Assembly: GCA_020054095.1 (NCBI GenBank) | Contig: JAGVMA010000032.1 | Span: forward strand, 1-55,555 | Direction: 5' to 3' | Source of the DNA: Bacteroidia bacterium | Lineage (GTDB): Bacteria; Bacteroidota; Bacteroidia; JADZBD01 | DNA: 55,555 bases | Shown: positions 1 through 55,555 of the stretch, one piece after another | How the letters are laid out: every line of letters starts with the position of its first letter | Position numbering within the stretch: position 1 is the stretch's first letter | Translations under genes and position numbers: made by a program | Notes under the pieces: generated by a model | Told to the model about the DNA's origin: nothing | Seen by the model: the letters and a program-made list of their open reading frames with translations, nothing else | Databases searched by the model: none

Positions 1-1
1 A

Positions 2-73
2 ACTTACTATTGTGTTATATGCACAAGTGATGGCTTAAAAATTAATGCAGGTAAAATTGTTGTGATAAAATAA
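2..73 (+). CDS. C-terminal end of a T9SS sorting-domain protein (partial)
   Basis: Twenty-three codons are open from the window edge and end in TAA. The peptide contains TYYCV and ends in GKIVVIK, the layout of the last two strands of a type IX secretion type A C-terminal sorting domain: a G/TxYxxx strand, then a short hydrophobic-basic terminal strand. The next gene ends in the same sort of domain. The body of the protein lies outside the window, so nothing beyond probable secretion or surface attachment by T9SS can be inferred. The fragment is short, so the call rests on pattern only. Confidence 0.5.
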   Translation, partial: TYYCVICTSDGLKINAGKIVVIK

Positions 74-113
74 TTTGTTAATTTTAGTAGTGTAGGTTTA
101 TACCTTGCTTTAA

Positions 114-1019
114 ATGAAAAAAATTATTTATTTTTTTTCTATAATTGCTAATCAAATTTTGTGAAAACAAAATTTGATTAGCAATTATAGTTTTGAATTT
201 TTTTATAGCTGTCCGACAAGCACAGGACAGTTATACCAAATTCAAAATTGGTTTAACCCAAGTTTAGCATCACCAGATTACCTTAATGCATGTAATGGCA
301 CATTTACTTCAGTCCCCACAAATCAATTTGGGAGTCAGTTTGCAAAAACAGGAGTGGCTTATACCGGAATTGGAATTTACGCACCTAATGCTACAGTAAA
401 GGAGTATATCTCAAACAAATTAATTCAATCTTTAGATAGCGGTAAAAAATACTGTATAAATATATATTTTTCTTTAGCAGATCTTATGGGGATAGCTTCT
501 TCGAGTTTGTGTGTCTTGTTTTCAGATTCGATTTCAGAGCCAACCTTAGGTGTTTTGTCTCACACTCCTCAACTGTGTAACGATGTTAATAATGTAATAT
601 CAGATACTGCTACATGGACTTTACTTTCTTGGCAATATATTGCACAAGGCGGGGAAAAATTTATCACTATAGGTAACTTTTTTGATGATTTTAACACGGT
701 AATTGACTCCGTAGGGCCTTGGCCAGAAGCCTACTACTTCATAGACGATGTAAGCGTTTATCTAAGTGAAGATACTGTGAAGCCACCACAAAATTTACTA
801 ATACCTACTTATATAAAAAACGAGGAGTATTTTTATATAACCGGCTTGCCGGCCAATAGTAATTTGCAAGTTTATAATGCTATAGGGCAATTAGTTTTTA
901 AAGAAAACAACTACACGCAAAAACTAAATACACAGCAACTAAGCACAGGTATTTATTTTTATAACCTGCAATTACCAAGCGGTGAAGCATACAGAGGTAA
1001 GGTTTATTTTGAGAGGTAG
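114..1019 (+). pseudogene. T9SS-sorted secreted protein with an in-frame TGA in its signal peptide
   Basis: An ATG at 114 opens a signal-peptide-like start (MKKIIYFFSIIANQIL), then TGA at 162-164, and the same frame continues without a break (KQNLISNYSFEFF...) to TAG at 1017-1019. NLISNYSFE matches the usual mature start (NLxxNxxFE) of a Bacteroidota secreted domain that is probably carbohydrate-binding-like; the OmpA-family protein at 7595-8839 begins the same way. The domain runs to about the FIDDVSVYL motif. The last 70 or so residues (NLQVYNAIGQLVF to the YFER end) are a T9SS type A sorting domain. Without reading through the TGA there is no export signal; the only in-frame start candidate just downstream is TTG at 174, inside the mature domain. 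The gene is therefore probably inactive, unless the TGA is an assembly error. It lies in the loop of a perfect inverted repeat. Confidence 0.7.
141..188. repeat. Perfect 22-bp inverted repeat, 4-nt loop, inside the signal-peptide region
   Basis: Bases 141-162 and 167-188 are exact reverse complements; the loop is GAAA (163-166). The repeat covers the end of the signal peptide and the start of the mature protein of the 114-1019 gene, and the TGA stop spans the end of the left arm and the loop. A perfect palindrome in coding sequence is unlikely by chance. Quasi-palindrome correction during replication, or a fold-back artefact in the read or assembly, would each explain it. Confidence 0.9.
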
Positions 1020-1107
1020 CTTTTTCATTGTGTGCGCTGTCACACCGAGCATGTCGAAGTGTGATTGTGTTTGTAGCTATAGAGGTAAAGTTTATTTTGA
1101 GAGGTAG
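990..1107 (+). repeat. Direct duplication of the last ten codons of a T9SS gene, flanking a REP-like element
   Basis: Bases 990-1019 (last codons and stop of the T9SS gene) recur at 1078-1107 with two mismatches in 30, again encoding YRGKVYFER and a stop. The 58 bases between hold the REP-like stem-loop at 1040-1064. This could be a target-type duplication made when the element inserted, or a remnant of recombination with a paralogous sorting domain. Confidence 0.8.
1040..1064. repeat. REP-like stem-loop (loop core CGAGCATGTCGAA)
   Basis: TCACAC (1040-1045) pairs with GTGTGA (1059-1064) around CGA-GCATG-TCG-AA, where CGA and TCG can form an inner stem. A second copy at 45683-45709 has a different outer stem that still pairs, but almost the same core. 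Short palindromes with a core like this are, from memory, common in intergenic DNA of many Bacteroidota. Confidence 0.7.
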
Positions 1108-1412
1108 TACAAACTCCCGCCCAATAAATAAGAGTTTAATTAACTAATTAATAACACAGTCCGATTTTTGTCAGCGATAGCGATAAAATAACCGAAGCGA
1201 TGAAAACAACCGGAGCGTTTAATTTAGTCGCGGTTTTTGCAAGGCAAAAAATCGCCTTCAAAAATCTTGACATCTTTTGTAACTTTTCTTGGTTAAGCAA
1301 GAAAAGTTAAAACTAAAACTTATATGGCGCCACCATAAATTAACAGTTAGCTTCTAATAACTTCTGCCCCAAAAACAAAAGCAGCTAACAGCTAAATTTT
1401 AACTTTGCTGCT
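1108..1412. other. Intergenic stretch with two hairpins, no gene seen
   Basis: No convincing reading frame is present. Two foldbacks are visible. One is an imperfect GCGGTTTTTGC / GCAAAAAATCGC pair (1230-1255, 3-nt loop). The other is a perfect 12-bp pair, TAACTTTTCTTG / CAAGAAAAGTTA (1280-1309, 6-nt loop). Either could end transcription from the T9SS gene or be a degraded dispersed repeat. No clear TAnnTTTG promoter is visible just ahead of ftsX at 1413. Confidence 0.5.
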
Positions 1413-2282
1413 ATGGCCGATAGATATTCAAAACGCAAAATACAATCATCAACCATCACCACGGTTATAAGTTTATCGCTGGTACTTTTTATGCTTGGCC
1501 TGCTGGGCTTGTTAGTGCTTAGTGCCAAAAAATTATCTGATCATTTTAAGGAAAACATTGGCTTTCAAATTTACTTAAACGATAATGCCAAAGAGGTTGA
1601 CATCAATAAGTTTCAGAAAACATTAGACGCCAAGCAATATGTAAAAAGCACCGAGTTTATAAGTAAAGAAAAGGCAATGGAGCTTTATAAGCAAGATGTG
1701 GGCGAAGATTTTGTGCAGTTTATTGGCTACAATCCATTGCCATCGTCAATTGATCTACGTCTTAGCGCATCGTATGCCAATGCAGATAGCATTAATTGGA
1801 TAAAGAAAGAAATTATAGAAAATCAGGTAGTGAAAGAATTTGATTACAAAGAATCGCTTGTAGATTTAATAAACAGCCGTGTAAATACTATCAGTTTGTT
1901 TTTTTTACTTTTCACAGGGTTGCTCATGATTATTGCGCTGGCACTTATTAATAATACCATCCGATTAGCAATTTACTCAAAGCGGTTTTTAATACGCACC
2001 ATGCAATTAGTGGGAGCCACATCTGGCTTCATAAGCAGGCCATTTATTTTTAACGGCATATTGCAAGGCATTTACGGTTCCATCATCGCTATTGGCCTCC
2101 TCATCGGGCTTATTTATTTGGCAATGCAAGAAGTTCCTGATTTATTAGTGGTTTTAGACAGCAGTTTATTTTTAAGTTTATTTGGCTTGGTTATTCTCAT
2201 GGGAATTGTAATTTCGTGGGCGTCAACTTCAATGGCAGTTCGTAAATACCTGCGCATGAAGCAAAGCGAACTATATTATTAA
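1413..2282 (+). CDS. ftsX: Cell division protein FtsX
   Basis: The 289-residue protein has the FtsX layout. A short cytoplasmic N-terminus is followed by one membrane helix (about 15-38). An extracytoplasmic domain of about 115 residues carries the typical start (FQIYLNDNAKEVDINKF) and the FISKEKAM segment. Three further membrane helices lie at about 158-180, 211-235 and 248-270. In known systems FtsX pairs with the ATPase FtsE in the inner membrane and controls peptidoglycan hydrolases during division. No ftsE is adjacent here, as is common in Bacteroidota. It is followed by DUF3098, uppP and truB at short spacings, so this is a likely operon mixing division, envelope and tRNA modification. 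The ATG start directly precedes MADRYSKRK, a plausible cytoplasmic start. Confidence 0.93.
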   Translation: MADRYSKRKIQSSTITTVISLSLVLFMLGLLGLLVLSAKKLSDHFKENIGFQIYLNDNAKEVDINKFQKTLDAKQYVKSTEFISKEKAMELYKQDVGEDFVQFIGYNPLPSSIDLRLSASYANADSINWIKKEIIENQVVKEFDYKESLVDLINSRVNTISLFFLLFTGLLMIIALALINNTIRLAIYSKRFLIRTMQLVGATSGFISRPFIFNGILQGIYGSIIAIGLLIGLIYLAMQEVPDLLVVLDSSLFLSLFGLVILMGIVISWASTSMAVRKYLRMKQSELYY

Positions 2283-2290
2283 AACGCATC

Positions 2291-2581
2291 ATGAGCAAAA
2301 AAGAAACTAAAAAGCAAAATCCTGTTACTGTTACAGGTTTTGCCATACCTACCGAGAATTATAAAATAATAGCTGCCGGGGCAATAATTGTAATAATAGG
2401 TATGCTGCTGATGATAGGCGGTGGCTCTGATGACCCTAATCTTTTTAATGCAGAAGAACTATTTAGCTTTCGCAGAATACAACTTTCGCCCATTACCATC
2501 ATCTTGGGCTTTGGCGTAGTATGTTACGGCATCATGAAAAAGCCAAAAGCCGAATCGGCTGAAGAAGAAAACAAAGCTTAA
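2291..2581 (+). CDS. DUF3098 small membrane protein
   Basis: The 96-residue protein has a polar Lys-rich start, two membrane helices (about 26-44 and 66-83) and an acidic tail (AESAEEENKA). The features FAIPTENYK, the DDPNLFNAEELFSFRR loop and the ITLG-like second helix fit DUF3098, a small Bacteroidota family often found next to ftsX and uppP. Its function is not known. It begins 8 nt after ftsX and ends 12 nt before uppP, so it is almost certainly co-transcribed with them. A role in the divisome or envelope is suggested only by this context. Confidence 0.85.
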   Translation: MSKKETKKQNPVTVTGFAIPTENYKIIAAGAIIVIIGMLLMIGGGSDDPNLFNAEELFSFRRIQLSPITIILGFGVVCYGIMKKPKAESAEEENKA

Positions 2582-2593
2582 TTATTTTTTTCA

Positions 2594-3394
2594 ATGAATT
2601 TTTTTGAAGCAATTGTTTTAGCCATCATCGAAGGGCTTACGGAGTTCTTGCCCGTATCGTCCACCGGCCATATTATTATTGGCTCATCGCTGATGGGTAT
2701 TGCTGCCGATCCGTTTGTGAAAATGTTTACCGTGTGTATTCAGTTTGGAGCCATTTTATCGGTAGTGGTGATGTATTTCAATCGGTTTTTTAAAAGCATA
2801 GATTTTTACGCAAAACTTTTTTGCGCTTTTATTCCCACTGCCTTATTGGGATTGCTGCTGAAAAAACACGTGGATGCGCTGCTCGAAAATGTAACCGTGG
2901 TAGGAATATCGCTTTTGGCGGGCGGAATAATTTTAGTTTTTATTGATAAAGTTTTTGAGCAAAACGAAAAAAATCCGGACAACGCAGTAACCTATAAAAA
3001 AGGTTTTGTGATAGGATTTTTTCAGGCAATAAGCATGATTCCGGGTGTATCGCGCTCGGCAGCAACCATTATTGGCGGCCTCACACAAAAACTCGACAGA
3101 AAAACAGCAGCCGAATTTTCATTTTTTTTGGCAGTGCCCACCATGTTTGCCGCCACAGTAAAAAGTATGTACGATGTGTATAAAGACACACCCGAACTTT
3201 TAGCATCATCTAATATTTCAATTCTATTGCTCGGAAATAGTGTTGCATTTCTTGTGGCAATGCTCGCCATTAAATTTTTTATCGGCATTTTAACTAAGTA
3301 TGGGTTTAAAATTTTCGGGTACTACCGCATTGCTGTGGGTGCTTTAATATTGATTTTATATTTCTGCGGAGTGCAGCTTACATTGGTTGACTAA
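2594..3394 (+). CDS. uppP: Undecaprenyl-diphosphatase UppP (BacA)
   Basis: UppP dephosphorylates undecaprenyl diphosphate at the inner membrane to regenerate the lipid carrier for peptidoglycan and surface polysaccharides. The 266-residue polytopic protein carries both family signatures: the E-rich motif [14 protein letters not shown] at residues 13-26 and [10 protein letters not shown] at about 150-160. Length and hydrophobic pattern are normal for the family. The stop codon overlaps the truB start (TAATG), which implies translational coupling. The gene sits in the ftsX-DUF3098-uppP-truB cluster. Confidence 0.96.
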
Positions 3395-4107
3395 TGCACC
3401 CCGATTTTTATACCGGCAAAGTATTGCTCATCAATAAACCTTATAGGTTAACTTCTTTTGCAGCAGTAAAAAAAGTAAAATGGCTTATTAAAAACGAGCC
3501 ACATAAGTTGCAAACCCTAAATTCTAATCCACCACATCCGAAAGCCGAAATAGCAAATACGAAATTAAAAGTGGGCCATGCCGGAACTTTAGATCCACTT
3601 GCCACCGGGCTTTTAATAATTTGTACCGGCAAGGAAACTAAAAACATAGAAAAATACCAAGCTCAAGAAAAAGAATACACCGGCACTTTTTTTATTGGGG
3701 CCACCACGCCCTGTTTCGATTTGGAACAACCCATAGATAAAACTTTTCCTACCGAGCACATTACCAATGACATGATATATGCCCTTGCCAAAAAATTTAC
3801 AGGCGTGCAGGAGCAAACGCCACCACTTTTTTCGGCAATAAAAATTGGAGGCAAGAGAGCTTACGATATTGCCCGTGCCGGTAATACAGCCGAAATAAAA
3901 CCGAAGCAAATAGAAATAAAACAATTTGAAATAACACGCATTGCCCTGCCCGAAATAGATTTTAAAGTAATATGCAGCAAGGGTACCTATATCCGCTCAC
4001 TTGCCCGTGATTTCGGCTTGGCGCTAAATTCGGGAGCATATTTAACGGCACTTTGCCGCACACGCATAGGTGATTATTTGCTGGCTGATGCAATTGAGAT
4101 AAAATAA
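3394..4107 (+). CDS. truB: tRNA pseudouridine(55) synthase TruB
   Basis: TruB makes pseudouridine 55 in the T arm of tRNAs. The protein has 237 residues. The catalytic motif GHAGTLDPLATGLL carries the nucleophilic Asp at residue 67; the N-terminal NKP-xx-TSF motif and the KxGGKRAYDIAR motif (about 150-160) are also present. The stretch between residues 33 and 56 is longer and more polar than in many TruB proteins. The C-terminal PUA-like extension found in gamma-proteobacterial enzymes is absent, as in other short TruBs. The start codon overlaps the uppP stop. A strong hairpin follows the stop. Confidence 0.95.
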   Translation: MHPDFYTGKVLLINKPYRLTSFAAVKKVKWLIKNEPHKLQTLNSNPPHPKAEIANTKLKVGHAGTLDPLATGLLIICTGKETKNIEKYQAQEKEYTGTFFIGATTPCFDLEQPIDKTFPTEHITNDMIYALAKKFTGVQEQTPPLFSAIKIGGKRAYDIARAGNTAEIKPKQIEIKQFEITRIALPEIDFKVICSKGTYIRSLARDFGLALNSGAYLTALCRTRIGDYLLADAIEIK

Positions 4108-4138
4108 GCCCACAGTGTATTTATACACTGTGGGCTTA
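4105..4138. terminator. Bidirectional hairpin terminator after truB
   Basis: A perfect 15-bp stem (4105-4119 with 4124-4138) with a TTTA loop begins at the last bases of the truB stop codon. It lies between truB on plus and a convergent gene ending at 4143 on minus. The stem is GC-rich at its lower half. There is no long U tract, but the placement between convergent genes is typical. Confidence 0.85.
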
Positions 4139-4142
4139 ACTA

Positions 4143-4394
4143 CTAATGCTCTTTCGCGAAATAATTCTTGTAGATAAGAGGGAAAAATAAAACCATCAAT
4201 AAAATTGCATGGGTTCGTTCATGTGATGTGCCGCTGCTAAAACCAGAATAGACGAGGAAAAGCAATGCCACAACACAAACAATTGCATACGCTTTATTAA
4301 ACCAATTTGTTTTATCGTATTTTGTTTTTAACAAGAACCCAATGCCCCCTACAAATACAGCTATAATAATAGGATAAAAAGAAGATAACATCAT
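4143..4394 (-). CDS. Small membrane protein, unrecognised
   Basis: The 83-residue protein has three predicted membrane helices at about 5-22, 34-51 and 62-77, with a basic segment (KTKYDKTNWFNK) between the first two. I do not recognise a family. It starts at an ATG (MMLSSFYP), so there are two adjacent ATG codons and the exact start is uncertain by one codon. It is the last of three minus-strand genes (lipoprotein 4699-5478, then 4431-4682, then this), spaced 16 and 36 nt apart, and a hairpin terminator follows. It has the size and topology of an accessory or immunity-type membrane protein, but that is inference from context only. Confidence 0.6.
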   Translation of the reverse strand: MMLSSFYPIIIAVFVGGIGFLLKTKYDKTNWFNKAYAIVCVVALLFLVYSGFSSGTSHERTHAILLMVLFFPLIYKNYFAKEH

Positions 4395-4430
4395 GTCTTT
4401 TGTTTTTTTAGGTTTATAATGATCCGCAAG

Positions 4431-4682
4431 CTAAGTGTTATGCTTTTTATATACTAACGTAAATCCATAGGCGACAATACAGATAATTATAAACATTGTT
4501 TTGAAAATATCATTTAATTCAAAACAGATACCCATAAATAAGATAATTGATAGTAATATTAAATTAAAAATATTGCCAATCTTTATTGTTTGATTCTTTA
4601 ATTTTGGCTTTAACAAATTATATATCAGAATATAAATTGCTGCCACAATTACGATTGCATAATAAATTGTTTTTATGTCCAT
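4431..4682 (-). CDS. Small membrane protein, unrecognised
   Basis: The 83-residue protein has a first helix at residues 5-22 (IYYAIVIVAAIYILIYN), a basic loop (KPKLKNQTIKIG) and two further helices to the end. The tail is basic (YKKHNT). No family is recognised. It has the same length and helix layout as the neighbour at 4143-4394, though the two sequences are not obviously alike. It begins 16 nt downstream of the Cys-rich lipoprotein gene and is probably co-transcribed with it. Base composition is very A+T-rich, which may point to acquisition or simply to membrane-protein codon content. Confidence 0.6.
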   Translation of the reverse strand: MDIKTIYYAIVIVAAIYILIYNLLKPKLKNQTIKIGNIFNLILLSIILFMGICFELNDIFKTMFIIICIVAYGFTLVYKKHNT

Positions 4683-4698
4683 AAGTTTGTTTTTTTAG

Positions 4699-5478
4699 TT
4701 ATAGAGCATCAGGAACCATTGAGGATGCCGCTGCCCCTAAAAATGCCCCGCATTCTATACAGCAGGTTGGACATGCAATAAGACATATCTCGCAGCATAC
4801 TACACAACCTATTCCAAAAGCAATGGCATCCACAATTCCGCCAATTGGCCCTTGCGGAGGGTTGTGGCCATACCAAGGATTTAGTGGGTTGTTGTTCGCA
4901 GACTCCCAATATCTATATGAATGTATTGCAACTGATAATACTGACAGAATTTTTGATTTATCTGACTCGTCCATTGTGTTATTACTAATAACACCCTGCA
5001 TATAACCCTCTAATTGATTTTTTAATTGCGTAAAAGAATTAGCGGTTTTCACCTTATTAAATACGTGCGAGTATGCGATTTTTACAAATAATGAAATACT
5101 TCCTTTGTTGAAGTAAAAGTTGACAACTGAATCACTATTTATAGTGCTTCCTAAAGCCACAACAGACTTTAAAGATACTAAACCAGGGAACTCAACAATA
5201 GGGTATGATAATTTCGAAAACTGTCTTCTCCAAAATCCTACACTATATTCATAAACTTCATCTGTAGTATGATTAGGAAATGAACTTAAGTGAACTGGAA
5301 CTGAGTCCCAAAATTCATTGTGTATTAGTCCAATAAAATCATAAGGATTAGCCTTACGGGCATTGGCGTCTATTGTACTATTACTGTTTGATTCTGTTTC
5401 CTTTGAGCAACCTATTCCCCAAAAAGTCAATGATAGCAATATTGTGGGAATATGAATGATTGATAATATGTTTTTCAT
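4699..5478 (-). CDS. Lipoprotein with duplicated CxxCCxxC hydrophobic tail, unrecognised
   Basis: The 259-residue protein has an N-terminal export signal with a candidate lipidated Cys at residue 24 (WGIGCSKETES). The box is looser than LxGC but acceptable for this phylum, and the charged residues after Cys could favour surface display. The mature part opens with NPYDFIGLIHNEFWDSV, a motif I associate with uncharacterised Bacteroidota lipoproteins. A helical, polar middle part follows. The tail (about 207-259) is GPIGGIVDAIAFGIG and then eight Cys at 225, 228, 229, 232, 236, 239, 240 and 243, which form two CxxCCxxC units three residues apart. An Ala/Gly-rich hydrophobic end follows (GAFLGAAASSM). 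Such a tail could form disulfides, bind metal, or insert in membranes like a bacteriocin helix. No function can be assigned. The gene leads a three-gene unit with two small membrane proteins. Confidence 0.75.
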   Translation of the reverse strand: MKNILSIIHIPTILLSLTFWGIGCSKETESNSNSTIDANARKANPYDFIGLIHNEFWDSVPVHLSSFPNHTTDEVYEYSVGFWRRQFSKLSYPIVEFPGLVSLKSVVALGSTINSDSVVNFYFNKGSISLFVKIAYSHVFNKVKTANSFTQLKNQLEGYMQGVISNNTMDESDKSKILSVLSVAIHSYRYWESANNNPLNPWYGHNPPQGPIGGIVDAIAFGIGCVVCCEICLIACPTCCIECGAFLGAAASSMVPDAL

Positions 5479-5636
5479 AATTGTTAGTTTAATTGGTGAT
5501 AGAAATATGTTTAATTAACCTATATAAGGAACTAGCAAACATCAAGGAGGAATGGATTTATCAAAAAGGGCTAAAAATGTAAATTTTGTATAACCAGAAC
5601 TTAAATGCAGATTGAACTCGAAATTGTAACTTCGTA

Positions 5637-5668
5637 AGTTCTGAGTTCTGAGTTCTGAGTTCTGAGTT
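5637..5668. repeat. Heptanucleotide tandem repeat, AGTTCTG x4 plus AGTT
   Basis: Four exact 7-nt units run from 5637 to 5664, followed by a partial unit to 5668. It is non-coding, about 180 nt before the queA start. A second 7-nt array with a related look (GATTTGA) lies inside a gene at 9547-9579. Confidence 0.9.
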
Positions 5669-5735
5669 TCAACATGGCAAGTTCAAATGTAAAAAATAGA
5701 TTCAAACAACGCAAGAATTATTTTTCATTTTTCAC

Positions 5736-5767
5736 TTGACAAAGGGGGTAGCAATGTATTACTTTCG
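5736..5767 (+). promoter_or_regulatory. Probable Bacteroidota promoter of queA-ispD
   Basis: TTG (5736-5738) and TACTTTCG (5760-5767) are 21 nt apart. The consensus is TTG, 19 to 21 nt, TAnnTTTG; one base of the -7 box differs. Transcription would start near 5774, giving a leader of about 75 nt that includes an 8-bp foldback. Confidence 0.5.
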
Positions 5768-5849
5768 CCACTGCAATAAAATCCTGTAAGATTTTATGAG
5801 ACAAATTTCACTTGCGGTTTCATAAGTTCTTACAACAAAAAAAACAACT

Positions 5850-6899
5850 ATGAAACTATCACAATTCAAATTTAATTTGCCGAAAGAATTATTGGCAGAG
5901 TATCCGGCAAAAAATCGCGAAGACGCCAAGCTAATGGTGGTTAACCGCAAAACAGGAAAAATAGAACACAAAAAATTTAAAGATATTATCAACTATTTCG
6001 CTGATGGCGATGTAATGGTGCTTAATAATACTAAAGTATTTCCGGCACGCATGTACGGCAACAAAGAAAAAACGGGTGCTAAAATCGAAGTGTTTTTGTT
6101 GCGTGAGCTAAATCGCGAAAGTCGCTTGTGGGATGTGTTGGTTGATCCGGCTCGTAAAATACGTATCGGCAATAAACTATACTTTGGCGAGAATGATAAT
6201 TTGGTTGCCGAAGTGATTGACAATACCACATCGCGCGGCCGCACATTGCGCTTTTTATTTGATGGTCCTTACGAAGATTTTAAAACAACACTATTATCGC
6301 TTGGGCAAACTCCGCTACCTAAATACATAAAACGCAAGGCCGAAGAAAGTGATATAACTCGCTACCAAACAGTGTTTGCAAAAAACGAAGGCGCAGTGGC
6401 AGCACCCACTGCCGGCTTGCACTTTAGCCGCGAACTATTAAAACGATTAGAAATCAAAGGAATTAATTTTGCCGAAGTTACACTTCACGTTGGCTTGGGT
6501 ACATTTCGCCCGGTGGAGGTTGAAGATTTAACCAAACATAAAATGGATTCGGAAGAAATGGAAGTGCCCGTTTCGGCAGCCAATATTGTAAACAAAGCCA
6601 AGGCAAATAAAAAGAAAGTGTGTGTGGTGGGTACTACTTCTATGCGCGCAATTGAAACCTGCGTATCGGCAAATGCACAATTAAAAGAATTTAAAGGATG
6701 GACTAATAAATTTATTTTCCCGCCTTATGATTTCAGCATAGCCGATTGTATGATTACCAATTTTCACATGCCTGAATCTACTTTGCTGATGATGGTTACA
6801 GCATTTGGCGGATATGATTTAATAATGAAAGCATATAAAGAAGCAGTAAAAGAAAAATACAGATTTTACACCTATGGCGATGCCATGCTTATTTTATAA
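5850..6899 (+). CDS. queA: QueA, S-adenosylmethionine:tRNA ribosyltransferase-isomerase
   Basis: QueA transfers and isomerises the ribosyl part of SAM onto preQ1-modified tRNA to give epoxyqueuosine, in the cytoplasm. The 349-residue protein shows family features throughout: [19 protein letters not shown] at the start, the [14 protein letters not shown] region, the [13 protein letters not shown] stretch, [23 protein letters not shown] and [19 protein letters not shown]. Length is normal. The next step of the pathway, epoxyqueuosine reductase QueG, is encoded at 42430-43371. The stop codon directly abuts the ispD start (TAA then ATG), so the two form an operon. Confidence 0.96.
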
Positions 6900-7592
6900 A
6901 TGAACGAAAAGCTGCTAAAAAAATACGCTATTATAGTAGCAGGCGGCAGTGGCACCAGGATGGGAAGTGCCGTACCAAAACAATTTTTAAAATTGAACGG
7001 TCTTCCCATTTTAATGCACACCATTAATAAATTTGACGACTCGAAGATTGGCATCGAAATTATTTTAGTGCTTAATAAAGAAATGCACAGCCAGTGGAAC
7101 GAGTTAGTTGCCCAGCATAACTTTACAACCCCCGTTAAAATTGCCGAGGGCGGTGAAACCCGATTTCATTCCGTGAAAAACGGCTTAGCGTTGTTAAAAG
7201 ACGAAGGTATAGTGGCGGTGCATGATGCAGTGAGGCCATTGGTAAGCGCCAAAACAATTCTATCCGCTTATAAAACTGCCGAAATGTATGGCAATGCAGT
7301 TCCGGCAATTCCTTTGCACGATTCCATTCGCCAAATCGAGTCATCAAAAAGCATAGCCGTTGACCGATCAAAATATTGCGTGATACAAACACCACAGTGT
7401 TTCAGCACCGAGATTATTAAACGCGCCTATTTAAAAGAGTACAAATTTAATTTTACTGATGATGCCACAGTGGTGGAAGCGCTGGGCGAAAAAATTCAAT
7501 TGATTGACGGCAGTGCCGAAAACATAAAAATTACTACTCCGCTCGATTTGACTGTGGCCGAAACAGTTTTGAAAAATAGAGCAATTGCTTAA
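6900..7592 (+). CDS. ispD: IspD, 2-C-methyl-D-erythritol 4-phosphate cytidylyltransferase
   Basis: IspD activates methylerythritol phosphate with CTP in the MEP route to isoprenoids. The 230-residue protein carries the nucleotide-binding glycine-rich motif AGGSGTRMGSAVPKQF near residues 14-29. It also has the VHDAVRPLVSA motif, the IQTPQCF motif and the closing KITTPLDLTVAE segment, all in family order. It starts immediately after the queA stop and ends 2 nt before the stop of the convergent OmpA-family gene, so the two transcripts must overlap or share an end. Confidence 0.95.
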   Translation: MNEKLLKKYAIIVAGGSGTRMGSAVPKQFLKLNGLPILMHTINKFDDSKIGIEIILVLNKEMHSQWNELVAQHNFTTPVKIAEGGETRFHSVKNGLALLKDEGIVAVHDAVRPLVSAKTILSAYKTAEMYGNAVPAIPLHDSIRQIESSKSIAVDRSKYCVIQTPQCFSTEIIKRAYLKEYKFNFTDDATVVEALGEKIQLIDGSAENIKITTPLDLTVAETVLKNRAIA

Positions 7593-7594
7593 TA

Positions 7595-8839
7595 CTACAT
7601 TTTAAGTATTTCAAATTCCACTCTTCTGTTTTTTTGTCGGCCGCTTTCTGTTTTATTATCGGCCACCGGCTTTGAGCTGCCAAATCCTTTGTATTGCAGC
7701 CGCTCTTTTTTTATCCCTTTCGAAATAAGGTAGTCCACCACCGCTTTTGAGCGATTATCAGACAAATTGATATTAAACGCATCGCCTCCTTGATTATCGG
7801 TGTGGCCATTTATCCGAATAACCATTTTCGGGTTTTCGTTCAGTATTTTTAGCAGCCGGTTTAATTCAATGTATGAACTCGGCAATAAAGTGGCTTTAGC
7901 TGTTTCAAAAAAAATATTGTTGATTACAAAAGTTTTTCCTGGTTTGTAATCAGGTTTTTTCCCGATACTGGTTTCAGGGTTGTCAAAAACAAGTTTCCCG
8001 GTAACGTGTATATCATCAAACATAAAACGTACATCGTAATAAAAACTATGCGTGTTATAATGTTTTACCAACGAATCGTAAGTAGCTTGGTATTCGGCTT
8101 TGGTGTAATTATTTACATCGCGCATTTTTTTATTGTGCTCGCTCATCATTTTTTTATACGCTTCTAATTCCGATTTATTTTTATTTTTTTTCAAATACAA
8201 CTCATTGGAGTAGAGCGCTTTTTTCAAACTATCCATTTCTGATTTTTTGTAAACTTTTAGTGCTTTTTGTTTTTCAGCCAAAATAATATTTATGTCTTTC
8301 TGGATTTTTTTCAGCGAATCTTCATCTTCAAAAAACTTACCTATTATCAAATATTTTTCGGTGCCGGTTGCCGTGTATTCAGTTTCTATGTAAGTCCAGT
8401 TTTCAATTTTATCCGGAATGGTAAAATGTATTGTTGATTTTGTTTTTATCCGCACACGCGTATTCACATTGTATGCCGAATCGGTAAAAAGCCAATCAAT
8501 TGTTTTCACGCTTCCGGCATTTATTGGCGATTTATCATCGGCAAGTTTTAGATACATGCCTAATTTGTATTTCTCGTTTTTCACCATCCGAGCATAAAGT
8601 GGTACAAATAAATATTCGCTTGCGCCTTGGTTCAGCAAACAAATTCCGTTGTAATATTTTCCTGCTTTTGCAGGCCCATTTTGCAAGCCGCCTTCGGTTA
8701 AATGAAAATAACCGCCTTGCGGCTGTTTCCAATAAACCGCTTGGCCATCGGCAACATCTTCAAAACCGCTGTTAGGCACTAAATTTTGTGCAACTGCCGT
8801 GCTAAAAAATAAAAGTGAAAATATTATTCGGGCTAACAT
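7595..8839 (-). CDS. OmpA-family outer-membrane protein with coiled-coil insertion
   Basis: The 414-residue protein starts with a signal peptide (cut near AVAQ, residue 18). A domain beginning NLVPNSGFE (19-280) resembles the T9SS cargo domain at 114-1019; both contain YLIIGKFFED or FITIGNFFDD and an FDDI/IDDV strand near the end. Here a highly charged coiled-coil stretch (about 173-262, rich in Lys, Glu and Asp) is inserted between those two strands. Residues 303-412 are an OmpA C-terminal peptidoglycan-binding domain (INGHTDNQGG, NLSDNRSKAVVDYL, GFGSSKP, QKNRRVEF). A likely role is linking an outer-membrane or periplasmic structure to peptidoglycan; the ligand of the first domain is unknown. 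It is convergent with ispD. Confidence 0.85.
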   Translation of the reverse strand: MLARIIFSLLFFSTAVAQNLVPNSGFEDVADGQAVYWKQPQGGYFHLTEGGLQNGPAKAGKYYNGICLLNQGASEYLFVPLYARMVKNEKYKLGMYLKLADDKSPINAGSVKTIDWLFTDSAYNVNTRVRIKTKSTIHFTIPDKIENWTYIETEYTATGTEKYLIIGKFFEDEDSLKKIQKDINIILAEKQKALKVYKKSEMDSLKKALYSNELYLKKNKNKSELEAYKKMMSEHNKKMRDVNNYTKAEYQATYDSLVKHYNTHSFYYDVRFMFDDIHVTGKLVFDNPETSIGKKPDYKPGKTFVINNIFFETAKATLLPSSYIELNRLLKILNENPKMVIRINGHTDNQGGDAFNINLSDNRSKAVVDYLISKGIKKERLQYKGFGSSKPVADNKTESGRQKNRRVEFEILKM

Positions 8840-8873
8840 AAGCAGTAACTCATACGAAAAAATGTAAAAAAGG

Positions 8874-10040
8874 TTATATGATTTTTTGTACCGATGTTTT
8901 TTCGTTTATACTCAACTTCTCGGTGTCGAGATTTGCTATTAGATTTAAACCGCATTTTTTACCTTGTTCAATGCTACCGAAAAAATTATCAATGCCTAAA
9001 AACTCAGCACCATTTATTGTTGCCCATTGCAGCAGTTCTGCAAATTCAATTTCAGGATAATTTTTTTGTATTGTTTTCATTTCATCTAAAATGCTTAGCG
9101 AATAATTACTTGCCAAACTATCTGTGCCAATGGTCATTTTAAAACCTGACATGCGCAACAAATTATAATCAGGTAATTTATTTTCGATGTATAAGTTGGC
9201 ATTAGGGCAAGTGCACAGATAGATTTTAGATTTTATCCCTGCGGTTTTAGATTTTATAAATTGCAAATCTTCGGCACCGGTATAAGTATTATGTACTAAC
9301 TGAATTTTTTTTGATTGTAACATTTGTGGAAGCGAATAATGCACTGATGTTTTTCCTGCCTTTATCCAATTTAGCGCAATGCCTAATTTTGAAAACGCAT
9401 CAAACAAATCACCGGTCCTGTTTTTAAATAAATCATCTTCCGCTTTACTTTCCTGGTTATGTATGCACGTTATTTCTTGCTGCAAATTATCTATTATAGT
9501 AAATAATGCAGGGCTAACTGTATAAGGGGCATGAGGGCTCAAAGAAGATTTGAGATTTGAGATTTGAGATTTGAGATTTTTTTCTCTTGAAAAAATCTCA
9601 TCCGCTTTTTCGGCCCCCAAATCAAAAAGCTCGATAAAGGTGTGATAAAATAAATTTTGTTTTGCTTTTTGTTCAAACGTATGATTTGTATTTGAAATAC
9701 CGCCCACAGCCACAATGCCGTTTTTTATCATTTCGCTTTCGGCATTGGCAATTGCATTTTTAATTTCCGTTTCTGAAAACGAATTTCGTTTTGGCACCAG
9801 CTCACCAATAAAACTCGCCATTCCTTTTTGCGCTGCCACCTGATCTTTTAAGTGCGATAATTCTAAATGGCAATGTGTGTTAACAAAGCCGGGCGTAATT
9901 ATTCCATCGTAGTAAACAGCATCTGCATGCCTGAAAGAAAATACTTCCATCACCGTTCCATCATCACTAACAGCCACCGTTCCGTTTTTTTTGGGAGCAG
10001 AGGTTATCGGAAAAATAAAATTTGCAGAAAAGTACTTCAA
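8874..10040 (-). CDS. Amidohydrolase, probable aminodeoxyfutalosine/nucleoside deaminase of menaquinone synthesis
   Basis: The 388-residue protein belongs to the metal-dependent amidohydrolase superfamily. It has the HxH motif (His56, His58, in GFVNTHCHLELSH), a second metal His in PHAPYTVS, VHNTYTG with a further His, and the late Asp in IGTDSLASN. It precedes no other nucleoside gene but follows mqnC at 9 nt in the same direction. In the branched futalosine pathway, aminodeoxyfutalosine is deaminated by an amidohydrolase before MqnB and MqnC act. That makes an MqnX-like role the best guess; a chlorohydrolase/guanine-deaminase-like role is the alternative. A 7-nt repeat array lies in the coding sequence just before the PHAPYTVS motif. 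Confidence 0.75.
   Translation of the reverse strand: MKYFSANFIFPITSAPKKNGTVAVSDDGTVMEVFSFRHADAVYYDGIITPGFVNTHCHLELSHLKDQVAAQKGMASFIGELVPKRNSFSETEIKNAIANAESEMIKNGIVAVGGISNTNHTFEQKAKQNLFYHTFIELFDLGAEKADEIFSREKNLKSQISNLKSSLSPHAPYTVSPALFTIIDNLQQEITCIHNQESKAEDDLFKNRTGDLFDAFSKLGIALNWIKAGKTSVHYSLPQMLQSKKIQLVHNTYTGAEDLQFIKSKTAGIKSKIYLCTCPNANLYIENKLPDYNLLRMSGFKMTIGTDSLASNYSLSILDEMKTIQKNYPEIEFAELLQWATINGAEFLGIDNFFGSIEQGKKCGLNLIANLDTEKLSINEKTSVQKII
9547..9579. repeat. Heptanucleotide tandem repeat inside the amidohydrolase gene
   Basis: Four exact GATTTGA units (9547-9574) and a partial unit follow each other inside the coding sequence at about residues 154-164, where they encode NLKSQISNLKS on the minus strand. 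As 7 is not a multiple of 3, gain or loss of one unit would shift the frame ahead of the metal-binding PHAPYTVS motif. The frame is open in this sequence. Confidence 0.9.
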
Positions 10041-10049
10041 GAAAAAAGA

Positions 10050-11180
10050 TTAATAGTTTACAACTTGCTCTTCAATATTGGCAGGTAATTCTCTCAATTC
10101 GTATTGCTGATTGCGAAGTTTTGGCTTAAATCCTGCTTCGGCAATTGCATCTTGTATGCTTTTGTAGGTAAAGCGGTGTGGCGCACCAGCAGCCGAAACC
10201 ACATTTTCTTCGAGCATAATGCTTCCAAAATCGTTAGCGCCTGCATGTAAGCAAAGTTGCGCAACTTGCTTGCCCACCGTTAACCAGCTTGCTTGTATGT
10301 TTTTTACATTGGGCAGCATAATGCGGCTCATGGCAATCATGCGCACATATTCATCACCTGTAACTGTGTTTTTAATTCCTTTGTGTCTGCGCAGCAAAGT
10401 TCCATCGTCTTGAAACGGCCAAGGTATAAATGCTGAAAAGCCCTTAGCAAGGTTCGGTTTCTCACTTTGCACTTGTCGTATCCACATCAAATGTTCAAAG
10501 CGCTCATATACTGTTTCCACATGACCAAACATCATGGTGGCCGATGTGGTTATATTTAACTGATGGGCTGCACGCATTACATCAAGCCATTCTTTTCCTC
10601 CACATTTTCCTTTTGAAATTAATCTGCGCACACGGTCGTTTAATATTTCGGCACCTGCACCGGGTAGCGAATCAAGTCCGGCATCTTTCAGTGTTTTTAA
10701 AACTTCGGTGTGCGTTGATTTTTCGAGTTTTGTAATGTGTGCAATTTCGGGCGGACCAAGTGCATGTAATTTTAACAGTGGATATAATTTTTTAAGTTGT
10801 TTAAATGTATCCACATAAAATTGCAAACCTAATTCGGGGTGATGCCCGCCTTGAAGCAGTAGCTGATCGCCACCCCAGCGAAATGTTTCTTCAATTTTGC
10901 GTTTGTACGTTTCAATATCAGTAATATATGCCTCGCTGTGGCCGGGTATGCGATAGAAATTGCAAAATTTACAGTTGGCAATGCACACATTGGTAGTGTT
11001 TACGTTGCGGTCAATTTGCCAAGTTACTATTCCATCGGTTTCTTTTTTCTGAATTTTTCTTAGTTCATTTCCCACATACATCAGTTCGGCAGTAGGCGCA
11101 TTTTCAAATAAAAAAACGCCCTCTTCGATACTAAGAAAGTCGAAATTTAATGCGCGCGAAAGCAGTTTGTTAATTTTCAT
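10050..11180 (-). CDS. mqnC: MqnC, cyclic dehypoxanthinyl futalosine synthase (radical SAM)
   Basis: MqnC cyclises dehypoxanthinyl futalosine in the futalosine pathway to menaquinone, using a radical SAM cluster. The 376-residue protein has the CxxxCxxC motif at Cys66, Cys70 and Cys73 (CIANCKFCNFYR). It also has the GGDQLLLQGGHHPELG segment, the LHALGPPEIAH motif, PGAGAEILNDRVR and GFSAFIPWPFQDDGT, which separate this family from MqnE and CofH. It is the upstream gene of a minus-strand pair with the amidohydrolase. Its presence implies that the organism makes menaquinone by the futalosine rather than the MenFDHCEB route. Confidence 0.9.
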   Translation of the reverse strand: MKINKLLSRALNFDFLSIEEGVFLFENAPTAELMYVGNELRKIQKKETDGIVTWQIDRNVNTTNVCIANCKFCNFYRIPGHSEAYITDIETYKRKIEETFRWGGDQLLLQGGHHPELGLQFYVDTFKQLKKLYPLLKLHALGPPEIAHITKLEKSTHTEVLKTLKDAGLDSLPGAGAEILNDRVRRLISKGKCGGKEWLDVMRAAHQLNITTSATMMFGHVETVYERFEHLMWIRQVQSEKPNLAKGFSAFIPWPFQDDGTLLRRHKGIKNTVTGDEYVRMIAMSRIMLPNVKNIQASWLTVGKQVAQLCLHAGANDFGSIMLEENVVSAAGAPHRFTYKSIQDAIAEAGFKPKLRNQQYELRELPANIEEQVVNY

Positions 11181-11226
11181 TTATCAAATCTCTTTTCTAC
11201 ATTTACGTTCCTCAAAAATACATATT

Positions 11227-12660
11227 ATGACCAAGATAAGCAGGGCAAACAGTAAAACAATTTCGAGCGCGGTAATTTTAGTCGCTAATAAAAAAACGAA
11301 TTACGGTAATTATGGTTTATCAAGAACCGAGATAGATTATGTGAAACACGAATTGACAGCTAACGATAAGAAAACAGTTGCTGTTAATCAGTACAATAAA
11401 CTCATTATAATCCAAACTGTAAATCCGCAAAAGGAAACCTATAAAACAATAGAACTTTGGCGCAAAGCAGGCGCAGGTGCAGCCGATATGCTTAATCAGC
11501 ACAAGCAAAGTGCGGTTACTATTTGCGATACCGCAGACGATGCCAATGCTACATTAGCTTTTGCCGAAGGACTTGCGCTGGCTAATTACCAGTTTTTGAA
11601 ATACAAAGCCGATGCCGCAAAAGAAAAAAATACACTGGCGCAAATATTTATTCAATCGAAAAAGGCAAGCGATAAACAAATAGACCAACTTGCAATTGTA
11701 ACCGATGCCATTTACAAAGCACGAACATTGGTTAACGAGCCGGTTAGTTTTTTAACTGCCACACAACTCGGCAAAGAGTTTGAGGCAATGGGAAAAGAAG
11801 CGGGCTTTAAAGTAGAAGTATTTAACAAAGCAAAAATAGAATCGCTTAAAATGGGCGGCTTGTTGGCAGTAAACAAAGGCAGTATTGACCCGCCAACTTT
11901 TACAGTGATGGAATACAATCCGCGAGGAGCAAAAAATAAAAAACCAATTGTGCTGGTGGGCAAAGGTGTGGTTTACGATACAGGCGGATTAAGCTTAAAG
12001 CCAACAGGCAATTCAATGGACTTAATGAAATGCGACATGGCCGGCTCGGCTGCAGTTGGCTGCGCTATGTTTGCTATTGCAAAAGCAAAATTGCCATTGC
12101 GTGTAATTGCATTGGTGCCGGCAACCGATAATCGCCCTGGCGGAAATGCTTATGCCCCAGGCGATGTGATAAACATGATGAGCGGCCACACCGTGGAAAT
12201 GCTTAATGCCGATGCTGAAGGAAGAATGATTTTGGCAGACGCATTGCATTATGCTAAACGATACGAACCGGAATTAGTGATGGAATTTTCTACATTAACA
12301 GGCGCAGCAAAAGCAGCCATTGGTAGTTTAGGAATTACCTGCATGGGCACAGCCGATGAGCGCGTAAAAAATAAATTAATAGACAGCGGCAAAAATGTGT
12401 ACGAACCATTAGCCGAAATGCCATTCTGGGATGAGTATGATGATATGTTAAAATCGGATATTGCTGATATGAAAAACATAGGTGGCCCCGAAGGCGGCTC
12501 CATCACAGCCGGAAAATTTTTAGCACGTTATACCAATTATCCTTACATGCACTTTGATATTGCAGGCCCCGCCTTTTTACTAATGCGCGACAGCTGGCGA
12601 GTAAAAGGTGGCACGGGAGTTGGAGTGCGATTACTGTTCGAGTTTTTAAAAAACAAATAA
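11227..12660 (+). CDS. Leucyl aminopeptidase (M17)
   Basis: The 477-residue cytosolic metallopeptidase removes N-terminal residues from peptides. The C-terminal catalytic domain holds VGKGVVYDTGGLSLKP (metal-binding Lys and Asp), the DMAGSAAV segment and NADAEGRMILADAL, the M17 signature with its Asp and Glu ligands. The N-terminal domain is divergent, as usual. I start it at the ATG at 11227 (MTKISRANSK) and not at the upstream in-frame codon 11167, which would overlap the divergent mqnC coding sequence and add a hydrophobic segment unlike the family. A weak -7-like box (TACATTTA, 11198-11205) lies just ahead. Confidence 0.93.
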   Translation: MTKISRANSKTISSAVILVANKKTNYGNYGLSRTEIDYVKHELTANDKKTVAVNQYNKLIIIQTVNPQKETYKTIELWRKAGAGAADMLNQHKQSAVTICDTADDANATLAFAEGLALANYQFLKYKADAAKEKNTLAQIFIQSKKASDKQIDQLAIVTDAIYKARTLVNEPVSFLTATQLGKEFEAMGKEAGFKVEVFNKAKIESLKMGGLLAVNKGSIDPPTFTVMEYNPRGAKNKKPIVLVGKGVVYDTGGLSLKPTGNSMDLMKCDMAGSAAVGCAMFAIAKAKLPLRVIALVPATDNRPGGNAYAPGDVINMMSGHTVEMLNADAEGRMILADALHYAKRYEPELVMEFSTLTGAAKAAIGSLGITCMGTADERVKNKLIDSGKNVYEPLAEMPFWDEYDDMLKSDIADMKNIGGPEGGSITAGKFLARYTNYPYMHFDIAGPAFLLMRDSWRVKGGTGVGVRLLFEFLKNK

Positions 12661-12692
12661 ACCTTTATCATTTACGAACCCCCCCTGTCGAA

Positions 12693-13847
12693 ATGAATAA
12701 ATTTTTTAAAGCAATAATTTTAGTTTTCTCGCTGCCGGCAACCTGCGGATTTATTGCCATTAAAAACACAGGAAGCAATTTTGCTTTACTCATTGCCTTG
12801 CACGACCAGCAAGCAGCAAGCACCAAGTTGCAACACCTTTTTGCTTATCATTTTGTAAGCGGTAACCCACAAGCGGGCGAAAAAATTGTAACCGTAAAAA
12901 CACAAAGCGAAAAAGAAAAAAATGCATCCTATATCCGTTTCGATTTGGGAGAAAACAAAATGTACCGTAACAGATATATTATTACCGGCATTGGCAATAT
13001 TATAGATGTAAAAAACAAAAAAATATTGCTCGATCAAAAAGACCAGTTTATTAAATGCGCTGGTGATAGTGTGGTGTTTTATACCAACGATATTTTCAGG
13101 GGCAAATTTTATTCGTATTTTAATTTAAAAACAGAGCAGTACAATCGTATTAACGATTTGCTTTACAAAGCAATTCCGGGAAAAGACATAGAAGTGGACC
13201 AAAGCACCAATAATTTTAAAATATGGCTTTATCCGCCATCGGCATCAAAAGTATTGCTTGTGAAAGATGCCGGCTATGGCGAAGATGCTACATTACTTAC
13301 CGATAAAAAATCGGCACGAACGCCTTATATGTGGATTGATAACAGCAATTTTATCTACCCTAACTATTCGCAGCAGCACAACTTTGCCACCATTTACAAA
13401 GTAAATGCCGATACCAAACTTGCCGAAATGTTAGGCAGCATTGAAGATATTCCATCGGTATCGTTTAATTCTTATTTCACTAAAGATAATTTGGGAAACA
13501 TTTTATACGTGTGTGGCAAAGGGCAATTTGTGGTGGATGCGAAAAAGAAAAAAGTAACAGCGCAAAATTTTATTGATGTTGGCAATGGTTTTTTTATTTC
13601 ATCGGCCGATAATCCCACTTATGGAAGAATTATAAAATACAACGATGTGGAAATAGGCAAATATTTTTGCGACCCGAAAAATGTGAAATCTGCGCCCGGA
13701 GTTTTAGCTTTTTGTTACGATATGGTGGTGAATGGCGAGCGCTATCCGCAAGGCGTTACTTACTATGCGCTAAACGCAAAAAAATGGAAAGAAATACCAA
13801 TAACCGAAGGCGATGTGGCATCGGTAATTGGATTTATTGAAGAGTAA
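12693..13847 (+). CDS. Secreted protein of unknown function
   Basis: The 384-residue protein opens with a hydrophobic export signal (FKAIILVFSLPATCGFIAI). The rest alternates short beta-like stretches with Asn/Gly/Asp turns (for example KFYSYFNLKTEQYNRINDL, NILYVCGKGQFVVDAKKKK and the PTYGRIIKYNDVEIG region), as in beta-propeller or repeat-strand proteins, but I do not recognise a family. There is no C-terminal T9SS domain, so it probably stays in the periplasm or on the outer membrane. It starts 33 nt after the aminopeptidase stop and may be read from the same transcript. It is convergent with the T9SS gene at 13854. Confidence 0.75.
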   Translation: MNKFFKAIILVFSLPATCGFIAIKNTGSNFALLIALHDQQAASTKLQHLFAYHFVSGNPQAGEKIVTVKTQSEKEKNASYIRFDLGENKMYRNRYIITGIGNIIDVKNKKILLDQKDQFIKCAGDSVVFYTNDIFRGKFYSYFNLKTEQYNRINDLLYKAIPGKDIEVDQSTNNFKIWLYPPSASKVLLVKDAGYGEDATLLTDKKSARTPYMWIDNSNFIYPNYSQQHNFATIYKVNADTKLAEMLGSIEDIPSVSFNSYFTKDNLGNILYVCGKGQFVVDAKKKKVTAQNFIDVGNGFFISSADNPTYGRIIKYNDVEIGKYFCDPKNVKSAPGVLAFCYDMVVNGERYPQGVTYYALNAKKWKEIPITEGDVASVIGFIEE

Positions 13848-13853
13848 GCGCTT

Positions 13854-15555
13854 TTAATTTTTCACAAAACGCGAAACAAAATTATTTCCTTCTGTTACAA
13901 TTCGCAGCGTGTAAATTCCATCGGTTAAATCGGTAATGTTAATTTGTGTTGCACTTGCGTAAATAGTTTTTACCAAAGCGCCTGTTGCCGAATAAATTTC
14001 TGTAAAAATTATTTTTTCCGTTTCGGGCAATTGCACATTTAAAATTGTTTGAGCCGGATTAGGGAAAACATTAATTACAGTATTGTTTTTTACATCTGCT
14101 AAGCCCGATGACAAACCGCAGCCACAAGCGCTAAGTGTAGTGTTGTTAAAATGGCTAATGATAGAATCGGCACGAGTTTGCAACCGAACAATGCTTGTAT
14201 CTATTCCGCTTGCGGTATAATCTCTGCTGAAAACGTAAGCAACATCAAGTGTTTTTGTTGAACCTGGTTGCATGGTAAACGGTCCGCAAATACCAAGCCC
14301 TCTTCTGTCTCCGGGTTGGCTTCCGCCTGTTACCTCATCCCAATCAGATTGTGGTGGGCCAGGACTTAGACATGTCCCGCCAACTCCAAATTCATATTGG
14401 TGGTCGGTATTTCCCGGAAAAGCAAAATAACATGGGGAACCAGTGTTATATCCCGTGCCTCCATAACATAAAGGAGTATAGTCTCTCCATTGGCCACCCA
14501 AGTAAGCATAAAAATCTGAGTCGTTAGTTGGGTTCCCTCTAACACTTGCATCATTTTCATAATACATAAATCTATTTAAAGCATAATCTTCGCCCGGCTC
14601 GTCAGTTATACAGTTTCTATTATTATCATCGTTATCGTTAGTGGGTACAGTAGGCCCTTTTAAAAATACCACGCCTTGTGCCGATAATTTTGTTCCGTAT
14701 CCACCAACGTTAGCATCATCATTAGCATCCCCATTATATCCATAATACATTTTGCGAGGCACATCGCAGCCAATGTAATCATCAGCATAGTTGCCCACAT
14801 CTAAATCTGTCCACATGCCCAAGTACACATTGTTGTAATTTGTAAACGAGCGGTTAATAATATCGTAGTGAATAAAAACGGTATTCATTAGTGCGCTATC
14901 GGCAGGGCAATTAAATTGGTAAGCCATTCCTCTAATTTCTATTCCAAATGGCAGGCCACCGGTTTCGGTATGTGTAAAACCTTGCGTGTTATCGTTGTAA
15001 ACAAAAAATATTGCCTGGTCGCCACGTATTAAGGGATAATCGCCATTAGTTGGGCTGTATATTCCATCGGCATTAGCATCGTGAAATGGTGCAACATTGT
15101 AAGGGTAACTTCCTCCCGGGCCATTGCCCGGCCAATTGGTAATAATGCTTGGCGTGCTAGTGTATAATCCGTTTATAAACGAATCAATGGTACATTTATT
15201 TATTTTCCAAACTCTTGACCATTGGTTAGATATAGTTGTTTGGCATTGTGCATTGTTTGTGTCTAAAGGTCCGGGCCAAAAATCGGTTCCGGCTTGGCGA
15301 TAGGTTTGACAAGCAGTATGTAGGTTATTGTTTGCATCTATGCCGCCAACCCACAAGTTCCCGGCAAATATGGTATGTTTGCCGCTCCCCTTTGGAGCTT
15401 CAAACTTTGCACTGCTAAAATCCCAAAACAAATCACCCGCAGGGTTAATGCGTGCTTTAATATTATTGATATTCTAAATCGGCAAATTGGCTTTGTGCGA
15501 AAGAGCTAATTATGGTTGAGCAGGTGAGGGTGAATATAAAGAGTGATTTTTTCAT
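13854..15555 (-). pseudogene. T9SS-sorted secreted protein split from its signal peptide by a +1 frameshift
   Basis: Two frames together make one protein of the T9SS cargo type. The first (from ATG at 15555) encodes a signal peptide, KKSLFIFTLTCSTIISSFAQ, then SQFADLEYQ and a stop. The second contains NINNIKARINPAGDLFWDF and runs about 530 residues, with KGSGKHTIFAGNLWVGG, several Asp/Asn-rich segments and a C-terminal sorting domain (VFPNPAQTILNVQL ... DGIYTLRIV ... FVKN). Removing one T of the pair at 15472-15473 gives ...ADLDINNIKARINPAG..., a smooth family-like joint, so one extra base is the likely cause. No ATG near the start of the second frame has an export signal. Either the gene is recently broken or the assembly has a one-base error. 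Confidence 0.8.
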
Positions 15556-15597
15556 TGTAAATTTTTTTAATAAAGATAATTGAGATTCCCCTTTTTC

Positions 15598-15658
15598 GGG
15601 CTTGTGAATCGGCTCGGTTGAGCAACATCCCGGTTTACTGCCGAGCCGATTCAAGCCC
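15598..15658. repeat. Long GC-rich hairpin upstream of the T9SS gene
   Basis: Bases 15598-15617 pair with 15641-15658 over 18 bp (outer part GGGCTTG with CAAGCCC, inner part AATCGGCTCGG with CCGAGCCGATT), with one 2-nt bulge and a 23-nt loop. It is far more GC-rich than its surroundings. It would lie in the 5' leader of the minus-strand T9SS gene or be an inserted structural element. A terminator is less likely because no T tract follows. Confidence 0.85.
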
Positions 15659-15730
15659 TTACTCTGATTTCTGATGCTAAACTATTTCATATTTAAAAGC
15701 AGTTTTTACTTATTTTTTGCTCAACTCTAT

Positions 15731-15876
15731 AGGTCTGAGAACTTGTTTTTATCGCCATCGTCAAAACAATGCGCTGAAAATCAATTAGTTATTGATTGTT
15801 TATTGACGCAAAAACAGACAGGTCTGAGCTGTTTTTAAATTTCCCCAAAAACATACAGGTCTGAGAATATGTTTTT
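15731..15876. repeat. Three copies of AGGTCTGAG, two in stem-loops with covarying stems
   Basis: AGGTCTGAG occurs at 15731-15739, 15820-15828 and 15857-15865. Copy 2 is enclosed by AAAAACAG (15810-15817) and CTGTTTTT (15829-15836). Copy 3 is enclosed by AAAAACATA (15847-15855) and TATGTTTTT (15868-15876). The stems differ but still pair, while the loop is constant. Copy 1 is followed by a similar TTGTTTTT arm but lacks a matching left arm. Confidence 0.8.
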
Positions 15877-15979
15877 ACATTTGAAATATGAGTATGAAAA
15901 AATAAAAAATCAATAAAATCAATATTTTTGGAATAAAATGATTGCTTAATACACTTCAAAACAATAGTCAAGAACATAC

Positions 15980-17512
15980 ATGTCCAGCCGCCCATCTGAT
16001 TTTTTATTCAAACTCATAAAATCGCTCACCAGAGCCGAAAAACGCTATTATAAAATAGCCGAAGAGGCATTTAATCCGCTGGAAAATAAAATTACAGTTC
16101 ATATTTTTGATGCCATAAATAATCAAGATGAATACAACGATGAAGCATTGAAAAAAAAATTTGGCAACACATTTAACACCACCAATAAATCGCGTGTTTA
16201 TGATTCTATTCTTCGAAGCTTAGATGCTTTTCATGCCAACTCATCTATAGATGCACAAATAAAACACGATTTGCACTGTGCCGAAATATTGTATAAAAAA
16301 GGCCTTTACGACCAGTGCGCCAAACTGCTGATGAGTACAAAAAAGATGGCGCAAAAATACGAGCGTCATTCGGGCTTATTCGAGATTAACTTGTGGGAGA
16401 AAAAAATTATTGAAAAAGACAACTACTCCGGCAAAACCGAAAAAGACATTAACAGTTTTTTGCACGATGATTTATTGATAGGTGAAAAGGTGAAAAATTT
16501 TAATGATTACTGGAACATTAAAAGCCGCCTGTTTATGATACTGAACAAGCGCGGCAAAGTGCGTAACCAAGAAGAGCTTGCAAATTTTAAAAGTATTATT
16601 GATAATACGTTACTTAAAACAGTTGAAAGCGCCTTATCTACCGAAACAAAATACTTGTTTAATCATATTTACAGCGCTTATTATTTTGGAGTGGGCGATT
16701 ACACTAATTGTTCCGATTTTTTGAAACGCAACGTAGATTTAATTGAAACCAATATTCCCATTTTTGAAGAAGAGCCGAATATTTATTTTTCAGTACTCAC
16801 CAATATTATTTATGTATCGAGCCAGTTAAAAAACTATGACGATACATTTATGTATCTGCGCAAGTTGCGCGAAGTGCCACAAAAATTTAATGTAGATAAA
16901 AACGAAGATATGGAGCTGAAACTTTTTTCGAGCGCTAATAGTATCGAGATTACAATCTACAATCAGCTTGGCGAATTTGAAAGAGCAATAGAGCTTGTTC
17001 CCAAGATTGAACTCGGCCTTTTAAAATATGCCGACAATTTAAACAAAGTGCGTGTGGCTTATTTTTGCTCTTGTATCGCCATCGCTTATTTTGGTGTGGC
17101 GCAATACCAGCAGGCTTTAAAGTGGAACAACAAAATACTTAACAATAAAGATATAGATGATGTGGAAGAGGCGCACTGCCATGCCGAAATGTTTAACGTA
17201 ATCGTGCACATTGAGTTAAAGAACGATAAAATTATTCCCTACATGCTTGCATCGGCACAGCGCTATTTAAAAAACAAAAAGCGCGTTTATAAATTCGAAA
17301 ACGTGTTTTTAAATTTTGTGGGCAAGATGATAAAGGAAAAAAATAAAGCAGCCAGCAAAGATTTATATCAGCAGTTTTTAGACGACATTAACCAGCTTAG
17401 ATTAGATGCTTTTGAAAGTCGTGCTTTCGAGCATTTTGATTATGTATCTTGGGCAGAAAGTAAACTAAGCAGCTTTACTTTCAGAGATATAGTGGAACAA
17501 AAAGCAAAATAG
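15980..17512 (+). CDS. Cytoplasmic helical-repeat (TPR-like) protein, function unknown
   Basis: The 510-residue protein has no signal peptide or membrane helix. After MSSRPSDFLFKLIKSLTRAEKRYYK it is almost entirely helical with repeated Tyr/Leu/Ala spacing (for example YKKGLYDQCAKLL, YFGVGDYTNCSDFL and YFGVAQYQQALKWNN), which looks like degenerate tetratricopeptide repeats. I believe similar TPR-like proteins are widespread in Bacteroidota with no assigned role. There are no enzymatic motifs. The upstream region is unusually rich in foldbacks, which may bear on its expression. It is convergent with thiL, with 6 nt between the stops. Confidence 0.8.
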   Translation: MSSRPSDFLFKLIKSLTRAEKRYYKIAEEAFNPLENKITVHIFDAINNQDEYNDEALKKKFGNTFNTTNKSRVYDSILRSLDAFHANSSIDAQIKHDLHCAEILYKKGLYDQCAKLLMSTKKMAQKYERHSGLFEINLWEKKIIEKDNYSGKTEKDINSFLHDDLLIGEKVKNFNDYWNIKSRLFMILNKRGKVRNQEELANFKSIIDNTLLKTVESALSTETKYLFNHIYSAYYFGVGDYTNCSDFLKRNVDLIETNIPIFEEEPNIYFSVLTNIIYVSSQLKNYDDTFMYLRKLREVPQKFNVDKNEDMELKLFSSANSIEITIYNQLGEFERAIELVPKIELGLLKYADNLNKVRVAYFCSCIAIAYFGVAQYQQALKWNNKILNNKDIDDVEEAHCHAEMFNVIVHIELKNDKIIPYMLASAQRYLKNKKRVYKFENVFLNFVGKMIKEKNKAASKDLYQQFLDDINQLRLDAFESRAFEHFDYVSWAESKLSSFTFRDIVEQKAK

Positions 17513-17518
17513 CTACCA

Positions 17519-18571
17519 CTATTTTTTTAATAATGCATCCCAACCTTGTGCAGTAATTTCGTGAACTGTGCCACTGCGCGTAACCAATAACATTCCTTTT
17601 CCTACTTCAGTTATGTGGCCTATTACGGTAACATCGGCATAGTTTTTTATTTTCTCAAAATCTGCAATGTCAATCGTGAAAAGTAATTCGTAATCTTCGC
17701 CACCGTTTAAAGCACAAGTTGTGGGGTCTAACTTAAATTCATGAGCGCGCTCATTGGTCATTAAATCTATTGGTAATTTATCTTCATACAATTCGCAGCC
17801 TACATTTGATTGTGTGCAGATATGTAAAATTTCAGAGGCCAAGCCATCGCTCACATCTATCATAGCGGTAGGTTTTATTCCGAACTCTTTTAGTTTTTTA
17901 ATTACTTCGATGCGTGCTTCGGGTTTTAGCTGGCGTTCTAAAATATAGTCGTTGCCGGCTAAATCGGGCTGCACATTTGGGTTGTCTTTAAATATTGTTT
18001 TCTCGCGTTCTAAAATTTGCAGTCCCATATAAGCAGCTCCCAAATCGCCTGTAACGCATATCAAATTTTTTTCTCTTGCCCCACTTCTGTAAACCACATC
18101 GGCTTTGTTTGTAATGCCCACAGCAGTTATGCTTATTATTAATCCGCTTAGTGATGAGGTGGTATCGCCCCCCACCAAGTCAACCCCGTATCGCTCGCAT
18201 GCAAGTAAAATTCCGCTGTATAATTCTTCCACCGCTTCAATCGAAAATCTGTTTGACAATGCCACCGAAACGGTAATTTGTTTTGCTTCTGCATTCATCG
18301 CGCACACATCCGATACATTCACGGCCACCGCTTTATAGCCCAAGTGCTTTAGCGGAACATAACTCAAATCGAAATGAACTCCTTCCACCAGCATATCGGT
18401 AGTTACAACGGTGTTGGTTTCGTTTCCGCTTTCGCTTATCACGGCAGCATCATCGCCTATGCCTTTTACAGTAGTTGCGTTAGTTAATTTTACTGATTTT
18501 GAAATATGATTTATTAATCCAAATTCGCCAATTGAGCTTAATTCGGTTCGTGCGCTTTTTTCTTCAAACAT
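17519..18571 (-). CDS. thiL: Thiamine-monophosphate kinase ThiL
   Basis: ThiL phosphorylates thiamine monophosphate to the diphosphate cofactor. The 350-residue protein starts with the family-typical SSIGEFGLINHI motif and carries GIGDDAAVI (Mg-ATP binding), DMLVEGVHFDL, KAVAVNVSDVCAM, VGGDTTSS and DVSDGLASEILHI, all in order. The GGEDYELLF motif is also present near the C-terminus. Length is normal. It is a single gene on the minus strand, divergent from the SUF operon, and its own start lies about 50 nt from the SUF -33 element. Confidence 0.95.
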   Translation of the reverse strand: MFEEKSARTELSSIGEFGLINHISKSVKLTNATTVKGIGDDAAVISESGNETNTVVTTDMLVEGVHFDLSYVPLKHLGYKAVAVNVSDVCAMNAEAKQITVSVALSNRFSIEAVEELYSGILLACERYGVDLVGGDTTSSLSGLIISITAVGITNKADVVYRSGAREKNLICVTGDLGAAYMGLQILEREKTIFKDNPNVQPDLAGNDYILERQLKPEARIEVIKKLKEFGIKPTAMIDVSDGLASEILHICTQSNVGCELYEDKLPIDLMTNERAHEFKLDPTTCALNGGEDYELLFTIDIADFEKIKNYADVTVIGHITEVGKGMLLVTRSGTVHEITAQGWDALLKK

Positions 18572-18621
18572 GGCGCAAAAATAGACTAAAATTTATAGCC
18601 CAAACAAGCCAAGATATTTAC

Positions 18622-18677
18622 TTGCCCGATACCTATTTTTAGGTATATTTGTGCTGTATTTAGATTTAATCTAAATA
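18622..18677 (+). promoter_or_regulatory. SUF operon promoter with two dyad operators
   Basis: TTG (18622-18624) and TATATTTG (18644-18651) are 19 nt apart, a full match to the Bacteroidota promoter. A perfect 7-bp dyad, ATACCTA / TAGGTAT (18629-18635, 18640-18646), spans the spacer and the first bases of the -7 box. A perfect 10-bp dyad, TATTTAGATT / AATCTAAATA (18657-18666, 18668-18677), covers the expected start site (about 18658). The positions fit repressor binding. The second dyad resembles iron- or manganese-dependent DtxR-type boxes in general form, but the regulator is not known. Confidence 0.7.
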
Positions 18678-18712
18678 AATAACAAATATAAAGAACTGAA
18701 AATCAAAATAAT

Positions 18713-19039
18713 ATGATAACCGTTTCGGAAAACGCAAAACAACGTGCAATCACATTGATGCAAGAAGAAAATAAACCTACCGAGGCATTTATAAGAGTTG
18801 GAGTAGAGGGAGGCGGCTGCTCGGGCCTTTCGTATAAATTAGAATTTGATACCACCATGCGCGATGGCGACCAAGTATTTGAAGACAAGGGAATAAAAAT
18901 AGTGGTTGACAAAAAAAGTTTTTTATACCTGGTGGGCACCGAGCTGGATTATACCGGAGGGCTTAACGGAAAAGGATTTGTGTTTAACAATCCCAATGCA
19001 AATAGAACATGCGGGTGTGGCGAAAGTTTTAGTGTGTAA
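18713..19039 (+). CDS. sufA: A-type iron-sulfur carrier SufA/IscA/ErpA
   Basis: The 108-residue HesB/IscA-type protein carries the three conserved cysteines that bind an Fe-S cluster: Cys36 in EGGGCSGLSY, and Cys100 and Cys102 in TCGCG near the C-terminus. It receives clusters from the SufBCD scaffold and passes them to target proteins in the cytoplasm. It is the first gene after the SUF promoter and is followed at 3 nt by a small unknown gene and the nucleotidyltransferase, then sufB. Family members overlap, so IscA/ErpA naming is equally possible; the operon favours SufA. Confidence 0.93.
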   Translation: MITVSENAKQRAITLMQEENKPTEAFIRVGVEGGGCSGLSYKLEFDTTMRDGDQVFEDKGIKIVVDKKSFLYLVGTELDYTGGLNGKGFVFNNPNANRTCGCGESFSV

Positions 19040-19042
19040 AAA

Positions 19043-19234
19043 ATGGCAACAATCGCTTTTCATAAAACTAATAATCCGGAAATAATCGCTCATGAACGAG
19101 CCAATCTTTTTTTCGAGCTTCCGCACGCTGAGCGAATAAAAAAGGCATTTGGTTTAATGAAGCTTTCGTTACTCTTTAAAAAATCAAACATAAAACAGCC
19201 GCAAGCAAAAGGCATTGTATTAAAATTTAAGTGA
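19043..19234 (+). CDS. Small protein of unknown function, partner of a nucleotidyltransferase
   Basis: The 63-residue basic protein (MATIAFHKTNNPEIIAHERA...) has a mainly helical middle (RANLFFELPHAERIKKAFGL) and a basic end (GIVLKFK). I do not recognise a family. The gene starts 3 nt after sufA and its TGA overlaps the ATG of the nucleotidyltransferase (TGATG), so the two are coupled. Small basic proteins paired with nucleotidyltransferases occur in some toxin-antitoxin-like modules, which is the best contextual guess. No DNA-binding motif is obvious. Confidence 0.65.
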   Translation: MATIAFHKTNNPEIIAHERANLFFELPHAERIKKAFGLMKLSLLFKKSNIKQPQAKGIVLKFK

Positions 19235-19710
19235 TGGATATTTTTGAAGAAGAGATACTTGTTTTTTTTCGATTACTTAATAAATACAAAGTAAGGTTTT
19301 TGCTCGTTGGCGGATTAGCAGTGAATTATCACGGGCACTCTCGCACCACAGGCGATGTTGACTTGTGGATTGACGAATCGGGGGAAAACAGAAAAAAATT
19401 AGTTGCTGCATTACAAGAGAGAGAAATAGATGGTTGCGAGGCATTTTTAACTTATCCGCTTGTTGCAGGTTTTGCCGAAATATTATTGGACAATGGTATT
19501 TACATTGATTTAATGGGCAGTTTGCAGTTTTTTACTTACGACAAGTTTGAAGAATGTTATACGATTTCAGAAAAATTTCTGATCGAAAAAGATTTAGAAA
19601 TAAAAGTGCTGCACATAAATAAACTGATAGAAGAGAAAGAAAAATCAAACCGATTGAAAGATAAAGAAGACGCAATACAGCTAAGAAAAATTAATAAACT
19701 AAATGGCTAA
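19234..19710 (+). CDS. Nucleotidyltransferase-fold protein embedded in the SUF operon
   Basis: This 158-residue protein is a minimal nucleotidyltransferase. It has GG (residues 26-27, in [23 protein letters not shown]), followed by Asp41 and Asp43, the usual GG...DxD metal-binding pattern. A conserved Asp after the YIDLMG strand is the third acidic site. It resembles the stand-alone or AbiEii-like branch, not tRNA-CCA or polyA enzymes. I start at the ATG at 19234, which overlaps the stop of the small gene upstream. The end overlaps the sufB start by 8 nt. The substrate is not known; its position inside an iron-sulfur assembly operon is unusual. Confidence 0.8.
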
Positions 19711-21154
19711 CGAAATATTACAAGAGCATATAAACAGCGATTACAAATACGGTTTTGTTACCGATATTGAAACCGACAATGCTCCAAAAGGATTGAATGA
19801 AGACATTATTAGGTTTATTTCTAAAAAGAAAAACGAACCCGAATGGATGTTGGACTATCGCTTAAAAGCTTTCCGTTATTGGCTTACACTTGAAGAACCT
19901 AATTGGGCGCATGTAAAATACTCCAAACCTAATTTTCAAGACATTATTTATTACTCGGCTCCCAAGCCCAAAAAAGAACTAAAAAGTTTGGATGAAGTTG
20001 ATCCTGAGTTGCTAAAAACATTTGAGAAATTAGGTATTTCATTAGAGGAGCAAAAACGCTTGAGCGGAGTGGAAAGTAAAATTGCAGTAGATGCCGTTAT
20101 TGATAGTGTATCGGTGAAAACTACATTTAAAGAAACGCTTTCTGAAAAAGGAATTATTTTTTGCTCGTTCAGCGAAGCCGTGCAAGAGCACCCGGAATTG
20201 GTAAAAAAATACATGGGCAGCGTGGTGCCACACACCGATAATTTTTATGCAGCATTGAATGCCGCAGTTTTCAGCGATGGCTCGTTCTGTTATATCCCCA
20301 AAGGGGTGCGTTGCCCAATGGAACTGTCAACCTATTTCCGGATTAATTCGGCAGGCACCGGCCAATTTGAGCGCACACTTCTAATTGCCGATGACGATGC
20401 TTACGTTAGCTACTTAGAAGGTTGCACTGCGCCCATGCGCGATGAAAATCAATTACACGCTGCGGTGGTAGAAATTGTAGCACACAAAAATGCGGAAGTA
20501 AAATACAGCACTGTTCAAAATTGGTATCCGGGCGATAAAGATGGCAAGGGCGGCATTTTTAATTTTGTTACCAAGCGTGGAATTTGTTTAGAAAACAATT
20601 CTAAAATTTCGTGGACACAAGTTGAAACCGGTTCGGCAGTTACCTGGAAATACCCTTCCGTGATTTTAAAAGGCGACAATTCAGTTGGCGAATTTTACTC
20701 AGTTGCGGTTACCAATAATTATCAGCAAGCCGACACAGGTACCAAAATGATGCACTTAGGAAAAAATACGCGCAGCACAATTATATCAAAAGGAATTTCG
20801 GCCGGCTTTAGTAACAATAGCTATCGTGGGCTGGTTCGTATCAATAAAGGCGCAAGCAATTCACGCAATTTTTCACAATGCGATAGTTTGCTGATGGGCG
20901 ATAAATGCGGTGCACACACTTTTCCGTACATCGAAATAAAAGATAAAACCGGAATTGTTGAACATGAAGCCACCACAAGCAAAATAGGCGAAGACCAATT
21001 GTTTTATTGCAACCAACGCGGCATTGATACCGAAAAAGCTATCGGTTTAATTGTGAATGGATATTGCAAAGAAGTATTAAATAAACTGCCAATGGAATTT
21101 GCGGTGGAAGCGCAAAAGTTGTTGGCGGTATCATTAGAGGGTTCAGTAGGTTAA
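19703..21154 (+). CDS. sufB: Fe-S assembly scaffold protein SufB
   Basis: The 483-residue protein is a full-length SufB. It has [16 protein letters not shown] near the start, [15 protein letters not shown], the [15 protein letters not shown] segment, [22 protein letters not shown] and the long beta-helix region ending in the conserved RGID motif. With SufC and SufD it forms the complex on which Fe-S clusters are built from the SufS/SufE sulfur supply. The start overlaps the nucleotidyltransferase by 8 nt. Length and motifs are normal. Confidence 0.97.
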
Positions 21155-21164
21155 AAATAAAATT

Positions 21165-21929
21165 ATGCTAAAAATTAAAAATTTGTACGCGTCAATAGAC
21201 GGAAAAGAAATTATAAAAGGAATAAACCTCGAAGTAAAAGCAGGTGAAGTGCATGCCATCATGGGCCCTAATGGCTCGGGCAAAAGCACACTTTCATCCG
21301 TGCTGGCTGGCCGCGAAGACTATGAAGTAACGCAAGGCGAAGTAATTTTCAATGCAAAAAATTTATTGGAGCTTGCTCCCGAAGAGCGTGCGCGCGAAGG
21401 CGTTTTCCTTGCATTTCAATATCCGGTAGAAATTCCGGGAGTGAGCAATATTAATTTTTTGAAAACTGCTTTAGCCGAAATAAGAGCGTACAAAGGACTG
21501 CCGCCTTTAGAAACAAAAGATTTTTTAAAACTTGTGAAAGAAAAACAAGCCTTGGTTGAATTACAAGGTTCGCTTGCTAACCGTAGTGTTAACGAAGGAT
21601 TTAGCGGAGGTGAAAAAAAACGCAACGAAATTTTTCAGATGGCAATGCTTGAACCCACACTTGCAATTTTAGATGAAACCGATAGCGGATTAGATATTGA
21701 CGCGCTCCGTATTGTAGCCGATGGTGTAAATAAATTGCGTTCGAAAGAGCGCTCTTTTGTAGTGATTACGCATTACCAGCGGTTGCTCGAATACATTGTC
21801 CCGGATTTTGTTCATGTATTGTACAACGGAAAAATTGTGAAATCAGGCACAAAAGAATTAGCGCTTGAGTTAGAGGCAAAAGGTTACGATTGGATAAAAA
21901 AAGAATTAGGCGAAAAGATTGAAGCATAG
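21165..21929 (+). CDS. sufC: Fe-S assembly ATPase SufC
   Basis: The 254-residue ABC-type ATPase has Walker A GPNGSGKST (about 35-43), the SGGEKKRNEI signature, Walker B LAILDETDSGLD and the switch His in VITHYQR. SufC drives conformational changes in the SufBCD scaffold; it is soluble and has no membrane partner. It lies 10 nt after sufB and 2 nt before sufD in the same operon. All motifs are intact. Confidence 0.97.
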   Translation: MLKIKNLYASIDGKEIIKGINLEVKAGEVHAIMGPNGSGKSTLSSVLAGREDYEVTQGEVIFNAKNLLELAPEERAREGVFLAFQYPVEIPGVSNINFLKTALAEIRAYKGLPPLETKDFLKLVKEKQALVELQGSLANRSVNEGFSGGEKKRNEIFQMAMLEPTLAILDETDSGLDIDALRIVADGVNKLRSKERSFVVITHYQRLLEYIVPDFVHVLYNGKIVKSGTKELALELEAKGYDWIKKELGEKIEA

Positions 21930-21931
21930 CT

Positions 21932-23236
21932 ATGACCGTTACAGAAAAAATAAGCAGTACTGAGAAATTAGCGCTGCTGATAGAAAAAGAATTTAAAAAG
22001 GATAGCATAAGCAACTTGCGTAGCAATGCCCTGAAAAGTTTTATTAAACAAGGACTGCCCGGCAGAAAAAATGAAGAGTATAAATATTCACCCACAGAAA
22101 AGTTGTTCTCATCGGATTTAGAAATTTTATCTGCAACAAAAAACAAGATTGATATAATCTCTTTTTTAGTGCCTGAACTAAATGCGAATGTGGTTGTTAT
22201 CGTCAACGGTATTTTTAGCGAATCGCTTTCAGCGATTACAGATTTGCCCAACGGAGTTTTACTGAAAAGTTTACGAGTTGCATTTAATGAGCATAGCGAA
22301 CTCGTAAAAAAATATTTTGCAAAAACAGCCGATATTAGCACCGATGCTATTATTGCAGCAAACACCGCATTGGTAAATGATGGTGTTTTTCTTTATGTTC
22401 CGCAGTCAGTAGCGATGGCAAAACCATTACACATTTTAAATATTATTAGTTCTGATAAAGAAGGATTAGCTAACACGCGTCATTTATTTATCGCAGAAAA
22501 TAATGCTTCAGTAAATATTGTAGAACGTTTCGAGACAGTTAATCTTCCCGTTAAGACAATAAACAATACACTTTCCGAAGTGATAGTAAACGATGAAGCA
22601 AATGTGAAATATTACAAACTGCAAAACGATTGCGAAAACGGAAACCAAATAAATACTACGGTAGCAACTGTTGGCAACCTAGCGCATTTTGATACTAACA
22701 CCATAACACTTAATGGCGGCTGGATTAGAAATAATTTAACTATCAAAATAAACGGAGAGCATAGCGAAGCGCATCTTAACGGGCTATTTATAACAACCGA
22801 CAATCTGCATGTGGATAACCACACTGCGGTTGACCACAATGTGCCCAATTGCCAGAGCAACCAATTATACAAAGGAGTACTCAACGATAAATCTACCGGA
22901 GTGTTTAACGGAAAAATTTATGTAAAAAAGGATGCTCAAAAAACAAATGCTTACCAAAGTTCAAAAAATATTTTGCTGAGCGATAATGCCACCATTAATA
23001 CTAAGCCGCAGCTAGAGATTTATGCCGATGATGTGCGTTGCTCGCATGGCTCATCCACGGGCCGTATTGATGCCGATGCGTTATTTTATTTGCGCGCAAG
23101 AGGGTTGAGCGATGCAAGTGCAAGAAAACTATTAATGCTAGCTTTCGCAAATGACGTTTTAAACACCATACAAATTGAGCCGTTAAAAAACTATCTAATT
23201 ACATTGGTAGAACAAAAAATGCAATCGTTAAAATAA
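21932..23236 (+). CDS. sufD: Fe-S assembly protein SufD
   Basis: SufD is the SufB-like partner in the SufBC2D scaffold. The 434-residue protein has the N-terminal helical part with RKNEEYKYSPTEKL, a divergent middle, and the well conserved beta-helix end: VDNHTAVDHNVPNC, SNQLYKGVLNDKSTGVFNGK, QKTNAYQSSKNILLSD, KPQLEIYADDVRCSHG and RIDADALFYLRARGL. It is more divergent than SufB, as usual. It is 2 nt after sufC and 5 nt before sufS. Confidence 0.96.
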   Translation: MTVTEKISSTEKLALLIEKEFKKDSISNLRSNALKSFIKQGLPGRKNEEYKYSPTEKLFSSDLEILSATKNKIDIISFLVPELNANVVVIVNGIFSESLSAITDLPNGVLLKSLRVAFNEHSELVKKYFAKTADISTDAIIAANTALVNDGVFLYVPQSVAMAKPLHILNIISSDKEGLANTRHLFIAENNASVNIVERFETVNLPVKTINNTLSEVIVNDEANVKYYKLQNDCENGNQINTTVATVGNLAHFDTNTITLNGGWIRNNLTIKINGEHSEAHLNGLFITTDNLHVDNHTAVDHNVPNCQSNQLYKGVLNDKSTGVFNGKIYVKKDAQKTNAYQSSKNILLSDNATINTKPQLEIYADDVRCSHGSSTGRIDADALFYLRARGLSDASARKLLMLAFANDVLNTIQIEPLKNYLITLVEQKMQSLK

Positions 23237-23241
23237 ACAGT

Positions 23242-24480
23242 GTGGAAGTGCTAAGCAAAGAAAATATTGACATAGAAAAAATTAGAGCGCAGTTTCCTAT
23301 TTTGCAAAAAAGCATAAACGGCAAGCCGCTCGTTTATTTTGATAGCGGTGCTACTTCACAAAAACCAATTCAAGTAATTGACGCTATTAATGCGTATTAT
23401 AAAAATCAAAACAGTAATATACATCGTGGCGTACACACGCTAAGCAGTGAAATCACTGTTGCTTATGAAAACGCCCGCACCACTATTCAAAAATACATTA
23501 ATGCCAAGCGCGCCCACGAAATAATTTTTACAAGCGGAACTACTGATAGCATTAATTTAGTAGCACATTCATTCGGCAAAAAATATATTACCGCGGGCGA
23601 TGAAATTATTATTTCAGCTATGGAACATCACAGCAATATTTTGCCTTGGCAACTATTGTGTGAAGAAAAAAATGCTGTTTTAAAAATTATTCCGGTGAGC
23701 GAGAGTGGTGAGTTATTGTTAGACGAGTACAAAAAATTACTCAACGCAAAAACCAAATTAGTTGCCGCTACACATGTTTCAAACACACTTGGCACTATTA
23801 ATCCTGTGAAAAAAATCATTGAAATGGCGCACCAATTTAACGCTGCAGTTTTAATTGATGGCGCACAGGCAATTCCTCACACCAAAGTGGATGTACAAAA
23901 CATAGATGCTGATTTTTATTGTTTCAGCGGCCATAAAGCTTATGGTCCCACCGGAGTTGGTATATTATATGGAAAAGAAAAATGGTTAAACGAAATGCCC
24001 CCATACAAAGTGGGAGGAGGAACTATTAAAACGGTTTCGTTTTCTAAAACAGTTTATGCCGATTTGCCATTAAAGTTTGAAGCCGGTACTCCGCATATTG
24101 CAGGCGGAATTGGATTGGCCGCTGCAATTAATTACATCAATGCAATAGGAATTGAAAACATTAATTCGCACGAGCATGAGATTTTAACTTACGCAACCGA
24201 GCGCTTATTATCAATAAATGGATTAAAAATTATTGGTAACGCAAAAAATAAAGCCGGGGTAATTTCATTTGTGGTTAACGACTTACATCCGCTTGATATA
24301 GGAACAATTTTAGATAAATACGGAATTGCGGTTAGAACAGGGCATCACTGCACACAGCCGCTCATGGAGCATTATTGCGTTCCCGGAACGGTACGAGTTT
24401 CATTAGCGGTTTACAATACAAAAGAAGAAATTGATAGTTTGATAGAAGCGTTAAACAAAGCAATAAAAATGTTGCAATGA
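23242..24480 (+). CDS. sufS: Cysteine desulfurase SufS
   Basis: SufS takes sulfur from cysteine as an enzyme persulfide and hands it to SufE. The 412-residue PLP enzyme has the Schiff-base Lys at 232 (SGHKAYGPTG) and the active-site Cys at 370 (RTGHHCTQPL), with the N-terminal VYFDSGATSQKP motif. I keep the GTG start at 23242 because MEVLSKENIDIEKIR leads naturally into the family start and no closer ATG fits. The stop overlaps the sufE start (ATGA). Confidence 0.97.
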   Translation: MEVLSKENIDIEKIRAQFPILQKSINGKPLVYFDSGATSQKPIQVIDAINAYYKNQNSNIHRGVHTLSSEITVAYENARTTIQKYINAKRAHEIIFTSGTTDSINLVAHSFGKKYITAGDEIIISAMEHHSNILPWQLLCEEKNAVLKIIPVSESGELLLDEYKKLLNAKTKLVAATHVSNTLGTINPVKKIIEMAHQFNAAVLIDGAQAIPHTKVDVQNIDADFYCFSGHKAYGPTGVGILYGKEKWLNEMPPYKVGGGTIKTVSFSKTVYADLPLKFEAGTPHIAGGIGLAAAINYINAIGIENINSHEHEILTYATERLLSINGLKIIGNAKNKAGVISFVVNDLHPLDIGTILDKYGIAVRTGHHCTQPLMEHYCVPGTVRVSLAVYNTKEEIDSLIEALNKAIKMLQ

Positions 24481-24917
24481 GTATTAGCGAAATTGAAAAC
24501 GAAATAATTGAAGCGTTTGAATTATTTGGCGATGATTGGGAAGCGAAATACGAGCACTTGATTGATTTAGGAAAATCAGTGCCGATCATAGATGAAAAGT
24601 TTAAAACCGATGACAGATTGATAAAGGGTTGCCAAAGCAGAGTATGGCTAAGAACAGAAATGGTAAACGATAAAATAATTTATACTGCCGATAGCGATGC
24701 CATTATAACCAAAGGAATTGTAGCACTTATGGTTAGCGTTTTATCTAACCACACGGCCGATGAAATTATTAATGCAGAATTAAATTTTATAAACACCATT
24801 GGTTTAAAAGAACATTTGTCGCCCACGCGCGCCAATGGATTAGTGAATATGATTAAACAAATGAAACTGGATGCACTTGCATTCAAAAACAGCATTAACA
24901 ATGTCGGCAATAATTAA
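24477..24917 (+). CDS. sufE: Sulfur acceptor protein SufE
   Basis: The 146-residue SufE accepts persulfide sulfur from SufS on Cys52 (LIKGCQSRVWL), matching the E. coli site almost exactly in number. WEAKYEHLIDLGK near the start is another family motif. The coding sequence overlaps sufS by 4 nt and the downstream DUF59 gene by 17 nt, so translation of the three is probably coupled. Confidence 0.96.
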   Translation: MSISEIENEIIEAFELFGDDWEAKYEHLIDLGKSVPIIDEKFKTDDRLIKGCQSRVWLRTEMVNDKIIYTADSDAIITKGIVALMVSVLSNHTADEIINAELNFINTIGLKEHLSPTRANGLVNMIKQMKLDALAFKNSINNVGNN

Positions 24918-25230
24918 AGCAACAAATACAGCATTAGCACAGCGCGTTATTGACATGATTAAAACGTGCTACGACCCTGAGATTCCGGTTGACATTTGGG
25001 AACTTGGCCTTATTTATGAAATTGATTTAGATGCAGATAATAATTTAAAAGTAATGATGACGCTTACTTCTCCTTCTTGCCCGGTGGCGGAAACACTGCC
25101 ACCCGAAGTTGAACAAAAGTTGCGAGATATTGAAGGAGTGAAATCAGCAAAAATTGAATTGACATTTGAGCCATCTTGGACAAAAGAAATGATGAGCGAA
25201 GTGGCTCAAGTTGAACTTGGTTTTATGTAA
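24901..25230 (+). CDS. SufT-like DUF59 (MIP18 family) Fe-S assembly protein
   Basis: The 109-residue protein is the MIP18/DUF59 type found in many SUF operons, where SufT proteins aid maturation of Fe-S proteins. It has the conserved CYDPEIPVDIWELGLIYEI segment and LTSPSCPVAETLPPEV with the single Cys of the family. I start at ATG 24901 (MSAIIKATN), which overlaps the end of sufE by 17 nt; the longer upstream in-frame extension lies wholly inside sufE. Named only SufT-like because several DUF59 subgroups exist. Confidence 0.92.
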   Translation: MSAIIKATNTALAQRVIDMIKTCYDPEIPVDIWELGLIYEIDLDADNNLKVMMTLTSPSCPVAETLPPEVEQKLRDIEGVKSAKIELTFEPSWTKEMMSEVAQVELGFM

Positions 25231-25237
25231 AACTATA

Positions 25238-25744
25238 ATGGCAGACGAAATTGTAAATAAAGTTGCTCAAAGCGGATTGGTAGAAGTTAATCTGGAAGAA
25301 TATTATGTGCACGGTGAGCGGATTTTGATAGATGTAAAAGAAAATTTATTTCAAGGATTAATTTTGCGCGAAAAAGATTTTAGAGACTACATTAAAAATA
25401 CTAATTGGGAAAACTATAAAAATAAATTAGTAGCTGTTGTATGCACAGCCGATGCCATTGTTCCCACGTGGGCATATATGTTGCTGGCAACAGCGCTCGA
25501 ACCTCAGGCTAAAAAAATTGTATTTGGTAATTTGGCAACTCTCGAAACTGTTTTGTTTTTCGAGTCGTTATCAAAAATAAATACCGATAATTTTCGTGAT
25601 AAACGAATAGTAATAAAAGGATGTGGCAACTTGCCGGTTCCTGAAAGTGCTTACGTTGAACTTACACGCATACTAAAACCGGTTGCAAAAAGTATTATGT
25701 ATGGCGAGCCATGCAGTACTGTTCCTGTTTACAAAAAGCAATAA
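25238..25744 (+). CDS. DUF2480 family protein of the SUF operon
   Basis: The 168-residue cytoplasmic protein (MADEIVNKVAQSGLVEVNLEEYY...) has the family-typical GLILREKDFRDYI, CTADAIVPTWAYMLLA and IVIKGCGNLPVPESAYVEL segments. I recall DUF2480 as a regular last member of SUF operons in Bacteroidota, and its role is not established. The CG in KGCGNLPVP is a candidate reactive or metal-binding Cys. I start at ATG 25238; the in-frame extension upstream overlaps the SufT-like gene. It ends directly against the stop of the convergent alpha-2-macroglobulin gene. Confidence 0.88.
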   Translation: MADEIVNKVAQSGLVEVNLEEYYVHGERILIDVKENLFQGLILREKDFRDYIKNTNWENYKNKLVAVVCTADAIVPTWAYMLLATALEPQAKKIVFGNLATLETVLFFESLSKINTDNFRDKRIVIKGCGNLPVPESAYVELTRILKPVAKSIMYGEPCSTVPVYKKQ

Positions 25745-28700
25745 CTACTTGCTTATTTTCACTCTTATTCCTTCCGAATTACTTGTAAACTCAGGCGCAT
25801 ACATGCACTGAATACTTGTAATGCCGTTTGAAAAATTACCGCTGTGTGCTACTATCAGAGGATATTCAAACACATAAGTACCTTTAGATAAGTAAGAGAA
25901 AAAAAAGTTAGTTGCAGCATCTTTTGTGCTTTCGTAATAGCCCAAACCACCTTGGTATTTGTATTGCGAAATTACGTTAGCAGGTTCAAATCCGCTTGCG
26001 CGCATATCTTTCATGTGCACATATTCCATATCTCTATCAACTCGTAATTCAATTCTAACTTTAACTTTATCGCCAATTTTTACAATTGTATTTTCGTTTA
26101 TCGGACTAAGCACTTCGCCTTTATCACTGTTTTTTACAATAAATAATTTTTTAGTGAGCTGCAATGGTGTTTTCGATGGCGTAATTTTATCAAGCTGCTC
26201 AAAGTATTGCCAATACATAGCTCCCCAGCTTATGCCGTTATCTTTTTTGGTAACGGTTACTTTGCCCATGTCGGTTTTTATGGCCGAGCCTGTCCACGAT
26301 GTTTTGAAGTAACCAGTTCCTTCTTCTTGCTTTATACCCGATTGTTTTAAATCTAATTTTTGCGAACCTAATACAATTTCCACACTTGTTGCGGTAGCTA
26401 GCCAGTCAGTGCCTCTTATTAATAAAGCATAACACGCTTCGGTAGTTGCTTTTGTTGTTTTCCAATTTTGTGTTTGTTTTGATTTTAATAACCACACACG
26501 CAAATCATCCACCGAATTTTTGTCGTTAGCCACCTCATCAAATGCTTCAATTAATAACGCTTGTGTTTCTATTGGTGATTCGTACCAATACAACCCTTCA
26601 TAGTTTTCTTTCCAGTACATTCCCATTTCTTCCGAGTGTAATGCCGTTTGGTTTAACGATTTAATGATTGATGTTGCTGTTGTTTTATCGTTATATCTGT
26701 TCAACCCAAGCGCAATCATACCTTGCATATATTTCCCATTTTGTAACCAATATTTTTTTGCTTGCCCCATAAAATAATCGAATGCTTTTTTATCCGAATT
26801 ATCTATTGCAACATCTTTAAAATAACTGCGTGCATATAAATATTGTATTTGAATATTTGACAAATGATTTTCTTCCGGATTTTTACTGTGTTTCATAATC
26901 CATTTATAATCTTCGGTAATTCGGTCGTCCAAATATTTTACTCCTTTGTAAACCATATTCCATACCTGCGAATTTTCGCGCACATTTTTTACTCCCAGTT
27001 TATCTAAATGCCCCATGCCTGTAATGATGTGCTGTGTTATGTAACGGTCATCGGGCATTCCTTCAAACCATGGGAAACCACCATTTGAGCGCTGCATGTT
27101 TATTAGTTTATTTAATGCTTTATTTAATTCATTGCCCATTCTGTTTAAGTCGAATAATAATGCGATGCGTTTTTTTCGCTCGCTTTCGTCTTTCGCATCA
27201 AGCACCCAAGGCGTTTCTTCAAGCAGCAGCGATTTTAATTCTTGATTTTTTTCCAAGTTGGATAAAAATGCATCGGGCGATGAATTTTTCCAAGCATCAA
27301 ATATTGCTTTTATTTTTGGAGATGAATTAGCAATATGTGATGCAATGCTATTTGCGTAATATCTGCTGAATGTTTGCTCAGCACACTCGTAAGGGTATTC
27401 AATCAAATAGGGTAACGATTGAATGGCATACCATGCCGGATTAGAAGTAAACTCAAAAGTTAATTTGTGATTTTTTAGTGTAGATGAATTTCCGTTTTGA
27501 GAAATAAATTTCTCGAACGTAAATGTTTTTGTTTGATTTGATTTTACATACAATGGCATAGTTTCGGTAACCAACATACGGTTAGTAAGCACAGGCACGG
27601 TAGTTTGTTCGCCATCACTGTAGTTTCCGGCTTTAGCCACAATTTTTACACTTACCGCACCCATGCCATCAGGTATTTTTAATTCCCAATCAAGCACGGC
27701 AGATTTTCCTTTTTCCGAATTAAAATCGCGGTAACCAATTGTAGGAAAATTACCATGCATAGCCGATACAATTTTATGTGTGATGTCTTTTTGGGTAATG
27801 GCATCAAGCAATATCAGTTCAGCGCTGCCGGCCAAAGTTTTGCCAGACAGGTTATTTATTTTTGCAGTAATAGTCATCAAATCTCCTTCGCGGAAAAAGC
27901 GCGGCAAATTCGGAACTACCATTAATTCTTTTTGTGTAATAACTTCTTTTTCTGCCATGCCATATTTTAAATCTTTGGTGTGGCCGAATGTCATCAACTT
28001 CCACTTGGTTAATGCTTCGGGGGCAGTAAACTTTATTACCACATTTCCGTTTTCATCGGTATTTAAGTCGGGATAAAAAAATGCTGTTTCATTTAAATTA
28101 GTTCTTGCCTTTACATTTGACAGGTCAGTTTTTTTACCACCAACATCAGCGTTATTTCCTGTACTAAGTTGATACACTGCGTCATTATTAGAATTCATAG
28201 TGCCTGTTAGATTTTTTGTAGTAATAGTTACACTGCCTTCTGGAGATGGAGGAGGCGGTGGCGCAAAATTACCACTCGGCTTTGTCTCTCCCGATTTGTT
28301 TCTTGATTTATCGCCATCTTTCATAATTTGCACTTCATCAAGTGTTGCATCTCCTTCATAATTATAACCACCTCTGTAGCTATTCTCATAATCCCAACCA
28401 TAGTAATAACTATTTGCGCCAAACCAATTAAGCTTATCGTAACTGCGGCTGTTTATATATGAATACTCACTCCATTGCTTGCTGTATAAATTAGAGCTGC
28501 CGTTTAAAAAACTGCCTGATGATAAACTGTTATAAGAATAATATTGGCTGTAAACATTAAAATACCAGTTGTGCGATTTGAACTCATCGAGTGATGCATC
28601 GTACATGGATGCAAGCATTTCTGCCGTAACCTTATCTCCTTTTTTACCTTTTATTTTTATTTTCCACTCTTCTGTTTGTCCCGGCAATAATTTATCGCGG

Positions 28701-31700
28701 AATGTTTCAAATTCAATATCTAACATTTTGTCGGTAAACGGAACTGTAATGGTTTGCTTGTTGTTATATGCGCGCCCGTTTTTTACAAACGAAACCGAAA
28801 CCGTAAAGCCGCCTTTCAACTTTTCGTCAACCGGAATTTCAATCAGCTTTTGCTCCATGCTTAAATTCATCCATTCTGATTTTATAATTTTCCCTTTATA
28901 CTCCACTTCATAAAGCGCCTTCACATTTGTTTCGGCAGTGCCAATTAAAATTTTAGCATTTTCACCCACTTCGCAAATTGGATTAAGCACTTCAAAAAAA
29001 TTAATTTCGTTAGTACTCATTTTATTTACAGAAGGAGCATATACCGTAAAGTAACTCATGTATTTTACAGGCTCATTGTATTTGTCTTTTGTTTCTGCTT
29101 CAATGCAATAATAGCCGGGCTGCAAATTTTTTAGTACTGCAATACTTACCGAATCATATTTTCCTTGCGATACATTGCTGTAATTTCTTTTTTGTACTAT
29201 TTGCTTTTGCCATTTCCGCATTTCATTTTCATCTGCATATTCATCATACGGAAAGTTTTTAGAAAACTCTACATTACTCATCATTTGTTTTTCCGGACTT
29301 TCCCAATATCTTTTTCTAAATGTTTGTGTAGGCGATTGTAGTTTGTAAATATTTATTGTTCCGTTGCTTGGCTCAAATTCGCCACTCATGTTAGTGGTGG
29401 CTATTAAAAATTTACCAGTTACATTTTCCTTGTTTATTTTACCGGCAATATTTATTGAAAGATTTAATGCTTTGTAACTTGCGCTAACTGTTTGAGTAGT
29501 GCTTCTGGTTTCGCCATTTATATCTATAACATCCACATATACCATGTATGAAAATTGCGGATCGAAACTTTTACTGATGTTATCATCAGCAATTAATTTA
29601 AAATCAACAAAAAATCCTCCTGTGTCGTTAGTGGTTGTTGCCCCATTTGTAATTTCCATTTCGGGAGAAGTTGGTTGTGGCGAGCGCCAATAATACCAGC
29701 CCCAATGCGGGAAGGAAGCGTTTCGTACAACACGATATTTTACTGCAGCGCCATCAATATTTGCTCCAGCAAATGATGCTGCCTTTCCGGTAATTTTTAC
29801 ATTGTCGCCCAAGCGGTAACTTCCTTTAACAGGATTTGCCGTTACTTCAAATTTTGGTCGCTTGTATTCTTCTACTGAAAAATATACAGTGCCATCTCCG
29901 TTTTCAATGTGCATTTGGCCATTGAGCACACCGGCTGGTATTGTAAAGCTTCCGTTGATTGAACCATATTCGTTGCTCGTTAATTCTATGCTCGATATTT
30001 CTTGATAATTTACATCCAGTAATCGAACGGTGGTTTGCTGCTTGGCTAAAATTTTATTTTCATTTTGTCCGTTTGTTTGAAGCATAATGCCTTTGAAATA
30101 TACTATCTGACCCGGGCGATAAATGCTTCTATCTGTAAAGAAAAAAGTTTTACTATCGTTTTCATTGTAGTTGTTATATGAATAGTAGTCTTGATAAAAA
30201 TTATTATCAGAATGTAATTCGTCTTCTCCGTTTATGAATTGAATTTCAAAATTTCTGTAATTTTTTGGTTTCGGAATTGTAAATCGTCCATTATCGTCCG
30301 TTACATATTTTTCTTCTTTTGCATAGTAGTTTTTTCTTTTCAAATCGCTGTAATGCATAACCCAAAGCTGTGCAGTAGCATTTTTAATTGGCGCACCGCT
30401 TATGCGATCCAGCACATAAAATTCGTAATTGTAATCGTCCTTTTTCCTGTAACTGTAAGCGATGTTTGACGACCAATAATCGCAATATGCAACACCTTTT
30501 TTGTCGGTATAATTAAATTCTGGATTATTAGACGAAAGCAAAACATATTTCCCAAAAGCGGCTTCCGGAATTTTTAATTCAATGCTGTGGTTTTGGTAAT
30601 CACCATCATCTGGTAAGTCAACAGACCATGATGTTACAATGGATAGTTGCAAATATTTTTTTATCAGCTCTTCGCCATAATTGTAGTCCACATCTTCTCC
30701 AAATTTACTCTTATCAACCCTGCATAGTCGCAAGTATATTTTTTTCAAGTTTTTGTATTTTAAAAGTGATAGTGATGGCTTATTAGCAAAATTCACTTTC
30801 TCAATATTAAAATTCATTTGTTGTTGCTTAATTCTTGAAATTAAGTTTTTGCAATTTTCAGTTCCAAATGATTTTGGAAAACGGTTTATTTCTTCTTCGC
30901 ACTTTTCAACTGCTTTTTTATACATCCATTTGTTTTTGTCATCATTAGTGCCGGTGTATTTTGCCCCATAACCGCTGTAAAGAGAGGCAATTTCAAACCC
31001 GGCTTCGGTTGAGGCCGAATATTTTATGAACCTTTTTTCTAAATTTTCGAGCGAGAATAAATACAAACTATCATTATCGGATAAAGTGGAATAGGTGTGA
31101 ACAAATTTCAAGCGTTTTATGTCCGCATCAATTAAGGCATCAGGCAAGCTATCGCTGCTGTGAAAATTCAATAGCGATTGATATATTTTAATTGCGTAAA
31201 GTTTGAACGATGAGCTGTCTTTCGATTCAATATTGTATTTCCCAAAAACATTGAAAGGGCTGTAATAATCTTCTGAATTTAATTTGAAAACATAAGCCGG
31301 TTTAGTTAATTCGGTTTCCGAATTTGAAAAAAAATCTACAGCACGATGAGCCACAAAATCATAAAGCGTTGGGCGCAAGTTTCGGGTAGCAAATCCTACA
31401 TTTAACACTTCGTCAAAAAGCTTTATGTTGGTTCGCTTTAAACTATCTTCATTCGCAATGGATAGTAAATAATACTTACTTGCTGCTTCAATTATTTTTG
31501 ATGCATCCCAAGTGGCCAAGTCATCGGTGCTAAAATTTACGGTATTTGTTCTGTTATAAAGTTTGTAGCGATTTTGCTGATAATAGCTCCAATACATTTC
31601 GGCTAAAACAGTTTCTAAAACGGGCTTAACCGGAAATTTAGCTTTTGAAATTTCAGTTTTTACAAATGCAATATTTTTGTTTAGCGCATCCTCTTCAATA

Positions 31701-31984
31701 AAACGCACATATTTTGTTTTATAGATAATTGCTTTTACAATTTGTGGATGATTATTTTCTTTTTTCGATTTTTCAAAAATAGTTTCTACAATATCGGCAG
31801 CGTTTTTATAAAGCCCTTTATTTTCCTCATCCAATACCCTTTTCCACATATCTTCATATTTGCTGCCTATTGTAAATTTTATTTCATCGGCCAAAATGAT
31901 ATTGGTTGTTTTGAAAATTGCAAGTGCTGTAATCAGGCAAACAGAAGTAAGGATAATTGTAGCTAAAAATTTATTTTTTGTCAT
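25745..31984 (-). CDS. Alpha-2-macroglobulin family protein with thioester
   Basis: This 2079-residue protein is a bacterial alpha-2-macroglobulin, thought to trap proteases in the periplasm or at the cell surface. An N-terminal export segment (FLATIILTSVCLITALAIF) is followed by a long helical region (about 40-400). Macroglobulin domains include TDRSIYRPGQIVYFKG near residue 620. A Tyr/Ser/Asn-rich, low-complexity stretch and PPPPPSPEG (about 1140-1245) sit where a bait region would lie, ahead of FYPDLNTDENGNVVIKFTAP. The intact thioester motif CAEQ has Cys at 1534, inside an alpha-helical barrel domain. There is no clear lipobox. No penicillin-binding protein gene is adjacent, unlike the E. 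coli YfhM-PbpC arrangement. I prefer ATG 31984 to the TTG at 32002. Confidence 0.92.
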   Translation of the reverse strand: MTKNKFLATIILTSVCLITALAIFKTTNIILADEIKFTIGSKYEDMWKRVLDEENKGLYKNAADIVETIFEKSKKENNHPQIVKAIIYKTKYVRFIEEDALNKNIAFVKTEISKAKFPVKPVLETVLAEMYWSYYQQNRYKLYNRTNTVNFSTDDLATWDASKIIEAASKYYLLSIANEDSLKRTNIKLFDEVLNVGFATRNLRPTLYDFVAHRAVDFFSNSETELTKPAYVFKLNSEDYYSPFNVFGKYNIESKDSSSFKLYAIKIYQSLLNFHSSDSLPDALIDADIKRLKFVHTYSTLSDNDSLYLFSLENLEKRFIKYSASTEAGFEIASLYSGYGAKYTGTNDDKNKWMYKKAVEKCEEEINRFPKSFGTENCKNLISRIKQQQMNFNIEKVNFANKPSLSLLKYKNLKKIYLRLCRVDKSKFGEDVDYNYGEELIKKYLQLSIVTSWSVDLPDDGDYQNHSIELKIPEAAFGKYVLLSSNNPEFNYTDKKGVAYCDYWSSNIAYSYRKKDDYNYEFYVLDRISGAPIKNATAQLWVMHYSDLKRKNYYAKEEKYVTDDNGRFTIPKPKNYRNFEIQFINGEDELHSDNNFYQDYYSYNNYNENDSKTFFFTDRSIYRPGQIVYFKGIMLQTNGQNENKILAKQQTTVRLLDVNYQEISSIELTSNEYGSINGSFTIPAGVLNGQMHIENGDGTVYFSVEEYKRPKFEVTANPVKGSYRLGDNVKITGKAASFAGANIDGAAVKYRVVRNASFPHWGWYYWRSPQPTSPEMEITNGATTTNDTGGFFVDFKLIADDNISKSFDPQFSYMVYVDVIDINGETRSTTQTVSASYKALNLSINIAGKINKENVTGKFLIATTNMSGEFEPSNGTINIYKLQSPTQTFRKRYWESPEKQMMSNVEFSKNFPYDEYADENEMRKWQKQIVQKRNYSNVSQGKYDSVSIAVLKNLQPGYYCIEAETKDKYNEPVKYMSYFTVYAPSVNKMSTNEINFFEVLNPICEVGENAKILIGTAETNVKALYEVEYKGKIIKSEWMNLSMEQKLIEIPVDEKLKGGFTVSVSFVKNGRAYNNKQTITVPFTDKMLDIEFETFRDKLLPGQTEEWKIKIKGKKGDKVTAEMLASMYDASLDEFKSHNWYFNVYSQYYSYNSLSSGSFLNGSSNLYSKQWSEYSYINSRSYDKLNWFGANSYYYGWDYENSYRGGYNYEGDATLDEVQIMKDGDKSRNKSGETKPSGNFAPPPPPSPEGSVTITTKNLTGTMNSNNDAVYQLSTGNNADVGGKKTDLSNVKARTNLNETAFFYPDLNTDENGNVVIKFTAPEALTKWKLMTFGHTKDLKYGMAEKEVITQKELMVVPNLPRFFREGDLMTITAKINNLSGKTLAGSAELILLDAITQKDITHKIVSAMHGNFPTIGYRDFNSEKGKSAVLDWELKIPDGMGAVSVKIVAKAGNYSDGEQTTVPVLTNRMLVTETMPLYVKSNQTKTFTFEKFISQNGNSSTLKNHKLTFEFTSNPAWYAIQSLPYLIEYPYECAEQTFSRYYANSIASHIANSSPKIKAIFDAWKNSSPDAFLSNLEKNQELKSLLLEETPWVLDAKDESERKKRIALLFDLNRMGNELNKALNKLINMQRSNGGFPWFEGMPDDRYITQHIITGMGHLDKLGVKNVRENSQVWNMVYKGVKYLDDRITEDYKWIMKHSKNPEENHLSNIQIQYLYARSYFKDVAIDNSDKKAFDYFMGQAKKYWLQNGKYMQGMIALGLNRYNDKTTATSIIKSLNQTALHSEEMGMYWKENYEGLYWYESPIETQALLIEAFDEVANDKNSVDDLRVWLLKSKQTQNWKTTKATTEACYALLIRGTDWLATATSVEIVLGSQKLDLKQSGIKQEEGTGYFKTSWTGSAIKTDMGKVTVTKKDNGISWGAMYWQYFEQLDKITPSKTPLQLTKKLFIVKNSDKGEVLSPINENTIVKIGDKVKVRIELRVDRDMEYVHMKDMRASGFEPANVISQYKYQGGLGYYESTKDAATNFFFSYLSKGTYVFEYPLIVAHSGNFSNGITSIQCMYAPEFTSNSEGIRVKISK

Positions 31985-32054
31985 GATTTGTTTGTTTAAC
32001 AAAATAGTGATGTGTGGTTACACCAAATTCCATAAAGCAAAGTTAAAAAACATG

Positions 32055-32564
32055 CTATTTCTTTAATTCGGAATACTTTTCGGCCGCATTAGCCAAGCCC
32101 GGAATAACCATGGGTGCAAATTTAGATGCAGGCTCATACAATAATGAGTTGGATTTTACCTCGGCAGGGACTATGGAAATACTTTTTTCAATTGCATTCA
32201 TCACAAAAAACATAATGCTTATGATAAGCAAAAATTTACTTGTGCCAAATGCTGCACCAAGCAATTTGTTAAGAGTACCAAGCGATGCACTTTTTACCAC
32301 GTTATTTAAAAATCTGCCTAAAAAATACACGCCTATCAAAATGCAGAAAAATGTGATGCAGAACGCAATTATATCAATGTATTGGTTAGTAGAATTAAAA
32401 TTGCTGCGAATAAAATTGCCCGTCCACCCCGAAAATTTTACTGCGCCCCATATTCCCAAAAACAGCGCGGCAATATTGGCCGCTTCTATAACTAATCCTT
32501 TGGTAATGCCCCTGTAAAAGCCCCAAACGAGTAGTATGCAAATTAGTATGTCGAGAAAATTCAT
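32055..32564 (-). CDS. CvpA family membrane protein
   Basis: The 169-residue inner-membrane protein has four helices (about 5-20, 28-46, 62-82, 105-125). It carries the family start DILICILLVWGFYRGITKGL (G-x-x-x-G-near-membrane pattern), the GRFLNNVVKSASLGTLNKLLG segment and a soluble C-terminal tail. CvpA proteins are linked to colicin V production and envelope homeostasis; the biochemical role is unclear. It lies 70 nt upstream of the alpha-2-macroglobulin gene on the same strand, so the two may be co-transcribed. Confidence 0.88.
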   Translation of the reverse strand: MNFLDILICILLVWGFYRGITKGLVIEAANIAALFLGIWGAVKFSGWTGNFIRSNFNSTNQYIDIIAFCITFFCILIGVYFLGRFLNNVVKSASLGTLNKLLGAAFGTSKFLLIISIMFFVMNAIEKSISIVPAEVKSNSLLYEPASKFAPMVIPGLANAAEKYSELKK

Positions 32565-32604
32565 TTTATTTGCTACAAATTAAACTGAAAAACAAGCTGC
32601 TTTT

Positions 32605-32612
32605 TATCTTTG
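32605..32612 (+). promoter_or_regulatory. -7 promoter box (TATCTTTG) ahead of the 112-residue protein
   Basis: An exact TAnnTTTG lies 34 nt before the start at 32647. No TTG sits at the right distance upstream, so this is a partial match. The gene is divergent from cvpA. Confidence 0.55.
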
Positions 32613-32646
32613 CAGCCCAACTAATTAACTATTCGTTTTTAACAAG

Positions 32647-32985
32647 ATGACTGATATAAAAGAAGACTGGACACAATTAACAGAAAAATTAGAACGCCAA
32701 TTCGGGATTGAGCCCGATGTAGATGCTATTTTGTTTTTAATAGGTGTTCAAGAACTTGGTAAAGGTTATGTTAATTTGAAAAAAGACCAGAAAATGGATA
32801 TTATGCATGTGGCCATTTGCACACTTCTTAGCCAGTACGGTTATTATGTTTATGATGGAAAAGATAAAGACGGTTGGCCTCATTTTTCGGCTACTGCCCA
32901 ATTGCCCAATTTAATGCCTGCACAGCAAAACAAACTAATGCGCGAAGCAATAGTTAACTATTTCAAGCAAAATAATTTGATTTAA
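32647..32985 (+). CDS. Conserved small cytoplasmic protein, unknown function
   Basis: The 112-residue soluble protein (MTDIKEDWTQLTEKLERQFG...) is helical, with a compact core LFLIGVQELGKGYVNLKKDQK and then MDIMHVAICTLLSQYGYY. I think it is a conserved Bacteroidota protein but cannot name a family. It has its own promoter box, no signal peptide and no membrane helix. It is convergent with a small lipoprotein gene (3 nt between stops). Confidence 0.75.
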   Translation: MTDIKEDWTQLTEKLERQFGIEPDVDAILFLIGVQELGKGYVNLKKDQKMDIMHVAICTLLSQYGYYVYDGKDKDGWPHFSATAQLPNLMPAQQNKLMREAIVNYFKQNNLI

Positions 32986-32988
32986 CGG

Positions 32989-33348
32989 CTAAAGTGGTAC
33001 CGTTTTTTCTACTGATTTTCCGGCTTCTAATTTTACCACAGATGTAGCAGTAGGAGTGCCCGTAGGGTGGGTAACAGTAACATCTAAAACCGCCTCGAGT
33101 TGAAATGTGAACGTGGCTCTGCCCGATCCGTCAGTAATTTCAGTAGCAGTTTGTAAAGTACCTACCGGTTGGCACGTGTTACAGTCTAATACTACGGTTG
33201 CGCCTACAACAGGAGCACCACCCATCGAATTCACAACTATTATTGTTGCGTTACTTTCTGTTTCCTTTTGGCACGAGGTGTTTACAACAGCCATAAGTGA
33301 TACAATAACTGCAACCGATAAAAAATAGCGAGTAAAGATTGTTTTCAT
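32989..33348 (-). CDS. Small lipoprotein with an Ig-like / carboxypeptidase-regulatory-like domain
   Basis: The 119-residue protein has a signal peptide ending at Cys26 (VVNTSCQKETES), a lipidation site. The mature part (TIIVVNSMGGAPVVGATVVLD ... ITDGSGRATFTFQ ... VEKTVPL) has the layout of a single carboxypeptidase-regulatory-like or invasin-type beta domain: a GAPVxGAxV strand pair, DGSGRATF turn and alternating strands. Function unknown; most likely an envelope-attached accessory protein. Its -7 box and that of the divergent cyclophilin gene form a palindrome (33373-33392). Confidence 0.8.
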   Translation of the reverse strand: MKTIFTRYFLSVAVIVSLMAVVNTSCQKETESNATIIVVNSMGGAPVVGATVVLDCNTCQPVGTLQTATEITDGSGRATFTFQLEAVLDVTVTHPTGTPTATSVVKLEAGKSVEKTVPL

Positions 33349-33372
33349 TTTATTATTGTTTTATGTTTACTG

Positions 33373-33392
33373 CAAAGGTATTGTTACCTTTG
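33373..33392. promoter_or_regulatory. Back-to-back divergent -7 boxes forming an 8-bp dyad
   Basis: CAAAGGTA (33373-33380) and TACCTTTG (33385-33392) are exact reverse complements with TTGT between. Each reads as TACCTTTG, a perfect TAnnTTTG -7 box, one per strand: minus for the lipoprotein at 33348, plus for the cyclophilin at 33421. Polymerases could not occupy both at once. Confidence 0.7.
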
Positions 33393-33420
33393 ACTACAAA
33401 TTTAGAAAAAAACACGTTTT

Positions 33421-34335
33421 ATGCAAAAAAACCTGTTGATAACCATTGGTTTATGTCTTGTTGCCACATTTAGTTTAATTACTTGTAAGTCGCATAAACA
33501 AACTACATCCGACAATAGAACCGAACCTAAACCGCTTGTTCATAACGGTGATGGCTCAACTTTATCTATAGACGGAGAATGGCAGCCAATAGTTGCCATT
33601 ATTACCAATATGGGCGAAATAAGGGTTAAACTATATAACGAAACCCCGCTGCACCGCGATAATTTTTTACAATTGGTGAAAGAAAAAAAATACGATAGTT
33701 TGCTGTTTCACAGGGTGATACAAAAGTTTGTGGTACAAGGTGGCGACCCGGATTCTAAAACAGCTAAACCCGGCAAAAAATTAGGCGATGGCGAAATGGG
33801 CGAATGGATTAAGGCAGAATTTAACACTAAACTATTTCACAAGCGTGGTGCATTAGCCGCAGCTCGCGAAGCAGATATATTAAACCCGGAACAAAAATCA
33901 TCGGGCTGCCAGTTTTACATTGTGCAAGGCAAAATTTTTACTGATAGTTTGCTTAAAATTCAGGGCAAACGAATAACAAAATCAAAAACATACAATAAAG
34001 TGATAAATGACCCAGCGTATAAAAACTGGGTTGAAAAATATAAACTACACATTAATAAAAATGCCGATAGCGCTAATTTTTACAACGCTAAAATTGATAA
34101 AGCGGTGGAGCAGCTTTTGCCGAGCCAAACGCTATATAATTTTTCGGCCGAGCAAATAAAAGCTTACACCACCGATGGCGGAACACCTCACTTAGATGGC
34201 AGTTACACCGTGTTTGGCGAAGTAATACAAGGCATGGATATAGTTGATAAAATTGCTGCCGCACCGCGCGATGAAAACGACCGACCTATTACCGACATGC
34301 GAATAACTTACATGGTTGAATTGAAAAGAATATAG
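33421..34335 (+). CDS. Cyclophilin-type peptidyl-prolyl isomerase, lipoprotein
   Basis: The 304-residue protein is a periplasmic or envelope-attached prolyl isomerase. It has a lipobox-like Cys at 22 (SLITCKSHK) and the cyclophilin core: FHRVIQKFVVQGGDPDSKT (about 96-114), AAAREADILNPEQKSSGCQFYIVQG and YTVFGEVIQGMDIVDKI. Between the Q-F-Y-I strand and the TVFGEV strand it carries an insertion of roughly 75 residues (about 173-250), rich in Lys and Tyr. It is followed 6 nt later by pheS. Substrates are not known, but such proteins assist folding of outer-membrane or secreted proteins. Confidence 0.9.
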   Translation: MQKNLLITIGLCLVATFSLITCKSHKQTTSDNRTEPKPLVHNGDGSTLSIDGEWQPIVAIITNMGEIRVKLYNETPLHRDNFLQLVKEKKYDSLLFHRVIQKFVVQGGDPDSKTAKPGKKLGDGEMGEWIKAEFNTKLFHKRGALAAAREADILNPEQKSSGCQFYIVQGKIFTDSLLKIQGKRITKSKTYNKVINDPAYKNWVEKYKLHINKNADSANFYNAKIDKAVEQLLPSQTLYNFSAEQIKAYTTDGGTPHLDGSYTVFGEVIQGMDIVDKIAAAPRDENDRPITDMRITYMVELKRI

Positions 34336-34341
34336 TGTAAC

Positions 34342-35358
34342 ATGCGCGAAAAAGTAAACGAGATATTAAGCGAGATAGAAAATTTTACGGCTCAAACCAA
34401 AGAGCAAGTTGAAGAGTACCGAATAAAATGGCTTAGCAAAAAAGGTAAAATTGCAGAACTGTTTGAAGATTTTAAAAACGTAAGCCCTGAATTGAAAAAA
34501 GAATTTGGGCAAAAACTTAACGAACTAAAAAATAAAGCACAGGATAAACTTAATTCGTTTAAAGAAACATTCGATTCACAAAGTGAGGCAGAAAATACCG
34601 AAGACTTAACGCTGCCTGTTGGTCATATTCAGTTAGGCGCGCTTCACCCTATTTCAGTTGTGCGCAACCAAATTATTGATATTTTTTCGCGTATTGGCTT
34701 CACTGTTGCTGATGGTCCGGAGATAGAAGATGATTGGCATAATTTCTCGGCACTTAATTTTCCCGAAAACCATCCCGCAAGAGATATGCAAGATACTTTT
34801 TTCATCAGCGAAGAAAATAAAATTGCCCTGCGCACTCACACCTCATCTGTACAAGTGCGAGTGATGGAAACCACTAAGCCGCCCATTCGGATGATTTTTC
34901 CGGGAAGAGTTTACCGTAACGAAGCTATATCAGCGCGCGCTCATTGCTTTTTCCATCAGGTAGAAGGCCTGTATGTTGATACCAATGTTTCGTTTGCCGA
35001 TTTAAAACAAACGCTAATGTATTTTGCTAAAGAAATGTTTGGCGAAAAAACAAAAATAAGGTTGCGACCTTCTTATTTTCCGTTTACCGAGCCAAGTGCC
35101 GAAATGGATATTTCTTGTTTTATATGTGATGGCAAGGGGTGCAATGTGTGTAAGCATAGCGGATGGGTTGAGATTTTAGGATGCGGCATGGTTGACCCTG
35201 CGGTACTCGATAACTGCGGAATTGACAGTAATAAGTACAGCGGTTTTGCATTTGGGATGGGGATAGAGCGTATCGCCATGTTAAAATATAAAGTAAACGA
35301 TTTGCGTATTTTCTCCGAGAACGATGTACGTTTTCTCGCTCAATTTAAGCTAGAATAA
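34342..35358 (+). CDS. pheS: Phenylalanyl-tRNA synthetase alpha subunit PheS
   Basis: PheS forms the catalytic part of the alpha2-beta2 synthetase that charges tRNA-Phe. The 338-residue protein has an N-terminal coiled coil (about 1-90). Class II motifs follow: [45 protein letters not shown] (motif 2) and [13 protein letters not shown] (motif 3). The [17 protein letters not shown] four-Cys segment is the usual one of this family. pheT is not in the window. It sits between the cyclophilin gene (6 nt) and a TPR gene (5 nt). Confidence 0.97.
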
Positions 35359-35363
35359 AATAA

Positions 35364-35681
35364 ATGCAGCAATCAAGGATTGAATTGATAAATGCAATGC
35401 TCGTAAAAGAGCCAAACGATGATTTTTTGAATTACGCATTAGCGCTCGAGTACATTAAAGAAAATAATTTCAACAAAGCAATCGAAATATTTACACGTTT
35501 GATTTTAGCCAGCCCTCAATATTTGGCAAGCTACTATCAATTAGGCAAGTTACACGAGTCGGCAGGAGAAAAGGAAACCGCAGTATCTATTTATACCAAA
35601 GGAATTGAAATTGCTCGCCAGCAAAAAAACACCAAAACTTTATCTGAGTTGAATGAGGCGCTAACATTATTGGAAGAATAA
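35364..35681 (+). CDS. Small tetratricopeptide-repeat protein
   Basis: The 105-residue protein consists of about two to three TPR helix pairs (for example LNYALALEYIKENNFNKAIE and YLASYYQLGKLHESAGEKETA) with the usual small-large residue spacing. There is no signal peptide. Proteins of this size act as simple adaptor modules; the partner is unknown. It starts 5 nt after pheS. Confidence 0.85.
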   Translation: MQQSRIELINAMLVKEPNDDFLNYALALEYIKENNFNKAIEIFTRLILASPQYLASYYQLGKLHESAGEKETAVSIYTKGIEIARQQKNTKTLSELNEALTLLEE

Positions 35682-35708
35682 TAATCGTTAACTAATCTTT
35701 TCTATTTT

Positions 35709-35716
35709 TACTTTCG
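35709..35716 (+). promoter_or_regulatory. Possible -7 box (TACTTTCG) of the TPR-SpoIIE gene
   Basis: This matches TAnnTTTG with one change, the same variant seen ahead of queA. It lies about 13 nt before the ATG, which would give a very short leader. No -33 element is clear. Confidence 0.35.
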
Positions 35717-35728
35717 TAGATAATTAAG

Positions 35729-37948
35729 ATGCGCTTAAATTTTATCACTTTATTTTTACTATTGCATTGGCAACCAATTCTTGGTGCCAAAAACACCATT
35801 GATTCCTTAAAGCAAGTTATTTCACGCACCACTGATGATTCTATAAAAGCAATTACGCTTAATAAACTATCGTTCGAGTACAGAAGTTCAAAACCTGATT
35901 TATGTATTGAGTATGCCAACCAAGCAATAACATTGGCAATTAATATTGAATCGAAATATATTTTAACACGCGCCTATTCCAACAGGGGTATTGGCTATCG
36001 TAATCAGAATAAAATTGATGATGCACTGAAGGATTTTGATACAGCCGAAAAAATTGCGAAAGAGATAAATGACCAAAAACAATTAGCAAGTATTTATAAT
36101 GCGTATGCAAATTTGTATAACAACACAGCTAAGTATTCAATGGCGATAGAATATCACAACAAAGCAGTTTACCTTAGGCGAGAATCCAATGACAGTAGCG
36201 GCTTAGCGCTTTCGCTTGCAAACAGAGCCAATGTATATACCAAGCTCGGGAATTATAATCAGGCAGCCGAAGATTTATTTAGTGCAATAGACATGATGAA
36301 AAAGCTGAACGATATTGCCGGATTGGGCTTAGCTTATAATTCGCTCGGCAATATTTATTTGTCAAAAAAAACTACTGTCAAAAAAGCACTTGAAAACTAC
36401 TTAACGGCACTTAATTACATGGATCGTGCAGGTGATGAGAAAGGAAGAAATACCGAACTGATTAACATAGGCAGTTGCCATTTGCTGATGAAAGATTTTG
36501 CGATGGCGAGGAGTTTTTACAATCAAGCAAAACATTTTTCTGAATTAACGGACGATAAAAAATCACTTGCCCTTTGCTTGAGTAACATGGGGTCGCTTGA
36601 ATTAGAGGCCGAAAATATAGCAGCAGCGTTAAATTATTTTTCTCAGTCAATTGATTTATATCGAGTGCTAAAAAACTTGTCGGGGCAAGCAATTGTGCAC
36701 AAAGAGTTATTTAGATTATACATGAAAAAAAATGATTTTGCTGTTGCAGAGTCAGAATTAAATATTGCGATTGATTTGTACAAAGAAACAGGCCAATTGT
36801 CCGACCTGAACGATTTGTATTCACTTGCTTCAGACGAATTTTTGCTGATGGCACAGAAAAGTAACAAGAAAGAATTCGTTGAAAAATCAATAAAGTACTA
36901 TAAACTCGAATTAGTATTATCGGATAGCTTATCGAAATTAGAAGAGCAAAAATCTATAGAAGAACTTCGCGCTGCTTACGATTTAAAGAAAAGTGAGGAT
37001 GAACTAAAGAGCAAAGAAAAAGAATTGGAGCTACAAAGCTCGCGTATCGAAAAGCAGAAACAATTTATCTATTCGCTTGTAATTTCGTCTGTATTATTTG
37101 TTGCGCTCTTGTTTTTTATTTACCGTAGCAATAAGCGCAGTAAAGCGGCTAACCTTGCGCTCACAAAAGCGTATTCGCAAATTGAGGAAAAAAATAAAAG
37201 CATATCAGATAGTATTAATTATGCTAAGCGGATACAGGAAGCAATACTTGTTCCGGAAACAGACATTGTAAAATCGTTTACCGATGCGTTTGTGATTTAC
37301 ATGCCAAAAGATGTGGTGAGCGGATATTTTTATTGGTATGGCGAAAGTCAAGAATGGAAACTAATTGTAGCAGCTGATTGCACAGGACATGGTGTTCCGG
37401 GTGGTTTTATGTGTATGCTTGGGTCAGAAATATTGCAGGAAATAATTTTTAATGAGCAAGTAAACTCTGCACAAAAAGCACTTTCATTAATGGATAAGCG
37501 CGTAACTGATGCATTGAATAAAAGCAGTAAATCTTACAGAGATGGGATGGACATGGCGCTGTGTGCCATAAATATAAAAACAGGAAAAATAAATTTTGCA
37601 GGAGCCAATCGCCCTTTAATTCTCATCAGAAATGGTGAACTTAAAGAGTTTTCGCCAAATAAATTAAACATTGGTGGTGCTATAGATGGTCAAGAGAAAA
37701 TATTTAATGATGAGTTTTACGATTATAAAAAAGGAGATACCATTTATTTATTTACTGATGGTTATGCCGACCAGTTTGGCGGTGAAAAAGGAAAAAAATT
37801 CATGACAAAAAAACTGAAAGAATTATTAGTGGCTAATTATGAAAAACCAATGGCTGAACAAAAACAAATTCTCGCAAACACCTATAACAACTGGAAAGGA
37901 AATTTAGAGCAGGTAGATGATGTATGCGTCATTGGCATCAGAATTTAG
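35729..37948 (+). CDS. TPR sensor with SpoIIE/PP2C-type domain lacking a metal-binding Asp
   Basis: The 739-residue protein begins with a signal or anchor segment. It has TPR repeats over about residues 60-340, a coiled coil, one membrane helix (about 444-464) and a C-terminal SpoIIE-type serine phosphatase domain (about 500-739). In this architecture a periplasmic TPR sensor normally controls a cytoplasmic phosphatase in partner switching. Motifs include DSINYAKRIQEAIL (linker), AADCTGHGVPGGF, DGMDMALCAIN, LFTDGYADQFGGEKG and EQVDDVCVIGI. The first motif, normally V-S-G-D-F-Y-W, reads VSGYFYW: Tyr533 replaces the Asp. The gene has its own weak promoter box and runs 11 nt into the end of the convergent epimerase gene. 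Confidence 0.9.
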   Translation: MRLNFITLFLLLHWQPILGAKNTIDSLKQVISRTTDDSIKAITLNKLSFEYRSSKPDLCIEYANQAITLAINIESKYILTRAYSNRGIGYRNQNKIDDALKDFDTAEKIAKEINDQKQLASIYNAYANLYNNTAKYSMAIEYHNKAVYLRRESNDSSGLALSLANRANVYTKLGNYNQAAEDLFSAIDMMKKLNDIAGLGLAYNSLGNIYLSKKTTVKKALENYLTALNYMDRAGDEKGRNTELINIGSCHLLMKDFAMARSFYNQAKHFSELTDDKKSLALCLSNMGSLELEAENIAAALNYFSQSIDLYRVLKNLSGQAIVHKELFRLYMKKNDFAVAESELNIAIDLYKETGQLSDLNDLYSLASDEFLLMAQKSNKKEFVEKSIKYYKLELVLSDSLSKLEEQKSIEELRAAYDLKKSEDELKSKEKELELQSSRIEKQKQFIYSLVISSVLFVALLFFIYRSNKRSKAANLALTKAYSQIEEKNKSISDSINYAKRIQEAILVPETDIVKSFTDAFVIYMPKDVVSGYFYWYGESQEWKLIVAADCTGHGVPGGFMCMLGSEILQEIIFNEQVNSAQKALSLMDKRVTDALNKSSKSYRDGMDMALCAINIKTGKINFAGANRPLILIRNGELKEFSPNKLNIGGAIDGQEKIFNDEFYDYKKGDTIYLFTDGYADQFGGEKGKKFMTKKLKELLVANYEKPMAEQKQILANTYNNWKGNLEQVDDVCVIGIRI

Positions 37949-38951
37949 TATCACGTTTATATAAAGCCGCAACATAGTTCACCGATTCGGCAATAGGCGT
38001 AAATTCAAATTGCAGTTTGTCTTTTATTTTTTTATTGCTGTAAAAAGTATTTGTGTTCACCGCATTGCGTATGGTGCTCGTTAGATTAGGGTTTTTGCCG
38101 AAAGCAAAACACAACAAACGCTCAATGATAGCTGCAAATAACAAACCTGCCTTGCCAATTTTAATACTCGGTTCTTTTTTATTCATCACCTTAGCAATTA
38201 TTCCGGTGAAAAATTTGTATGATAAATTTTCGGCAGAAAGAATGTAGTTTTCATTTATTGCATCGCTTTCCATGAGCATCGCCATACAGCTAACCACATC
38301 TCGCACATCCACATAGCCGGCAGTTCCTTTGGGGTAAAATGGAAAACCTTTTGCAGCAGTTCCGAAAATCTTAGAACTACTTTCGTTCCATACACCGGCA
38401 CCCAATATGATAGCCGGATTTACAATCACCACATCCAATCCCTCTTCCGATGCTCGCCAAACTTCGCGTTCGGCTGCATATTTGCTTATAGCGTAATAAT
38501 TCTCTTTACTCGCTCCCTTCCATGGTGTGGCTTCGTCTATTATAGTATTGTTTAAATGTTCGCCAAATGCAGCTACCGAACTTACATAACACAGCTTCCG
38601 AATTTTTTTTTCTAATGCGCAGTTCACCACATTTGCCGTTCCTTCCACATTTATTTTCATCATCTCATCGCCATACTTTTTTAAAAACGATACCATTGCA
38701 GCGCAATGATATACGTGTTCAATACCCTCCATTGCTTCGGCCAAAGAAAAATAGTCGAGTAAATCTCCACGTAGCCATTTTATTTTTTCGAACTGACTTT
38801 TGTAATCATCAGCGTAAAACGAAAAAACTTTTTTTGTCTTTTTTATTGCTTTTTCTGTTCGATACAATGCAGTAACCGTTTTGCCCTGCTTGGTGAGTAA
38901 ATAAAGCAGATGAGAGCCCACTAAACCTGTTCCGCCTGTTACTAAAATCAT
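37938..38951 (-). CDS. NAD-dependent epimerase/dehydratase (extended SDR)
   Basis: The 337-residue enzyme has the Rossmann glycine motif GGTGLVGSHLLYLL at the start, the WLRGDLLD Asp stretch, HCAAMVSF and the catalytic YYAISKYAAE (YxxxK). These place it among extended short-chain dehydrogenases acting on sugar nucleotides, dihydroflavonol-like or hydroxysteroid-like substrates. The family is broad and the substrate cannot be told. It overlaps the 3' end of the convergent TPR-SpoIIE gene by 11 nt and is divergent from tyrS. Confidence 0.9.
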   Translation of the reverse strand: MILVTGGTGLVGSHLLYLLTKQGKTVTALYRTEKAIKKTKKVFSFYADDYKSQFEKIKWLRGDLLDYFSLAEAMEGIEHVYHCAAMVSFLKKYGDEMMKINVEGTANVVNCALEKKIRKLCYVSSVAAFGEHLNNTIIDEATPWKGASKENYYAISKYAAEREVWRASEEGLDVVIVNPAIILGAGVWNESSSKIFGTAAKGFPFYPKGTAGYVDVRDVVSCMAMLMESDAINENYILSAENLSYKFFTGIIAKVMNKKEPSIKIGKAGLLFAAIIERLLCFAFGKNPNLTSTIRNAVNTNTFYSNKKIKDKLQFEFTPIAESVNYVAALYKRDTKF

Positions 38952-39000
38952 CAGGTAAAAATAGACTTATTCTTTTCACACAATTAAAAATCTATTTGAT

Positions 39001-39008
39001 TAAATTTG
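39001..39008 (+). promoter_or_regulatory. -7 box (TAAATTTG) ahead of tyrS
   Basis: An exact TAnnTTTG lies 24 nt before the ATG at 39033. No TTG is found 19 to 21 nt upstream. The position favours the ATG as the start of tyrS. Confidence 0.5.
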
Positions 39009-39032
39009 ACGATTAATAAAAACGAAATAGCC

Positions 39033-40316
39033 ATGAAAAAGAATTTTATTGAAGAATTGCGTTGGCGAAATATGTTGCACGATGTAATGCCGGGCACCGA
39101 AGAATTACTCAATAAAGAAATGGTGAAAGGTTATATTGGTTTTGATCCCACTGCCGATTCGTTAGGCGTTGGAAACATGGTGCAGATTATGACTTTATTA
39201 CATTTTCAAAATTGCGGACATAAGCCCATTGCATTAGTTGGTGGCGCTACAGGCATGGTTGGCGATCCATCGGGCAAATCGCAGGAAAGAAATTTACTAT
39301 CCGAAGAAATTTTAAAGCACAACCAAGATTGCCAGCAAAAGCAACTCGAAAAGTTTTTAGATTTTAATTGTGGAAGTAATTCAGCAGAGCTGGTAAATAA
39401 TTACGATTGGTTTAAAGATTTCTTTTTTTTAGATTTTATACGCGATGTGGGCAAACACATTTCGGTTAACTACATGATGGCAAAAGATTCTGTGAAAAAC
39501 AGATTAGAAAATGGAATGTCGTTTACCGAATTTTCTTATCAATTAGTTCAAGGTTACGATTTTTATCATCTGTGGAAACACAATGGAGTAAAATTGCAAA
39601 TGGGTGGGAGCGACCAGTGGGGAAACATAGTAACCGGCACCGAATTAATAAGAAGAAAATCGGCAGGCGAAGCGTATGCTTTAACCACACCTCTTATTAA
39701 AAAAGCCGATGGAACAAAATTCGGAAAAACAGAAGGCGGTAATATTTGGCTCGATTCTAAAAAAACTTCGCCATACACATTTTACCAGTTTTGGTTAAAT
39801 GCATCTGATTCGGATGCAGAAAACTACCTGCGCATTTTCACTTTGTTTGAAAAAGAAAAAGTAGAATCGTTGATTGCCGAGCATAATAAATCGCCACACT
39901 TGCGCTTATTGCAAAAGGAATTGGCTAAAGATATAACCATCAGAGTTCATTCTGCTGTTGATTATACCGCTGCTTTAGAAGCATCCGAAGTTTTATTCGG
40001 CAGCAGCACCGCAGATGCACTTTCGAAATTACCTGAACAAGTGATATTAGATGCATTTAAAGATGTTCCGCAATTTGAAATTGCTAAAACCGAAATTGAA
40101 TCGGGTGTAAATATTATTTCGCTGCTCACTGAAAAAACGAAAATATTTCCGTCAAAAGGCGAGGCGAAAAAAATGCTGCAAGGTGGTGGCGTTGCCATCA
40201 ATAAAATAAAAATTACTGATGAAGCTTTTTTGGTTACCGGCTCACACCTGTTAAACTCCAAATACATTTTGGCGCAACGAGGAAAAAAGAATTACTATTT
40301 GTTAAAATGTATTTAA
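39033..40316 (+). CDS. tyrS: Tyrosyl-tRNA synthetase TyrS (HIGH histidines replaced)
   Basis: The 427-residue class I enzyme charges tRNA-Tyr. It has [67 protein letters not shown] (KMSKS-type) and a C-terminal S4-like domain. The HIGH-type motif reads GVGN at residues 45-48 after conserved Thr40, so Gly45 and Asn48 stand where His45 and His48 normally act on the ATP phosphates. The rest is intact and the gene looks essential. I start at ATG 39033 and not at the in-frame TTG at 39006, which lies inside the -7 box. Confidence 0.95.
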
Positions 40317-40327
40317 CTTTTTAAAAC

Positions 40328-42430
40328 ATGTCGGCCTTGCTCGATACGCCAATTGAATATTTAAAAGGAGTTGGCCCCCAGCGTGCCGATTTGTTAAAAA
40401 AAGAATTGCAAATTTTTACGTCTGCCGATTTAATTTCATTTTTCCCCTTTCGCTATGTTGACCGCACTCAATTTTTCATGTGTAATGAGTTGAACCCCGA
40501 TATGCCTTATGCCCAGTTGCGCGGGAAATTACAATTCATAAGCACCGCTGGCGAAGCAAGAAAAAAAAGATTAACTGCAAATTTTACCGATGGCACCGGT
40601 GCGATAGATTTAGTTTGGTTTCAGGGCATTAAGTGGATTCAGCCGAATTTGAAAAAAGATACCGAGTACATTGTTTTTGGTAAACCCACATTGTTTAACA
40701 ATAAAATCAATATTGCACATCCCGAAATACAAGAAGCAACTGCCGAAAATTTGAAACTGCTTACTGCGCTTCAGCCGGTTTATAATTCATCGGAAAAATT
40801 AAAGCAGAAAGGACTTGATGCAAAAGGAATTTGGAAGCTGCAAATTGCATTGGCAAAACAACTTAACGAGCCATTGCACGAAACGATTTCAGAAAAAATA
40901 ATTGCACAATACAATTTATTAAGTCGCAATGAGGCATACAGACAAATACATTTGCCGCATAACCAAGATTTGTTAACCAAAGCAGAATTACGCTTAAAGT
41001 TTGAGGAATTATTTTTTATTCAATTACACTTACTAAAAGTAAAATCTATCAGGCAGAAAAACTATAGAGGTTATTCGTTTGATATGGTTGGAAGTGTGTT
41101 TAACGAATTTTACAATCATCATTTACCTTACACACTAACCAATGCTCAAAAGAGAGTTATAAAGGAAATAAGAAACGATATGGGTTCGGGTAAGCAAATG
41201 AATCGGCTTTTGCAGGGCGATGTGGGCAGCGGAAAAACATTGGTAGCATTAATGAGTATGCTTATTGCTGCCGACAATGATTTTCAATCATGTATAATGG
41301 CACCCACCGAAATTTTGGCAACCCAGCACTATAATACACTATGCGATTTGCTGAAAAATATGCAAATAAATATTTGTTTGCTCACCGGTTCAACAAAACA
41401 ATCGGCTCGAAAAAATATTCACAGGCAATTGCAAAGTGGGGAAATGAATATAATAATAGGCACACATGCTTTGCTGGAAGAAGAAGTAAAATTTAATAAT
41501 TTAGGATTGGTGGTGATTGACGAGCAACACCGTTTTGGCGTGGAACAGCGAAGTAAGCTTTGGAAAAAAAATACCAATCCCCCACATGTGCTCGTGATGA
41601 CTGCAACGCCCATTCCGCGCACATTGGCGATGACTTTGTATGGCGATTTAGATATTTCGGTAATTGATGAAATGCCACCGGGCAGAAAACCAATTAAAAC
41701 CATACACTATTTTGAACCTAAGCGCTTGGCGATGATTGGATTTATTCGCGAGCAAATAAAAATTGGCAGACAAGTTTATATCGTGTATCCGCTTATTGAA
41801 GAATCGGAAAAATTAGATTTAGCAAACTTGCAGGAGGGCTACGAATCGTTGCTGCAAGTATTTCCGCGCCCACAATACCAAATAGGCGTGCTGCACGGAA
41901 AAATGAAAGCCGATGCGAAAGAATTTGAAATGCAACGATTTGTAAAAGGACAAACAACTATTTTAGTTGCCACCACAGTTATTGAAGTTGGCGTAAATGT
42001 GCCGAATGCAAGTGTGATGGTTATTGAAAATGCCGAGCGATTTGGCTTATCTCAACTGCATCAGTTGCGTGGCAGAGTAGGAAGAGGGGCGGAACAATCG
42101 TATTGTTTGCTTATGTCATCGTATAAACTTGGCGATGATGCAAAAACCAGGTTGAGTACAATGTGTAACACAAATGATGGATTTAAAATTGCCGAAGTAG
42201 ATTTACGCTTGCGCGGAGCGGGTGATATTGCAGGCACACAACAAAGCGGACAAGTAGATTTAAAAATTTCTAATCTCGTGAAAGACCAAAAAATTTTATT
42301 AGCAGCACGTAATTGTGCTATTGACTTGCTTGCCGATGATGAAGATTTAGCAAAACCAGAAAATCAAAAAATTGCATCGCATTATAATTACCTGCACAAT
42401 AATAAACCAAACTGGATTCGTATTTCTTGA
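40328..42430 (+). CDS. recG: ATP-dependent DNA helicase RecG
   Basis: RecG remodels stalled replication forks and Holliday junctions. The 700-residue protein has the N-terminal wedge OB-type domain with the [20 protein letters not shown] start, Walker [26 protein letters not shown] (DEAH-type), [17 protein letters not shown] and the [10 protein letters not shown] motif VI. The C-terminal [15 protein letters not shown] motif is also present. Length is normal. Its stop overlaps the queG start (TGATG). Confidence 0.97.
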
Positions 42431-43371
42431 TGACAAGTGCTAAAAAAAATACCACTCTTATCAAAGCCGAAGCGCACAGACTTGGTTTTGATTATTGCGG
42501 AATTTCAAAAGCTGAATTTTTGGAACACGAAGCTCCTCGATTGGAAAACTGGCTCAGTAAAAATATGCACGGTAAAATGAAGTACATGGAAAATTATTTC
42601 GACAAGCGCTTAAATCCAAAGCTTTTGGTTGACGATGCTAAATCGGTTATTTCGTTTCTGTTCAATTATTTCCCGGCCGAAAAACAAAACAATGCTGCTC
42701 CCAAAATTTCTAAATATGCTTATGGCGAAGATTACCATGCGGTAATAAAAGATAAACTAAAAGAGCTTTTGTTCTTTATTAATGAAAACATAGGTGAAGT
42801 AAGCGGGCGCGGCTTTGTTGATTCTGCACCTGTATTAGATAAAGCATGGGCAGAAAAAAGTGGATTAGGATGGGTAGGCAAAAATGCTAATCTGATAAAT
42901 AAAAATAGTGGTTCGTTTTTTTTTGTTGCTGAACTTATTATTGATTTGGAATTAATCCCCGATTCGGCAGTTGGCGATTATTGTGGCACATGCACCAAAT
43001 GTATTGATGCTTGCCCCACCGATGCAATTGTAGAACCTTATGTTGTAGATGGCAGCAAATGCATTTCTTATTTAACTATTGAATTAAAAGAAAACATACC
43101 TGCCGAGTTTAAGGATAAGATGCACGGCTGGGCATTTGGTTGCGATGTGTGCCAGGATGTTTGCCCTTGGAACCGCTTCGCAAAACAGCATAGTGAACCT
43201 CGTTTTAAGCCATTAACTAATTTAACCGAGATGAGCGCTAACGATTGGTATGAGATTACCGAAGAAGTATTTAAGAAAACATTTTCCAAATCGGCAATAA
43301 GCCGAACCGGCTACAAAGGACTAAAACGAAATTTGGAATTTATAAAGCAAAATAACCGCAATCAATTATAG
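42430..43371 (+). CDS. queG: Epoxyqueuosine reductase QueG
   Basis: QueG reduces epoxyqueuosine to queuosine in tRNA using cobalamin and two 4Fe-4S clusters. The 313-residue protein has [22 protein letters not shown], the [13 protein letters not shown] segment and two cluster motifs: [16 protein letters not shown] and [13 protein letters not shown]. With queA at 5850, two enzymes of the last steps of queuosine formation are in the window. I use the ATG at 42430, which overlaps the recG stop. The IS3 remnant begins after its end. Confidence 0.95.
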
Positions 43372-43452
43372 TGGCTATTTTGAAAATTGAAAAGTGGAGT
43401 TGATGGTTTTGTGTGCATAAATTAACTTGCGTAAAAAAGCGAACTAAAGAAC

Positions 43453-43749
43453 ATGAAACAAGTACGAACGCGTTACGACAATGAATTTAAACTAAAAGCA
43501 GTAGAATTGCATTTAAGCACTGGCAACCTAAGCGGGGTAAGCAAACAATTAGGATTTTATACAGAAACTTTACGTTTATGGAAAAACCTTTACCAGGAAG
43601 GCAAGCTGGTAACAGGGCAAAGCTTAAACAAAGTAAAAAGTAAGGAGGAAATCGAATTATCAAGATTAAAAAAGGAGCTGTATGAGGTAACGCTAGAACG
43701 TGATATCTTAAAAAAGGCCGTTGGCATCTTCTCCAAGAGCGGCAAGTAA
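43453..43749 (+). CDS. IS3-family transposase OrfA
   Basis: The 98-residue helix-turn-helix protein (KQVRTRYDNEFKLKAVELH, GVSKQLGFYTETLRLWKNLY and a leucine-zipper-like end) is a typical OrfA, which binds the IS ends. A slippery A-AAA-AAG (43710-43716) lies near its end in the right phase for the -1 frameshift that would make the OrfAB transposase. It reads intact but orfB does not, so it cannot mobilise the element. Confidence 0.85.
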   Translation: MKQVRTRYDNEFKLKAVELHLSTGNLSGVSKQLGFYTETLRLWKNLYQEGKLVTGQSLNKVKSKEEIELSRLKKELYEVTLERDILKKAVGIFSKSGK

Positions 43750-44194
43750 GATACCGGCTTATCCAAGATCATTGGAGCCAGTCTCCTGTCGGGAAGATAT
43801 GCAAAGTAATGAAAGTAAGTTTTAGTAGTTTTTACCAGTGGAAAAAGCGCTTGCCAAGTGCAAGAAGAAAATACAACGAATACTTAAAGACGGAAATAAG
43901 TAACGTTTATCACTTAGCAAAGGCAGTTATGGAAGCCCCAAAATTACTAAAGAGTTGAATATGCAAGGGATTAAGACATCACAACCACGGGTTGCAAAAC
44001 TCATGCGTGAAGAAAATATTCGAAGTATTATTCGCATGAAATATCTAGTTACAACAGCATCCTCACATAAATATCCGGTGGTAGATAATAAATTCGATCA
44101 GCGATTTTCAGTAAAAAAAATGAATCAAGCATGGGTATCTGATTTAACCTATGTTGCAACAGCAGATTTTTTCCCCTTAATTGACCTTCGTTAG
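43716..44194 (+). pseudogene. IS3-family OrfB remnant, frameshifted and truncated
   Basis: In the -1 frame the sequence reads RQVRYRLIQDHWSQSPVGKI ... FSSFYQWKKRLPSARR to a stop at 43956. Near 43916 a one-base loss shifts the frame. From there the other frame gives SKGSYGSPKITKELNMQGIK, QPRVAKLMREENIRS, SSHKYPVVDNK and QAWVSDLTYVATADFFPLIDLR, then TAG at 44192. These are classic OrfB motifs up to the first catalytic Asp (SDLTY). The rest of the DDE domain is missing. Confidence 0.85.
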
Positions 44195-44211
44195 CACAAA
44201 GCCATTCTTCT

Positions 44212-44435
44212 GTGCGACCCGACCCCGGTTTAAAAAAGCTAATTCATCGTGTAAAACGATTAAGGGAAAGGAAGGGTCTAATTCAATCATCATTTGCAAA
44301 TAGTATAGGTAGAGACAAACAAGCCATACAGCGTTTTGAGAAGGGTTATCTGCACCCGGCTTTTATTTTATTAGAGATATGGCTAAAGGTTTAGACATCA
44401 GCCTTAAAAGTTTAATGGATATTGATAACGAGTAA
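44212..44435 (+). pseudogene. XRE-family transcriptional regulator remnant
   Basis: From GTG 44212 the reading frame gives IHRVKRLRERKGLIQSSFA, NSIGRDKQAIQRFEKG and PAFILLEI, an XRE/HTH_3 helix-turn-helix. It then breaks near 44380, where two extra bases (TG) or a net shift move the frame. The other frame continues AKGLDISLKSLMDIDNE to TAA at 44433, which completes the usual protein. It is probably a dead regulator carried with, or cut by, the IS3 element. Confidence 0.7.
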
Positions 44436-44489
44436 CTCCTTCCTGTCCCTTAACTCCATTTTCAAAATCGCCTCCATCAAACTTATTTT

Positions 44490-44497
44490 TATCTTTG
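44490..44497 (+). promoter_or_regulatory. -7 box (TATCTTTG) of rbfA
   Basis: An exact TAnnTTTG lies 10 nt before the rbfA ATG, so the transcript would be nearly leaderless. No TTG at 19 to 21 nt is visible. Confidence 0.5.
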
Positions 44498-44507
44498 CGC
44501 CCTTAAC

Positions 44508-44846
44508 ATGGAAACCACTCGCCAGCATAAAGTAGCCCGCTTAGTGCAAAAAGAATTAGCCGATATTTTTTTAAAAATAGGACGCAACTTAGCACCCGGT
44601 GTTTTAATCACCGTTACCGAAGTGCGCATCAGCCCCGATTTATCGGTGGCAAAAACGTATATAAGCGTGTTCCCTACTGCCAAGCGCGAAAAAACACTGG
44701 CAAGTGTTAAAAACAGCGTGAAAGAAATAAGGCACACACTTGGCACTAAGGTTAAAAACCAATTGCGCATTGTACCCGAACTTGTTTTTATCATTGATGA
44801 TTCGCTCGACCGTGCCGAGCGCATAGACCAACTTCTGAAAAAATAA
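44508..44846 (+). CDS. rbfA: Ribosome-binding factor RbfA
   Basis: RbfA helps mature the 30S ribosomal subunit and adapt to cold. The 112-residue protein has the KVARLVQKELADIFLK start, the VTEVRISPDLSVAKTYISVF strand segment and the LRIVPELVFIIDDSLDRAERID end, all family-typical. It is followed 3 nt later by a methyltransferase. The short leader after its -7 box is noted separately. Confidence 0.93.
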   Translation: METTRQHKVARLVQKELADIFLKIGRNLAPGVLITVTEVRISPDLSVAKTYISVFPTAKREKTLASVKNSVKEIRHTLGTKVKNQLRIVPELVFIIDDSLDRAERIDQLLKK

Positions 44847-44849
44847 CCC

Positions 44850-45662
44850 ATGCACTACGATCCTATAAAACGAAGCTTAGGCAATGTATTTAACAAATCG
44901 CCCTTTTTGCGAAAACTGTTTTACAAATTGCTCGATTTACTGCTGCTCCGCGCATGGCATGTGCACAAAGAATTAAAAGCTTGGAAACGCGAAAACAAAA
45001 AACCGGAAGTAAAAATTATAGATGCCGGTGCAGGATTTGGGCAGTACTCTTATTATTTATCTAAATGGGGCGATAATTTTAAAATAGATGCCGTGGATGT
45101 AAAACAAGAACAGATAGATGATTGCAACCGCTTTTTAAAATCAATAGACCGCGATAACCGTGTGAAGTTCGAGATGGGCGACCTCACCAAATTTAACCGC
45201 GAAAACACTTACGACCTTGCCATATCGGTAGATGTGATGGAACATATTTTAGAAGATGTGGAAGTTTTTAAAAACATACATCGCTCGTTAAAACCGGGCT
45301 GCATGCTGCTCATCTCTACTCCATCCGACCAAGGTGGCAGCGATGTGCACAGCGAAGATGGCTCATCGTTTATTGAAGAACACGTGCGCGATGGCTATAA
45401 CATTAACGATATACAAGAGAAATTAAAATTAGCGGGCTTCGCAAAAACCGAAGCACGTTATTCGTATGGCGCACCGGGCAAAATTGCTTGGCGCATTTCC
45501 ATGAAATATCCCATACTGATGCTGGGCGCAAGTAAATTATTTTTCATCATCTTACCTTTTTATTACATCGTTTTCTATCCCATTGCTTATGTGTTAAATT
45601 ATTTTGACACACACGGAAAACACCAAACCGGTACGGGCTTAATTGTAAAAGCTTGGAAATAG
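44850..45662 (+). CDS. Class I SAM-dependent methyltransferase with C-terminal membrane anchor
   Basis: The 270-residue protein has the class I methyltransferase motif I (IIDAGAGFGQYSYYLSKWG), an acidic motif II region (DAVDVKQEQIDDC) and SVDVMEHILEDVEVFKNIHR, a motif IV/V arrangement seen in ubiquinone/UbiE-like and MPBQ-like groups. Two to three hydrophobic segments near the C-terminus (YPILMLGASKLFFIILPFYY) suggest membrane attachment. The substrate is unknown. It follows rbfA at 3 nt; a REP-like pair lies between it and the permease. Confidence 0.85.
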   Translation: MHYDPIKRSLGNVFNKSPFLRKLFYKLLDLLLLRAWHVHKELKAWKRENKKPEVKIIDAGAGFGQYSYYLSKWGDNFKIDAVDVKQEQIDDCNRFLKSIDRDNRVKFEMGDLTKFNRENTYDLAISVDVMEHILEDVEVFKNIHRSLKPGCMLLISTPSDQGGSDVHSEDGSSFIEEHVRDGYNINDIQEKLKLAGFAKTEARYSYGAPGKIAWRISMKYPILMLGASKLFFIILPFYYIVFYPIAYVLNYFDTHGKHQTGTGLIVKAWK

Positions 45663-45682
45663 TTTTAGCTTTTATATTCAAT

Positions 45683-45709
45683 GTCATGCCGAGCCTGTCG
45701 AAGCATGAC
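45683..45709. repeat. REP-like stem-loop (second copy)
   Basis: GTCATGC (45683-45689) pairs with GCATGAC (45703-45709) around CGA-GCCTG-TCG-AA. It is homologous in core to the element at 1040-1064 but with another outer stem. About 40 nt further, GACAGGCAGGCTC (near 45748) looks like an inverted, altered copy of the same core, so this may be a paired element. Confidence 0.75.
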
Positions 45710-45795
45710 GAAACTGCTCTTGCACTCTTCGGCTACACCTGCGTGCCGACAGGCAGGCTCAGAGCAAGAAAAAATTAATCTATAAATTAGCAGCA

Positions 45796-47031
45796 ATGAA
45801 TTTCACGGGCTTTATAGCAAAGCGTTATTTGTTTTCAAAAAAATCGCATAACGCAATTAATATCATCACGCTTATTTCCATTGGTGGTGTTTGCATTGGC
45901 TCTATGGCAATGATAATTGTACTATCTGCACTTAATGGCATCACAGGTTTGGTTTTATCGCTTTACAATACGTTCGACCCCGATTTAAAAATTGTTCCAT
46001 CATCAGGAAAAACTTTTGCTGTTTCCGCACCGCTCACCGAAAAAATAAAAAGCATTGCCGAAATAAATAACTACTCGTATGTATTAGAAGAAAAAGCTCT
46101 GCTAAAACACGATGACAAACAAACCATTGCCACGCTTAAAGGCGTGGATAAAAATTTTGTTCGCCTTGGCGGCTTCGATTCATCAATAGTTGCAGGCAGC
46201 TATTTACTCCAGTCCGATTCATCCGCTTATGCCGTGGTGGGCGCTGGCATTGCTAACAAGCTATCGTTAAATGTGAGTGCCGAGTTTTCTTTTTACCCAC
46301 TTAGCATATATGTGCCTAAGCGCGAAATTACCGCTGTTAATACGCCCGATGATGCCTTTGCAACTAACATCACATTTGCCTCGGGCGTATTTGCACTCAA
46401 CGATGATTTTGATTACAAATATGTTTTGCTCCCCATAAATTATGTTGCCGATTTGCTCGGAAAACAAAATCAATTATCGGCCATTGAAATAGATGTGAAT
46501 GATGCTGCCGATGCAGACGAAATAAAAGTGCGGTTGCAACAAGCCATAGGTGGTAATTACAAAGTAAAAACCCGTTACGAATTAAACGAAGTGCTTTTCC
46601 GAACATTAAAATCAGAAAAATGGTGGACGTTTTTGATTCTCGCATTCATCATGCTCATTGGCATTTTCACGGTTATTAATGCCATCACCATGCTCATCAT
46701 CGAAAAGAAAAAAGATGCTGCTGTGCTTCGTTCAATGGGTGCGGATACAAGCGCCATCAAAAAAATATTTTACACCGTAGGTTTTTACATTACCTGTATC
46801 GGCAGTTTGTCAGGCATTATTTTAGGACTTACAATATGTTATTTGCAAATGCAATTTGGTTTTGTGCCCTTCAGCGATGGTTTTGTGGTAAATGCCTATC
46901 CTATAAAAATTATGTTTACTGATGTGCTTTATGTTTTTGCTACCGTTATTCTTATCGGCACCATTGCCACGCGCTATCCGGTGGCGGTGTTTGCAAAAAA
47001 ATATTTCGCTAATAATCTTTTACCGAAATAA
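45796..47031 (+). CDS. LolC/LolE-like ABC transporter permease (FtsX family)
   Basis: The 411-residue inner-membrane protein has an N-terminal helix after MNFTGFIAKRYLFSKKSHN (about 22-50), a periplasmic MacB-like core domain (about 55-265) and three helices at the C-terminus ending LPK. This is the layout of LolC/LolE, which with LolD release lipoproteins from the inner membrane for transport to the outer membrane; MacB-type permeases share the fold. The organism encodes several lipoproteins here. The ATPase is not adjacent. Its 3' end overlaps the convergent SDR gene by 23 nt. Confidence 0.88.
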   Translation: MNFTGFIAKRYLFSKKSHNAINIITLISIGGVCIGSMAMIIVLSALNGITGLVLSLYNTFDPDLKIVPSSGKTFAVSAPLTEKIKSIAEINNYSYVLEEKALLKHDDKQTIATLKGVDKNFVRLGGFDSSIVAGSYLLQSDSSAYAVVGAGIANKLSLNVSAEFSFYPLSIYVPKREITAVNTPDDAFATNITFASGVFALNDDFDYKYVLLPINYVADLLGKQNQLSAIEIDVNDAADADEIKVRLQQAIGGNYKVKTRYELNEVLFRTLKSEKWWTFLILAFIMLIGIFTVINAITMLIIEKKKDAAVLRSMGADTSAIKKIFYTVGFYITCIGSLSGIILGLTICYLQMQFGFVPFSDGFVVNAYPIKIMFTDVLYVFATVILIGTIATRYPVAVFAKKYFANNLLPK

Positions 47032-47728
47032 CTACCTCGTTAATTTTATCGGCCGAGTTAATTATTTTAATGTACTTATCGGCAACAGCATTTGCATCTG
47101 CCAAAATTCCTGTGTTTTTGTATTGAATAAATTCTTCCTTACGCGAAAAATAATTGCTGTCGGCATTTCTTATTTCGGTTTGCATCTGAGTGTCAACTAC
47201 TCCCGGGGCTATTGATAAAATTTTAAAATTATGTTTGCTTTTTACTTTTGCTTCGGCATCGGCCACGCGGCTCACCATGTCTAATCCGGCTTTTGATGCG
47301 CAATAAATACTCCAACCATCAACCGGATTTTTTCCTGCACCCGAACTCACATTCACAATTATTTTTTCGGCTTGCTGCAAATAATATGCTTTCATAAAAT
47401 TATTCATCAGTATGCTTGGCGCCAACAAATTAATGTTGAGTGTGTTTATTAAATCGGCATTATCAATAGTGCCAAGTGTTTGTATGGCACCTATCGCTCC
47501 TGAATTATTAATGAGGCATAAGCGCTTAGCTTGGTTGTGCTTTTCAAATTGCAGTGCTTTTGCTTTTTCCAAATCCGATAAATCGAGATGGATGTGCGTA
47601 TAATTTTTATGGCTTATGCTGCTGCTGCGCGAAATACCGATAACAATATTTGTATCGTCCTGCAAAAGTTTTTCAGCTATGGCTTTGCCTATACCGCGCG
47701 ATGTGCCTGTTATGTAATAATAGTTCAT
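47009..47728 (-). CDS. Short-chain dehydrogenase/reductase
   Basis: The 239-residue classical SDR has TGTSRGIGKAIAEKLL (NAD(P)-binding glycine motif), NNSGAIG, the catalytic Ser in VNVSSGAG and YCASKAGLD (YxxxK). The substrate cannot be inferred. It is the downstream gene of a minus-strand pair: the start overlaps the stop of the upstream PLP enzyme gene by one base (TAATG). Its end overlaps the convergent permease gene. Confidence 0.92.
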   Translation of the reverse strand: MNYYYITGTSRGIGKAIAEKLLQDDTNIVIGISRSSSISHKNYTHIHLDLSDLEKAKALQFEKHNQAKRLCLINNSGAIGAIQTLGTIDNADLINTLNINLLAPSILMNNFMKAYYLQQAEKIIVNVSSGAGKNPVDGWSIYCASKAGLDMVSRVADAEAKVKSKHNFKILSIAPGVVDTQMQTEIRNADSNYFSRKEEFIQYKNTGILADANAVADKYIKIINSADKINEVVISVKDY

Positions 47729-48867
47729 TAAGCCAATGCCTGCTTTAAATCATTTATTAAATCATCGGCATCTTCTATTCCTATGCTGAGTCGCAAAAGC
47801 GAATCTACTACGCCTACTCGCTCGCGCTCGGCTTTAGGGATGCTGGCGTGTGTCATGGTAGCCGGGTGGTTCACCAGCGATTCCACTCCGCCTAACGATT
47901 CGGCCAAAGAAAAAACTTTAAACGATGACGCCAACTTAAATGTATCATCAAGCGATGCGCCTTTAAGTGTGAACGAAATCATGCCGCCAAAATCGCGCAT
48001 TTGTTTTTTTGCAATTTCGTGGTTGTGATGATCTGTAAATCCGGGCCAATAAAGTTTTTCAATTTTAGGATGTGTTTTTAAAAACTCGGCAACCTTGCGT
48101 CCATTAAAACAATGCCTATCCATACGTACATGCAATGTTTTAATCCCGCGCAAGACTAAAAACGAATCCATCGGACCCGGATTAGCACCGCAAGCATTTA
48201 ATATAAATGCAAGCTGCTCATAAATTTTATCATCGTTAAGGCAAAGCGCACCCATCACCACATCGCTGTGGCCACCAAGGTATTTTGTAACGGAGTGCAT
48301 CACAATGGTTGCGCCCAAATCGAGCGGATTTTGCAAATAAGGTGATGCAAATGTGTTATCTACGCCAAGCATTAAATTATTTTGTTTGGCAATAGCAGCG
48401 CAAGCAGCTATGTCAATAATTTGCATGGTAGGATTAGTGGGCGTTTCGGCCCAAATTAATTTTGTGTTTGCATTTACGTATTTACTGATGTTGCTTGCAT
48501 CGGTCATGTTCACAAAATGAAACTTTATGCCGTAGTTAGCAAATACTTTTGTAAACATGCGATAGCTTCCGCCATACAAATCATCGCTTGTAATTACTTC
48601 ATCACCGGGTTTTAATAATTTTATTACTGCATCCATTGCGCCCATTCCGCTTGCAAAGCACAAGCCGTGCTTAGCGTTTTCTAATGCGGCTATGTTTTTT
48701 TCCAATGCCACACGTGTTGGGTTTTTTCCGCGCGCATAAGCATATCCTTTGTGCTTGCCTGGTGATTCTTGCACATAAGTGGATGTTTGGTAAATAGGAG
48801 TCATAATAGCTCCGTTACTTGGGTCGGGCTCTTGGCCTGCATGTATTGCTTTGGTTCCGAATTTCAT
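47728..48867 (-). CDS. Cystathionine gamma-synthase/lyase-type PLP enzyme
   Basis: The 379-residue Cys/Met metabolism PLP enzyme has the GTKAIHAGQEPDPSNGA start, YARGKNPTRVALEKNIAALE, CFASGMGAMDAVIKLLKPGD and VDNTFASPYLQNPLDLGA. The PLP Lys is in SVTKYLGGHSDVVMG, and the protein ends with SLGGVESLVNHPATMTHA. Synthase and lyase activities are not told apart by motifs alone. The ATG at 48867 is preferred to the GTG at 48885. The product may serve methionine or cysteine interconversion. Confidence 0.92.
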   Translation of the reverse strand: MKFGTKAIHAGQEPDPSNGAIMTPIYQTSTYVQESPGKHKGYAYARGKNPTRVALEKNIAALENAKHGLCFASGMGAMDAVIKLLKPGDEVITSDDLYGGSYRMFTKVFANYGIKFHFVNMTDASNISKYVNANTKLIWAETPTNPTMQIIDIAACAAIAKQNNLMLGVDNTFASPYLQNPLDLGATIVMHSVTKYLGGHSDVVMGALCLNDDKIYEQLAFILNACGANPGPMDSFLVLRGIKTLHVRMDRHCFNGRKVAEFLKTHPKIEKLYWPGFTDHHNHEIAKKQMRDFGGMISFTLKGASLDDTFKLASSFKVFSLAESLGGVESLVNHPATMTHASIPKAERERVGVVDSLLRLSIGIEDADDLINDLKQALA

Positions 48868-48938
48868 AAACTGTGTTTTAAGCACACGAATTTACAAATG
48901 TTGTGCAATTGAAAACAGAAATTGTAATATTGTATAGC

Positions 48939-50261
48939 ATGAAAAAAATACGAGCGTTAGTACCATTGATTTGTTTTCCCATTCTTGTCGTTTCGCAATT
49001 AGGTAATCAGCGAACTGTTGACTCGCTCACAACGCTATCTAACAAAGCAACAAACGATAGTTTAAAAGCTGTTCTCAATATAAAAATTGCTTACAAATAT
49101 GGATGGAATGATTTGCCAAAACAAAAACAAAGTGCATTTAACGCTCTTAAATATGCTCGCATGGCAAAGGATTGTGTGCTGGTTGCTGAAGCATTAGGCA
49201 TACTTGCATCCTCATTTGGGTTTGAAGGGAATGAAAAACAATCGTTGCGTTTTGCAATTCAATCGCTTAAACTCGCTCAATACTTAAATGACAAGGAACT
49301 TATTGCATCAACTGAAAATTCAATAGGTTACTTATACAGCATGTTTAAAAAATACAATGAGGCCGAGCTGCATTTATTGGCAGCAATAAAAGCAAATCAA
49401 GAAATAAATAATGAAAAAACCACTGCTGCATCTTATAATAATTTGGCAAATGTGTACATGCTCACTAAGAAATTAAACGAATCTATTTTTTACAGAAAGA
49501 AAGCATTGGCGATACGTAAGAAGTTGAATAATCTTTCTGCTCTGGGCGACACATATAATGACATAGGCGAAACATTTGTTGTGATGGGCAATAACGATTC
49601 TGCCATTTTTTATTTAAAAATTGCTTATCAGATAAAAAAAGAAATTGATGACAAAGAGATGCAATCGCTTACGGCTATGAACTTAGCGAACATATACACT
49701 GAAACAAACAAATTACCAGATGCGGAAAATTTTTTAAAGATAGCCTATGAAAATGCTGTGATTATTGGATCTAAAGCATATATGAAACAGTGTTATGGAA
49801 TATTTTCAACTCTTCACGAAAAAAATGGCGATGCAATTACTGCTCTAAGGTATTTAAGAAAATTTCTGTCGCTTAACGATTCAATTAACAGCGAAGAAAC
49901 CCAAAAAGAAATTGCACGATTAAATGAGGAATTTCAAACAGAAAAAAAACTATTAACCATAAAAACATTAGAATCACAGATAAACACCGAGCGCGAACTT
50001 GCCGAAGAAAAAGATAAAAAGAAAACTATTTTAATTATAGCATCGGTCGCAGGGTTTATTATAGTAATCATCTTTTTGTTTTTACTGAACAAGCGCTTTG
50101 TTGAAATAAAAAAGCAAAAGAAATTAGTTGAATCACAAAAGCACCTTGTAGAAGAAAAGCAAAAAGAAATTTTAGATAGTATTCGATATGCCAAGCGCAT
50201 ACAGCAATCTTTGTTGCCAACAGAAAAATACATCGAACGACAAATAAAAAAATCAAAATAA
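48939..50261 (+). CDS. TPR sensor protein without an output domain
   Basis: The 440-residue protein has a signal segment, TPR repeats (about 60-320), a coiled coil, a membrane helix (about 362-382) and a short tail with LDSIRYAKRIQQSLLPTEKY, then IERQIKKSK and a stop. That tail is the linker which in the protein at 35729-37948 leads into the SpoIIE phosphatase domain, but here the domain is absent. I believe Bacteroidota often have such truncated relatives. It may act as a decoy, adaptor or signal integrator. I use ATG 48939; a weak TAATATTG box lies at 48925-48932. Confidence 0.87.
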   Translation: MKKIRALVPLICFPILVVSQLGNQRTVDSLTTLSNKATNDSLKAVLNIKIAYKYGWNDLPKQKQSAFNALKYARMAKDCVLVAEALGILASSFGFEGNEKQSLRFAIQSLKLAQYLNDKELIASTENSIGYLYSMFKKYNEAELHLLAAIKANQEINNEKTTAASYNNLANVYMLTKKLNESIFYRKKALAIRKKLNNLSALGDTYNDIGETFVVMGNNDSAIFYLKIAYQIKKEIDDKEMQSLTAMNLANIYTETNKLPDAENFLKIAYENAVIIGSKAYMKQCYGIFSTLHEKNGDAITALRYLRKFLSLNDSINSEETQKEIARLNEEFQTEKKLLTIKTLESQINTERELAEEKDKKKTILIIASVAGFIIVIIFLFLLNKRFVEIKKQKKLVESQKHLVEEKQKEILDSIRYAKRIQQSLLPTEKYIERQIKKSK

Positions 50262-50927
50262 TTATTTATCTGTAATCTGCAAATTCATAAATCCTTTATG
50301 AAAATAAAAGCAGCTTATTGCGAGCATAATGTGGCCCAAATCTAAATGGTTAAACCAAACGCTGAAAGTAATTTTAAATACGTGAGCAGCTGCAGCCAAC
50401 GAACAGAATATTACGCCTATTAAAATATTTTTACTTGCTACATCTTTTGTTTTAGAGTACACGTATCCGTGAAACGATGCAACCACTATGAGCATGCCGT
50501 ACAAGCCATGCACTTCCACCAAATGAAAATTTAATGTGTAAATCGTGAGTGAGATTAAAACAATTAATTCAACAATATTAAGCGCAGAAAATATTTTAGA
50601 TAAATTATTTCGCATGTGTCTGCGAGCGTAAAAAATGGCAGCACGCTCAAACATGGCTACCGATATCATACTTATTAACCAACCAATTAATTTCCACTCT
50701 TTGCCTAAGGCATAATTAAATGCATGGCCCAATATCCCACCCAAAAGCGTAGCGGAGCCAAGCAAAAACATACTGTACTTAGAAATTACAAAAACCAAAT
50801 CGGTTCTTTTTTGCTTGTTTAATATTACAAATGAAACAAAGCAAACGGTGGCAACAATTAAATCGGTGAGCGTTACAATGGGTTCTTGTATAGTTATTCC
50901 AAATAATTGAACTGATGGCTGCTGCAT
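50262..50927 (-). CDS. Polytopic membrane protein, unknown function
   Basis: The 221-residue protein has about seven membrane helices (for example LTDLIVATVCFVSFVIL, SMFLLGSATLLGGILGHAF, LIGWLISMISVAMF) with charged loops, and a GHAFNYAL / HGLYGMLIV His-containing pattern. The layout may fit a recently named 7TM DUF family, but I cannot name it with confidence. The gene abuts the convergent TPR gene (stop to stop with no gap) and follows the endonuclease gene by 3 nt on the same strand, so it is probably co-transcribed with it. Confidence 0.8.
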   Translation of the reverse strand: MQQPSVQLFGITIQEPIVTLTDLIVATVCFVSFVILNKQKRTDLVFVISKYSMFLLGSATLLGGILGHAFNYALGKEWKLIGWLISMISVAMFERAAIFYARRHMRNNLSKIFSALNIVELIVLISLTIYTLNFHLVEVHGLYGMLIVVASFHGYVYSKTKDVASKNILIGVIFCSLAAAAHVFKITFSVWFNHLDLGHIMLAISCFYFHKGFMNLQITDK

Positions 50928-50930
50928 AAA

Positions 50931-51746
50931 TTAATTTTTCCAAAAACCTGTTTCTAATTCCGATTCAAGTTCTTCTTCTTTTTTATTACTTAGTTTTTCA
51001 AAAAAATTTAATCCTGTAATTTTCTCAACCGAATCAATGGTAACCACAAAATCAAAAAACGATTTTTTATCCCAGTCTTTGTTTTCGATAATGAAAGCAA
51101 TGGCCTGAGGTGATGTGCTATCGGCAGTACAAATAATTTTGTAAAAATATTGGGGCACCGCTACTTTGTTTTTTGTTCCAATTGTTGGTAAGCCACTTGT
51201 TAAAACGGGGCCGCATATCACATTCACTTGTCCGTGTTTTATTGCCCACTTCCTTACTTTATTTTCTAATCGCTCCCAAATTCCGGCATTAAATGCATGC
51301 AACTGCGGACTGATGTTACTCATGTAGAAAGACTCCTGCATGGTTTGCATACTGTAGTTCATATCTCCGGCAGGGCATAAATGTCCTCTGTCGTATCCCG
51401 AGTTTTTATAATCAGTATGCTCAGCACTCTTTGTTTTCACCAACGGGTCAGCAATAAATTTGTCCACCCGCTCCACTGCATTTGTTTCGCACATATCTTT
51501 AGTGAGTAGATAACTAACCCAGTTTGCTTGTTCATGTGCTTCGCTATAGCAAAGGCAATAGGCTGTGTGTGTTACAAATTGTTGGCACTGTTTTTCATCA
51601 GGCACTATAAAATTTGTAGCCACCGTATTCGTTTGTGTGTTTGTCAATTGCTTATTAAAAACAAATGCAAATAACACAAGTGCTACCGCTAAAAGAATCA
51701 GTATAATTTTAATTCGCAAAGTATTTTTTGTAGGTTTGAGAGGCAC
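50931..51746 (-). CDS. DNA/RNA non-specific endonuclease (DRGH family), secreted
   Basis: The 271-residue enzyme has an N-terminal membrane or signal segment (IKIILILLAVALVLFAFVF), then the mature nuclease with YDRGHLCPAGDMNYS (catalytic His122) and FYMSNISPQLHAFNAGIWERLE (metal-binding Asn). Such enzymes degrade nucleic acids outside or in the periplasm. The annotated GTG start (51746) is uncertain: a perfect -7 box, TACGTTTG, on the minus strand (51753-51746) overlaps it, so transcripts starting near 51739 would use a later codon, perhaps TTG at 51719. Confidence 0.88.
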   Translation of the reverse strand: MPLKPTKNTLRIKIILILLAVALVLFAFVFNKQLTNTQTNTVATNFIVPDEKQCQQFVTHTAYCLCYSEAHEQANWVSYLLTKDMCETNAVERVDKFIADPLVKTKSAEHTDYKNSGYDRGHLCPAGDMNYSMQTMQESFYMSNISPQLHAFNAGIWERLENKVRKWAIKHGQVNVICGPVLTSGLPTIGTKNKVAVPQYFYKIICTADSTSPQAIAFIIENKDWDKKSFFDFVVTIDSVEKITGLNFFEKLSNKKEEELESELETGFWKN

Positions 51747-51774
51747 AAACGTAATGAAATAAATTGTTAAAAAA

Positions 51775-52269
51775 ATGAAAACTATTTGGCTTGTAAGGCA
51801 CGCAAAATCCGACTGGGGCGAGGCAACTGCCGTTGACTTTGAACGCCATTTAAACCAGCGTGGTTATAGCGATGCAAATAAAATGAGCGCTTTATTGAAA
51901 TCAAGAAACGAAGTGCCCGAAACCATTATTTCAAGCCCTGCAATTCGTGCAATTACAACCGCAATTATTTTTTCAAGAAACTTTTGGGGAAATGTGCAAT
52001 TACTTAAAATAGAAGATAAAATTTATGAATCATCTGAAGATGAATTGATGAAAATAATTGAGCGTACTTACCCGGTTTTAAATCAAGTAATGTTTATTGG
52101 CCACAACCCAACAATTACCGCCTGCATTAATTCGTTAGCATCTGCATCTATTGCCAATGTGCCCACCACCGGAATTGCAAAAATTACTTTTGATGTGGTT
52201 GATTGGAAACTTATTGCAAAAGGCACAGGCACACTTGTTTACTTTGATTTCCCGAAAAATCCACGATAG
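51775..52269 (+). CDS. Phosphohistidine phosphatase SixA-like
   Basis: The 164-residue protein has the histidine-phosphatase motif with the catalytic His9 (LVRHAKSDWG), the SSPAIRAITTA Arg segment and FIGHNPTITACIN with the second His. SixA removes phosphate from phosphohistidine in phosphorelays, and related short forms act on other phospho-ligands. It is first in a set with a small Lys-rich protein, ppk1 and ppx, so a polyphosphate or phosphate-signalling link is suggested by context. Confidence 0.9.
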   Translation: MKTIWLVRHAKSDWGEATAVDFERHLNQRGYSDANKMSALLKSRNEVPETIISSPAIRAITTAIIFSRNFWGNVQLLKIEDKIYESSEDELMKIIERTYPVLNQVMFIGHNPTITACINSLASASIANVPTTGIAKITFDVVDWKLIAKGTGTLVYFDFPKNPR

Positions 52270-52361
52270 TTATTTAAAGGTTAATTTACCATTAAATATT
52301 GCGCTTCGTCTTTGCCAAGCACATTATTTTGGTGACATTTCTGCCTTCAAAAAAAACAAAC

Positions 52362-52562
52362 ATGAACAAAGCATCTCGAAAAAAAATGGAGGCCGATATT
52401 TTATCGGCATTAACTGCGCTGATAGAAATAAACAACAAGCAGGCGGCAGCTAAAATGAAAAAACATTTAAAGAAACAAAGCAAAACATTGGCAAAAAAAT
52501 TTGCAACAGTAGAATTAAAGCTATCTAAAAAGAAACCTGCAGCTCGCAAAAAAGTAAAATAA
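52362..52562 (+). CDS. Small Lys-rich protein in the polyphosphate cluster
   Basis: The 66-residue protein (MNKASRKKMEADILSALTAL...) has an amphipathic helix rich in Lys and Ala, then KKHLKKQSKTLAKKF and a LSKKKPAARKKVK tail. About a third of its residues are Lys or Arg. It has no signal peptide. It lies between sixA and ppk1 and may bind polyphosphate or nucleic acid, but that is inference from composition. I start at ATG 52362; the longer frame upstream runs through untranslated-looking sequence. Confidence 0.7.
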   Translation: MNKASRKKMEADILSALTALIEINNKQAAAKMKKHLKKQSKTLAKKFATVELKLSKKKPAARKKVK

Positions 52563-52588
52563 ATTATTACTTTTAGCTGAATACTTTT

Positions 52589-54691
52589 ATGAGGCGCATG
52601 GCAAAAGATTTACCATTTAGGATTAACCGTGAAATAAGTTGGCTATCGTTTAACGAGCGGGTGCTTCAAGAAGCAGATGATCCAAGTGTTCCGCTACTTG
52701 AACGTGTAAAATTTTTAGGAATTTTCTCCAGTAATCGTGATGAGTTTTTTCGGGTGCGCGTGGCTACCGTGCGCAGAATGGAGAAAATGGGAAAGAAGGC
52801 AAAACTAATTTTGGGTGATGACCCTGTGGCGCTGTTTGATAAAATTCAAAAATCGGTAATAAGCCAACAAAAAAAGTTTGACAAAATTTACGATCACCTT
52901 TTAAAAGAGCTTGAACGAAATAATATTTTCATGATTAACGAGCGGCAATTGAGCCCCGAGCAGGGCAAATTTGTACGCGATTATTTTGAAGACAATGTGA
53001 GCCCCACGCTTGCTCCAATTATGCTCGATACCGCTCCAAGTTTTCCGTATCTGAATGATAAATCGGTTTACCTGATTGTAAAGCTAATACGTTACGATAA
53101 AGAGAAAAAAGCGAAACACGCATTGCTCGAAATGCCAACTAACGTGTTACCTCGTTTTATTGTATTGCCTCGCACCGAAGATAAAAAACACTACATCATT
53201 TTTCTGGAAGATGTGGTGCGCTACTGCCTCGATGATGTGTTTTCAATATTTGAATACGATACCATTGAAGCACACACCGTTAAAATGACCCGAGATGCCG
53301 AACTTGAAATTGACAACGATGTATCAAAAAGTTTTGTAGAAAAAATTGAACGCGGATTAAAAAAGAGAAAGAAAGGTTCGCCCGTTCGCTTAACTTACGA
53401 TAACGAAATGCCGAAAGAGACACTTGCGTTTTTAATAAACAAAATAAAAGTATTAAAAGAAGAAAATCTTATTGCCGGAGGGCGCTATCACAATTCGCGC
53501 GATTTTATTAATTTCCCTAAAGTGGGTGCTGCCGATTTGCGCTACAAATATCAGCATCCGTTAAATCACCCATTGCTCGAATCAAATAACAGCATTATTA
53601 AAACTTTGCGCGAGCACGATGTGTTACTCATGTATCCTTATCAATCATATCACTATATTATTGATTGTCTTCGCGAAGCCTCTATTGATCCAAAAGTAAA
53701 ATCAATAAGTATAACGCTTTACAGAGTTGCCCAACATTCAAATATTGTAAATGCACTTATCAATGCAATTAAAAACGGCAAATCGGTTACAGTGGTAGTG
53801 GAGTTGCAAGCGCGCTTTGATGAAGAAGCAAATATTTTTTGGGCAAATAAATTACAGGAAGAAGGAGCAAAAGTAATTTTTGGAGTGCCGCATCTTAAAG
53901 TGCACACCAAGCTATTTTTAATTACCAGAAAAGAAAACGGCAAAACAATAAATTACGCTCACATAGGTTCGGGAAATTTTAATGAAAGCACAGCCGGTGT
54001 GTACAGCGATTTTAGTTTACTAACAGCTAACCCGGAAATAACTGATGAGATAAAAAAAATATTTACCTTTTATGACGATAATTTAAAGCACGGAAATTAC
54101 AAGCACCTGCTTGTTGCGCCATTTGGCATGCGAAAAAGATTTGTGAAACTAATCCAAACCGAAATAGAAAATAAAAAAGCGGGTAAAGATGCTTGGATAA
54201 TTATAAAGCTAAATAATTTGGTGGACGAAGAAATGATTGCACGGCTGTATGAAGCATCGCAGGCGGGAGTAAAAATAAAATTGATAATTCGAGGAATTTG
54301 CTCCCTGGTCACCGAAGTGCCAGGCGTAAGCGACAATATAGAAGCCATAAGTATAGTAGATAAATACTTAGAACATGCACGCGTATTTATTTTTTGCAAC
54401 AATGGCGATGAGAAATATTATATTTCATCAGCCGACTGGATGGCGCGGAATCTCGACCACCGATCGGAAGTAGCCGTGCCAATCATTGAGAAAAGATTAC
54501 AGCAAGAATTAAGAAAAATTATTGACCTACAGTGGGCGGACAATACAAAAGCACGCATATTAAACACAAGGCAGGATAATAAATACAAGCAAAATGATGG
54601 AAAAATTAAACTAAGAGCACAAGATGAAATTTTTAAATACTATAGTTCGCTATCATTAAAAACATTATTGGAAAAGAATAAGCAAAGTTGA
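52589..54691 (+). CDS. ppk1: Polyphosphate kinase Ppk1
   Basis: Ppk1 makes inorganic polyphosphate from ATP at the membrane. The 700-residue protein has the FRINREISWLSFNERVLQEA start and GIFSSNRDEFFRVRVA (N and head domains). Both catalytic His of the C1/C2 domains are present: His439 (HLKVHTKLFLI, the phospho-acceptor) and His596 (YLEHARVFIF). HIGSGNFNESTAGVYSDF and SADWMARNLDHRSEVAVPI are also intact. Length is normal. The ppx start overlaps its stop. Confidence 0.97.
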   Translation: MRRMAKDLPFRINREISWLSFNERVLQEADDPSVPLLERVKFLGIFSSNRDEFFRVRVATVRRMEKMGKKAKLILGDDPVALFDKIQKSVISQQKKFDKIYDHLLKELERNNIFMINERQLSPEQGKFVRDYFEDNVSPTLAPIMLDTAPSFPYLNDKSVYLIVKLIRYDKEKKAKHALLEMPTNVLPRFIVLPRTEDKKHYIIFLEDVVRYCLDDVFSIFEYDTIEAHTVKMTRDAELEIDNDVSKSFVEKIERGLKKRKKGSPVRLTYDNEMPKETLAFLINKIKVLKEENLIAGGRYHNSRDFINFPKVGAADLRYKYQHPLNHPLLESNNSIIKTLREHDVLLMYPYQSYHYIIDCLREASIDPKVKSISITLYRVAQHSNIVNALINAIKNGKSVTVVVELQARFDEEANIFWANKLQEEGAKVIFGVPHLKVHTKLFLITRKENGKTINYAHIGSGNFNESTAGVYSDFSLLTANPEITDEIKKIFTFYDDNLKHGNYKHLLVAPFGMRKRFVKLIQTEIENKKAGKDAWIIIKLNNLVDEEMIARLYEASQAGVKIKLIIRGICSLVTEVPGVSDNIEAISIVDKYLEHARVFIFCNNGDEKYYISSADWMARNLDHRSEVAVPIIEKRLQQELRKIIDLQWADNTKARILNTRQDNKYKQNDGKIKLRAQDEIFKYYSSLSLKTLLEKNKQS

Positions 54692-55555
54692 AATTTGCAG
54701 CCATAGACATAGGATCGAATGCAGTGCGACTACTTTTTTGCAACGTCATTGACGATGGAAGCACTACTCCGGTTTTTAAAAAAACCGAACTTATTCGCAT
54801 TCCCATTCGGCTTGGCGAAGATTCATTTGTAAAAGGAAAAATTTCTGATCGCAAGGCTGATAAATTAGTTACGGCTATGAAAGCGTTTCGGAATTTGATA
54901 GATGTGTATGATGCAATTGATTACCGCGCATGTGCCACATCAGCTATGCGCGATGCAGAAAATCGGTTCGATATTATTCACCGTATCAGAAAAGAAGCCG
55001 ATATAAAAGTGGAAATTATTGATGGGAAAACAGAAGCCGACATTATTTATTCTAATCATATAGCGGAGTACTTAGACAAAAACAACTCGTATTTATACAT
55101 TGATGTGGGTGGTGGCAGCACCGAGATAACGCTTTTTTCAAAAAACAAAGTGGTGGCTGCGCAATCCTTTAATATCGGCACCATCCGAATGTTAAATAAC
55201 CAAGTGAAGAAAGAATATTGGGACTATTTTAAAAATTGGGTGCACGAAATTACAACCGGTTACACGCCACTAATTGCAATTGGATCGGGAGGCAACATTA
55301 ATAAAATTTTAAAATTACTTCGCAAAAAAGAAAACAGGCCACTGTCTATTACAAAGCTTCGTTCGTTTTACGAACTACTTTGCTCTTATACCTATGAAGA
55401 GCGAATGAAGCAATTAGGGCTTAATCCCGATAGGGCTGATGTGATTGTGCCGGCAGCAAAAATATTTTTGGCGGTAATGAAAAATTCCGGTTGCGAAAAA
55501 ATTATTGTTCCGCAAATTGGTTTGTCGGATGGCATTGTGCATCTATTGTACGAAA
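54688..55555 (+). CDS. ppx: Exopolyphosphatase Ppx/GppA (partial, runs off the window)
   Basis: The last gene is cut by the window end after 289 codons. It begins with TTG at 54688 (KFAAIDIGSNAVRLLFCNV), overlapping the ppk1 stop (TTGA), so the two are coupled. It has ACATSAMRDAENR and the ATP-binding-like IDVGGGSTEITLFSKNK of the sugar kinase/Hsp70/actin fold, then AIGSGGNINKIL. Ppx degrades polyphosphate from the ends; GppA acts on pppGpp. Adjacency to ppk1 favours Ppx. No in-frame ATG fits better. Confidence 0.92.
   Translation, partial: MKFAAIDIGSNAVRLLFCNVIDDGSTTPVFKKTELIRIPIRLGEDSFVKGKISDRKADKLVTAMKAFRNLIDVYDAIDYRACATSAMRDAENRFDIIHRIRKEADIKVEIIDGKTEADIIYSNHIAEYLDKNNSYLYIDVGGGSTEITLFSKNKVVAAQSFNIGTIRMLNNQVKKEYWDYFKNWVHEITTGYTPLIAIGSGGNINKILKLLRKKENRPLSITKLRSFYELLCSYTYEERMKQLGLNPDRADVIVPAAKIFLAVMKNSGCEKIIVPQIGLSDGIVHLLYE

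Follow-up and report, generated by a model that had tools for sequence, protein, structure and literature searches.

In Saccharomyces cerevisiae, the spacer (2-5 bp) between perfect inverted-repeat arms of more than 9 bp is described as inverted in 10 genes, and some of these flip repeatedly, back and forth (PMC8604942). Template switching can, according to PMC8794818, both create and maintain RNA hairpins, and the rRNA loops counted there carry GAAA 99 times more commonly than UUUC. In Nematomorpha, as reported in PMC6649704, perfect inverted repeats lie inside working protein genes, are numerous in small mitochondrial genomes and reach up to 284 bp; the same source names the palindromic elements of Rickettsia, which are transposable insertions within reading frames.

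The locus analyzed here lies in a window of 55,555 bp, which is the entire contig C83 of a 3.17-Mb assembly in 87 contigs. It shares with the yeast cases of PMC8604942 perfect short arms in coding DNA, a spacer inverted as a block and up to two changed residues, but the yeast inversions come from strain comparison and are presented as amino-acid replacements, whereas the one proposed here is deduced from one bacterial sequence and yields a stop codon. The hairpins treated in PMC8794818 likewise have long perfect stems, multi-base paired changes, G-U intermediates and a preference for four-base loops, yet they are found in RNA genes such as rRNA, while ours lie in the protein-coding sequence of signal peptides. 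Unlike the palindromes of Nematomorpha, they occur at a single position in a single protein family, across many genomes. The likeness to the Rickettsia elements ends at their mobility: in its own genome, an arm of the window palindrome was found (allowing up to 3 mismatches) nowhere but at this locus, and a mobile or repeated palindrome was rejected for lack of a second copy.

A stop codon at the loop of a 24-bp hairpin in a T9SS gene

A single reading frame runs from an ATG at 114 to a TAG at 1017-1019, with a TGA at 162-164 as its sole interruption, and on this point a reading-frame check bore out the first-pass annotation of the window. The features of the locus are the following.

2-73, + strand: tail of an upstream reading frame, residues TYYCVICTSDGLKINAGKIVVIK*
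114-164, + strand: gene start with the ATG and the signal-peptide frame MKKIIYFFSIIANQIL, which stops at the TGA
139-162, + strand: left arm of the hairpin, 24 bp, within the hydrophobic region of the signal peptide
162-164, + strand: in-frame TGA, made of the left arm's final base plus two bases of the loop
163-166, + strand: GAAA loop (spacer), proposed to lie in reverse orientation compared with the functional gene
167-190, + strand: right arm of the hairpin, 24 bp, coding for the conserved beginning of the mature protein, QNLISNYS
168-1019, + strand: remainder of the gene, open to the TAG at 1017-1019
831-1001, + strand: T9SS type A sorting domain (TIGR04183, PF18962, PF13585)

The annotation of the product as a T9SS protein also stands, since the C-terminal sorting domain (residues 220-276 of the frame 174-1016) scores above the curated cut-offs of TIGR04183 (32.3 bits, cut-off 23), PF18962 (29.8 bits, cut-off 27) and PF13585 (37.4 bits, cut-off 27). 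As assembled, the Sec signal peptide is cut off from the mature part by the TGA at 162-164.

The two arms are 100% complementary. The exact inverted repeat and the TGA at the arm end and loop were thus seen correctly in the first reading, while the arms, given there as 22 bp, are in fact 24 bp long. No longer perfect stem (loop up to 20) exists in the 55.6-kb window, where the runner-up measures 16 bp, and the starts of the 86 other contigs, 494.8 kb in all, hold as next-longest a perfect stem of 20 bp. The predicted RNA fold of positions 100-230 reaches -41.9 kcal/mol, compared with a mean of -16.4 for shuffled sequences (z -8.3, with 0 of 200 shuffles equalling it), and a chance origin of the hairpin is excluded. 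A comparison with Rfam placed the window hairpin in no family above threshold, the best being mir-548 with 25.8 bits against 90.

Long hairpins recur in the signal peptides of one protein family

A search of the window's own genome with the part of the protein after the stop returned 24 matching stretches, many of them close to contig ends, which indicates a large paralogue family. The relatives have in common a signal peptide and, after it, Q(x)NLVPNxSFE; in the intact ones the frame begins upstream of the hairpin and reads across it. This pattern, preceded by a hydrophobic stretch, matches 134 sites, of which 130 are open and 4 closed, the latter being the window gene and three that seem to match by chance and not to belong to the family; the signal-peptide frame is thereby open in 130 of 131 family sites, with the window gene as the sole exception. 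The residue preceding the conserved Gln in the 130 open sites, a tally that keeps second-Q duplicates of QQN, is A in 61, S in 26, G in 24, T in 7, Q in 6, C in 5 and N in 1. The window gene has Lys at this position, a residue absent there from all 130.

We found that the hairpin recurs in this family. Among the 16 family genes with a signal peptide in the own genome, 5 (the window gene included) have a stem score of at least 14; the five scores are 24, 19, 18, 14 and 14, and the sequences differ. In a set of 115 unique open family genes, which leaves out the window gene because its frame is closed, is cleared of the second-Q duplicates and was enriched on purpose by searching hairpin-bearing families further (genomes G139, G010, G325 and G064 were chosen after hairpins had been seen in them, and the order-level search took in the same 46 genomes as an earlier one), the 90-nt signal-peptide segment holds a perfect arm of at least 12 bp in 15 genes and of at least 18 bp in 6. 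No arm of at least 12 bp appeared when every segment was shuffled 20 times by codon and 20 times by dinucleotide, and in the next 90 nt downstream 1 of the 115 genes has one. In a class-wide set, sampled as 30 loci from the 51 matches listed, the stem score reaches at least 10 in 3 of 32 genes. With 100 of the 115 family genes devoid of such a stem, and with this class-wide figure, the element is not required. From gene to gene the hairpins vary in sequence, length, loop and exact position.

To place these counts against other genes, six genomes were scored at a threshold of at least 12. Family signal-peptide genes reach it in 10 of 33 cases, other signal-peptide-like genes in 5 of 725 (p 1.5e-11), other gene starts in 3 of 1067 and interior tiles in 8 of 9344, a contrast that is weakened by two family genes (G064 L302 and G001 L187) which the hydropathy rule put in the 'nonSP' class. 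The hairpin therefore tracks this protein family, and signal peptides in general show only a weak excess (5/725 against 8/9344 for interior tiles, p 0.0015). A hairpin as a general trait of signal peptides, suspected from the own genome, was largely rejected on these figures. Outside the family, perfect stems of 12-17 bp were noted where secreted or membrane proteins have a hydrophobic N-terminal region, at L083 1106-1138, L115 4342-4371 and L167 17531-17565 in the own genome and at L309 and L310 in G064. One family gene, L252 (G328), has a perfect 14-bp inverted repeat just within its mature part and not in the signal peptide.

Signs of RNA-level constraint on the stem

In another family of Bacteroidia (f34), 13 sequences carry a stem at the same place, 88.3% of the cells of which pair. 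Changes on both sides that preserve pairing are seen in 11 of 18 stem pairs, giving a covariation score of 0.469 compared with 0.200 in shuffles (0/500), and the signal is lost when the partner is shifted by 1-3 columns. RNAalifold, run on the f34 sequences, recovered 12 of these pairs unaided, 8 of them with double changes. The identity of the mismatches points the same way. Within stems of score at least 8, scored blind to mismatch type, we counted 15 G·T, 1 A·C and 3 others, compared with 28 G·T, 23 A·C and 139 others in codon-shuffled segments at the same threshold; counted by genome, with the genomes tallied by hand and the sample small, G·T exceeds A·C by 8 to 1 (p 0.04). Since a decaying DNA palindrome would accumulate G·T and A·C equally, whereas a selected mRNA keeps G·U, the G·T excess points to RNA, although strand-biased mutation could contribute to it. 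Selection on the stem at the RNA level is likely in the f34 lineage, the one that showed the covariation, and may extend to the window's own, which is a different one.

The start region is on average 0.024 more unpaired than in permuted sequences, the difference being positive in 19 of 23 cases (p 0.012). This weakly fits a stem that sequesters the U-rich signal-peptide codons from the A-rich start. The effect being small, start-codon accessibility as the function of the hairpin is retained as no more than a guess.

Loop inversion as the probable origin of the stop

Arms of 24 bp and a spacer of 4 bp lie within the geometry of spacer inversion between inverted repeats (arms above 9 bp, spacer of 2-5 bp). 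When the GAAA loop is read in the opposite orientation, the frame is open (...ANQILFSQNLISN) and Ser stands before the Gln, so that both faulty codons are altered together and a family-typical cleavage site results (...IIANQILFSQNLISNYSFE). On this ground, a 4-base inversion of the loop through template switching between the perfect arms is the most likely source of the TGA. By hand enumeration, about 1 in 5 random 4-base loops would keep the frame open and place a small residue ahead of the Gln, so the open frame obtained by flipping is weak evidence by itself. The direction of the change is more telling in comparison: inverting the loops of 19 distinct intact hairpins lowers the hydropathy in 16, raises it in 2 and leaves it unchanged in 1, whereas in the window it rises, and loop inversion creates a stop in 7 of 20. 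GAAA could also be present by selection as an RNA loop instead of by inversion. In this form the templated origin first suggested for the TGA is kept, but the proposal that the same lesion made the hairpin is not, comparable hairpins being present in intact relatives; these relatives have a palindrome without a TGA at family level only, at the same place with other sequences. A search at the level of the window's family, which covered 2 genomes, gave matches in the own genome alone.

Based on these results, we favor a two-layer account, to which we assign a probability of about 0.58, in which a recurring RNA hairpin of the family has suffered a loop inversion in the window copy. The hairpin would be a recurring element of the 'QNLVPNxSFE' T9SS family, whose mRNA would often fold into a long stem spanning the last signal-peptide codons and the first of the mature part. 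Stems of unrelated sequence would arise, probably in a single step, by template switching that copies one arm onto the other, and selection on the RNA would then maintain them in at least one lineage through paired changes, G·U being tolerated and A·C not. Their job probably concerns early translation: by holding the U-rich signal-peptide codons off the A-rich start region, the stem would slow the first ribosomes. In the window copy, a template switch during replication between the perfect 24-bp arms would have reversed the loop, one event thus changing two codons, into the TGA and the Lys ahead of the conserved Gln. With its signal peptide cut off, the protein would presumably not be exported. 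As the downstream sequence is wholly intact, the event would be recent and may be reversible.

Long stems within coding sequence are rare, yet these turn up repeatedly at a single site in one family of secreted proteins, across several families of Bacteroidia and with signs of RNA constraint, and so offer a testable example of an mRNA structure embedded in a signal-peptide sequence. Should the loops flip, this would be phase variation without a recombinase, arising from ordinary replication errors, and a single templated event would be shown to make or break the address label of a protein. A bolder version holds that the signal-peptide hairpins of this surface-protein family are reversible export switches working through loop flips: one strand of the signal peptide codes for hydrophobic residues and the other for charged residues or stops, a flip toggles export, and the window copy is in the off state. 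We regard this as decidedly unlikely. The T9SS surface protein, the nonsense codon and the known mutational mechanism are ordinary. The searches made returned no description of hairpins in T9SS signal peptides, and within the literature searched the recurrence of long signal-peptide hairpins in a single T9SS family, together with indications of constraint on the RNA, is novel, as probably is a loop inversion that breaks one of them.

Alternative explanations

A purely mutational origin, in which template-switch hairpins have no function and survive by chance in signal peptides, these accepting almost any hydrophobic sequence, would make the window copy simply one that went wrong. Template switching alone can make and maintain hairpins, as argued in PMC8794818, and this reading would account for the variation among the stems in sequence, loop, length and precise placement, for a stem that destroys its own gene in the window, and for the excess that signal-peptide-like genes outside the family also show over interior tiles. 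We nonetheless find it doubtful, because the excess sits largely in one family and because the covariation across genera and the predominance of G·T over A·C implicate RNA. Somewhat less probable, in our view, is the version first proposed for this gene, a one-step event in this gene only that copied the right arm over an unrelated ancestral left arm and thereby made hairpin and TGA together. The right arm indeed codes for the conserved mature start while the left arm codes for nothing conserved, and the complementarity of 24 out of 24 implies that the arms are recent; but intact relatives already carry comparable hairpins, the signal peptide up to the loop is still a hydrophobic segment, and a four-base inversion alone explains both faulty codons.

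Only 139 bp separate the hairpin from the end of contig C83, the window being the whole contig, and a further alternative is a fold-back chimera or an assembly error; a fold-back artefact was among the readings first proposed. This is very unlikely: the flank to the left comprises the end of the upstream frame, then the ATG and the n-region of the signal peptide, a coherent genome context that is not the complement of the right side, the repeat spans just 52 bp, and a k-mer longer than about 27 would fix the orientation of the loop. Similar hairpins also lie far from contig ends elsewhere, for example at position 62329 of 353656 in G139 C7, and in C32. The first 250 nt of the 86 other contig starts contain no perfect stem of at least 14 bp, and a contig-end artefact as a general cause was rejected for want of a stem excess there. 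Finally, the gene might be gated or attenuated by the hairpin, with a leader that ends at the TGA and a stem that either governs a start further downstream or serves as an intrinsic terminator. A TTG start is present at 174, and a terminator pattern scan gave 3 overlapping matches here on the + strand where 0.9 were expected, with 3-4 G-C pairs and an interrupted T run (TTTTGAATTTTTTT). We consider it extremely unlikely, however, as a start at TTG 174, or anywhere in or after the hairpin, would leave a T9SS sorting-domain protein without a signal peptide, and the relatives' frame crosses the stem from an upstream start; the hairpin-gated start of the first-pass annotation finds no support on these grounds. 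The stem, moreover, has a G+C of 5/24, and a T run is absent after most stems of the relatives.

Genomic context of the locus

The upstream frame at 2-73 resembles, by its look, what we take to be the tail of another sorting-domain protein. At its other end, the last codons of the gene (992-1019, AGAGGTAAxGTTTATTTTGAGAGGTAG) recur about 60 bp downstream, at 1081-1107, and window positions 1006-1100 are 95% identical to the end of contig C37 (G000 C37:30456-30549); the tail of the gene is therefore a repeat, which probably breaks the assembly. Phage records gave no match to window positions 1-1100 and viral contigs none to a 30-base stretch, and a phage origin was rejected on this basis. The plasmid search returned a single weak match (26.7% identity over 69%), and the defence-gene search none.

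The DNA of the sorting domain (window 732-1017) is 88% identical to that of a paralogue at G000 C30:38552-38837, the N-terminal part of which is far more diverged, for an overall protein identity of 56%. Such a pattern suggests that paralogues exchange C-terminal domains. Another family member, L210 (G270:C68:14170-14246), has a signal-peptide frame that is broken without a hairpin; the frame is open in another member, which starts similarly and lies on a separate contig.

Follow-up and report, generated by a model that had tools for sequence, protein, structure and literature searches.

Divergent promoter pairs that serve a regulator and its target are a known layout of LysR-type and AraC-type systems, and among the TPR regulators of the Rap/NprR (RRNPP) group, NprR has an N-terminal HTH. 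To our knowledge, few operator motifs have been described for the unusual promoters of Bacteroidota (TTTG/TAnnTTTG), and there is hardly any description of how genes for type IX secretion cargo are specifically controlled; our literature search on such control found nothing. The binding sites of LytTR factors are short direct repeats located immediately ahead of the -35 region (PMC6193735, PMC4847170). In the ribose-utilisation system of Bacteroides thetaiotaomicron, RusR is regarded as controlling the locus BT2803-2809, and ribose was reported to leave rusR expression unaltered (PMC12596196). Judging from its name and the adjacency of the genes, RusR would correspond to BT2802.

We analyzed a 55,555-nucleotide stretch of a Bacteroidia genome, referred to below as the window. 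The initial annotation had pointed out three copies of AGGTCTGAG within 146 bases of non-coding DNA, and both the count and the non-coding status hold. The exact copies are all on the plus strand (15731-15739, 15820-15828, and 15857-15865), the rest of the window contains none, the chance expectation is 0.05 per window, and none of 100 shuffles reached three copies. The region and the two genes that flank it comprise the following features.

13854..15555, minus strand: divergent type IX cargo gene, with a signal peptide at 15555 and a C-terminal Por_Secre_tail domain (5.3e-11)
15605..15653, strand not applicable: 13-bp perfect inverted repeat TGAATCGGCTCGG, within the 5' UTR predicted for the cargo gene
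15677..15684, minus strand: -7 box TAGTTTAG predicted for the divergent secreted-protein gene, at an offset of 51 to the site 1 core
15728..15738, plus strand: site 1, TATAGGTCTGA, antisense relative to the divergent secreted-protein gene
15817..15827, plus strand: site 2, GACAGGTCTGA, 89 nt past site 1 and 37 nt ahead of site 3
15854..15864, plus strand: site 3, TACAGGTCTGA, whose TACA T precedes the -7 box of the gene at 15980 by 69 nt
15923..15930, plus strand: predicted -7 box TATTTTTG of the gene at 15980, following the Bacteroidota TAnnTTTG consensus
15950..15960, plus strand: site 4, TACACTTCAAA, of a weaker flavour (PWM score 16.2), 30 nt ahead of the start codon
15977..15987, plus strand: site 5, TACATGTCCAG (PWM score 11.9), overlapping the start codon at 15980
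15980..17512, plus strand: gene for a 510-aa TPR-like helical-repeat protein, a distant relative of NCBIfam BT_2802_fam (RusR-like)

The core motif of the sites is TACAnnTC(T/A)(A/G)A. The window contains five such sites rather than three, at spacings of 89, 37, 96, and 27; the two weaker ones, at 15950 and 15977, were added with the derived weight matrix. Measured from the predicted -7 boxes, the GAC core of site 1 is at exactly 51 nt upstream for the divergent gene and site 3 is at 69 nt upstream for the TPR gene, and the array would thus serve two promoters.

We consider it likely that the array constitutes the operator set of the divergent promoter pair and of a small type IX cargo regulon, and a regulatory role of the array is well supported by the sequence comparisons described below. 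Between the two divergent promoters, at least five operators would be available to a single sequence-specific DNA-binding regulator. Copy 1, which is antisense and about 60 bp upstream of the predicted start of cargo transcription, probably activates the cargo gene. Copies 2 and 3 are upstream of the predicted TPR-gene promoter, and the two weaker sites would fall in the leader, with the start codon covered by the last of them; feedback on the TPR gene is the probable role of these four sites. Away from this locus, the site would also control a small number of further type IX cargo genes in such genomes.

This arrangement resembles the LysR-type and AraC-type pairs in that a regulator-like gene and a divergent target have intergenic operators in common, including a site in the leader. 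It differs in that the linked gene is TPR-like and has no recognised DNA-binding domain, in that the targets are type IX cargo genes, and in that the last site covers the start codon. The array would be an ordinary kind of element, placed in a circuit that we found described nowhere, in which type IX cargo and a TPR/BT2802-like gene have a control region in common.

The putative operator motif at the TPR gene and its orthologues

Relatives of the TPR gene were collected as 37 named loci, mostly from metagenome-assembled Bacteroidia/Flavobacteriales genomes, and 35 upstream regions were scored. The pattern TACAnnTC[TA][AG]A occurs 61 times in the 13.5 kb upstream of these 35 orthologues (4.5 per kb), whereas 607 kb of flanking DNA contain 32 copies (0.053 per kb), so that its density is 86 times that found elsewhere; the loci are often related, so the counts do not represent independent events. 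The initial annotation had held that copies upstream of homologues of this gene would support regulation, and the contrast strongly bears this out. All but two of the 61 copies are in the sense orientation.

An additional copy of the motif overlaps the start codon at 29 of the 35 orthologue loci. The nucleotides ahead of the orthologue ATG, which are non-coding, read AATATAC or AAATTAC, and the flavour of the start copy (ATAC or TTAC) matches that of the upstream copies by lineage. This copy has a conserved T at -3 (TAC-ATG), which we count for the operator reading, since it opposes the preference of Bacteroidota for A at -3 of start codons (PMC6847099).

The spacings between sites are conserved (37 nt, 16 times; 45 nt, 11 times; 42 nt, six times; 90 nt, five times), while the intervening DNA is not, and several orthologue loci have the layout 90-37-42-153-45 in common. 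The spacing and promoter tables were drawn up after the data had been seen and the patterns were refined on the data described here; the whole-genome contrast and the offset scan, both given below, have controls of their own. Three loci (L085, L014, and L009) fit poorly, with one upstream site or none.

The genome-wide distribution was assessed with the strict pattern WTATACATGTCWRA. In 20 genomes with the gene, this pattern gave 44 matches, against three for the reversed control, and 34 of the 44 are at the orthologue itself. In 47 genomes of the same class that have no close orthologue, it gave eight matches against nine for the control, as expected by chance. The motif therefore tracks the TPR gene. 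The source genome has no match to WTATACATGTCWRA and uses another flavour of the motif.

The TPR/BT2802-like family is large and paralogous, with eight to 25 matches in several Bacteroidota genomes and up to 25 in a single one (G006, G019, and G047). Upstream of 38 broad-family paralogues, the motif was absent except for one doubtful pair in L072, which is the chance rate overall; a family-wide property of BT2802-like genes was thus rejected. The motif would offer the first functional handle on this family, and its exact promoter geometry and its tie to one gene across dozens of genomes lend it to a ready test of the binder.

The source genome was scanned by pattern. Outside the window, its 3.17 Mb contain only two exact copies of AGGTCTGAG, on contigs C45 and C54, which brings the genome total to five. 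A second array, with four sites at spacings of 90, 37, and 90, is located on contig C40 between paaA and a gene for a 1402-aa cargo protein. The 37- and 90-nt spacings associated with site 2 recur in the orthologues and in this second array. Most of the nine sites in the source genome follow a consensus of approximately cAAAAACATACAGGTCTGAGnnnnGTTTTT, with a left-hand A-tract and a right-hand T-tract. The matches on C45 (L001) and C54 (L002) of the source genome (G000) fall in a common intergenic stretch of 225 bp, 81% identical, which includes one operator site and also a promoter-like TTTGAC; a small ORF that follows the stretch on C45 reads like an XRE-type regulator.

Sites at type IX cargo promoters

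Ten matches were found off the orthologue locus. Three of them are in ORFs or at their starts. The other seven fall between genes, in antisense orientation, and precede genes whose products have a signal peptide as assessed by eye only. Seven of eight complete targets (those off the locus, those on C40 and C45 of the source genome, and the pair in L082) carry Por_Secre_tail. The base rate among ORFs in the loci is 32 of 416, itself raised by the cargo genes adjacent to the arrays, and the enrichment has a P of about 1e-7. A divergent gene with a secreted product, often bearing a sorting domain, likewise lies upstream of the TPR gene at many orthologue loci, and in many cases the most distal site stands in the 50-52 nt relation to the -7 box of this neighbour.

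The promoter geometry was read against the Bacteroidota -7 box consensus TAnnTTTG (PMC2483708, PMC6847099), the boxes being predictions in AT-rich DNA. In nine of 11 cargo promoters, a TAnnTTTG-like -7 box follows the core of the site at 50-51 nt, often with a TTTG at 27. A tenth promoter with this geometry, on C45, was read by eye (TTAATTAG), and G079 has no -7 box at offset 51. When 735 kb were scanned for the core together with a -7 box, there were 18 occurrences at offset 51, a few of which are arrays read from the TPR side, and three at offset 50, against 0 to 6 at every other offset within 36-69. Since the -7 box starts at -12 (PMC6847099), the site at the cargo promoters would be centred near -60, a position typical of an activator. 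On the TPR side, 12 orthologues and the window have a sense site at 69-70 nt ahead of the predicted -7 box.

The cargo promoter of the window has no TTTG -33 box that we could find. The reading frame of its gene is broken near 15463-15475, where the frame of the signal peptide differs from that of the remainder (13854-15431). This interruption may be a mutation or an assembly error and, because of it, the target in the window may be dead, decaying, or misassembled. The inverted repeat TGAATCGGCTCGG in the leader of the same gene is in an odd place for a terminator, and it was not assigned to the array.

Alternative readings of the repeats

The initial annotation had described stems that covary around a constant loop and had suggested a short RNA element, a protein-binding array, or a small mobile repeat. 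Both stems do exist (AAAAACAG/CTGTTTTT, 8 bp; AAAAACATA/TATGTTTTT, 9 bp), but the covariation disappears against re-dealt flanks: the stem length at the sites of the source genome is 6.0, compared with 6.18 after the left and right flanks had been re-dealt among sites, and that at the orthologue sites is at the null (3.0 vs 2.92). The flanks (c)AAAAAcata...GTTTTT are common to all nine sites of the source genome, to varying degrees, and the apparent stems would therefore be a by-product of these A- and T-tracts. Compensatory changes in a conserved pairing were seen neither at the orthologue sites nor at those of the source genome, the 201-nt region does not surpass its shuffles in folding (z = -0.62), and Rfam gave no match at gathering or permissive thresholds. 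Antisense sites at other promoters further disfavor an RNA element, as does the position of copies 1-3 outside the predicted transcript of the TPR gene. A mobile repeat could draw on the 225-bp stretch of C45 and C54, which contains a site. However, five exact copies in the genome do not amount to a dispersed family, many similar copies at unrelated places, as in REP- or MITE-like elements, were not found, and the sites keep fixed positions relative to the -7 boxes and fixed spacings while the sequence between them is not conserved. Thus, even with the 8-9-bp stems of two copies in its favor, a stem-loop RNA element or a small mobile repeat is extremely improbable, and of the suggested readings it is the protein-binding array, as predicted from sequence, that gains support.

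A protein could also bind the repeats in its own mRNA, with the last repeat covering the start codon, and so regulate its own translation. The predominantly sense orientation of the TPR-gene sites (59/61) and the site at the start codon fit such translational autoregulation. Copies 1-3, however, lie upstream of the predicted -7 box and would hence not be part of the mRNA, the stems are not conserved, and the divergent cargo gene and other genes bear antisense sites at a fixed distance upstream of a predicted promoter; we regard this explanation as improbable. Control of the phenylacetate (paa) operon, with the TPR protein as the paa regulator, was suggested by the arrays upstream of paaA in G000 (L122, C40) and G066 (L212, C20) and by the presence of paaA in 36 of 39 genomes, a count made among orthologue-bearing genomes only. 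Yet among 28 paaA upstream regions read, only those of G000 and G066 have sense sites, and in both genomes paaA has a divergent type IX cargo gene, which carries the site at 51 nt. Since each array would also serve that cargo gene and the other paaA upstream regions read are empty, the paa operon was dropped as a target, and it appears a very improbable one. The evidence from orthologue upstream regions and cargo promoters is best accommodated by the operator array.

Candidate binders of the putative operator sites

The 510-aa protein has BT_2802_fam as its nearest NCBIfam family, labelled 'ribose utilization protein'. The profile NF058569 matches residues 6-504 of 510 (8.5e-53), and we describe the protein as a distant relative rather than a member of the family since the match reaches 180 bits and the curated cut-off is 550. 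It resembles RusR/BT2802 in this match over the whole profile, whereas RusR governs a sugar locus and the genes linked here are type IX cargo genes; in addition, rusR is reported to be unaltered by ribose, while the gene at 15980 bears a rich operator array. Among the window ORFs read, we recognised none for ribose utilisation. A Pfam search with the protein gave no significant match. Its AlphaFold2 model is all-helical (pLDDT 87), and Foldseek likened this model to Rap, NprR, LGN, and MalT domain III, consistent with a TPR superhelix. The E values for Rap and NprR were 4.6e-4 to 2e-3, and the Rap proteins include RapF bound to ComA. The likeness to the Rap/NprR regulators is one of the predicted superhelix; no sequence relation to them was found, and an N-terminal HTH like that of NprR is not evident. 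The N-terminus consists of five helices with a net positive charge (about +4.9 on average), and the model of the N-terminal domain had no match in the PDB at E<0.001 and showed no DNA-binding fold or HTH.

Our tentative choice for the binder of the sites is the TPR protein, alone or in a complex, with a chance close to even, because the motif tracks its gene and autoregulation is the usual reason for such a link. The net-positive five-helix N-terminus and, by analogy, the status of the related RusR as a regulator argue in the same direction, while the modelled TPR superhelix, which shows no N-terminal DNA-binding fold, argues against it. That the TPR-like BT2802-family protein binds DNA on its own, and would represent a regulator class with no known DNA-binding fold that is widespread in Bacteroidota, seems doubtful at present. 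If it did, this protein would recognise a directional site at positions ranging from -60 at cargo promoters to the start codon of its own gene, and would tune which type IX proteins are exported.

Alternatively, the same operator array might be bound by a LytTR-type response regulator acting with a Reg_prop histidine kinase, in which case the TPR protein would be only a target or a Rap-like modulator of that regulator. Response_reg+LytTR and Reg_prop/His_kinase proteins are encoded within about 10 kb of the TPR gene at about 16 loci, in two arrangements (loci including L083, L086, L087, L088, L092, L100, L104, L106, and L111), and the structural likeness of the TPR model to NprR and to Rap proteins, including RapF bound to ComA, would suit such a modulator. 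Some LytTR repeats resemble the half-site, e.g., ACATCTTAT, and the sites, like the operators of AgrA, ComE, YpdB, and HdrR/BrsR, are short and directional and have an activator-like position just upstream of the promoter, in agreement with the direct repeats bound upstream of -35 (PMC6193735, PMC4847170). On the other hand, LytTR binding requires 9-11-bp repeats 10-13 bp apart, a spacing of about 21, whereas the spacings here, with the core TACAnnTC(T/A)AA, peak at 37, 45, 42, and 90 nt, and a LytTR operator architecture was rejected on this ground. The site is also mostly missing upstream of the linked regulator/kinase units: among the 12 checked, L111 has a site, that in L106 overlaps the gene start, and that in L087 is weak. 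Moreover, the regulator/kinase pair was not found within the 55-kb window. A LytTR response regulator is accordingly an unlikely binder in our estimate, and a regulator of another kind is a possibility that we rate as low, if a little less so. Both the TPR protein and a LytTR regulator could be reconciled by a Rap-like feedback, in which the TPR protein would restrain a regulator that activates the TPR and cargo genes.

Elsewhere in the window, we observed two simple repeats, both perfect tandem arrays of a heptanucleotide, whose length could vary. AGTTCTG is repeated 4.6 times in an intergenic region (5637-5668), and AGATTTG is repeated 4.9 times (9546-9579) inside an ORF on the minus strand (8874-10040).
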